In this document: piece after piece, positions 1 to 34,695 of the stretch
How the letters are laid out: every line of letters begins with the position of its first letter
Position numbering within the stretch: position 1 is the first letter of the stretch
DNA from: Sphingobacteriales bacterium
GTDB lineage: Bacteria; Bacteroidota; Bacteroidia; Chitinophagales; JADJOU01
DNA: 34,695 bases
Assembly (NCBI GenBank): GCA_021297855.1
Contig: JAJTHM010000083.1
Coordinates: 1 to 34,695, forward strand
Reading direction: 5' to 3'
Notes under the pieces: generated by a model
Databases searched by the model: none
Seen by the model: only the letters and a program-made list of their open reading frames with translations
Told to the model about the DNA's origin: nothing
Made by a program: the position numbers and the translations under genes

Positions 1-114
1 ACAAGAAAAAAGCAGTGCCAGACTTATTCAATTCCAGCTGACCCCCCTGCTATTTCATTTTAAAAAGTCTTATCAATGTTTTCAACTACTTTGAATCCCT
101 AAAAGGGCCATTTC

Positions 115-339
115 TTATATTTGTCGGACAACAATGATTAAAAAATGATAAACTGGTCTAAGATTATTATCGAATGGAGGGCGAAATATATTGAAATTGG
201 GATAGTTAGAATAGTCATACAACCACTCTGTCATGTCGAGTACAAATCCTGCATTGACAGTCTTCAAGTAAAATAAATTGAGAATTATCCCAATTAAAAT
301 AAAGGAAACTGTAAAGTAATAGGTTTTTAAAAACTTCAA
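115..339 (-). CDS. Truncated N-terminus of a polytopic membrane protein (fragment)
   Basis: The 74-aa frame begins 8 bases after the NeuB-like gene and is probably in its transcript. It has one strong N-terminal membrane segment (about residues 7-27), then a polar loop rich in N, Y and P (residues 31-62) and the start of a second hydrophobic helix where it stops. This layout resembles the N-terminus of large Bacteroidota glycosyltransferase-39-like membrane proteins; that is an impression, not a match. After the stop, a one-base shift gives KKWPF, a stop, and then GFKVVENIDKTF ending at base 60. It therefore looks like the remains of a longer gene broken by a frameshift and a stop, or cut by a deletion. 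A genuine short membrane protein cannot be excluded. Confidence 0.4.
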   Translation of the reverse strand: MKFLKTYYFTVSFILIGIILNLFYLKTVNAGFVLDMTEWLYDYSNYPNFNIFRPPFDNNLRPVYHFLIIVVRQI

Positions 340-347
340 AACTTCTC

Positions 348-1223
348 CTATTTCACTCGTCTTAGTTTAGCCATTGGACCTAGTTCACTTTCATACACTT
401 TTTTGACACCATCGCCTAACGCCGTCTCAATATCTCTAATATCGCGAACCAATCGAATCATACCCCCTGGCTCTACTGATGCCGCTTGATCGCTTCCCCA
501 CATACTTCTATCGAGAGTAAAGTGTCTTTCGATAAATGCTGCGCCTAAAGGTATAGTAGCAAGGGTGGTGCTCAAGCCAGTCTCATGTCCAGAGTAGCCG
601 ATTGGGCACATAGGATACATGTCTTGAAGCGTGTTAATCATTCTAAGATTTAATTCTTCTGGTTTACATGGATAAGTAGAGGTCGCATGGGCTATAGCCA
701 AGTTGTCTGTACCTATAGCATCCACGGCTTTCTTCAATTCTTCAATGGTACTCATCCCAGTTGAAATAATGAGCGGCTTGCCTGTATCTTTTTTCTTTTT
801 TAGCAGAGAAATATCGGTCAAAGACGCTGATGCCGCTTTGTAGAGCATTGGATTAAATTTCTCCAAATAATCGACAGATTCTTCGTCCCAGCAGCTAGCA
901 AACCACACCATGCCAAGTTCTTTGCAGTATTCATCGATGATTTTATATTCCGCATCTCCGAATTCTACTTTGTATCTGTAATCGATATACTTCATGCGCC
1001 CCCAGGGTGTTTCCCGCTCAATGTCCCATTGGTCTTTTGGTGTGCAAACCTCTGGTGTTCGCTTTTGAAATTTAACTGCATCGCAACCGCATTCATGCGC
1101 TTTTTGGATTAACTCCTTGGCGATATTGATATCTCCATTATGATTTAAACCTATTTCAGCAATAATAAAGCAAGGATTGTTTCCTCCTATTTTCTTGCCA
1201 TTGGCTAATGTTAATTCACTCAT
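348..1223 (-). CDS. NeuB-family nonulosonic acid synthase, short form without SAF domain
   Basis: This family condenses phosphoenolpyruvate with an N-acetylmannosamine-type sugar, or its 6-phosphate, to give a 9-carbon keto acid. Visible motifs are EIGLNHNGD (23-31), KFQ (51-53), the WGRM-Y-YR stretch near 75, and SGHETG and ERHFT with the two histidines expected to hold the metal. The protein is 291 aa; classical NeuB is about 340-350 aa because of a C-terminal antifreeze-like SAF domain, and here the chain ends right after the TIM barrel. It sits next to a C0-type HAD phosphatase, the arrangement known for the KDN-9-phosphate synthase/phosphatase pair of Bacteroides thetaiotaomicron, so a 9-phosphate product is plausible. 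The exact substrate cannot be told. The 71-base gap upstream holds its own -7 box. Confidence 0.85.
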   Translation of the reverse strand: MSELTLANGKKIGGNNPCFIIAEIGLNHNGDINIAKELIQKAHECGCDAVKFQKRTPEVCTPKDQWDIERETPWGRMKYIDYRYKVEFGDAEYKIIDEYCKELGMVWFASCWDEESVDYLEKFNPMLYKAASASLTDISLLKKKKDTGKPLIISTGMSTIEELKKAVDAIGTDNLAIAHATSTYPCKPEELNLRMINTLQDMYPMCPIGYSGHETGLSTTLATIPLGAAFIERHFTLDRSMWGSDQAASVEPGGMIRLVRDIRDIETALGDGVKKVYESELGPMAKLRRVK

Positions 1224-1252
1224 GAGTTAATGTTATTTTATTGTTTATTAAA

Positions 1253-1260
1253 CAAAGGTA
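1253..1260 (-). promoter_or_regulatory. -7 box TACCTTTG before the NeuB-like gene
   Basis: Read on the minus strand this is TACCTTTG, an exact match to the Bacteroidota consensus TAnnTTTG. It lies 29 bases before the ATG, giving a leader of roughly 25 bases. No convincing TTTG -33 box is at the right distance. It suggests the synthase can be transcribed separately from the phosphatase upstream. Confidence 0.5.
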
Positions 1261-1294
1261 ATTGCAACTGCTATAACTTTGTGATAAGAATTTG

Positions 1295-1798
1295 TTAAAT
1301 GTGGGCACTATATTTTTCTATAAGAAACTCGCAAAATTCTCTAAAAGCTCCTTCTCCTCCTTTTTTTTCACAAATATAATGGGAAATGGCCAAAACATCT
1401 TTATAAGCATCCGCAGGACAAGCGCAGATAGCGGCTCGTTTCATTACTTCTATATCATTCAAATCATCACCTATGTATGCTATGTTTTCCCATGATAGTT
1501 GATTTTCTTTCATGTAATTCTCTACAACTTCGAGTTTATTTTTTACCCCTAAAAAAACATTTTTAATTTTTAATTTCTCCGCTCGTCTGCTTACTATCTC
1601 AGAATTTTCTCCTGTGATAATAGCTATACTAATCGGCGTCAAATTGCGCAATCGCTCTGCTCCCATACCATCGCGGTATGAAAATGCCTTCATTTCTTCT
1701 CCCTTCGCAGAATAAAAAATAGTGCTGTCTGTCCATACACCATCTATGTCTGTAAATAAATAGGAGATATTAGATTTTAGATTTGAGGCGTTAGACAT
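1295..1798 (-). CDS. KdsC/YrbI-type HAD phosphatase (C0 subfamily)
   Basis: The 167-aa protein has the full set of HAD motifs: DIDGVWTD (17-24) with nucleophile Asp17 and acid/base Asp19, ITGENS as motif II, a lysine in the KNKLEV region as motif III, GDDLND as motif IV, and the C-terminal GGEGAFRE loop typical of tetrameric KDO-8-phosphate and KDN-9-phosphate phosphatases. Length fits the C0 class (about 160-190 aa), which has no large cap. Beside a NeuB-type synthase its likely role is dephosphorylation of the 9-phosphate nonulosonic acid. Codons 2-12 are made of the attagattttagatttgag tract that also occurs in gaps of this window, so the true N-terminus may differ slightly, although the family does start about ten residues before the DxD motif. 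Confidence 0.85.
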   Translation of the reverse strand: MSNASNLKSNISYLFTDIDGVWTDSTIFYSAKGEEMKAFSYRDGMGAERLRNLTPISIAIITGENSEIVSRRAEKLKIKNVFLGVKNKLEVVENYMKENQLSWENIAYIGDDLNDIEVMKRAAICACPADAYKDVLAISHYICEKKGGEGAFREFCEFLIEKYSAHI

Positions 1799-1875
1799 AT
1801 TGTTTAATTTCTAGGTTACTGACTTTAATACATTCAACTCAATTTTTCTAATATCTAATCTCCAACATCTACTAT

Positions 1876-2685
1876 CTATATAGCTGTCCACCCACCATCG
1901 ACTACCAAATTAGCTCCTGTCATATAGCTGCTCGCTTCGCTAGCGAGAAACACAATAGCCCCCATATAATCTGTAGGCTGAGCCATTCTATTCAGTGGAG
2001 TTTTAGCACTATAATTCTGTACAAAAAAATCGTCTTGACTATTTTCTACTCCTCCTGGAGATAAGGTGTTGACGCGCACACCATTTTTCCCCCAATAAGC
2101 AGCAAGAAATCTTGTGAAGTTGATGACCGCGCCTTTCGTAGCTGGATATGCGGCTGATTTGTAGAACATCTGATTGCCATCCCTATCCTTATATATACTT
2201 TGGTCAGGACCAACTATACCATAAGTAGAAGCTATATTAATAATGGATCCGGAGCCCGCCCTGGCCATTTCTGTGCCGAATATTTGACAACAAAGAAATG
2301 TACCAGTCACATTGGCTTCAAGCGATTGGCGAAACATTTTGACAGGATAGTTTTCAAACATACTCTGTTCGCCTGCTAAAAGTGGATTTTCAAACATATC
2401 ATTGATGGCAGCATTATTGACTAGAATATCAATTTTGCCATATTTCGCTAGTATAGATGTACGAGCATGCTTGATCTCTTCCTCATTGGTAATATCAAAT
2501 TGAATTGCGGTATGCCTTTCGTGATGAGGTAAAGCTAACATAGCCTCTGTGCATCGCTCTATATTCAAGTCTGCTACTACCACATGGGCTCCTGCATCTG
2601 CTAGAGCTTTGCAGTGATTTCTGCCTATTAGTCCAGTAGCACCTGTGACGATGGCTACCTTGTTTGTTAGATTAAATAAATTCAT
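1876..2685 (-). CDS. Short-chain dehydrogenase/reductase, sugar-locus type
   Basis: A 269-aa classical SDR. TGATGLIG (14-21) is the nucleotide-binding glycine motif, NNAA (90-93) stabilises the central sheet, and Ser153, Tyr180 and Lys184 (YPATK) form the catalytic set; a C-terminal GGWT tail is typical. It probably works in the cytoplasm on an activated sugar, since it lies upstream of the phosphatase and NeuB-type synthase on the same strand. Flagellin-modification PtmA-like SDRs occur in legionaminic acid loci, which makes a nonulosonic-acid role plausible, but family membership alone does not fix the substrate. The start is supported by a -7 box 4 bases upstream of the ATG. The 77-base gap to the phosphatase holds low-complexity A/T-rich sequence. 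Confidence 0.82.
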   Translation of the reverse strand: MNLFNLTNKVAIVTGATGLIGRNHCKALADAGAHVVVADLNIERCTEAMLALPHHERHTAIQFDITNEEEIKHARTSILAKYGKIDILVNNAAINDMFENPLLAGEQSMFENYPVKMFRQSLEANVTGTFLCCQIFGTEMARAGSGSIINIASTYGIVGPDQSIYKDRDGNQMFYKSAAYPATKGAVINFTRFLAAYWGKNGVRVNTLSPGGVENSQDDFFVQNYSAKTPLNRMAQPTDYMGAIVFLASEASSYMTGANLVVDGGWTAI

Positions 2686-2689
2686 AAAG

Positions 2690-2697
2690 CAAAGTTA
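2690..2697 (-). promoter_or_regulatory. -7 box TAACTTTG abutting the SDR start codon
   Basis: On the minus strand the sequence is TAACTTTG-CTTT-ATG. The box matches TAnnTTTG exactly and ends only 4 bases before the start codon, so transcription would begin at or near the AUG. It also separates the sugar module from the sufBC genes upstream. Confidence 0.5.
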
Positions 2698-2745
2698 GAA
2701 AACCAGCGTCGTATAGCAAGATTAAAATCGTAACTTAACTTCGAT

Positions 2746-3504
2746 TTAACCTTGAGCCAATTCACTCTTAACCCAATCGTACCCCTTTTTCTCTAGCTCT
2801 AAAGCTAATGACTTGTCTCCTGTTTTTACAATCTTGCCATCGTACATGATGTGCACGAAGTCAGGTACTATATAGTCGAGAAGTCTTTGATAGTGGGTAA
2901 TTATCAAGAATGCATTCTCGGAGTTTCTCAATTTATTGACCCCGTTGGCTACTATGCGCAAGGCATCTATGTCTAGTCCAGAATCCGTTTCGTCTAAGAC
3001 GCAAAGTTTTGGATCTAGCATAGCCATTTGGAAGATTTCATTTCGTTTTTTCTCGCCTCCTGAAAATCCTTCATTGATGCTTCGTGTGAGAAATTCTTTG
3101 TTGAGTTCTACGATGGCAGCTTTTTCTTTCATTAATGCAAGGAAATCCTTAGCCTCCATCGGTTGCAGACCATTGGCCTTTCTTTTCTCATTGATAGCTG
3201 CTTTCATAAAATTGGTTGTAGAAACACCTGGAATCTCTACAGGATACTGAAAAGCTAAAAACAATCCCAAGTGAGCGCGCTCAGCAGGGTCTAGCTCCGC
3301 GATGTCTTGCCCTTCAAAAAGCATTTCACCTTCTGAAATATCATAACCGTCCTTTCCTGCAAGGATAGAAGCAAAGGTCGATTTTCCTGTGCCGTTGGGG
3401 CCCATGATAGCATGGACTTCTCCTTTGTTTATCGTTAAAGAAAGGCCTTTTAAAATTTGTTTTCCTTCTTCTACTTGTGCGTGTAAATTTTTTACTTCTA
3501 ACAT
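2746..3504 (-). CDS. sufC: Fe-S cluster assembly ATPase SufC
   Basis: SufC is the ABC-type ATPase of the SUF machinery; it binds SufB and SufD and powers cluster assembly on the scaffold in the cytoplasm. Walker A GPNGTGKST lies at residues 35-43, the signature reads FSGGEKKRNEI, and Walker B is LCVLDETDSGLD. The D-E-T in place of D-E-P is normal for SufC. The start is set at MLEVKNLHA, giving 252 aa, the usual size; an in-frame ATG 57 bases upstream lies inside the preceding ORF and would add a non-homologous tail. That ORF stops one base before this ATG, so translational coupling is likely. No sufD or sufS follows, which is unusual because sufBCDS are commonly together. Confidence 0.95.
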   Translation of the reverse strand: MLEVKNLHAQVEEGKQILKGLSLTINKGEVHAIMGPNGTGKSTFASILAGKDGYDISEGEMLFEGQDIAELDPAERAHLGLFLAFQYPVEIPGVSTTNFMKAAINEKRKANGLQPMEAKDFLALMKEKAAIVELNKEFLTRSINEGFSGGEKKRNEIFQMAMLDPKLCVLDETDSGLDIDALRIVANGVNKLRNSENAFLIITHYQRLLDYIVPDFVHIMYDGKIVKTGDKSLALELEKKGYDWVKSELAQG

Positions 3505-3505
3505 A

Positions 3506-3691
3506 TTAATTGTGTTCGTTTTTTTTAAGTTCAAAATGAGCAAAATCCGCCCAAGTGCCATCTACATTTTCTCGTCCTTTTTCTTCTATTTTTATTAATT
3601 CAAATCCTAGTTTAATAGCTGCAAAATATGAGTTTTTATTATCGGAATCTTGATAAGAACGCATTTCAACTATTTCCCCTACTTTATTCAA
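3506..3691 (-). CDS. Small unknown protein between sufB and sufC
   Basis: A 61-aa acidic and lysine-rich frame with no membrane segment, signal or cysteine. It fills the gap between sufB and sufC on the same strand; its TAA is followed by one base and then the sufC ATG, the spacing of coupled genes. I do not recognise a family. The position argues for a real gene co-translated with sufC. Against it, the upstream 30 bases are a low-complexity aaattcaaaatt-type tract and no homology can be asserted. It could also be the relic of a longer gene. Confidence 0.5.
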   Translation of the reverse strand: MNKVGEIVEMRSYQDSDNKNSYFAAIKLGFELIKIEEKGRENVDGTWADFAHFELKKNEHN

Positions 3692-3722
3692 AACTTAAAA
3701 TTTAAGAATTCAAAATTAACTC

Positions 3723-5174
3723 TTACCCCACGCTATTCTCCAATGTTATCTCCAATAGCTTTTGCGCTTCCACCGCAAACTCCATTGGCAGCTCTTTGAA
3801 AACTTCTTTGCAAAATCCATTGATGATAAGATGGACAGCCTCTTCTGCTCCTATGCCTCGTTGATTGCAATAAAATAATTGGTCTTCCCCGATTTTAGAA
3901 GTACTCGCTTCGTGCTCGACTTTGCCTGTTTTATTTTTAATCTCAATATATGGAAATGTATGGGCTCCACATTCTCCACCCATAAGCATGGAGTCGCATT
4001 GTGAATAGTTGTAGGCATTGTCTGCATTAGGCTGAATCTGTACTAAGCCACGGTAGGTATTTTGTGATTTTCCAGCAGAAATTCCTTTGGAGACAATTCG
4101 GCTCCGAGTTTTTTTCCCGATATGAATCATTTTAGTTCCCGTATCAGCCTGTTGCATATTGTTAGTAACCGCCACGGAGTAAAACTCGCCAATAGATTCG
4201 TCCCCTTTTAAAATACATGATGGATATTTCCAAGTAATAGCAGAGCCTGTCTCCACCTGAGTCCAAGAAATTTTAGATTTATAACCTTGACAGATACCTC
4301 GTTTCGTCACGAAATTATAGACACCCCCTTTGCCATTTTCATCACCAGGATACCAGTTCTGAACAGTACTGTATTTAATTTCAGCTTTCTCTAGTGCTAT
4401 CAACTCAACTACTGCTGCGTGCAATTGATTTTCATCTCGCATAGGGGCGGTGCAACCTTCTAGATAGCTCACGTAGCTTTCGTCATCGGCTATGATTAGA
4501 GTGCGTTCGAACTGGCCCGTGTTTTCTGCATTGATTCGAAAATAAGTGGAGAGCTCCATAGGACAGCGAATACCTTTCGGGATATAGACAAAACTTCCAT
4601 CACTAAATACGGCGGAGTTTAATGCCGAATAGTAATTGTCTCTTGGTGGAACGACTGTCCCTATATATTTTTTTACAAGTTCAGGATGTTCTTTAATCGC
4701 ATCAGAAATAGAACAGAAGATGATGCCTTTTTTATTTAATTCTTCCTTGAAAGAAGTAAAAACGGACTCGCTATCCATGACAAAATCCATAGCTACATTG
4801 CCCAATTTATTTTGTTCTAGATCGCTGATGCCTAGCTTATCCCACATTTTCTTTATTTCAGGATCTACTTCATCTAGAGAATTGAGTTTTGGTTTCTTCT
4901 TTGTAGAAGCGTAATAAATAATCGATTGAAAATCTATTTTTGGAAATCCGAGTTTCGCCCAATCGGGTTCTTCCATTTTTAACCACTGCTGATAGGCCTT
5001 TAATCTCCACTCGAGCATCCACTCCGGTTCATTTTTTTTAGCAGAAATAAAGCGCACTATGTCTTCGTTTAACCCAATTTCGGCGAATTCCTGCTCTATA
5101 TTGGTGCTAAATCCATATTTATACTCCGTTTCGGAGGTTTTGGCTAAAAGTATATCTTCTGATTGGTTTTCCAT
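3723..5174 (-). CDS. sufB: Fe-S cluster assembly scaffold protein SufB
   Basis: SufB is the core scaffold of the SufBC2D complex, on which nascent [4Fe-4S] clusters form from persulfide sulfur before transfer to apoproteins. The 483-aa length is typical. The right-handed beta-helix core is recognisable from stretches such as [19 protein letters not shown] and [20 protein letters not shown]; the cysteine in LFYCNQRG corresponds to the conserved catalytic Cys405 of E. coli SufB. The N-terminal helix with [13 protein letters not shown] is also characteristic. It is the first gene of the sufB-orf61-sufC transcript, with a TAnnTTTG box 25 bases before the ATG. Confidence 0.97.
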
Positions 5175-5199
5175 GGATCCTGACCTAAAAATTGAAGAG

Positions 5200-5207
5200 C
5201 AAATTTA
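5200..5207 (-). promoter_or_regulatory. -7 box TAAATTTG of the suf genes
   Basis: The minus-strand sequence TAAATTTG is an exact TAnnTTTG match, 25 bases before the sufB ATG. The 230-base divergent gap (5175-5404) also holds the promoter of the arginine decarboxylase gene. I saw no clear IscR- or Fur-like palindrome in this gap. Confidence 0.5.
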
Positions 5208-5367
5208 TACTATTTATACTGAGTCTAAAGAAAAACAATCCTAAGAAAACCTAATGAATAAAGGACTTGACGGTATTTTATTGTAGAAATCTTAGTTTTT
5301 AATTAGAAATTAAGTGAAAAACAAGAACTTTTTGTACAATAATTAGATGATTATTTGGTAGTTTTTC

Positions 5368-5375
5368 TACTTTTG
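5368..5375 (+). promoter_or_regulatory. -7 box TACTTTTG of the arginine decarboxylase gene
   Basis: TACTTTTG matches TAnnTTTG exactly and lies 29 bases before the ATG at 5405. TTTG copies at 5331 and 5354 are at non-standard distances, so the -33 element is unclear. Confidence 0.45.
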
Positions 5376-5404
5376 TTCCTCATTAAACTTATAATTTTCT
5401 TTCA

Positions 5405-6796
5405 ATGAAAACTAAATATGTAGATCTAATTGAGCAAACTTATGAATGGCCACAACCTGAATTTGAGGTAGAGGATAACGAATTAAAGTTTCACGATATC
5501 TATTTAATGGATATAGTTAAGAAATATGGTACTCCATTAAAACTGACCTATCTTCCTATCATATCAAAGCAGATAGAGAAGGCAAAAATGTTTTTCAAGG
5601 TGGCTATGGCTAAGGCGAATTACGAGGCAGAATACAACTACTGCTATTGCACGAAAAGTTCTCACTTTTCATTTGTATTAGAAGAGGCTTTGAAAAACAA
5701 TATTCATATCGAAACATCCTCAGCCTATGACATCAATATTATTGAAAAATTGGCAGAGAAAGGTCTGTTCCACAAGCATCAGTATGTCATTTGTAATGGC
5801 TACAAGCTGCCGCAGTATATTGAAAACATAGCTCGGTTGATAGAAAACAAGTACGAAAATGTAATTCCTATTATTGACAATTTTAATGAGCTTGGACATC
5901 TCACAGAAAAGATAACTAAGAAATTTAAGATAGGGATAAGAATAGCTTCTGAGGAAGCGCCAAAGTTTGATTTTTATACATCGAGATTGGGTATAGCTTA
6001 TAAAGATATTGTCCCTTTTTATAAGATTCAGATCAAAGGAAAAAAGAATGTTGAGCTTAAAATGTTGCACTTTTTTATCAATACAGGGATAACAGATACA
6101 GCATATTATTGGTCAGAGTTAGCGAAGTGTGTTCGGGTATATTGTGATCTAAAAAAGATATGTCCAAGTCTAGATTCCTTGAATATCGGAGGAGGTCTTC
6201 CTATAAAAAATAGCCTAAATTACCAATTTGATTATGAATATTTGATTGAAGAAATCATCTCACAAATCAAGAAAACCTGCGATGATTACGGAGTACAAGA
6301 GCCTAATATTTTCACCGAATTTGGTTCCTTTACTGTAGGTGAAAGCGGAGCTGCTATATTTAAAATCATAGACCAAAAGCCACAAAATGATCGTGAAAAG
6401 TGGAATATGATTGATTCGAGTTTTATGACCACACTACCTGATGCATGGGCTATTAATAAGCGCTTTATCATGCTAGCAGTCAATAACTGGGATAAGGAGT
6501 ACGAGCGTGTATTTCTAGGAGGACTCACCTGCGATAGTGATGATTTTTATAACTCAGAGGTCAATTCGAATGCTATATATCTGCCTGTTTTAGAATCGGA
6601 AGACCCACAGTATATAGGATTCTTCCATACAGGAGCCTATCAAGAGAGTATTGGTGGATTCGGAGGCACGCAGCATTGTTTGACCCCTGCTCCGAAACAT
6701 ATTATTATTTCTAAGAATGAAAACGGTGATATAAAAACCAAACTCTTTGCCAAAGAGCAGGATTATAAGAGTATGTTGGAGATATTGGGGTATTAA
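5405..6796 (+). CDS. speA: Biosynthetic arginine decarboxylase, Bacteroidota form
   Basis: A PLP enzyme of the alanine-racemase fold (fold type III) expected to convert arginine to agmatine, the first step of polyamine synthesis. The 463-aa length and the order of conserved blocks fit the short Bacteroidota form: LKFHDIYLMDIVKKYGTPLK near residue 30, YCYCTKSSHF with the PLP-binding lysine near 80, HIETSSAYDI near 100, the GGGLP phosphate-binding segment near 262, and the FTEFGSFTVGESGA block. C-terminal GGLTCDSDD carries the catalytic Cys and Asp given by the dimer partner in this fold. Substrate choice among arginine and related amino acids is inferred from family resemblance. An acetyltransferase related to polyamine acetylases follows after 17 bases. 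Confidence 0.88.
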   Translation: MKTKYVDLIEQTYEWPQPEFEVEDNELKFHDIYLMDIVKKYGTPLKLTYLPIISKQIEKAKMFFKVAMAKANYEAEYNYCYCTKSSHFSFVLEEALKNNIHIETSSAYDINIIEKLAEKGLFHKHQYVICNGYKLPQYIENIARLIENKYENVIPIIDNFNELGHLTEKITKKFKIGIRIASEEAPKFDFYTSRLGIAYKDIVPFYKIQIKGKKNVELKMLHFFINTGITDTAYYWSELAKCVRVYCDLKKICPSLDSLNIGGGLPIKNSLNYQFDYEYLIEEIISQIKKTCDDYGVQEPNIFTEFGSFTVGESGAAIFKIIDQKPQNDREKWNMIDSSFMTTLPDAWAINKRFIMLAVNNWDKEYERVFLGGLTCDSDDFYNSEVNSNAIYLPVLESEDPQYIGFFHTGAYQESIGGFGGTQHCLTPAPKHIIISKNENGDIKTKLFAKEQDYKSMLEILGY

Positions 6797-6813
6797 ATGG
6801 GAGATTTGAGAAT

Positions 6814-7287
6814 ATGGATATGAGATTTGAGATTAGGGTAGCTAGTGCAAATGACTGTTCTGAAATTTTAAAATTAATCAAAGAATTAGCTGGTTTTGAG
6901 AAGCAGCCTGATGCTGTTATTTTATCTGAAGAAGAATTGGTCAAGTCTGCTTTTTCTGAAAATCCTTGGGTTTTTGTCTATGTCGCTGAAATCGAAAATA
7001 AAGTAGTAGGTATGGCCCTTTACTATTATGGCTTTTCGACGTGGAAGGGTCGCAGCTTGCATTTAGAAGATTTAATCGTCAATGAGAAATACCGTAAACT
7101 AGGCATAGGTAAAGCACTGATGAACCAAGTCATACAAGTCGCCAAGTCCGAAAACGTAGAGCGCATGAGTTGGGAAGTCTTAGACTGGAATGAACCTGCG
7201 ATTAAATTCTACGAATCTCTGGGCACAGAATTTTATAAAGACTGGTGGTTGTGTAGGTTGTTTAAGGAGCAGTTGGAGAAGTTGTGA
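6814..7287 (+). CDS. GNAT acetyltransferase, SSAT-like (polyamine/diamine N-acetyltransferase)
   Basis: A 157-aa single-domain GNAT protein. The acetyl-CoA binding motif is YRKLGIGKAL (about residues 93-102). The order LIKELAGFEKQP ... VGMALYYYGFSTWKGRSLHLEDLIV ... WNEPAIKFYESLGTEF ... W-LCRLFKEQLEKL closely follows the eukaryotic spermidine/spermine N1-acetyltransferase family, including LEDL-V and the C-terminal LF-K. With an arginine decarboxylase 17 bases upstream, acetylation of a polyamine or related amine is the best inference; the substrate is not proven. The first codons sit in a degenerate gagatttgag repeat, so the ATG at 6814 or that at 6820 could be the start. Its last 26 bases overlap the convergent DUF2306 gene. 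Confidence 0.82.
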   Translation: MDMRFEIRVASANDCSEILKLIKELAGFEKQPDAVILSEEELVKSAFSENPWVFVYVAEIENKVVGMALYYYGFSTWKGRSLHLEDLIVNEKYRKLGIGKALMNQVIQVAKSENVERMSWEVLDWNEPAIKFYESLGTEFYKDWWLCRLFKEQLEKL

Positions 7288-7924
7288 GTTCAGGAAATTT
7301 CCTTCTAATATATATCTCTGCTATGATGAGATTAAAAATCCAACTCGACCAAGCCACTATTTTATACATATCCATGGGAGGTAGTTGTAGAGTATTTGCT
7401 AGTATCATTTTAAATAATCTAAGAGAAACTGCCGAAAGGGTGAGGGCATAACTCCTCAACATATACTTCTCGTGTAAAGCAAAGTTTTTCTCTCGAATAG
7501 CTATATAGGCTTTATAGGTAAAATACAGCCATAGAATGGATAGTAATATAAAAGAAGTTTTTGCAATTAGTCCTCCATTGGCATAGACAGACATTACTAG
7601 ACCCGATGGCCCCGCTAGGCATAAAATCAAACTGATATAAATGTACCCGAAACAAAGGTGCAACTTCTTATATCCTTTTCTCAATGTTTTCCAGAACTGG
7701 AAAAATCCGAAAAAAATGACAAACCAACTCGTATATACATGAGTAAAAAAAGCGATTTGGTAATGGATATTTTTTATCTCATTTTCTTTGAGAATAAGAA
7801 ATGCCACATCATTGCGCAAAGGAATATACTGTAAGGAAATTAAAAGAAGTAGATAAATAAAAATGAGTAAGCCCGCACCCAAAAGACATTTACCAATTAA
7901 AGATATTAGTCGTGACAACTCCAT
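7262..7924 (-). CDS. DUF2306 family membrane protein
   Basis: An integral membrane protein of 220 aa with about seven predicted helices. Family-typical features are the H-x-x-x-x-x-F block in the second helix region (HVYTSWFVIFFGFFQF), KLH..FGYIYI, and the late ALHEKYMLRSYALTLSAVSLR segment, where the HxxYMxRSY motif is characteristic of DUF2306. Its biochemical role is unknown. The start is set at MELSRLISL, which overlaps the end of the dipeptidase gene by 19 bases; a start 51 bases further up would lie deep in that gene. The stop overlaps the convergent acetyltransferase gene by 26 bases. Confidence 0.75.
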   Translation of the reverse strand: MELSRLISLIGKCLLGAGLLIFIYLLLLISLQYIPLRNDVAFLILKENEIKNIHYQIAFFTHVYTSWFVIFFGFFQFWKTLRKGYKKLHLCFGYIYISLILCLAGPSGLVMSVYANGGLIAKTSFILLSILWLYFTYKAYIAIREKNFALHEKYMLRSYALTLSAVSLRLFKMILANTLQLPPMDMYKIVAWSSWIFNLIIAEIYIRRKFPELTTSPTAP

Positions 7925-8604
7925 TGAAAATCGGATAAGGGATAATCTGTTTTTTTGAAATTGTAATGCCACCATTCTTTCTCATAAGAAACAAAACCTG
8001 ATTGTTCCATAATCGTTCTTAGTATTAACCTATTGGCTTTAGCTTCAGCAGAAATATTGTTGTTCGAATAATGTGCTTTTTCTGTAAAGTCATCAAACTC
8101 TGTTCCCATGTCTAATAGACCATTAGCGTTAGCCAGTCCCACATCCACAGCGCATCCTCTATTGTGTTTGGAGCCTTTCTTCGGGTCGGCGACATAGTCT
8201 GGATTTTTCACCATTTCATACATTTTTTTCTGTATGGAAAGTGGTCTATATGCATCAAATACTACTAATTTTAATTTTTGTTTTTGACAAATTTCACTCG
8301 CATTTAAAAGTGCTTCTGCTGCCTCATTTCTTAAAAACACTCTTCCGCAGGGATAGACTTTCTTTTTCAAAAAATTATTTTCTGAAGCGTAACGTAAATC
8401 AAAACGAAGATGTGGATTTTCGAATATTTCTGCGAATTCGCCTTGATTTAACTCTTTAATACTTGGGGTTAGCTGGTTCGATTTTACTGATATAGCTTTA
8501 GCTTCCGTAGGACTAGTACCATATTCATCCTTTGTCTGGCAAGAAAGAACAAAGGATAAAAATGCAAAACAAAAAATGACTCTAACCCCTCCCAAAATAG
8601 TCAT
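7906..8604 (-). CDS. VanX-type D-alanyl-D-alanine dipeptidase, lipoprotein (peptidase M15D)
   Basis: A zinc dipeptidase expected to cleave D-Ala-D-Ala. The zinc site is visible as SKHNRGCAVDV (the SxHxxGxAxD motif) and the late E-x-WWH motif with the catalytic glutamate. An N-terminal lipoprotein signal ends in FVLSC, so the enzyme is probably anchored facing the periplasm, where the role would be wall turnover or D-Ala recycling rather than vancomycin resistance; no vanH/vanA genes are nearby. The start is taken as MTILGGVRV, overlapping the previous gene by 23 bases; an ATG 15 bases upstream is possible. About 232 aa, normal for the family. Confidence 0.85.
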   Translation of the reverse strand: MTILGGVRVIFCFAFLSFVLSCQTKDEYGTSPTEAKAISVKSNQLTPSIKELNQGEFAEIFENPHLRFDLRYASENNFLKKKVYPCGRVFLRNEAAEALLNASEICQKQKLKLVVFDAYRPLSIQKKMYEMVKNPDYVADPKKGSKHNRGCAVDVGLANANGLLDMGTEFDDFTEKAHYSNNNISAEAKANRLILRTIMEQSGFVSYEKEWWHYNFKKTDYPLSDFQWSCHD

Positions 8605-9583
8605 AATATTCTTTTGCATTTTTTTCGTATTTCAAAAGTAGTTGAATGTTTTTCTTCTCAATTTCCGTCAAATCTTTTTTGATATCTGTATGAACAGGAA
8701 TATACCATTCTTGTGCATCGAAGAACACCCGCAATGGTCTATTTTTAAAAGAATATCCATGACGTGCGTATATCATATTGCGTATGATAAGTAAGTCACC
8801 TTTAGTTAGATTTTCTACATCCGCTTTTGTTAGCTCTGCGGTGGAGGCATTGATTTCGTATATTTTTTCTGTGGCTGAGACAAATTCTTCACTAGTTTCT
8901 CTAAAAAATTCTTCGCCTTCCTCTTCTGTGAGATTCTTTGGTTTTTTATATTCCTTTTCTCCTTTTTCCCAATCTATATATCTTTTATAACTTTCTTTAG
9001 AAAGTTGTTGAGCAGAATTATATATGAAATTTTTTCGACTTAGTTTGTATTCTCTTTCTTGAATTTCTATTTTCTTAAATGCTTTCCATTTTCCATTGAT
9101 TGAAAAATCTCCTTTATTTGCATAAAAATTAAAAGTTCCATCATATTTATTGTCACCTGGCTCATTAGCTATAATTAGAAAAGAAGTATCACTCTCTGAA
9201 ATTTTTCCCTTAAATACTCTCTGATTGCCAGCTACAACACTATGTCCAGAGACATTATCTCCCTCAATTTTTTCAATAACTAAACATATTTTATTTTCAC
9301 GCCCCCAACCAAAACCTTCTCCCGCATGTATATCTCTTTTATCTTCATAATAATCTTTTTCTGAGTTTTCTTTTTTTCTAAACCATCCTACCCAGTTTCC
9401 AATTATATCTCCAGCTTTATTAATAGGTTTTATATTAAGTGGCTTTTCTGTTATACTTGTATTATTCTTATTTTCTTCTAAAGTATTGTTTAAAACTTCA
9501 TCCTCCACCTTAGCTTCCTCATTTTTAATAAGATGATTACACGAAAAGCAGAATAGCAAAAAAGTAATAAAAATGGTACGCAT
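8582..9583 (-). CDS. YARHG-domain lipoprotein
   Basis: A 333-aa secreted protein with a type II signal (FLLFCFSC, lipidated Cys about residue 15). Residues 20-60 are a low-complexity linker rich in E, N and K. The middle (about 60-190) looks like a beta-rich domain built around WVGWF, SGHSVV and GTFNFYANKGDF strands. The C-terminal 80 residues carry a YARHG domain, with IRNMIYARHGYSFKNR, then YIP and a closing helix (LTEIEKKNIQLL). YARHG domains occur in extracellular proteins, often fused to peptidases or kinases; their ligand is not established. It leads a run of three overlapping genes with the VanX-like and DUF2306 genes. Confidence 0.82.
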   Translation of the reverse strand: MRTIFITFLLFCFSCNHLIKNEEAKVEDEVLNNTLEENKNNTSITEKPLNIKPINKAGDIIGNWVGWFRKKENSEKDYYEDKRDIHAGEGFGWGRENKICLVIEKIEGDNVSGHSVVAGNQRVFKGKISESDTSFLIIANEPGDNKYDGTFNFYANKGDFSINGKWKAFKKIEIQEREYKLSRKNFIYNSAQQLSKESYKRYIDWEKGEKEYKKPKNLTEEEGEEFFRETSEEFVSATEKIYEINASTAELTKADVENLTKGDLLIIRNMIYARHGYSFKNRPLRVFFDAQEWYIPVHTDIKKDLTEIEKKNIQLLLKYEKNAKEYYDYFGRG

Positions 9584-9597
9584 TGAATTGTTTTTAG

Positions 9598-9605
9598 CAA
9601 ATTTA
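9598..9605 (-). promoter_or_regulatory. -7 box TAAATTTG of the YARHG-VanX-DUF2306 genes
   Basis: The minus strand reads TAAATTTG, an exact TAnnTTTG match, ending 14 bases before the YARHG gene ATG. The following gap holds a repeat tract but no second obvious promoter. Confidence 0.45.
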
Positions 9606-9632
9606 GTAGATTTCTTAAATTAGGATTCATTT

Positions 9633-9676
9633 AACCTCAAACGCTAAACTTAAAACTAACAACTTAAAACTTTTAA
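9633..9676. repeat. Degenerate aaacttaaaact-type low-complexity tract
   Basis: This gap between the YARHG gene and yidD consists of loosely repeated aaactt/taaaac heptamers (aaacgctaaacttaaaact and aacttaaaacttttaac). The same style of tract flanks the four-helix-bundle gene and other genes in this window. No coding frame or hairpin was recognised in it. Confidence 0.5.
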
Positions 9677-9682
9677 CTAAAC

Positions 9683-9898
9683 TTACGGCACCGGATCAAA
9701 CCCATTTCCTCCCCAGGGTTGACAGCGGAGAAGTCGTTTCGCCGATAAGTAAAAAGCTTTAATAGGATTGAATTTTTGAAAGCACTCAAGCGCATACTGG
9801 CTGCAAGTGGGATAGAAACGACAGCGCGCAGGTATAGCAGGACTGATGACCTTCTGATAAAATTTTATGAGGAGAAGAAAGGGGAAATTATACCACAC
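9683..9898 (-). CDS. yidD: Membrane protein insertion efficiency factor YidD
   Basis: A 71-aa member of the YidD family, which associates with the inner membrane through an amphipathic helix and aids YidC-dependent insertion. The signature is complete: LIKFYQKVISPAIPARCRFYPTCS is the conserved core with its paired cysteines (cut here only by my description), followed by YALECFQKFN, a short helix, and the C-terminal CQPWGGNGFDPVP. Its place downstream of rpmH and rnpA is the standard order in bacteria. 44 bases separate it from rnpA. Confidence 0.95.
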   Translation of the reverse strand: MWYNFPFLLLIKFYQKVISPAIPARCRFYPTCSQYALECFQKFNPIKAFYLSAKRLLRCQPWGGNGFDPVP

Positions 9899-9942
9899 CG
9901 CTTTTAATTAAAATTGAATAGTTAATAAATTTGGAAGGAAAG

Positions 9943-10329
9943 CTATGATTTTATTCTTTTAGAGAGCTTTTGAAGACATGATTCTACTTGTTTCTCGATA
10001 TCTTGAAATGTTTTTCCCTCCGCTTTAGTTTTGAGGATAAGGAAGAGATGAATAGCGAGTTCTTTTTCCTTGAGGTATTCTAACAAAGGGGTTTTGCGGG
10101 TTCGATAGGCTTCACGGAGCCAGCGTTTGTATTTGTTTCTATCATGAGCCTTTTTATAGAGGCGCTTGGACACAGAAAAACCCGCTTTGAGCGGGTAGTC
10201 TGATATTTTTACAAGAACATATCTAATAGTTAAATCTTCTTCATGTATTGACTTTCCTTCCTTAGAAAAAATGTAGTCTATACATTTTAGGCTTTTTAGA
10301 CGCTCATAAGACTTTAATGTATTCTTCAT
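9943..10329 (-). CDS. rnpA: Ribonuclease P protein component
   Basis: RnpA is the small basic protein subunit of RNase P, which binds the catalytic RNA and the 5' leader of precursor tRNAs. The 128-aa sequence shows the RNR signature as DRNKYKRWLREAYR (about residues 68-81), the preceding GFSVSKRLYKKA strand-loop, and an N-terminal ERLKS segment common in the family. Pairing with rpmH and yidD confirms the call. 129 bases lie between rpmH and this gene, longer than in many genomes. That spacer contains CCGACGATAT and ATATGTCGG, a near-perfect inverted repeat around about 45 bases, of unknown meaning. Confidence 0.95.
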   Translation of the reverse strand: MKNTLKSYERLKSLKCIDYIFSKEGKSIHEEDLTIRYVLVKISDYPLKAGFSVSKRLYKKAHDRNKYKRWLREAYRTRKTPLLEYLKEKELAIHLFLILKTKAEGKTFQDIEKQVESCLQKLSKRIKS

Positions 10330-10458
10330 AAGGCTCTAAATAGTTTGGTGTCAGAGCCTAGATTGATTTTATACCGACGATATGTTACAGACAGTTCAAT
10401 TAAATTTGAGCAATACCAATATATGTCGGCATAATACCATATTATATTAGACTAGGTA

Positions 10459-10614
10459 TTACTTCAATCTCTTCTCGTCGCTTACGGTAAGCTTTTTTCT
10501 GCCTTTAGCTCTTCTAGCTTTAAGCACTTTATACCCACTCGGGCTGCTATTTCTAGCTCTGAATCCCATTTTATTGGCTCTTTTTCTTCTCGATGGTTGG
10601 AATGTTCTTTTCAT
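10459..10614 (-). CDS. rpmH: 50S ribosomal protein L34
   Basis: A 51-aa, very basic protein read directly from the minus strand: [20 protein letters not shown] at the start, [20 protein letters not shown] at the end. It is the last, small protein of the large subunit and is recognised with certainty from the MKRTFQPS and GFRAR blocks. The length is within the 44-53 aa range. It heads the rpmH-rnpA-yidD gene set and has a -7 box 58 bases upstream. The leader can form a small hairpin (10633-10649, ATTCTA/TAGAAT). Confidence 0.95.
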
Positions 10615-10632
10615 CTCTTGGTTGTTTAAAAA

Positions 10633-10680
10633 ATTCTAGTCAATAGAATCTCTGTGTTTTTAAAAAGGAGTGCAAATGTA
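10633..10680 (-). promoter_or_regulatory. rpmH promoter and leader hairpin
   Basis: The minus strand has TACATTTG at 10673-10680, an exact TAnnTTTG box, with CTTG about 18 bases upstream as a near -33 element. The expected leader of about 50 bases contains ATTCTA-gtcaa-TAGAAT (10633-10649), a 6-bp hairpin that could influence translation of rpmH. Whether it is functional is unknown. Confidence 0.5.
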
Positions 10681-10713
10681 ACTCAAAATTTTTAAATTCA
10701 AGGGATAAATATT

Positions 10714-10748
10714 TAGTAGTCAGTAGCCAGTGGTCACTGGTCAGAATT
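10714..10748. repeat. agtcagtagccagtggtcactggtcag tract
   Basis: A degenerate tandem of agtagtcag / agtggtcag units with an inner palindrome CCAGTG-GT-CACTGG. The same unit type recurs inside the ABC-F coding sequence at 13121-13153. It lies in the gap between the small lipoprotein gene and rpmH. Confidence 0.6.
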
Positions 10749-10803
10749 AAGTTGTAGATATTCAGATATTTATTGATTTAACAGTAGAGTGCGAAATAAA
10801 GGT

Positions 10804-11118
10804 TTATGGTTCTGTATAGCCCTCAGCACAGGTGATTTCGACCATGACGCCTACCATACAGATACTAGCTATACTATCTACCTCCTTATAAGTGAACCGT
10901 ATGCGCTGGTTATTAATTTTGACTTTAGGATATGCAGCCAGATTTGTGGGTTCGAGAATATTGCCGTCGTCTAGCCGAATATTAAATCCACAGCCATCTA
11001 GTCCATTCATGTCCACCACAGTGCCATATTTATAGTTTGGGCAGTCAGATGGGTCAGCGAGTTTCTTCTGGCAGCTGAGAAGAAGTACTATGAATAAAGT
11101 AAAAATTAGTTTGTTCAT
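10804..11118 (-). CDS. Small lipoprotein of unknown function
   Basis: The start is set at MNKLIFTLFIVLLLSC, which gives a clean lipoprotein signal with Cys16 as the lipidation site; frames upstream of it would add 22 residues with no signal character. The mature part of about 88 aa contains several cysteines (DCPNY, DGCGFNI, SICMV, ITCAEG) that could form disulfides, and a beta-rich pattern ending in TCAEGYTEP. I do not recognise the family, although short Bacteroidota lipoproteins with a GTVVD-DGCGFNIRLDDG core are common. It is transcribed alone, away from the ABC-F gene. Confidence 0.7.
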   Translation of the reverse strand: MNKLIFTLFIVLLLSCQKKLADPSDCPNYKYGTVVDMNGLDGCGFNIRLDDGNILEPTNLAAYPKVKINNQRIRFTYKEVDSIASICMVGVMVEITCAEGYTEP

Positions 11119-11173
11119 TAAAATAGATATATACCTACTATAGACGTATGTTTTTGGCGAATATTTTATAGAT

Positions 11174-11292
11174 ATTAATTTCAATGTCGTTTAGATAAGA
11201 AATACGAATGCTGCCTGAGACACGCAGCATGGGAACTGCAATGGTTCGGGGGGACACGAACCAAACACCAACTAAACGACATTGCTATTAAT
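11174..11292. ncRNA. 119-bp inverted-repeat element with two inner hairpins (structured RNA or miniature element)
   Basis: Outer arms CAATGTCGTTTAG (11182-11194) and CTAAACGACATTG (11272-11284) are perfect complements over 13 bp. After a 2-base mismatch they extend by ATTAAT/ATTAAT (11174-11179, 11287-11292). Inside are two hairpins: ATGCTGC/GCAGCAT (11208-11230) and TGGTTCG/CGAACCA (11242-11263). Both loops end in the same GACAC. The result is a three-way junction with joining segments of about 11-13 bases. It sits in the 355-base divergent gap between the lipoprotein and ABC-F genes. I do not recognise a known RNA family. A structured RNA read from either strand, a cis-regulator of the ABC-F gene, or a MITE-like repeat are all possible; there is no U-tract for a terminator. 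Confidence 0.5.
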
Positions 11293-11456
11293 TTCCTAAA
11301 ACTATTCAATTAGCATATAGAGTAGAATAATTGAGTCTATGAGTATAGGCTAACTTGAAGTAAAACAATATATTAATGAAAAATGAAGTAACTATATAAT
11401 CAAGTTTTGTCACAAACTTTTCTCGTTTCACTTTCCACTAATTATAATTTCCTTCG

Positions 11457-11464
11457 TACTTTTG
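11457..11464 (+). promoter_or_regulatory. -7 box TACTTTTG just before the ABC-F start
   Basis: TACTTTTG matches TAnnTTTG exactly, with TTTC at 11432 in place of a -33 TTTG. The box ends 9 bases before the ATG at 11474. This decides the start codon: the in-frame TTG at 11462 lies inside the box itself and could not be translated from this transcript. Confidence 0.55.
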
Positions 11465-11473
11465 CCACCCTTT

Positions 11474-13363
11474 ATGATAACCGTACAGAATATTACACTC
11501 CGATTTGGGGGCAGAACGCTTTTTGAAAATGTCACTTTTCTAATCAATAGAGAGGACAGAATAGGTTTAACTGGTAAAAACGGTGCAGGTAAATCCACCC
11601 TACTGAAGATTTTATCAGGAAATATGAAAGCGGAGTCTGGTTCTATAGCGACACCACGCGACTGTCGAATAGCCATATTGACGCAGGACATAGAGCGAAT
11701 CACCAAAGGCACTGTCATAGAAGAGGCGAGAAATGCTTTTAAGGAAATCTTGGAAATTCAGAAGAAATTGGCAGATATCACCCATCAGCTAGAGACTCGT
11801 ACGGACTATGAGAGTGATGCCTATATGAAGTTGATAGAAGACATGGGGGATTTACAAAATCACCATAATATTCTCGATAGTGATAATATAGAAGAAGAAA
11901 TTGAGCGCATTCTGAAAGGTCTAGGATTTGACCGCAAGGATATGCACAAGAATATGGCTGAACTGAGCGGTGGCTGGCAGATGCGGGTGGAGTTGGCAAA
12001 AATACTACTGCAAAAACCAGATTTAATACTACTCGATGAGCCGACCAACCACTTGGATATTGAGAGTATTTTGTGGCTAGAGCAGTTTTTGAAAGAATAC
12101 GATGGCGCAGTTATTCTAGTATCGCATGATAGAGCATTTTTAGATGCTATTACGAATAGAACGATTGAAGTGACATTAGGTAAAATAGAAGATTATAAAG
12201 CCAACTATTCTAAATATCTCGAGCTCCGCAAAGAGCGAAGAGTGCAGGTAGAAAACGCCTATAAAAATCAACAAGAGCAAATCAAGCAGATAGAACGAAA
12301 TATCGATAGATTTAGAGCTCAAGCTACGAAAGCGAGCTTTGCCCAGTCGCTGATCAAGCAGCTCGACCGCATGGAGCGGATAGAGCTAGAGGATGAAGAC
12401 AATTCTAAGCTTAACATCAAGTTTCCAAAATCAATATCTTCTGGGGTACTCATCTGTGACGTGCAGAATGTCTCCAAAAATTATGGGGAGCAGCAGGTCA
12501 TCAATGAATTTAGTTTCAAGGTAGAGCGTGGAGATAGAATTGCCTTTGTTGGTAAGAACGGAATGGGAAAATCTACGCTAGCAAAGATTCTCGCTAATGA
12601 TATCGACAATTATCAAGGAAAGGTGGACTGGGGTCATAATATTGTAAAAGGCTATTTCGCTCAGAATCAAGAAGCGGAATTGAATAATAGCAAAACAGTA
12701 TTTGAAACGATAGATGAGGAAGCCGTAGGCGATATGCGGACAGCAGTGAGATCGCTACTTGGTGCATTTCTTTTTAGTGGCCAAGATGTAGATAAAAAAG
12801 TGAGTGTACTCTCTGGGGGAGAGCGTGGTCGATTGGCTTTGTGTAAATTGATGCTAACGCCCAATAATTTTCTAATTCTCGATGAGCCGACCAACCACTT
12901 AGATATAAAATCCAAAGAAGTTTTGAAACAAGCACTTCAGAATTTCGATGGCACATTTATCGTCGTATCACATGATAGAGAATTCTTGCAAGGGTTAACC
13001 AATAAGACCTATGAATTTACCAATAATGGTATTAAAGAATTTTTAGGAACGATTGATGAATTTTTGGAGAAGAAAAAGGTGGATGGATTTAGACAATTCG
13101 AGCAGGATAAGCAAATCGCTAGTGGTCAGAAGTCAGTGGTCAATAGTCAGAAGATAGAGCCAGCTGCCAAAGTAGATATTAAAGTCAAAGAAATAGAAAA
13201 AAAGATAGAGAAGCTAGAAGCAGAAATTAAAAAATGGGAAGAAAAAATGGCTACGGAAGAATTTCTTGAAAAAGCTGCGAGTGATAGTTCTGTCTATGAT
13301 GCTTATAATAAGTTGAAGGCGGATCTAGATTTGGCTATGGCAGAATGGGAAGTACTAGCTTAA
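11474..13363 (+). CDS. ABC-F family ATPase (Uup/YdiF-like)
   Basis: A soluble tandem ABC protein with no membrane domain, of the ABC-F group that acts on ribosomes. It has two full cassettes: GKNGAGKST, LSGGWQMR and LILLDEPTNHLD in the first; GKNGMGKST, LSGGERGR and FLILDEPTNHLD in the second. Between them is the charged inter-domain helix pair (about residues 245-310, rich in E, R and K) that reaches the tRNA sites in ABC-F proteins. A C-terminal coiled coil of about 75 residues (VKEIEKKIEKLEAEIKKWEE onward) resembles the Uup/YdiF type. It is 629 aa from the ATG. The linker before the coiled coil (SGQKSVVNSQK) is encoded by an intergenic-type repeat. Resistance function cannot be inferred. 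Confidence 0.92.
   Translation: MITVQNITLRFGGRTLFENVTFLINREDRIGLTGKNGAGKSTLLKILSGNMKAESGSIATPRDCRIAILTQDIERITKGTVIEEARNAFKEILEIQKKLADITHQLETRTDYESDAYMKLIEDMGDLQNHHNILDSDNIEEEIERILKGLGFDRKDMHKNMAELSGGWQMRVELAKILLQKPDLILLDEPTNHLDIESILWLEQFLKEYDGAVILVSHDRAFLDAITNRTIEVTLGKIEDYKANYSKYLELRKERRVQVENAYKNQQEQIKQIERNIDRFRAQATKASFAQSLIKQLDRMERIELEDEDNSKLNIKFPKSISSGVLICDVQNVSKNYGEQQVINEFSFKVERGDRIAFVGKNGMGKSTLAKILANDIDNYQGKVDWGHNIVKGYFAQNQEAELNNSKTVFETIDEEAVGDMRTAVRSLLGAFLFSGQDVDKKVSVLSGGERGRLALCKLMLTPNNFLILDEPTNHLDIKSKEVLKQALQNFDGTFIVVSHDREFLQGLTNKTYEFTNNGIKEFLGTIDEFLEKKKVDGFRQFEQDKQIASGQKSVVNSQKIEPAAKVDIKVKEIEKKIEKLEAEIKKWEEKMATEEFLEKAASDSSVYDAYNKLKADLDLAMAEWEVLA
13121..13153 (+). repeat. agtggtcagaagtcagtggtcaa-type tract inside the ABC-F gene
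   Basis: A 33-base run of agtggtcag / agtcagtggtc / aatagtcag units, the same repeat type as at 10714-10748. Its length is a multiple of three and it encodes SGQKSVVNSQK in the linker between the second ATPase cassette and the coiled coil. Confidence 0.6.
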
Positions 13364-13379
13364 TGAATTACTTTATACG

Positions 13380-13832
13380 GTGATGACAAAATTCAAAATA
13401 CAACTCCTTCTTCTCACACAGCTTCCGATCGCATGGATCGCGGGGTTGAAACTATTTTCGTATTCGGAAGAGGCTTGTTCTATATCTGTCAAACTAGGCT
13501 TTCTAAACAAGAATCCATTTCAGTCTATGTTCTGGGCAGTACAGGGAATGGCGGCAGAACTCTCGACGGGGCTATTGTGTATCGATATTATCAAGAAATC
13601 AAAACACAATGTTTCCATGCTCGTCGTAGAACAAAAAGGGCAATTTTTCAAAAAAGCGAAAGGGAAAATAATCTTTTCCTGCTCACAAGGAAAGGATATC
13701 AAAAGTATAATTCAAAAAGCGATAGATACCAAAGAATCGCAAACAATAACACTCACTAGTTCGGGCATAGATGAAACTGGTGATGCGGTTTCGACGTTTG
13801 AGTTTGTGTGGAGCTTTAAGCTGAAGGGATAA
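13380..13832 (+). CDS. DUF4442 hotdog-fold protein
   Basis: A 150-aa protein with the features of the DUF4442 (YiiD C-terminal-like) hotdog family: an N-terminal hydrophobic helix LPIAWIAGLKL, then basic strand VKLGFLNKNPFQSMFWAVQGMAAELSTG, where N-P-F-x-S-x-F and MAAELSTG are the characteristic blocks at the long central helix. Hotdog relatives are acyl-CoA thioesterases, but no activity has been assigned to this family and none is claimed here. It follows the ABC-F gene after 16 bases and is probably co-transcribed. Its stop is 5 bases from the stop of the convergent cyclase gene. ATG 13380 or 13383 could start it. Confidence 0.75.
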   Translation: MMTKFKIQLLLLTQLPIAWIAGLKLFSYSEEACSISVKLGFLNKNPFQSMFWAVQGMAAELSTGLLCIDIIKKSKHNVSMLVVEQKGQFFKKAKGKIIFSCSQGKDIKSIIQKAIDTKESQTITLTSSGIDETGDAVSTFEFVWSFKLKG

Positions 13833-13837
13833 TTTCC

Positions 13838-15460
13838 TTAGCACTTTTTCAATAGAAAATACGAATCTATCGTGCCAGTATTTTTCATGTCTATTTTTCC
13901 TCTAAATTCGCAGGTAAAATCAGGATTAATTTTTTCATAGAATTCGCGTGTTATATTGATATGCTGCGGTATGCTGGAAGATTCCATTCTCGCAGCAATA
14001 TTCACAGACTTGCCCCATACATCATAAGCGAATTTGGAGCGACCTACTACCCCAGAGACTAGAGGTCCTATATGAATTCCTACTCTAACCTCAAAAAAGG
14101 TATTGTTATTTTTTACATAGTCGATAATGTCCAAGGCGAGCAGAGCCGTATTCTTTATAAAAGCTTCTTCATTCGTATGCAATCCTCCGACTACCATATA
14201 GGCATCCCCTATCGTTTTGATTTTTTCTAAGTCGTATTTCTCGACAAGGTTATCAAATTCTGTGAAATACCCATCAAGAATATTGACCAACTTCTCTGGA
14301 TTCAGTTCTATGGAAGCAGTTGAAAAATTAACAAAGTCCACAAATAGGATGGTGGCCTCTTCATGATACCGGGCCTTCACTTTTCCATTCAACTTCAATT
14401 CTGAAGAGACCTCTTCGGGCAAAATGTTCAGGAGCAAGGCTTCCGATTTTTTTCGTTCTTTTTTTACTTCCCTATAGAATCGGATGAGAATTACAAAAAA
14501 AATGAATGCCAAGCCTACAATATCCCAGGCTAAAAGTTGATTTTTGTGTCTTTTGTCTAGTTCAGTATTAAGTTTAATTTCCTTCTTTTCAAAGTCATTT
14601 TGGGCAAAGGCCAAGGCTACAGTGGTGGAGACATCTTTTGCATGCAATGAATCGCCGATTTGCTTATTTTTTAATAGATAAGAATACGCTTCGTGAATGT
14701 TCCCTATCTGATAATGGAGGGTATAGAGCAGTTCCGACAGTTCATAGAGATTGAACTCTCGGGTATCTTTTTTTGCTAAATTATATCCTTGTGTAGCGAA
14801 ATCAATCGCTTTATTCTTATCTCCATTGGCTAGTTTTATTCTCGCGAGTTCTTCGTATATAAATGCTCTTGTATTGTCACTTTTATTTTCAGTAGGCAGT
14901 TTATTATAGTAATTAAGCGCGGTGTGAAGTATCGTTTCCGATTGAGTATATTTTTTTTCATTCCTGTAGAGCGATGCCAATAGTGTCAAGGATTGATAAA
15001 TTTTATTACTGTCACTTACCTTAAACATGGATTTACGGATATTAGCCTCCACAGAGTCATATTTTTTTAATTGGAGTTCGCAAAATGCAAGCAGATAGAA
15101 AATTGTATAGGTCTTAGAGTTTAGATGGGGTTGAATGACTAATAATCTGGTGAAATAATCATAGGCTACAGGATAGTTTTTCTGCATTAGGAATAGAATA
15201 CCTAAATACTTTAGGTTGTCTATCAAGAAGAAAGTGTCTTTTTCTTTGCAAGATTCGGATTCCAAGGATTTTTCAGCCGCTTTAAGACTTATAAAATGAT
15301 AGCGAATGGCTTGATTATAGTCCCCAAGGTTAGTATAGAGATAGCCTAATTCGAAGTTGGAGTGCGCCAGTCCGAGGGGGTAATTGATAGAACTAGAAAT
15401 TTCAAAGGTGTAGTGACAATATTTTAGAGAAGATTCTATAGAATCATCAATATAAGGCAC
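13838..15460 (-). CDS. Class III adenylate cyclase with TPR domain; 5' end probably lost
   Basis: TPR-like helices fill about residues 10-290 (pattern GLAHSNFELGYLYTNLGDYNQAI). One membrane helix follows near 312-333, then a short coiled coil and a class III cyclase domain (about 345-540). Metal-binding Asp residues are in FVDFVNFS and GDAYMVVGG, the ATP-specifying Lys is in KIKTIGDAYM and Asp in YDVWG, and the transition-state Asn and Arg are in VNIAARM; all are intact, so cAMP is the predicted product. The first usable start is GTG 15460, but homologous-looking sequence (SPEKVDSLLSYYNRYH) continues in frame up to 15559, where a TGA ends it, with no ATG and no signal peptide. Proteins of this layout normally have a signal peptide and a periplasmic TPR part. 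The gene may be 5'-truncated or start at GTG. Confidence 0.82.
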   Translation of the reverse strand: MPYIDDSIESSLKYCHYTFEISSSINYPLGLAHSNFELGYLYTNLGDYNQAIRYHFISLKAAEKSLESESCKEKDTFFLIDNLKYLGILFLMQKNYPVAYDYFTRLLVIQPHLNSKTYTIFYLLAFCELQLKKYDSVEANIRKSMFKVSDSNKIYQSLTLLASLYRNEKKYTQSETILHTALNYYNKLPTENKSDNTRAFIYEELARIKLANGDKNKAIDFATQGYNLAKKDTREFNLYELSELLYTLHYQIGNIHEAYSYLLKNKQIGDSLHAKDVSTTVALAFAQNDFEKKEIKLNTELDKRHKNQLLAWDIVGLAFIFFVILIRFYREVKKERKKSEALLLNILPEEVSSELKLNGKVKARYHEEATILFVDFVNFSTASIELNPEKLVNILDGYFTEFDNLVEKYDLEKIKTIGDAYMVVGGLHTNEEAFIKNTALLALDIIDYVKNNNTFFEVRVGIHIGPLVSGVVGRSKFAYDVWGKSVNIAARMESSSIPQHINITREFYEKINPDFTCEFRGKIDMKNTGTIDSYFLLKKC

Positions 15461-15811
15461 ATGATAGCGATTATAATAGCTTAGGAGGCTATCAACTTTT
15501 TCTGGTGAATTTTTTAATTTTTGAAAATGCTCTATCGACCGATCGGAGGTGGATTTTTGTCACTTCGGTATAAACTAAACGAATTCTCTCCCCTGTTATT
15601 CTATTCAAAATTTGCGCTAACTAGACTCTTTATTCCGCGATAGAGGCTCGCATTTACTTGCTTTTTTACCTTTTTGAGTTGCTCTTAAGGCAGAAAAGTA
15701 TTGAATTCAGTTCGTTTTGTGATCTAGGTCACAGTTTTGCTATATTCCATAACTATCGTGCGAAAAAAGGTGTTAAATTCACATAACGTTAACCAAATTT
15801 AAATTTTTTCA
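15461..15811. promoter_or_regulatory. Divergent regulatory gap between cyclase and giant repeat protein
   Basis: The 351-base gap holds, from left to right, 99 bases of open frame continuing the cyclase (to 15559), stop-rich sequence to about 15700, the CRP-like palindrome at 15718-15733, a possible -33 TTTG at 15736, and an A/T-rich leader before the ATG at 15812. No good TAnnTTTG box was found; TATCGTGC near 15754 is the nearest candidate. No small gene was recognised. Confidence 0.5.
15718..15733. promoter_or_regulatory. CRP/FNR-family operator TGTGA-N6-TCACA
   Basis: The sequence TGTGATCTAGGTCACA has both half-sites TGTGA and TCACA exact, with the standard 6-base spacer, and is a 14-of-16 palindrome. 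This is the E. coli CRP consensus core. It lies 78 bases before the start of the giant repeat protein and upstream of the adenylate cyclase reading the other way. Bacteroidota have CRP/FNR regulators, but their targets are less well defined, so binding is inferred. Confidence 0.6.
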
Positions 15812-18800
15812 ATGAAAAAGCTAGTTTACTTAGTTGTTTTACTGTGTGTCAGTAATGGTTTTATTTATGCACAAAGCGTCGGGGTTAATACGATGAATCC
15901 ACATGCCTCCGCTGCCTTGGATGTGTCTGATACTACCAAGGGATTCTTAGTACCAAGGATGAATGAGATACAGCGACAGTCTATACCTTCACCTGCTGCG
16001 GGATTGATGGTATATCAAACCAATGGAAATGCGGGTTTTTATTATTTCAATGGGTCTGGCTGGATTTTTCTTATGACCAGTTTGTCGGATGCGACAACCA
16101 GCGCAAAAGGTATTCTGCAGTTGGCGGGAGATTTGAGCGGGACTGCCGCTTCACCTGCTATTGCGAATAATGCTATCACCACATTAAAAATCTTAGACGG
16201 CAATGTGACCCTCTCCAAGATGGCTTCTAGTTCGGTAGATACTTCCAAAATAGTCTCTGGGGGCATGAACAAGGTACTTACGACCAACGGTCTGGGTGTT
16301 CCTACTTGGGTCAATAAGACAGTTTTAATTCCAGACACGGCAAGCCTATCCAACCGAATCAATACGAAGTTGACTGCTTCGGATACAGCGAGTTTATCGA
16401 ACCGAATCAACACCAAATTAAATTCTGCCGACACGGCGAGTTTATCCAATCGTATCAACAATAAGTTGACGTCCTTGGATACGGCAAGCCTATCGAACCG
16501 AATTAATATAAAATTAAATTCTGCCGACACGGCAAGTTTATCGAATCGAATTAATACGAAGTTGACGGCCTCGGATACAGCGAGTTTGTCCAACCGAATC
16601 AACACAAAATTAAATTCTGCCGATACGGCGAGTTTATTGAATCGAATCAACACGAAGTTGACTAAATCTGAGTTAACGGATACACTAAATGCAATAAGTT
16701 TTACAAAAAATGCCACTAGAGATAGTATTCTGCTCAATATCAATGGCAGAATATATAAAGTCAAAGATAGCGTGGGTCTCGCTTTTTTCAGGGTCTCGCC
16801 CTCCAATCCAAGTCATATCATCTACAACGATGCTGCCAACTATGGTAAAAACTTTTTGGTCAATACCGATAGTGTCAACTACGATGGGAGCGGCATAGAT
16901 GCTAAGATGATGTTTATCGCGAGTAAATCTGCCTTTAGAGCAGGTGCCGTAGACGATGTAAATTGGAATAGGGATAGTATAGGCCTCAACAGTTTCGCTA
17001 CTGGTTATAAATCGAAGGCAACTGGAGATTATTCAATCGCGATGGGTGTTTTATCACTGGCAACGGCACCTTATTCTGCCGCCATAGGAAATCAAACAAC
17101 TGCCTCTGGCTGGTATTCTACCGCTATAGGAAATAATACTATTGCAAGTGGACAAGTTTCGACCGCTATGGGAGACGGCACCAAAGCTCAAAGTTATGGG
17201 GAATTGGCGGTAGGAACATTTAATGACAACCTAGCTGCTGTCAATGCCACTGCCTTTGCAGGAGATAGCAATCGCGTCTTTACTATAGGTAATGGCACAA
17301 GTTCTGCCCGCAAAACAGCATTTGTGGTTCAGCAGAATGGTTACACGGGCATCAATACCCACATAGCAGACACGACTCTGCATGTCAAGGGCGGCTTTAA
17401 ATATGTGGATGGACAGCAGGGCGCTGGCAAAGTGCTCACCTCTGATGTCAATGGCGTCGCGAGATGGGCAGCAGCAGCTGGTGATATGACCAGCGATACC
17501 TGGGCTACTGTTGGAGGTGTGACCTCCTCTGCAACCGATGTGATGGTAAATGGTTTAAAATTAGGACGAGGTGCAGGAGGCAAACTAGAAAATACTGCTC
17601 TAGGTAATAATGCATTATCATCGAATACATCTGGAATAAATAATACGGCAGTTGGTAATTTAGCTTTGATGAATGTAACTTCAGGTAGCCATAATGCAGG
17701 ATTTGGAACTGGTGCATTAAGAGCACTGACTACGGGTAGTTATAACTCAGCGTTTGGCTTAGGAGCGCTTGATGTTATTGGTGCAGGAGAAGGTAATGCA
17801 GCTTTTGGTTATGCATCTATGGTTACGAATAACAGTGGTAACAATAATTCAGCCTATGGAACTAATTCATTGCGATTTGGAACAACCGGAAGCAGCAATA
17901 CAGCGCTAGGATTTAGTTCATTAGTCAATGCGAATGGGAACAACAATACTGCTATTGGTTTTGAGTCTGGAAATAATAACTCCAGTGGCAGCGGTAATGT
18001 ATTTTTAGGTTACAGAGCTGGATACAATGAAACAGGCTCCAATAAATTATATATAGCGAATAGTTCTTCCAATCCACCACTCATTTATGGAGATTTTTCA
18101 ACTACTAAACTAGGTATCGGTACGACTGCTCCTACAGCTACCTTTCATGTTGCGGGTTCATCTAAGGTGACAGGAAATGATACAGTAGGAGGTATGCTTA
18201 ATGTAACTGGAAATACTACCTTGACAAGCTTAACTACTACGAATCTAGCAGCAGGTGCTTTGACAGATTCCATAGTAACGATTAACAGTGCTGGAGTTAT
18301 GAGAAAGAGTAGTTTAACTCTTGGGGGTATGGATAATTCCAGAGATACTTGGGCTACAGTCGGTGGAGTCACCACCTCTGCCACCGATGTATTGGTTAAT
18401 AGCCTCACCATAGGTAGAGGTAACGGGAACACTCCTTCTAATACTGCACTTGGTTGGGGAGCTTTGCTCACTAATACCACTGGAACCTTTAATACGGCGA
18501 CTGGAGAATCTGCACTTAGAGTCAATACGACTGGATCGCAGAACACTGCAAATGGATTCAGAACGCTTTATGCCAACACTACTGGCTCAAATAATACAGC
18601 GAATGGATACGAAGCGCTTTATTCTAATACGACAGGAGTAAATAATACCTCTACAGGGTATGGTTCTCTTTTCAACAACACGGGAGGAAGCGCTAACACA
18701 GCCAACGGAGTGAATTCTCTATCATCTAATACGACAGGAAGCAACAACACGGCGAATGGAACGTCTTCTCTATTCTCCAATACGACGGGAAATTCGAATA

Positions 18801-20551
18801 CTGCCAATGGACTTCATTCTCTTTATTCCAATACGACAGGATCAGAAAACACAGCGAATGGAATGTCTTCTCTCTACTCCAACACGACAGGAGTTAACAA
18901 TGTCTCTAGTGGATATCAATCACTATATAAGAACACGACGGGAGGTCAGAATAGTTCCGTAGGAACATATTCTATGTTTGAAAATACAACAGGTGGTTCA
19001 AATACAGCAATGGGTTATGCAACGCTTAATAAAAACAAAACTGGAGAAGCAAATACAGCAGTTGGGTATAATGCACTTTTTTATACTACTTCGGGAAATG
19101 AGAATACTGGAACAGGAAGAAACGCGCTTCATTTTAATACAACAGGAACCCAGAATACTGCTACTGGAAGCAATTCTCTACTGAATACTACTACAGGCCA
19201 ATTTAATACAGCAAATGGATATGCCACTCTATCTAATAATACCACAGGAAATAACAATACTGCTCTCGGTTACACAGCAGGAAATCTTAACGTATCGGGA
19301 TCTGGCAATGTTTTCTTGGGCTACCAAGCTGGATATAATGAAACAGGCTCCAATAAATTATATATAGCGAATAGCAGCGCAAATCCACCTCTTATTTATG
19401 GAGATTTTGCCAATGGACAACTAGGATTTGGAACATCAAGCTTAGGTTTACATAAAATTGTGGTAAGTGCAGGAGCTTATGCTAATACTTTAGCCCTTTT
19501 CTCTGATCACCCAACCAACAATGAGATGTTTTTAGGTAAATCTAATAATATTGACAAATCTATAGTGATGGGTTATAATCAGTCTCTTAATTATGGTTAT
19601 TTCGTAGTTAATGGAGATAATCCAGGAACAGGTTTAGTGATAGGAAACGACAGTAAGGTGGGTATAGGAACGACTGCCCCTACAACTAATTTTCATGTAG
19701 TGGGTTCTTCTAAGGTGACAGGAAATGATACAATAGGTGGCATGCTTAATGTATCTGGAAATACTAGCTTGACAAGCTTAACTGCTACGAATTTAGCAGC
19801 AGGCGCTCTGACAGACTCTATTGTGACGATAAACAGTGCTGGAGTTATGAGAAAGAGTAGTTTAGCCTTAAGTGCTTTGGATACCTCAAATAGCAATGAA
19901 ATTCAAGCTTTGACTAGAAGCAATGATACTGTCTTTTTAAGTAATGGTGGTTATGTGAAACTTCCTGAGCAGAAAACCATACCTGCACTCATTACAGAAG
20001 ATGATTTTTCTTACATTTTACCATTAAAGAATTTTTGGAATACTGCAGTCACAGGTCCTGGAAGCGTTACTTTAAGTAATTCTGCGGCTGTTTTATCTAC
20101 TAGTAACTCAACTGGTTCGGCTAAACTTTATTCAAATAAACAGAAAGCAGTGACTGAAGGTAAACTAATATTTACAGCCGTGCTCTATACCTACGAAGAT
20201 AATAATACGGCATATGGACCATTAGTTAGAGGTTTAGTCAATGGTGTGAGCAGAAATAATGCGATTGAATTTATCAATATAAGCGGAAATACCATTCAGG
20301 CCCGCACGGTTTCTGGCGGTGTAGCGACAACTACTAATTATGCAGTTGGTGCATCTGTTGCAAATAACTACAGCTATACTATAATCGCTAGTAGTGTCAA
20401 AGTAGAGTTTTATTTAGATGGTACGCTTATTGCCACTCACACGACGAATATTCCAACGGTGCCTTTAAATATGTATTTTGATGCGAGTACCACCTCAGGA
20501 AATGTTCCACAAGCTATAGATAAGGTTAGTTTTGAAATAATTAGGAATTAA
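15812..20551 (+). CDS. Giant secreted repeat protein with YadA-like head repeats (adhesin-like)
   Basis: A 1579-aa protein with a signal peptide (MKKLVYLVVLLCVSNGFIYA). Order: a common Bacteroidota N-terminal block (VGVNTMNPHASAALDVSD..KGFLVPRM, about 23-60); a linker; seven 16-aa DTASLSNRINTKL units (175-286); YadA-head-like repeats (SFATGYKSKATG, about 394-470); eight 17-aa NTALGNNAL-like units (594-728) ended by NVFLGYRAGYNETGSNKLYI; a second set of seventeen 17-aa units (877-1165) with the same end; and a C-terminal beta-rich, jelly-roll-like domain (about 1393-1579). Head repeats of this kind form trimeric beta-rolls in autotransporter adhesins. There is no YadA anchor, no S74 chaperone domain and no clear T9SS tail, so its route across the outer membrane is unknown. 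Probably a surface or extracellular fibre. Confidence 0.85.
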   Translation: MKKLVYLVVLLCVSNGFIYAQSVGVNTMNPHASAALDVSDTTKGFLVPRMNEIQRQSIPSPAAGLMVYQTNGNAGFYYFNGSGWIFLMTSLSDATTSAKGILQLAGDLSGTAASPAIANNAITTLKILDGNVTLSKMASSSVDTSKIVSGGMNKVLTTNGLGVPTWVNKTVLIPDTASLSNRINTKLTASDTASLSNRINTKLNSADTASLSNRINNKLTSLDTASLSNRINIKLNSADTASLSNRINTKLTASDTASLSNRINTKLNSADTASLLNRINTKLTKSELTDTLNAISFTKNATRDSILLNINGRIYKVKDSVGLAFFRVSPSNPSHIIYNDAANYGKNFLVNTDSVNYDGSGIDAKMMFIASKSAFRAGAVDDVNWNRDSIGLNSFATGYKSKATGDYSIAMGVLSLATAPYSAAIGNQTTASGWYSTAIGNNTIASGQVSTAMGDGTKAQSYGELAVGTFNDNLAAVNATAFAGDSNRVFTIGNGTSSARKTAFVVQQNGYTGINTHIADTTLHVKGGFKYVDGQQGAGKVLTSDVNGVARWAAAAGDMTSDTWATVGGVTSSATDVMVNGLKLGRGAGGKLENTALGNNALSSNTSGINNTAVGNLALMNVTSGSHNAGFGTGALRALTTGSYNSAFGLGALDVIGAGEGNAAFGYASMVTNNSGNNNSAYGTNSLRFGTTGSSNTALGFSSLVNANGNNNTAIGFESGNNNSSGSGNVFLGYRAGYNETGSNKLYIANSSSNPPLIYGDFSTTKLGIGTTAPTATFHVAGSSKVTGNDTVGGMLNVTGNTTLTSLTTTNLAAGALTDSIVTINSAGVMRKSSLTLGGMDNSRDTWATVGGVTTSATDVLVNSLTIGRGNGNTPSNTALGWGALLTNTTGTFNTATGESALRVNTTGSQNTANGFRTLYANTTGSNNTANGYEALYSNTTGVNNTSTGYGSLFNNTGGSANTANGVNSLSSNTTGSNNTANGTSSLFSNTTGNSNTANGLHSLYSNTTGSENTANGMSSLYSNTTGVNNVSSGYQSLYKNTTGGQNSSVGTYSMFENTTGGSNTAMGYATLNKNKTGEANTAVGYNALFYTTSGNENTGTGRNALHFNTTGTQNTATGSNSLLNTTTGQFNTANGYATLSNNTTGNNNTALGYTAGNLNVSGSGNVFLGYQAGYNETGSNKLYIANSSANPPLIYGDFANGQLGFGTSSLGLHKIVVSAGAYANTLALFSDHPTNNEMFLGKSNNIDKSIVMGYNQSLNYGYFVVNGDNPGTGLVIGNDSKVGIGTTAPTTNFHVVGSSKVTGNDTIGGMLNVSGNTSLTSLTATNLAAGALTDSIVTINSAGVMRKSSLALSALDTSNSNEIQALTRSNDTVFLSNGGYVKLPEQKTIPALITEDDFSYILPLKNFWNTAVTGPGSVTLSNSAAVLSTSNSTGSAKLYSNKQKAVTEGKLIFTAVLYTYEDNNTAYGPLVRGLVNGVSRNNAIEFINISGNTIQARTVSGGVATTTNYAVGASVANNYSYTIIASSVKVEFYLDGTLIATHTTNIPTVPLNMYFDASTTSGNVPQAIDKVSFEIIRN
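16334..16669 (+). repeat. Seven tandem 48-bp repeats (DTASLSNRINTKL units)
   Basis: Seven in-frame 48-bp copies without gaps encode 16-aa units that alternate between KLTAS and KLNSA endings, suggesting growth by duplication of a 96-bp dimer. Polar heptad-like spacing (L, I, L) suits a coiled-coil stalk. The third and fourth copies diverge most (NNKLTSL, NIKLNSA). Confidence 0.9.
17591..17995 (+). repeat. Eight 51-bp repeats, first NTALG block
   Basis: Eight degenerate 17-aa units (one is 16 aa) of the form N-[TS]-A-x-G-x-x-[AS]-L-x-x-x-T-[TS]-G-x-x. The block ends in NVFLGYRAGYNETGSNKLYI, which also closes the second block. Confidence 0.85.
18113..18321 (+). repeat. Long direct repeat, copy 1 (GIGTTAPTATFHV module)
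   Basis: A 209-bp segment nearly identical to 19661-19869, exactly 1548 bp (516 codons) downstream. It encodes GIGTTAPTATFHVAGSSKV through SAGVMRKSSL. Confidence 0.9.
18440..19306 (+). repeat. Seventeen tandem 51-bp repeats, second NTANG block
   Basis: Exactly 17 in-frame units of 17 aa each, 867 bp. Core units such as NTANGLHSLYSNTTGSE share long stretches of DNA (for example aatacgacaggaa), so the middle copies are recent. The edge copies are more diverged. Confidence 0.92.
19661..19869 (+). repeat. Long direct repeat, copy 2 (GIGTTAPTTNFHV module)
   Basis: Second copy of the 209-bp segment at 18113-18321. It follows a short insert (HKIVVSAGAYANTLALFSD...) absent from the first module. 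Confidence 0.9.
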
Positions 20552-20655
20552 ATTTTAGGAACATAGATTAATTAAATGGCAATAGTTTTATGGTATCTTA
20601 AAATGATTTGTCAGTTTTGATAGGCCGATATATTAGACCCTAAACGAATATAGAA

Positions 20656-22431
20656 ATGAGTACAAATAGTATAATGTATAAAGTGGGCTTGACAGCCCTG
20701 CTAGTATGGCATAGTCTGCCCTCCATGCTAGCTCAAAATGCTGGGGTGCTCCACATCCAAGGGGGGGCTAACATATCATCAACCCATGGGGCCATCCTCA
20801 CTCTCGATAATGCTAAGCTATCGAATCAAGGAGAACTGCGCCTCCCAGAAAGTAATCTGATTTTTAAGGGGAATCTGCCCACGGCATCGCAATCCATAGA
20901 GGGCTCGGGATCTACCATGGCGGGGTATATGCAGGTCCACAAACTAGTCGATGATATTCAGCTGCGCAAATCTATTTCCGTGAGCAGAGTTCTGTCTCTG
21001 GTCTCTGGAGGTATAGAGCTCATAAGCGGAGATATAGATCTAGGAAGCACGGGTGAGCTGCAGTTTGAGACTACCATGAGTCGGATTTATGGAAGTGGAG
21101 GCGAGATCAAGACCACGCGTTTGTTGGGTGCAAATAGTAATCTCCATCCCGCCAATTTGGGAGCAGAAATGACCAGTGCGATCGCTATGGGCACCACCCA
21201 GATCCTCCGCGGACACAAATCGTGGCTGGTGAATGGAGAGAATAGTGCGTTTCGCTATTACAAAATCAATCCTACGGTAAATAGCGGTTTAAATGCGAGT
21301 TTGGCTTTTAATTATTTCGATCAAGAGCTGAATGGTGTCGATGAAGGGAGTATGCAAATATGGTATAGTCCGAATCAAGGGCTCACGTGGATACAGACCA
21401 AAGCTGCCCAACGCGATGTCACAAATAACTGGATCCAGGTGAATAAAGTGGATAGGATGGGTTGGTTCACCCTAGCTCCACCTTGCTCGCCGGTAAAAAC
21501 AGCGCTGACTATGTATGTGAGCCTAGATCAGACTTTTTTCTTCAAAGGACAACAGCGAAATACCACTGGCGTATATATCGATAGCCAGTTATCGGTCATA
21601 GGATGTGATAGCATCATCACGCTCAATTTATTTGTCAAGCCAATGTCTAGCCTTCCTGCCAAGGATACGATTGTAAGAGGGATAGATTATTTCAGTCTTA
21701 ATGGCAAAATTTACACAACCAATCAAATCGTGCGCGATACCCTGCGCGGATTAGTGTCTGATAGTATTCGAGTCTATAATGTCATCATCAATAAACCACT
21801 CGTGCTCAAGTCTTCCATCGTGGAGTGTCAGATTTTCTATGACTGGAGAGGCAAGAAATACACACAGAATGGCACCTATAGAGATACCGTTTGGCAAAAA
21901 TATACCGACACAGTGCATGAAATAATCCTTGTCCTCAAAGGTATGGACTTGAGCGTTACCTTTAAAGAGGGGGTATTTGTATCCAACTGCACGAGCTGCA
22001 CATCGTTTCAGTGGTATGTATGCTTGCCTGATGGTCGAAGAAGTCCTATTCACAATGCTACTTCGCGCAGCTTAAAGACCAATACAGAAGGAGAATATGC
22101 TGTAGATGTAGAGGGTATCGAAGGCTGCAAAGGATCTTCAGCATGTGTCAATAAGCTTACGGCGTTATCTATAGTTTCTGCTCAGAATATAAAGATTCTG
22201 GTTTATCCGAATCCGTTTAAAAATAGACTCTATGTGACATTGGATAAACTATACAAAGAAATAGAAGTGTCGCTATTGGATATGAGCGGCAAGCGCGTAT
22301 TTGCGAAAAAAGTAGCGCGCGCTCGAGAGTTCGAGCTGGAACTCGAATCCTATGCCGCGGGCAATTACATGCTCGTATTTGAAAATAGTGATGAAGGTGT
22401 TCGAGGAAGTATTAAGATAACCAAGGAATAA
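20656..22431 (+). CDS. T9SS type A sorting-domain surface protein
   Basis: A 591-aa secreted protein. The signal peptide ends at SMLAQ near residue 26; the start could be ATG 20656 or the in-frame ATG six codons on. Residues 30-270 are a beta-helix-like region often seen in Bacteroidota surface proteins (GGANISSTHGAILTLDNAKLSNQGEL). One GVYIDSQLSVIGCDSIITLNLFV repeat and a degenerate second follow, then an Ig/PKD-like stretch with CTSCTSFQWYVC. The last 75 residues, from VYPNPFKNRLYV through LLDMSGKRV to GSIKITKE, are a type A C-terminal sorting domain, which directs export by T9SS and attachment to the cell surface. It follows the giant protein by 104 bases and precedes a beta-barrel gene. 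Confidence 0.88.
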   Translation: MSTNSIMYKVGLTALLVWHSLPSMLAQNAGVLHIQGGANISSTHGAILTLDNAKLSNQGELRLPESNLIFKGNLPTASQSIEGSGSTMAGYMQVHKLVDDIQLRKSISVSRVLSLVSGGIELISGDIDLGSTGELQFETTMSRIYGSGGEIKTTRLLGANSNLHPANLGAEMTSAIAMGTTQILRGHKSWLVNGENSAFRYYKINPTVNSGLNASLAFNYFDQELNGVDEGSMQIWYSPNQGLTWIQTKAAQRDVTNNWIQVNKVDRMGWFTLAPPCSPVKTALTMYVSLDQTFFFKGQQRNTTGVYIDSQLSVIGCDSIITLNLFVKPMSSLPAKDTIVRGIDYFSLNGKIYTTNQIVRDTLRGLVSDSIRVYNVIINKPLVLKSSIVECQIFYDWRGKKYTQNGTYRDTVWQKYTDTVHEIILVLKGMDLSVTFKEGVFVSNCTSCTSFQWYVCLPDGRRSPIHNATSRSLKTNTEGEYAVDVEGIEGCKGSSACVNKLTALSIVSAQNIKILVYPNPFKNRLYVTLDKLYKEIEVSLLDMSGKRVFAKKVARAREFELELESYAAGNYMLVFENSDEGVRGSIKITKE

Positions 22432-22575
22432 TACCGTATGTATTTCTGTAATAGTCCAATTTCACTTCGCTACATTGTTCTATACATAAATATCGACGGT
22501 ATTTCCAACTGTAACTATACAAAATAAATTCGACTATATTGCATTTAACATTGGTATAATGTCATCCAAATCATC

Positions 22576-22620
22576 AAAGCATGAGAGAAATACATATTCT
22601 ATTTCTCTCATGCTTTTCTA
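22576..22620 (+). terminator. 16-bp hairpin with T-run before the beta-barrel gene
   Basis: AAGCATGAGAGAAAT-T paired with its complement at 22601-22616 gives a perfect 16-bp stem with a 9-base loop (ACATATTCT), flanked by A and T runs. It is placed to end transcription of the T9SS type A gene. It also lies only 19 bases before the next ATG, so it could instead be a 5' leader structure. The rest of the 204-base gap (22432-22575) holds an 8-bp inverted repeat AATACCGT/ACGGTATT and no gene. Confidence 0.6.
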
Positions 22621-22635
22621 AAAAAGAAATTAAGT

Positions 22636-23235
22636 ATGAAAAAAGTAATTTTAATAAGTATCTTATTTTTATCCATGCATCTGTCGGCGCAGAAGACGGA
22701 TCGTTTCGGATTCCTTATGGAAAGTCAGATTATGCGGGTGACCAGTAGTTTAAATTTCAAACGACTGGGGCTAAATGGCACGCTGGGTCTTGATTATAAA
22801 ATTGCGAATAGATTATATGTGGGAGGCTACTTCACTAGAATGTTGGATATCTCCCAAAATGAAAATCCCTATTATCTCATTCAAGGAAAAGTCGTAGATG
22901 TATCTAGTACAGTGTTTGTGAATTTTGGGACCTATGTCGGCTATAAACTCTATTCTGAAGATAAATTCTCCATCATCCCTGAACTTAGATTAGGCTATGG
23001 GAATTTTAGAGCTAAAACGGTGTACTATGTCATAAATAATGCTGAGAATAATGAGGTCAAATTGAGTATGCTCACTGTGGCACCTCGACTATTGGCCTCT
23101 TATCAACTAGCTAAGCCGATCAGCGCAGGAATTTCTGCGGGGTATTTACTACCTATATACACGGAAGCTGCGCAGCTTCGGGAGTATGATTTGCAGAATA
23201 TCAATATCGGAGTATTTCTAAAGCTTCACCTTTAG
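22636..23235 (+). CDS. Outer-membrane beta-barrel protein (porin-like)
   Basis: A 199-aa protein with a signal peptide cut after SAQ (about residue 19). The mature part alternates hydrophobic and polar residues in strands (LNGTLGLDYKIANRLYVGGYFTR, GYKLYSEDKFSIIPELRLGYG, SAGISAGYLLPIY) and ends in an aromatic/aliphatic final strand IGVFLKLHL, as in small 8-stranded outer-membrane barrels. Ligand and role are unknown. It stands after the giant repeat protein and the T9SS protein on the same strand, which hints at a surface role, but a hairpin upstream may separate it. Its stop is 11 bases from the stop of the convergent gene. Confidence 0.75.
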   Translation: MKKVILISILFLSMHLSAQKTDRFGFLMESQIMRVTSSLNFKRLGLNGTLGLDYKIANRLYVGGYFTRMLDISQNENPYYLIQGKVVDVSSTVFVNFGTYVGYKLYSEDKFSIIPELRLGYGNFRAKTVYYVINNAENNEVKLSMLTVAPRLLASYQLAKPISAGISAGYLLPIYTEAAQLREYDLQNINIGVFLKLHL

Positions 23236-23246
23236 TAGTGATAAAT

Positions 23247-24350
23247 TTACCTCCTATTCTCCACTTCGCTATACTGGTAGAGATTGCCTTTATTCCATAC
23301 GGTCATCGTATTGGGTGTTAAATCCCAATAGACGACGCACTGGTTTTGCATATGCCATTCTCCTTGGACGACACCTTTAGATATCTGTACTTTGACTCCT
23401 TTATAGACTCCCCATAAAACCCGATACATGTCTTCGTATACGAGTAGGTCATCCCAGAGGTCGTATTTCGCGGGAGTATAATTTTCTAGCTGCCAGGCCT
23501 TACCATTGGTAAATAAATAAAAATTGCCAGCATTATCAGTATAAGCCAGCATATTTCTTTTTTGTAACCTAGTTTTGGGAGCGGTGGAAAGAAGTGTATG
23601 TGTCTTGCCATTATGGTAGAGACTCCACTCATCTACATTATTTTGATAGGTCAGAAAATCATTGGAAACCTCGTAGCGGTCTATATGGTAGCTTTCTAAT
23701 TGTATCTTGTTTCCTCGGTCAAAGACCATAAAATTGTCAATGTTATCGTGATATCCTATTATATTTCTTCCTAACTTGTAGTTATTGGGAGTAATATTTT
23801 CTAGGTCGTAAATGGCATGATGATAAAAGACCTTAAATTTATTATCTCTTGTATGAAATGACACTATATTATCACTTACTTGAAACCGACTCGTATCCGA
23901 AAAATCCATCAAATCGTAAATGGTGTCATAGACATAAACCTTTAACCTATCATAGTTGTCAATATAAGCCAGCACACTATCGCCTAATTTAAAATCTCCT
24001 TTTGTAAAAGTCTCCACTTTTTTTGAGGTCTTTCCATTGAAAACACCTAACTGCAAACCTTGAACATAGGCCATTAAATAATTGGTCACCTTGAGTTTGT
24101 CGGGAGTTATCGGGAAAATCGTATATTTTTTATGGTCCACAACAAGTTTGAAGTTTCCATTTACATCGATATAGGTGATATAGTTGAGACTTGGATAGAA
24201 TTGCAGAATGGGCAAAATTTCTTGCTTAGAAATACTGCCATTCATGTAGGTGAAAAAGAATTTTCTGTCGTCGAATATACCTGCAGTACCTTGGCAGAAA
24301 AGGTTTAGATTCGAGACTAAGGACAAAACCAAAATTAGATTTCTAGTCAT
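23247..24350 (-). CDS. Secreted nine-repeat protein, probable beta-propeller
   Basis: A 367-aa protein with a signal peptide (MTRNLILVLSLVSNLNLFCQ). The mature part is about nine degenerate units of roughly 36 aa, each with a hydrophobic-Y-x-D/N-N-x-D/G-x-F/L-x-V core, for example LAYIDNYDRLKVYV, IGYHDNIDNFMVF, LTYQNNVDEWSLYH and LAYTDNAGNFYLFT, followed by a G-K/T turn. This spacing suits blades of a beta-propeller or a beta-solenoid. I know no named family for it. No lipobox, sorting domain or membrane helix is present, so it is probably periplasmic. A -7 box lies 4 bases before the ATG. Confidence 0.72.
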   Translation of the reverse strand: MTRNLILVLSLVSNLNLFCQGTAGIFDDRKFFFTYMNGSISKQEILPILQFYPSLNYITYIDVNGNFKLVVDHKKYTIFPITPDKLKVTNYLMAYVQGLQLGVFNGKTSKKVETFTKGDFKLGDSVLAYIDNYDRLKVYVYDTIYDLMDFSDTSRFQVSDNIVSFHTRDNKFKVFYHHAIYDLENITPNNYKLGRNIIGYHDNIDNFMVFDRGNKIQLESYHIDRYEVSNDFLTYQNNVDEWSLYHNGKTHTLLSTAPKTRLQKRNMLAYTDNAGNFYLFTNGKAWQLENYTPAKYDLWDDLLVYEDMYRVLWGVYKGVKVQISKGVVQGEWHMQNQCVVYWDLTPNTMTVWNKGNLYQYSEVENRR

Positions 24351-24354
24351 AATA

Positions 24355-24362
24355 CAAATTTA
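24355..24362 (-). promoter_or_regulatory. -7 box TAAATTTG abutting the repeat-protein start codon
   Basis: The minus strand reads TAAATTTG-TATT-ATG. The exact TAnnTTTG box ends 4 bases from the ATG, implying a transcript that starts at or next to the AUG. Confidence 0.5.
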
Positions 24363-24385
24363 GACTTGTTTTTTCACTTTAGGTT

Positions 24386-24420
24386 AAAAAAAAGAGGTTC
24401 TGCCTTTTCAAGCAGAACCT
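24386..24420 (-). terminator. Rho-independent terminator after the DinB-like gene
   Basis: On the minus strand AGGTTCTGC-TTGAAAAG-GCAGAACCT forms a perfect 9-bp stem with an 8-base loop, followed by CTC and a run of eight T. It ends the AGCS-APC-DinB transcript about 90 bases after the DinB stop. Confidence 0.88.
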
Positions 24421-24508
24421 CCTCTTTCTAAAAACCTAAAACAAAAACTAAATTATTGCACTAACTTAATTTGATAGTATAACGTAACTATTTGCGGTTT
24501 AGTATATG

Positions 24509-25048
24509 TTATTTTATTCGTTTTCGAATCATTCTGATTTGTCCTCTGTGATTTATTTCATCTTCGAGAACATGGAACCATTTGAAATAGTTGTTAGCTT
24601 TTTTATTATCCCAAAAGTCTGTTTCAATATATAACCAGCTGTCGTCCAATTTCTGAAAATCTTCTAAGGTCTTTTTTCTCACTTGAGCTAATTGGTCAAT
24701 ATAAAAGTCTATTGAATGCCCTCTGATATTGTTTCTTCCGAGCTCTCCTAGTTGCAAAGCAGGTTCCCAGCACTCCATTTCTGCTTCAAGTAGTGCTCGA
24801 TTCTCAATCGTTTCTTTCTGAATATCAAATTCGACAGAAGCAATATGCAATAATAACATGCCTATAGAATTTGCTTTTTCGTCAATTAGAAAATCTAAAT
24901 CAGAAATGGATAAATCTTTAACAGCATCGAAGGTTGTGATCCGTGCATAATTTAGCATGGAAATCAAATGACCTAATTGACTGGGATAGCCATCAATTTC
25001 TTTGACTTTAAATAGTTGGTCTAGCTCTAAAAGCTCTGGAGAGTACAT
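24509..25048 (-). CDS. DinB/DUF664-like four-helix protein
   Basis: A 179-aa soluble protein with the DinB-like fold: helix 1 LGHLISMLNYARITTFDAV, helix 2 SIGMLLLHIASVEFDIQKE with the first metal-type histidine, and helix 4 YFKWFHVLEDEINHRGQIRMIRKRI, where H-x(9)-H is the usual second part of the metal site. Members bind a divalent metal and some act as thiol-dependent transferases or hydrolases; this one has no assigned reaction. It begins 6 bases after the permease stop and is the last gene before a strong terminator, so it belongs to the transporter operon. Confidence 0.8.
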   Translation of the reverse strand: MYSPELLELDQLFKVKEIDGYPSQLGHLISMLNYARITTFDAVKDLSISDLDFLIDEKANSIGMLLLHIASVEFDIQKETIENRALLEAEMECWEPALQLGELGRNNIRGHSIDFYIDQLAQVRKKTLEDFQKLDDSWLYIETDFWDNKKANNYFKWFHVLEDEINHRGQIRMIRKRIK

Positions 25049-25054
25049 TTTAGT

Positions 25055-26683
25055 TTATTCTTCTTTCCCTATTTTGCTATTTTTTCTACCATAAAGGAAA
25101 TAAATAACTAACCCAATAGCTAACCATACAAAGAGTCTCAGCCAATTGCCAAGGCCAGAACCAGACATCATAAGACCACAAACAATAATTCCCAAAATAG
25201 GTACAAATGGCATAAATGGTGTCTTGAATCCTCTTGGCAATTCAGGATTAGTTTTTCTTAATACCAAAACACCTATACATACTAAGATAAATGCAAACAA
25301 AGTGCCAATACTTGTCATCTCGCCAACTATATCTATTGGAACAAAAGCTGCGAAAAAGCCAACGAGTAATAATATAGCTAAATTAGCTTTGTAAGGGGTC
25401 TTAAATTTTGGATGAACATCAGAAAATAGTTTTGGCAATAAACCATCCTTACCCATAGAATAAAAAACTCTTGATTGTCCCATCAACATAACTAAAATTA
25501 CTGAACTAAATCCTGCAAGAATAGCGACAGTAACGGCTTTCGCTAACCAACCAAATCCAGTCATATATTTTTGAATGGCGAAGGCAATAGACGCCTCTTT
25601 ACCATTGGTTCTAAAATCATCTACATTGGCCACTCCAGTTAGTACATGAGCAAATAGAACATATAATACTGTGCATATAAGCAAGGACCCTAATATTCCT
25701 ATAGGCATCGTCTTAGACGGATTTTTAGCTTCTTGAGCAGCAGTGGATACAGCATCAAAACCAATGAAGGCAAAGAATACAACATTGGCAGCTGAAATAA
25801 TTCCCCAAAAACCACCAAAATCACTTTTGTCACCGTGGGTATTTATATAAGTGGTGGCGTCGGGAATATAAGGTGTATGATTCGCTGGATTCATAAAGCC
25901 CCATCCTATACCAATAATTAAAATTACGATGGCTACTTTCGCTATGACAATTATACCATTGATAAATGCCGATTCTTCTGTTCCCTTTATTAAAACAAGA
26001 GAAAGTAAACTTACAATCAAGAAAGCAGGAATATTCATTATGCCATGATGAGTGACCATGTGCTGACTTATTGCTGGTGTTAATCCCGTAGCTATGTCTT
26101 TTGGTAAAATCAAAGAACCATTTCCTTGTAAATTCACTACCATCTCTTTGGTTAAGACATTTTCTAACTGACTAATATCCATACCAGGGATATACTTTAA
26201 AATATTGATACTCTCCATGGGTGAATGGCACCACTCGTAAGGTATGGGATTCATTGCCATAACATGTACGAGAAAATTATTAAAATATTCACTCCATGCA
26301 ATACCTACAGTGGCAGCGCCTACTGCATATTCTAAAACCAAATCCCAGCCAATAATCCAAGCTAATAATTCACCCATAGTAGCGTAAGTATATGTATAAG
26401 CACTACCAGCAATAGGAATAGAACTAGATAATTCTGCATAACAAAGACCTGCAAAGGCACAACCTATAGCTGCCAGAATAAAAGCGAGAGAAACGGACGG
26501 GCCAGCATGTTCTGCAGCTGCTCTAGCGGTATTGACGAATAAGCCTGCTCCAATTATGGCACCTATGCCGAGCATAACCAATGATGGTGCTGTCAAGGTT
26601 CTTTTGAGGGTATCATGTCCTTCTGATTTGGCTTGTTCTATCAGTTCTCCGATAGGTTTGACTCTTGAAAATAATCGCTTCAT
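25055..26683 (-). CDS. APC-superfamily amino acid permease, cationic amino acid transporter type
   Basis: A 542-aa inner-membrane transporter with about 12-14 helices. The N-terminal LTAPSLVMLGIGAIIGAGLFVNTA contains the GAIIGAGLF motif of helix 1 (substrate site) and AGLCYAELSSSIPIAGSAYTYTY that of helix 3; FFAFIGFDAVSTAAQEAKNPSKTMPIGI is helix 6 with its conserved tail, and LMGQSRVFYSMGKDGLLP is typical of CAT/YfnA-like members. The N-terminal half holds a loop insertion of about 60 residues between helices 4 and 5. The direction and amino acid cannot be fixed from sequence. Its ATG directly follows the TAA of the AGCS gene, with no spacer. Confidence 0.9.
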   Translation of the reverse strand: MKRLFSRVKPIGELIEQAKSEGHDTLKRTLTAPSLVMLGIGAIIGAGLFVNTARAAAEHAGPSVSLAFILAAIGCAFAGLCYAELSSSIPIAGSAYTYTYATMGELLAWIIGWDLVLEYAVGAATVGIAWSEYFNNFLVHVMAMNPIPYEWCHSPMESINILKYIPGMDISQLENVLTKEMVVNLQGNGSLILPKDIATGLTPAISQHMVTHHGIMNIPAFLIVSLLSLVLIKGTEESAFINGIIVIAKVAIVILIIGIGWGFMNPANHTPYIPDATTYINTHGDKSDFGGFWGIISAANVVFFAFIGFDAVSTAAQEAKNPSKTMPIGILGSLLICTVLYVLFAHVLTGVANVDDFRTNGKEASIAFAIQKYMTGFGWLAKAVTVAILAGFSSVILVMLMGQSRVFYSMGKDGLLPKLFSDVHPKFKTPYKANLAILLLVGFFAAFVPIDIVGEMTSIGTLFAFILVCIGVLVLRKTNPELPRGFKTPFMPFVPILGIIVCGLMMSGSGLGNWLRLFVWLAIGLVIYFLYGRKNSKIGKEE

Positions 26684-28168
26684 TTAGTTGGCTTGTTTTA
26701 GGTTGGATAAATAACTATTCAAATCTTTTTTAATCTCTGGTGCTAGAATGTAAAGCCCCAAAATATTTGGGAAAGCCATGGCGAGAATCATCATGTCTGA
26801 AAACTCCATTACATTGGCTAGACTCGCACTACTGCCTACCACTACGAAAGACAAATATATAAGGTTGTAAGTCATTTTCATTTTTTTTGTTTCGCCAAAC
26901 AAAAATGTCCAGGCTTTCAATCCATAATAGGACCATGAGATCATGGTAGAATATGCAAAAAATAGAATGGAAATGGTCAAAACGTATTTGAACCAAGGTA
27001 GCACTGAGGAAAAAGCAGCAGAGGTCAATTGAGAGCCCGTCAAAGAAGAATCCGCCGTATCAAAACCAGTAAAAATAATAATCAAGGCCGTCATGGTACA
27101 AATGACGACAGTATCAATAAATGGCTCTAATAAACTGACGATTCCTTCGGTTAAGGGTTGATCCGTTTTCACTGCAGAGTGGGCTATGGCCGCCGAACCT
27201 ACCCCTGCCTCATTGGAAAATGCTGCACGCTGAAATCCTACGGCTATAGCTCCTGCCGCACCCCCAAAAATTGCTTTTATGTTAAACGCACCTGTTAGTA
27301 TTTTAAGAATAGCTTCATCTAGTTGAAAAATATTTTTTCCTATGATAATGAGTCCGAAAATCAGATAGATAGCGACCATGAGAGGAACTAATTTATCTGT
27401 GACATTGGCGATTTTTTTGATACCACCTATAATGACCACTCCTACGAAAATGGCCAATAAAACGCCGAAGGCAAAGCCATTATTAGCAAACTGAGGGAAG
27501 ACATTTGCTATCTGCGCGTAACATTGATTGGATTGAAACATATTGCCCCCTCCAATAGACCCGCCTACACACAAGATGGCAAATAAAATAGCCAAAATTT
27601 TTCCTAACTTGGCTTTATTATGTTTGGCTAAACCAAGTGATAAATAATACATAGGCCCTCCAGATACTTCACCTTTAGAATCTATATGACGATATTTTAC
27701 ACCGAGCGTGCATTCCACAAACTTAGAGGTCATCCCGAGAAGACCGGCCATAATCATCCAGAAGGTAGCTCCTGCCCCACCCAAACTTATGGCTACTGCC
27801 ACTCCGGAGATATTTCCTAAGCCAACTGTGCCAGAAAGAGCCGTTACCAAGGCTTGAAAATGAGAGACTTCACCTTTAGCGCCTTTTTTATCATATAGCC
27901 CCCTTGTGATATCAATAGCATGTTTGAATAATCGAATATTTATAAATCGAAAGTATACGGTAAAAAATATGGCGCCAATGATTAACCATAAAACTACAAT
28001 TTTGATATCAAACCCAAAACTAGCGAATGGCTTGTAGAAGATCACGCAACTCAGCGCTTCTACTATTGGCTGCACTGCACGGTCTATATTTTCTTCTACA
28101 CTATTTGATGCTGATGCAGCACAAGGAGCTAAGAGAAGCGATATTAAAATTTGATAGGGCCATTTCAC
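26684..28168 (-). CDS. Sodium:alanine symporter family protein (AGCS)
   Basis: A 494-aa member of the alanine/glycine:cation symporters, inner-membrane proteins that bring in small neutral amino acids with Na+. An N-terminal signal-like segment (MKWPYQILISLLLAPCAASA) comes before the first helix, as is common in this phylum. Conserved blocks are ALSGTVGLGNISGVAVAISLGGAGATFWM (the family signature), GVKYRHIDSKGEVSGGPMYYLS, and FQRAAFSNEAGVGSAAIAHS. It is the first gene of a three-gene operon with the APC permease and the DinB-like protein; a TAnnTTTG box lies 35 bases upstream. Confidence 0.92.
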   Translation of the reverse strand: MKWPYQILISLLLAPCAASASNSVEENIDRAVQPIVEALSCVIFYKPFASFGFDIKIVVLWLIIGAIFFTVYFRFINIRLFKHAIDITRGLYDKKGAKGEVSHFQALVTALSGTVGLGNISGVAVAISLGGAGATFWMIMAGLLGMTSKFVECTLGVKYRHIDSKGEVSGGPMYYLSLGLAKHNKAKLGKILAILFAILCVGGSIGGGNMFQSNQCYAQIANVFPQFANNGFAFGVLLAIFVGVVIIGGIKKIANVTDKLVPLMVAIYLIFGLIIIGKNIFQLDEAILKILTGAFNIKAIFGGAAGAIAVGFQRAAFSNEAGVGSAAIAHSAVKTDQPLTEGIVSLLEPFIDTVVICTMTALIIIFTGFDTADSSLTGSQLTSAAFSSVLPWFKYVLTISILFFAYSTMISWSYYGLKAWTFLFGETKKMKMTYNLIYLSFVVVGSSASLANVMEFSDMMILAMAFPNILGLYILAPEIKKDLNSYLSNLKQAN

Positions 28169-28203
28169 GCAGTCGCTGGTTTAGTTTAAAATATTGATTA
28201 AAA

Positions 28204-28211
28204 CAAATATA
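28204..28211 (-). promoter_or_regulatory. -7 box TATATTTG of the AGCS operon
   Basis: The minus strand has TATATTTG, an exact TAnnTTTG match, 35 bases before the ATG, in a 130-base A/T-rich divergent gap. Confidence 0.5.
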
Positions 28212-28271
28212 GTGTCCTAATTTAAAATTTAAATTTATTTTTTTTAAACCAAGGGTAATTGATTTATTTAA

Positions 28272-28279
28272 TAAGTTTG
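28272..28279 (+). promoter_or_regulatory. -7 box TAAGTTTG of the BT_3928-type gene
   Basis: TAAGTTTG matches TAnnTTTG exactly and ends 19 bases before the ATG at 28299. T-rich sequence at 28236-28245 stands about where a -33 box would be. Confidence 0.5.
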
Positions 28280-28298
28280 CAATTATAAATTATTCAAT

Positions 28299-29666
28299 AT
28301 GACGATTCAGAAGCTGTTTATTATAATTGCAATCCTATCCACAGTGATTTCATATTACAGAAAACATAAAAACACGAGTGATGGATTTCTCTTGAATTTC
28401 TGTCAATACTTCTTGGGTTTACTCTTTATTTTTTCAGGTTTTGTCAAGGCTATAGACCCACTAGGCACATCTTATAAAATGCATGATTATTTTGAGAGTT
28501 TCGCTCGGGATGGTATGCCAGCTTTATGGGAGCAGATGGGTCAGTTCAGTGTGCCTATTGCCATTATTATGATTGTAGCTGAAATTGTATTAGGCTTTGC
28601 GATTATCATTGGCTGTAGAATGCGTTTGGCAGCTATAGGGCTCTTATTCATCAATATATTTTTCTTATATTTAACGGGCTATTCTTATCTATCTGGCTAC
28701 TGTTTGACCAAGCAAGCTATCTTGGTTCCAGCGATTTTACTTTCGATTTTGTTCTTGACAGCGTTTGTAAAAAATAATAAGAAAAGATGGCAAGGTTTGA
28801 CTTTAATGACTCTATTGGTGCTGATGTATTTCCTCTACTGTAAAATGGGTAGTGCCTGCGCTACCTGTGCATTTGAAAAAACGAAAATGAAGGTGACAGA
28901 CTGCGGTTGCTTCGGCGATTTTATGAAATTGAAGCCTTGGGAGACATTTTATAAGGACATTTTTTTAACCATAATGACGCTCTATGTAGTGGCTTTTTCA
29001 CATAAATTGACCCATTGGTTAGAGGCTAAAAAAGCTTGTTTATTGACCTATGTTGTGCTTGGTTTATCTATCTTTTTCTGCTTGTATAGTACTTATTGGG
29101 GTGAGCCAGTGGTTGATTTCAGACACTATGCTGTAGGCAATGATATCAATGAAAAAATGAAAGAAATTAGACCTAGAAAAGCGGACTTCATATTTATCTA
29201 CAAAAATAATGCATCGGGCGAACAGAAAGAGTTTGGCATGAATAATCTTCCGACGGATACAACTTGGTCGTTTGTCGATAGAAAAGAAACCGTCATAGAC
29301 GAAGGAGAGCCAGCACCTATCAATAATCTGCGATTTGAAGATTTGGAGCACAACGATGTGACCTATAGCATACTCAATGAAGAAGCAGAATCTTATTGGG
29401 TCGTTTGTTACGATGTCAATAAAACCAATATGACTGCTTTTGATGAAAAAATTATTCCATTTGCGAAAGAAATGCGCAAGAAAGGAGTAAATGTATATTG
29501 TATGGTGGGCACGTCCACACCAGAATTTGATAAAAAAGCGGGAGAACATATGGATATGGTCAGAGCCGATGGCACGCCTTTGAAAACGATGATACGCTCC
29601 AACCCTGGACTCATTAAGGTAAAGAAGGGAATTGTGCTGGAGAAAAAGCATTATAGAAGTTTATAG
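28299..29666 (+). CDS. DoxX/MauE-type membrane protein with thioredoxin-like C-terminus (BT_3928 family)
   Basis: A 455-aa inner-membrane protein. The first half has about eight helices with the DoxX/MauE core: LLFIFSGFVKAIDPLGTSYKM at the start and DCGCFGDFMKLKPWETFYKDI later, the CGCFG being the MauE-type cysteine motif. The second half (about 280-455) is soluble, with EGEPAPINNLRFEDLEHNDVT and WVVCYDVNKTNMTAFDEKI resembling a thioredoxin-like fold that lacks a CxxC site. This architecture matches the Bacteroidota BT_3928 family, whose role is not established; electron or thiol transfer is a guess. Oddities: extra cysteines before the CGCFG motif (CKMGSACATC) and an enlarged helix region. 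Confidence 0.8.
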   Translation: MTIQKLFIIIAILSTVISYYRKHKNTSDGFLLNFCQYFLGLLFIFSGFVKAIDPLGTSYKMHDYFESFARDGMPALWEQMGQFSVPIAIIMIVAEIVLGFAIIIGCRMRLAAIGLLFINIFFLYLTGYSYLSGYCLTKQAILVPAILLSILFLTAFVKNNKKRWQGLTLMTLLVLMYFLYCKMGSACATCAFEKTKMKVTDCGCFGDFMKLKPWETFYKDIFLTIMTLYVVAFSHKLTHWLEAKKACLLTYVVLGLSIFFCLYSTYWGEPVVDFRHYAVGNDINEKMKEIRPRKADFIFIYKNNASGEQKEFGMNNLPTDTTWSFVDRKETVIDEGEPAPINNLRFEDLEHNDVTYSILNEEAESYWVVCYDVNKTNMTAFDEKIIPFAKEMRKKGVNVYCMVGTSTPEFDKKAGEHMDMVRADGTPLKTMIRSNPGLIKVKKGIVLEKKHYRSL

Positions 29667-29724
29667 TATAAAGTGAAAAGTAGAAAGTTCAAAGTGAAAA
29701 GATAAAAGTGTAAAGTTGAAAGGG
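29663..29724. repeat. aaagtgaaaagt-type tract upstream of the four-helix-bundle gene
   Basis: Degenerate repeats of aaagtgaaaagtagaaagttcaaagtg. The tract runs into the GTG start region of the next gene. Similar tracts lie downstream (30061-30105), and in the reverse orientation at 30168-30199. Confidence 0.7.
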
Positions 29725-29725
29725 G

Positions 29726-30070
29726 GTGGTGAAGAGATTTGAAGATTTGATAGCATGGCAAAAAGCAAGATTGCTTTCTGTGGCTATCTACAAAGCTTTT
29801 GAAGATAGTAAAGATTATGGGTTTAAAGATCAAATTCAAAGGTCTTCTGTATCTGTGATGAATAATATTGCAGAGGGATTTGAGAGAAAGACTAAAAAGG
29901 AGTTTTCTTATTTTCTCAGTATTGCTAAAGGGTCATGCGGCGAAGTACGATCTATGTTAGTATTGTCTAAAGACCTTAAAAAATTGTCGACTGAGACTGC
30001 TGATAGCTTGTTACAGCAGGCTGAAGAAATTTCAAAAATTATAGCGGGATTAATGAATAGCATAAAGTAG
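29726..30070 (+). CDS. Four-helix-bundle protein, 23S rRNA intervening-sequence family
   Basis: A 114-aa helical protein with the hallmark blocks of the S23/IVP family: KRFEDLIAWQKARLLSVAIY at the start, FKDQIQRSSVSVMNNIAEGFER in the middle, and EFSYFLSIAKGSCGEVRSML after it, ending in a long helix. Relatives were first found inside 23S rRNA intervening sequences, but most Bacteroidota copies stand alone, as here; their function is unknown. The start is a GTG (29726 or 29729), because no ATG precedes the conserved F-E-D-L. Short A/G-rich repeat tracts flank it on both sides, a setting seen often for this family. Confidence 0.9.
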   Translation: MVKRFEDLIAWQKARLLSVAIYKAFEDSKDYGFKDQIQRSSVSVMNNIAEGFERKTKKEFSYFLSIAKGSCGEVRSMLVLSKDLKKLSTETADSLLQQAEEISKIIAGLMNSIK

Positions 30071-30105
30071 AAAGGTAAAAGTAGAAAGGTAAAAGTGGAA
30101 AAGGT
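30061..30105. repeat. gtagaaaggtaaaa tract downstream of the four-helix-bundle gene
   Basis: Units of agtagaaaggtaaa and agtggaaaaggt directly follow the stop codon. The copy at 30168-30199 (aaacttttcactttcaactttt) is the same motif on the opposite strand, so the tracts bracket the gene as loose inverted repeats. Confidence 0.6.
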
Positions 30106-30202
30106 TCCAATAAATTAGATGCGAATGACAAGAATTATAATTGATAAATCAGATGTGACGTGGACAACTTTAAACTTTTCACTTTCAACTTTTAACTAAC
30201 GT

Positions 30203-30841
30203 ATGGGTACTTATAGAGATTACACTGAGACAGAAGAAAAATTCAACTACGGTCTGCATTTTATAGGCTTGCTATTTTATTTAATAGCTTGTCCTTACTT
30301 GGTATATAAAGCAGCTATAAAACCGGAACATGTTAGTATTTCGGGATTGGTCATCTATTCCATTGGACTTATTGCGGTTTTTTCAACTTCGTCTCTTTAT
30401 CATTATACTAAGGATAGAGAACTCAAAACCAAGTTTAGAACCCTAGATCATATGGCTATATTTTTGCTCATAGGAGGCACATATACTCCTGTGGTCAATG
30501 CTTATATAGCTAATCCGCTAGGGACTATTTTTCTTATTATTCTATGGTCTATATTGATAGCAGGAATCGTGATGAAATTTTTCTTTATGGGAAGGTTTAA
30601 AACCTTTTCGATCGTGCTTTATGTTTTTCTAGGCTGTATGGTCTTGTTTATCATTAAACCTATATTAGATAATATGCCTCATCATGTATTTACATATATT
30701 TTATTAGGTGGGATTACTTATCTAGGTGGGGTTATTTTTTATGTAAACAAAAAGCGCGAATACATGCATACGCTGTGGCATATTTTTGTTTTGGCTGCTA
30801 GTATATTGCATTTTATTGCCATTTTTAAAATAGCTGCTTGA
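30203..30841 (+). CDS. Hemolysin III / PAQR family membrane protein (TrhA)
   Basis: A 212-aa, seven-helix membrane protein. The family's zinc-type site is seen in order: FSTSSLYHYTKD (S-x3-H), LRTLDHM-like RTLDHMAIFLLIGGTYTPV (D-H), and the C-terminal MHTLWHIFVLAASILHF (H-x3-H). The N-terminus EEKFNYGLHFIGLLF also fits. Members in bacteria are called hemolysin III and have been tied to membrane-lipid homeostasis (TrhA); the haemolytic name reflects early assays only. It follows the repeat-flanked four-helix gene and has no clear operon partner. Confidence 0.92.
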   Translation: MGTYRDYTETEEKFNYGLHFIGLLFYLIACPYLVYKAAIKPEHVSISGLVIYSIGLIAVFSTSSLYHYTKDRELKTKFRTLDHMAIFLLIGGTYTPVVNAYIANPLGTIFLIILWSILIAGIVMKFFFMGRFKTFSIVLYVFLGCMVLFIIKPILDNMPHHVFTYILLGGITYLGGVIFYVNKKREYMHTLWHIFVLAASILHFIAIFKIAA

Positions 30842-31281
30842 TTTAATTTCTCACAGACCTGTCCGTCAAAGTTGGAAAATACGGAATTGAACAGTACCTT
30901 GGCTTACTTTGCGTGAATCTTGGTGGTCGGAGCACAAAGTATCTCAAAGTATGGCACAAAGTTTCACGAAGTTTTTTATGCTAGTACGCTTCCTTACCAC
31001 AAAACTATGTGCAGATTCCTGCATTCTGACGCTTAGGTCAGCACAGGTTCGCAGGATGACGAGGTCTCTGACCATTAGCGTCCGCCTCTGGCGGATGAAG
31101 CGCAGCCCTGTTTGTCAACAGACAAGCCTGTCTGCCGATCAGGCAGGGGAATTCAGGAATCTATTTTATTAGTGGTAAATATGCGCATTAGCAGAAAGTT
31201 TTTTACCGCAAAGTCACAGAGATTTTTTTGTCAAGAAAATCCATCGAAAATCTCTTTTGTAGTTTATAATTTCTTACCTTC
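30842..31281. repeat. Repeat-rich intergenic island with GC-rich hairpins
   Basis: A 440-base gap without a credible gene. 30930-30975 holds caaagt units (cacaaagtatctcaaagt, cacaaagtttcacgaagt). 31008-31045 has nested arms TGTGC...GCACA and CTGAC-gcttag-GTCAG. 31081-31095 is TCCGCC-tct-GGCGGA. 31112-31146 has overlapping hairpins TTGTC-aaca-GACAA, CAGACA-agcc-TGTCTG and CTGCC-gatca-GGCAG. The GC content of 31020-31150 is well above the surroundings. 31200-31225 (ttttaccgcaaagtcacagag) is another repeat. These look like REP/BIME-type or mobile-derived sequences; an 87-aa frame across them reads as repeat translation. Confidence 0.6.
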
Positions 31282-31282
31282 G
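31275..31282 (+). promoter_or_regulatory. -7-like box TACCTTCG next to the SpoIIE-type start
   Basis: TACCTTCG is one base off TAnnTTTG and ends 5 bases before ATG 31288. It includes the first base of the GTG at 31282, so the ATG at 31288 is preferred as the start. Confidence 0.35.
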
Positions 31283-31287
31283 TGTTT

Positions 31288-32379
31288 ATGAATCAATTGG
31301 AGATGAATACAAAAATTGATACCTTAGAGAAGGAGGTTGTTTCTCTATTAGCGGACAATGCTTCTCTGATTCATTGTGAAAATTTTCTAGTTCAACTCTT
31401 CCAATCATATAATATTTTAAACTATAAACTTTCATGGTTAGATGAGCGAAAGATAGAAACTGTATGGTTGGAAAAAGATTACCAGTATAGCTTTCAATCA
31501 AAGAAGCAAGTCATCTCTTATGGAGAAAATGAAATCTTAGTTTTCTATTATCACTCTGAAAGCGATATATCCGAATGGTTTCCTTCTATCAAAGTGATCA
31601 TTACCTATCTTTATTTATCTACTTCTTACCGAACAAAAAACGATAGACGCTATATGCGCCAAGATTTAGAGTTGGCGGCTAAAATGCAACAGATGCTCGT
31701 GCCAAAAAATCTTTATTGCAATAAATCCTTTTGTGCTTCGGGACTATATATTCCTAACTATAAAGTAGGAGGGGACTTTTACGATGTCATTCCTATCAAT
31801 GATTATAAAATTGGTTTTTGTATCGGAGATATTTCGGGCAAGGGAATCAACGCTGCTATCATCATGGCTCATTTTATTGGATTTATTCGCTCTACGTTGA
31901 TGCGTGATTTGAAGCTAGAAGAAACCATTGCTCTCATCAATTCTAAAATGTATGAACTTACAGACGGCGAAAAATTTATCACCTTGTTTCTCGGAGTTTA
32001 TAACACAGAAGACCAACGTCTAGTCTATATCAATTCGGGTCATGTGGCCATCCCTATCTATGATGCAGAGTCCACTCAGTGGTTAGAAACGGGCACGACT
32101 ATTCTGGGTATGTTTAGGGAACTTCCTTTTATAGAATTAGGGAAAGTCAAAATTGAAACGAAGAAACAAATTCTACTCTATACGGATGGTCTTCAGAATC
32201 TGACTATTGACCATATTCCCTTCCTTTCTAATCATGAACTCGACTATATTCTCCACCACGACTGCCTAGGAAAAACCACCCACGAAATAACCGACTATTT
32301 CCGTGAGAAAGTCAAGGGCATCAATGTGGCAGAAGATTTGAAGGATGATATTAGTATCTTGGCAGTGGAGGTGGGGTGA
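31288..32379 (+). CDS. SpoIIE-type PP2C serine/threonine phosphatase
   Basis: A 363-aa cytoplasmic protein. Residues 1-120 form an unrecognised, possibly GAF-like sensory part. After the linker helix DLELAAKMQQMLVPKN comes a PPM/SpoIIE domain: GGDFYDV and GDISGKG hold metal-binding Asp residues, SGHVAIPI is the conserved S-G-H turn, LLYTDGLQN holds another Asp, and DLKDDISILAVEV closes the fold. Such enzymes usually dephosphorylate anti-sigma-factor antagonists in partner-switching systems; no anti-sigma factor or STAS protein is in the window. The AAKMQQMLVP helix is the typical dimer-forming regulatory helix of RsbU-like phosphatases. The gene stands alone between repeat DNA and a convergent T9SS pair. 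Confidence 0.87.
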   Translation: MNQLEMNTKIDTLEKEVVSLLADNASLIHCENFLVQLFQSYNILNYKLSWLDERKIETVWLEKDYQYSFQSKKQVISYGENEILVFYYHSESDISEWFPSIKVIITYLYLSTSYRTKNDRRYMRQDLELAAKMQQMLVPKNLYCNKSFCASGLYIPNYKVGGDFYDVIPINDYKIGFCIGDISGKGINAAIIMAHFIGFIRSTLMRDLKLEETIALINSKMYELTDGEKFITLFLGVYNTEDQRLVYINSGHVAIPIYDAESTQWLETGTTILGMFRELPFIELGKVKIETKKQILLYTDGLQNLTIDHIPFLSNHELDYILHHDCLGKTTHEITDYFREKVKGINVAEDLKDDISILAVEVG

Positions 32380-32691
32380 CCTAACTTTAAAATAACTGAT
32401 ATTATACAATATTAAAAAAACATCGTAGCTTATACTAAAATAAACACGTTGATGAAAAAATAAATAAAAGAGATATCAAATGATGCGAAGTATTATGCTT
32501 CATACACTCGAAAATTTGAGGGCATTTGTGCAGACAAGTTAATTTCTGAAAATTAAATATAATCTATAATGCTATCTTCTCTCCTTTCCTAAAAATTTCT
32601 TTTTGAAAAATTTATTATTATTGGAGGCTAAGGCAATAGAATTGTATAACTATAACGCAGTATACTTACAGTTTTTTTTGGAAAAAAGAAA
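32380..32691. other. 312-base gap between convergent genes, no gene seen
   Basis: A/T-rich sequence between the phosphatase and PorP-like stops. I found only a weak imperfect hairpin near 32482-32505 (atgcgaag/cttcat) and A/T runs near 32590-32620 and 32670-32690, the latter perhaps part of a terminator for either gene. A 20-codon frame from 32479 has no support. Confidence 0.4.
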
Positions 32692-33693
32692 TTAAAAGTA
32701 AGGACTATATATACACTGAAAGTCAGTACTTTTGTCTGTTTTAAAAATGTAACCTAACGATAGCTCAAAAGTATTAGGTCTACCGCCTGACCCATTGCTC
32801 AATCCATTAACTACATAATCATAGGATAAACCAATTCTAAAGTTATTATATTCAATCCCAGCTTGTGGAATGAAGGCTTGAATTTTAGTCTCATTTGTTC
32901 GGAACCAAGATCCTACAAATAAGGTGCCTGAGGGTCTATCTTTTTCATCCCACATGAAATGAAAGCCGACTGAAGTGCCAAAATTAATTTGAGTTGATTT
33001 GGACTGGTATGAAGCTAGAAGTCCTGGTATAATTCGAAACTCATCTCTAATGCTAAATGAACCTCCCGTATGAAATGTAAAACGCATAGGCAAGGCATAC
33101 GCACTCACTGTATTATTTACCACTTGGTCCCTAGGAGCTAAAATGTGGTGAACCGCTGCGCCATAGAATAAAGAACTTTTCTCACTAGGAAAAACATATG
33201 TAGCGACAGCACCAGTGTTGAGGTCTAAATTACTATAGCTATCAAGTAAGCTAGGTTCTACAGAGATTATGCTGGAACGAATTTTTGATTGGTCAAAATA
33301 AACCTGCCTATACCATCCTTGAATACCAAGAGATATTTCAAAAAAATTTAATCGTATTTTATATCCAAACGACATTCCTCCTTCCAATGTATTAAAAATT
33401 TTATTATTGGTTTGGTCATTGAGTAATATAAATCCTACTGCAATATTCTTATCTGGAACTGAAAACTCTGCAGAAGCACTTGGCGTTTGATAAAGAAAGG
33501 TATTAGTTTGAATATTATTCCATTGCGAACGATAATTAGCAAATAGTCTTGCACTGCCATTAAAAACACCTGTCATTGCTGGATTGGTAGTTAAAGGGGA
33601 GGCATAGTGCTGGGAATAAACTAGGTCTTGTGAAGACAATGGAGAGTATCTAACACAAATTATAAAGTAAAAAATATATATTATCCCTCTCAT
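32692..33693 (-). CDS. PorP/SprF family T9SS outer-membrane protein
   Basis: A 333-aa outer-membrane protein with a signal peptide cut near residue 21 (SPLSSQ). The family start DLVYSQHYASPLTTNPAMTGVFNGSARLFANYRSQW is clear: the N-P-A-x-T-G and YR-QW blocks mark PorP/SprF proteins. Later strands include GIQGWYRQ, FGTSVGFHF and PNTFELSLGYIF with a barrel-like end. In Flavobacterium, SprF-type proteins are needed to secrete or attach the type B sorting-domain protein encoded next to them, here the gene directly upstream (2 bases between stop and start). A matching job is inferred. Confidence 0.93.
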   Translation of the reverse strand: MRGIIYIFYFIICVRYSPLSSQDLVYSQHYASPLTTNPAMTGVFNGSARLFANYRSQWNNIQTNTFLYQTPSASAEFSVPDKNIAVGFILLNDQTNNKIFNTLEGGMSFGYKIRLNFFEISLGIQGWYRQVYFDQSKIRSSIISVEPSLLDSYSNLDLNTGAVATYVFPSEKSSLFYGAAVHHILAPRDQVVNNTVSAYALPMRFTFHTGGSFSIRDEFRIIPGLLASYQSKSTQINFGTSVGFHFMWDEKDRPSGTLFVGSWFRTNETKIQAFIPQAGIEYNNFRIGLSYDYVVNGLSNGSGGRPNTFELSLGYIFKTDKSTDFQCIYSPYF

Positions 33694-33695
33694 TT

Positions 33696-34695
33696 CTATC
33701 TAATTAAGGTAGTGGCTCCTGTTTTAAATGATTTTTTACCTTTTACTAAATATTCGATCTGATAGACGTAGGAACCTTGAGGCTGATCATCTCCTTTAAA
33801 TTTGCCATCCCAACGAGGGTTTTGGTCATTTGACTCAAAAACTATTTGCCCCCAGCGGTTATATATTCTAAAGCTAGTTATTACAATATAACCATCTTTA
33901 GTAACATCGAGCAAATCATTCGTCCCATCTGAATTAGGTGAAAAAACCTCTGGCACATCTATTGTCGAAGAAAGATCAACTACTTGCCTAGCTATGGATA
34001 CACATTGGTTGTGATCCGTTACTGTAACTTCAAAAATGGTAGTATTAGTAATTGTGTGCTCAATAAGCGATGAGGTACTACTTGTTAGATTCCATTTATA
34101 CTCAATACCTCCTGAAGCTTTTACATCGACGGTTGTTCCTTCTCGAACCAATGTATCTGGAGTAACGACAATTCGAGCGATCGGTAAAGGATATATCTTG
34201 ACTACTGCCGTCTGAAAAATACTATCACAGAATGGAAATGCCTTCTTAGACTGATTAATCTTAAATGACGTATCTTTTTTATATAACTCTCCACGATAGA
34301 TGGTTTTGACACAAGCCTTGATAGAATCATCCGTCACGAGTAAACCCTTGTGTATAGTTAGTTTTTTATAAAGATAAATACTATCACAACCTTTTTCTGA
34401 GAATATGGTATCTCTTAGTATTGTTGAGTTTACATAGGTATTCCCCCTGAATGTGTAAGAATCGCAAGCGTCTGTGTCAGATAAAATAGTGTATGGAGAA
34501 ATCACCGTCAAGTATAAGGAGACAAAGCTATCACAACCAACCGCATTTATTAGTGTATCACGATATATGCCAGATAGATTGCGGGAAATTCCATTGAATA
34601 TGATGGGATTATATTTGCATATTGATAAAAAACTATCCTTTTTAGTCGTGTCATTGACAGTTAAATGAAGGTAGATAAAACTATCGCAACCAGCC
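33696..34695 (-). CDS. T9SS type B sorting-domain surface protein, 3' part (5' end outside window)
   Basis: The frame is open from the right edge of the window to its stop, about 333 codons, so the true start lies beyond 34695; a TTG at 34511 is not a credible start. It holds at least three repeats of the form RDT-x(4-8)-GCDS-x-x-x-L-x-L-T-V (AGCDSFIYLHLTV, VGCDSFVSLYLTV, KGCDSIYLYKKLTI), a PKD-like domain (GIEYKWNLTSS ... FEVTVTDHNQC), and a C-terminal type B domain (VFSPNSDGTNDLLDV, FRIYNRWGQIVFES, WDGKFKGDDQPQGSYVYQIEY). T9SS exports it to the cell surface; large members of this kind act as adhesins. The PorP/SprF-like gene directly downstream is its expected partner. Confidence 0.9.
   Translation of the reverse strand, partial: AGCDSFIYLHLTVNDTTKKDSFLSICKYNPIIFNGISRNLSGIYRDTLINAVGCDSFVSLYLTVISPYTILSDTDACDSYTFRGNTYVNSTILRDTIFSEKGCDSIYLYKKLTIHKGLLVTDDSIKACVKTIYRGELYKKDTSFKINQSKKAFPFCDSIFQTAVVKIYPLPIARIVVTPDTLVREGTTVDVKASGGIEYKWNLTSSTSSLIEHTITNTTIFEVTVTDHNQCVSIARQVVDLSSTIDVPEVFSPNSDGTNDLLDVTKDGYIVITSFRIYNRWGQIVFESNDQNPRWDGKFKGDDQPQGSYVYQIEYLVKGKKSFKTGATTLIR

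Follow-up and report, generated by a model that had tools for sequence, protein, structure and literature searches.

The window analysed here (34,695 nucleotides, contig JAJTHM010000083.1 of a Sphingobacteriales bacterium) contains, between two divergent genes, a 119-nt stretch (positions 11174 to 11292) with three stems, and the question is what this stretch is. The initial annotation, made from the sequence of the window, left the choice between a new structured RNA, an attenuator for the neighbouring ABC-F gene and a MITE-like or attachment-type repeat. We consider it very probable that the stretch is a non-autonomous MITE of the IS4 family that encloses two RAYT-type REP hairpins in inverted orientation.

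Boundaries of the element

The perfect 13-bp outer inverted repeat described initially is present and forms the terminal inverted repeats (TIRs) of the element (Table 1). The window copy consists of 103 bp, from CAATG to CATTG, to which a single C is added on the right. It is short and non-coding, and carries no transposase. A 6-bp pair, ATTAAT/ATTAAT, had been added to the outer stem after a 2-base mismatch. This pair is not part of the element: it belongs to a 9-bp duplication, TATTAATTT, and its likeness to a stem comes from the palindromic nature of ATTAAT. The search for target-site duplications beside the outer arms, which had been proposed as a check, therefore gave a positive answer.

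Table 1. Position of the element and its parts in the window
Feature	Coordinates	Strand	Evidence
MITE copy	11182..11285 (104 bp)	.	Aligned with 24 other copies from the genome; 9-bp direct repeat on both sides
Left target-site duplication TATTAATTT	11173..11181	.	9-bp direct repeat; empty site in congeners G001 and G003
Right target-site duplication TATTAATTT	11286..11294	.	9-bp direct repeat
Left terminal inverted repeat CAATGTCGTTTAG	11182..11194	+	Identity with the IS runs 18-22 bp, with 1-2 mismatches
Right terminal inverted repeat CTAAACGACATTG	11272..11284	+	13-bp arm; shared with the IS
Hairpin 1, REP-type palindrome	11208..11230	-	Consensus GCCATGCTGCGTGTCTCACGCAGCAT, apex GTGTCTCAC; same apex in minus-strand REPs flanking the L076 RAYT
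Hairpin 2 with GCAAT head, REP-type palindrome	11238..11263	+	Consensus GCAATGGTTCGTGTCCCCACGAACCA, apex GTGTCCCCAC

A family of copies in the genome

The initial proposal depended on the existence of other copies. About 26 near-complete copies, 77-92% identical to the window query, were found in the genome itself (134 contigs, 3.1 Mb). We aligned 25 of them, including that of the window, and obtained a family consensus of 104 bp, CAATGTCGTTTAGATAAGAAATACGAATGCTGCGTGAGACACGCAGCATGGCGAACTGCAATGGTTCGTGTCCCCACGAACCAAACACTAACTAAACGACATTG. In these copies duplications of 9 bases lie outside the arms, with a single additional base in between on the right. They give 181 matching positions, whereas 5000 shuffles averaged 101 and never exceeded 131. 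After misplaced ends had been re-anchored, the 9-bp duplication was perfect in 14 of the 25 copies and had one mismatch in six more. When the two flanks were joined, no reading frame ran through both at any copy (the longest covered 116 of about 190 codons), and the insertions therefore look intergenic.

Insertion site in congeners

In two congeners (G001 and G003) the left flank aligns up to the target site (window position 11178), the element is missing, and alignment resumes from about 11416, taking in the ABC-F gene and the block that precedes it; the intervening right-hand intergenic stretch is shorter and diverged in both, so that the empty-site join is visible from the left side only. 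The block (11418-11474) lies between the element and the gene and is nearly invariant in the two congeners. It contains TACTTTTG, which we take to resemble the Bacteroidota -7 promoter motif, and we infer that the ABC-F gene has its own promoter within this block. A leaderless or very short-leader ABC-F transcript is possible.

No MITE copies were found in 60 relatives and no close relative of the IS transposase (described below) in 99. Both were thus probably acquired by this lineage.

Structured RNA or mobile DNA

The minimum-energy fold of the 119-nt stretch is indeed a three-way junction, at -39.7 kcal/mol. Shuffled sequences reach -19.4 +/- 3.2 kcal/mol (z -6.4) and none of 200 was equally good. 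The minus strand gives a z of -6.5. The observation itself is real.

This stability on both strands, the position of the element 182-190 bp upstream of the ABC-F start and the retention of the hairpins in most copies (92.8% of cells paired) are what a structured regulatory RNA, or a transcription attenuator for the ABC-F gene, would lead one to expect. The 92.8%, however, is exactly the mean obtained when alignment columns are shuffled. Covariation, assessed with RNAalifold and pair counts on the aligned copies, was not found beyond that of shuffled columns (a single pair was altered on both sides, where 1.5 would be expected), so that the compensatory base changes whose lack had been named as evidence against the initial proposal are indeed lacking. 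A search of Rfam gave no match at the gathering threshold, only sub-threshold snoRNA-like noise (E 2.6-7.9). Riboswitches, ribozymes and other known RNAs were rejected on this basis. No tRNA or tmRNA was found in the window.

The proposed new structured RNA and the proposed attenuator thus find no backing in Rfam or in covariation. Both are opposed by the empty site in the two congeners and by the conserved block just upstream of the ABC-F start, between element and gene; in addition, the other copies have unrelated genes as neighbours. We regard either form of RNA function as very improbable. The observation is one of mobile DNA, not of a new RNA. The case serves as a warning that a strong multi-branched fold between genes may represent mobile DNA and not regulatory RNA, even if its loops have a motif in common.

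Of the options named initially, attachment-type repeat included, it is the MITE-like one that is borne out: the element is multi-copy, has TIRs and 9-bp target duplications, has an autonomous partner IS and is missing from the same site in two congeners.

The partner insertion sequence

A complete IS of 1,451 bp (contig C115 of the same genome, 4022-5472) has the same 13-bp TIR, CAATGTCGTTTAG, on both sides. It encodes a DDE_Tnp_1 protein (PF01609, above cut-off), which scores 161 bits against the NCBIfam IS4-family cut-off of 115 (NF033592). The YREK signature, Y-(2)-R-(3)-E-(6)-K, by which the IS4 family is defined (PMC2266710), is complete in its 458-residue frame (YHYRWNEEEAFKLLK). With this signature, the DDE domain and a suitable size, the partner resembles members of the IS4 family, and its ends fit the pattern of the IS4 subgroup, -AATR--------WTW (PMC2266710). 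Three pairs of IS ends each show a 9-bp duplication. This is one below the 10-13 bp of the IS4 subgroup but inside the family range (8-13), within the range of IS4Sa (8-10) and equal to that of IS10 (PMC2266710). Unlike an IS of this family, the MITE itself has no transposase.

Nine further contig ends carry IS ends that are 100% identical, which has the look of an assembly collapsed at a repeat. The single complete copy (locus L031, C115:3800-6000) looks as though two insertions had been joined in assembly: its left and right flanks share no duplication, and the right flank matches the left flank at C112 (L038).

The average MITE copy differs from the consensus by 5%, while the IS ends show no differences, which suggests that the burst of MITE copies predates the present IS copies. 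From the shared ends and duplications, the element would be a MITE mobilised in trans by the 1,451-bp IS4-family IS. Another IS, in Flavobacterium branchiophilum, has a transposase 62% identical to that of the partner and the ends CAATGTCGTTAAG.

Origin of the twin hairpins

The two inner hairpins are present as initially described (11208-11230 and 11242-11263). Their stems are longer in the family consensus (10 and 9 bp) than in the window copy, where they have been damaged by substitutions. GACAC does occur in both loops and corresponds to the REP core GTGTC read on the opposite strand. That both hairpins show it on one strand is due solely to hairpin 2, whose loop is inverted in the window copy compared with most copies.

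Together with the GCAAT head, consensus hairpin 2 is 92-96% identical, over 23-27 nt, to repeats found in other families of the order. At two loci, L076 (G058) and L077 (G023), such hairpins stand on both sides of RAYT genes. The products of these genes pass the NCBIfam cut-off for REP-associated tyrosine transposase and are 51% identical to each other. In a scan for hairpins with the apex GTGTC(N)NCAC, L076 had seven and L077 four, and ten surrounded L229, a Deminuibacter RAYT relative (74 bits, below the curated cut-off of 80), compared with two in 241 kb of other DNA. The inverted REP partners at L076 have the apices GTGTCCCCAC (plus) and GTGTCTCAC (minus), and these are exactly the apices of consensus hairpin 2 (plus) and hairpin 1 (minus). 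The MITE thus contains two REP-type hairpins in opposite orientation, hairpin 1 on the minus and hairpin 2 on the plus strand, with heads inward; the paired REPs beside the L075 and L076 RAYTs mostly have heads outward. At L229 (G064:C11) the REP pairs consist of two different stems (TTGCCG and GGCT) that share the GTGTC core in opposite orientation, which is the design of the two MITE hairpins.

These matches bear on the usual origin of a MITE, internal deletion of an IS, as for MITECca01 (PMC9769881). The present element could be a simple derivative of this kind, its hairpins having arisen by chance or been selected for folding and being unrelated to REPs. Ends of 16-22 bp common to MITE and IS accord with such an origin. 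Past these ends, however, the match to the IS is no better than chance. Hairpin 2, taken with its head, is 92-96% identical to RAYT-flanking REPs over 25-27 nt, and the apices of the two hairpins are the same as in a RAYT-flanking pair, whereas such apices occur only twice in the 241 kb of other DNA. We therefore think simple internal deletion improbable.

The opposite possibility is a REPIN or BIME spread by a RAYT, with IS-like ends that are incidental. Two inverted REP-type hairpins would suit it, as would the RAYT genes of the genome itself, but these genes have no such hairpins nearby, the copies are bounded exactly by IS ends and 9-bp duplications, and in other genomes the same ends surround unrelated interiors. 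To our knowledge, HUH transposition (IS200/IS605-type) makes no such target duplications. We regard this explanation as very improbable.

The element does resemble REPINs, BIMEs and RAYT-associated REPs (PMC3116915, PMC6006769) in its two opposite hairpins, with apices and heads that match RAYT-flanking ones. It differs from REPINs and BIMEs (PMC3116915) in that the hairpins are enclosed by IS ends with target duplications and have their heads inward. The 5' GT[AG]G foot is missing from the MITE hairpins, whose head is GCMAT; REPs of Bacteroidetes RAYT subclass 2.6 are reported to be without GT[AG]G (PMC6006769). A cognate RAYT was not found in the genome: the RAYT on contig C85 is only 32% identical to that of L077. 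The genome's RAYTs belong to another branch and have no such hairpins beside them, and hairpin 2 occurs free only a few times in this genome, which thus offers no evident source of the REP pair. Because of this divergent RAYT, the lack of hairpins near it, the few free copies and the missing foot, the element is filed as an IS4-family MITE with putatively REP-derived cargo and not as a REPIN.

Loop inversions

The loop of hairpin 2 reads GGGA instead of TCCC in four of the 25 copies (the window copy, L012, L013 and L018), with stem and flanks unchanged. In one further copy (L025) it is the loop of hairpin 1 that is inverted, together with one other change. The flipped copies lie about as far from one another (0.092) as from the remaining copies (0.094), and several independent inversions are therefore likely. 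Such loop inversion has been attributed to template switching during replication (PMC8794818). The inversions imply that the hairpins form in vivo as DNA; if recurrent, they are a natural record of hairpin formation in living cells.

The same ends with other cargo

An exact search for the two arms at MITE spacing gave 32 loci in 17 other Bacteroidota genomes, including Marivirga, Deminuibacter, Arcicella, Agriterribacter, Flavobacterium and several MAGs. Most of the loci have a 9-bp duplication, and their interiors differ. Those of Chitinophagaceae FW021 and Paludibacter consist of two related hairpins in opposite orientation. The cargo hairpin is also found free, without arms, in 8 of 15 sampled short matches in Arcicella and in 3 of 3 in Paludibacter. 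Compared with L101, the MITE copy L130 (both from Dive100_bin10.8) has an extra 22-bp palindrome, CTCCTGATCCGGCGGACAGGCC, inserted in its interior, which makes a third level of nesting.

A close relative of the transposase is present in only 2 of the 18 genomes tested (the genome of the window and F. branchiophilum), which suggests that in the other 16 the mobilising enzyme has been lost, is more divergent or was unassembled. When exact ends were sought in 396 genomes spread over the phylum, only the genome of the window gave a match; such elements are therefore sporadic.

Six other hosts were examined for an association of the cargo with RAYT genes. In Marivirga, Dive100, Deminuibacter and Paludibacter no RAYT gene has the cargo hairpin beside it, and FW021 gave no RAYT match at the threshold used. 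In Arcicella a RAYT (L242) is followed by an array of hairpins, AACTTTCCGAAAGT...ACTTTCGGAAAGTT, that are related but not identical to the cargo, AACTTCCCGAAAGT...ACTTTCGGGAAGTT. Around a Paludibacter RAYT relative (L230, G065:C242) an unusually long hairpin, AAACGTGTTAGGTTT...AAACCTAACACGTTT, is present in eight copies; it is unrelated to the cargo that the MITE carries in Paludibacter.

It is conceivable, though we put it forward only tentatively, that across Bacteroidota IS4-type ends CAATGTCGTTTAG repeatedly enclose host-specific REP-type palindromes, giving composite miniature elements open to two unrelated transposases. If this is true, the ends, as double strands, could be the substrate of a DDE enzyme and the hairpins, as single strands, that of a RAYT HUH enzyme, and one mobile repeat could be spread or re-loaded by the other.

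Proposed mechanism and relation to known elements

In the mechanism that we propose, the DDE transposase of the full-length IS would recognise the shared ends and excise the element, which would reinsert elsewhere with a 9-bp stagger, as the ends, duplications and empty site indicate. The hairpins would be cargo descended from REPs, which RAYT HUH transposases process as single-stranded hairpins. The REPs may have entered through RAYT-mediated insertion between two IS ends, or two IS ends may have captured an intergenic stretch that already carried them. During replication the hairpins would extrude, and now and then a loop would be inverted, presumably by template switching.

The element is similar to two bacterial MITEs that also come from Bacteroidota, MITECca01 (Cardinium, PMC9769881) and BrickBuilt (Porphyromonas gingivalis, PMC4596501): all are short, non-coding and multi-copy, with TIRs shared with an IS. 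MITECca01 derives from an IS982-family element (PMC9769881) and the ends of BrickBuilt resemble other IS families (PMC4596501), whereas those of the present MITE are of the IS4 family. BrickBuilt also carries foreign repetitive cargo, in its case a minisatellite (PMC4596501); here it is an inverted REP-type pair. Neither the TIR sequence CAATGTCGTTTAG nor a description of REPs nested in a MITE was found in the literature searched (subscription journals lay outside its scope and, for the TIR, so did ISfinder). The MITE layer is ordinary. The nesting of what look like REPs is unusual and recurs in other Bacteroidota.

The origin and spread of REPs and MITEs are open questions. A MITE with RAYT-type REPs, and ends reused around other palindromes, offers a concrete route by which one mobile repeat may hitchhike on another, and this could bring REPs to genomes without a cognate RAYT.

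Other features of the window

The product of the divergent gene on the minus strand (10804-11118) is a small putative lipoprotein (MNKLIFTLFIVLLLSC...), which matches NigD-like lipoproteins weakly and below the cut-off. The ORF list gives the gene a TTG start at 11184, which reaches into the MITE and is unlikely to be the real one. Elsewhere in the window, a perfect 17-bp inverted repeat with a 7-nt loop (22576-22616) lies between two genes and is probably a terminator.
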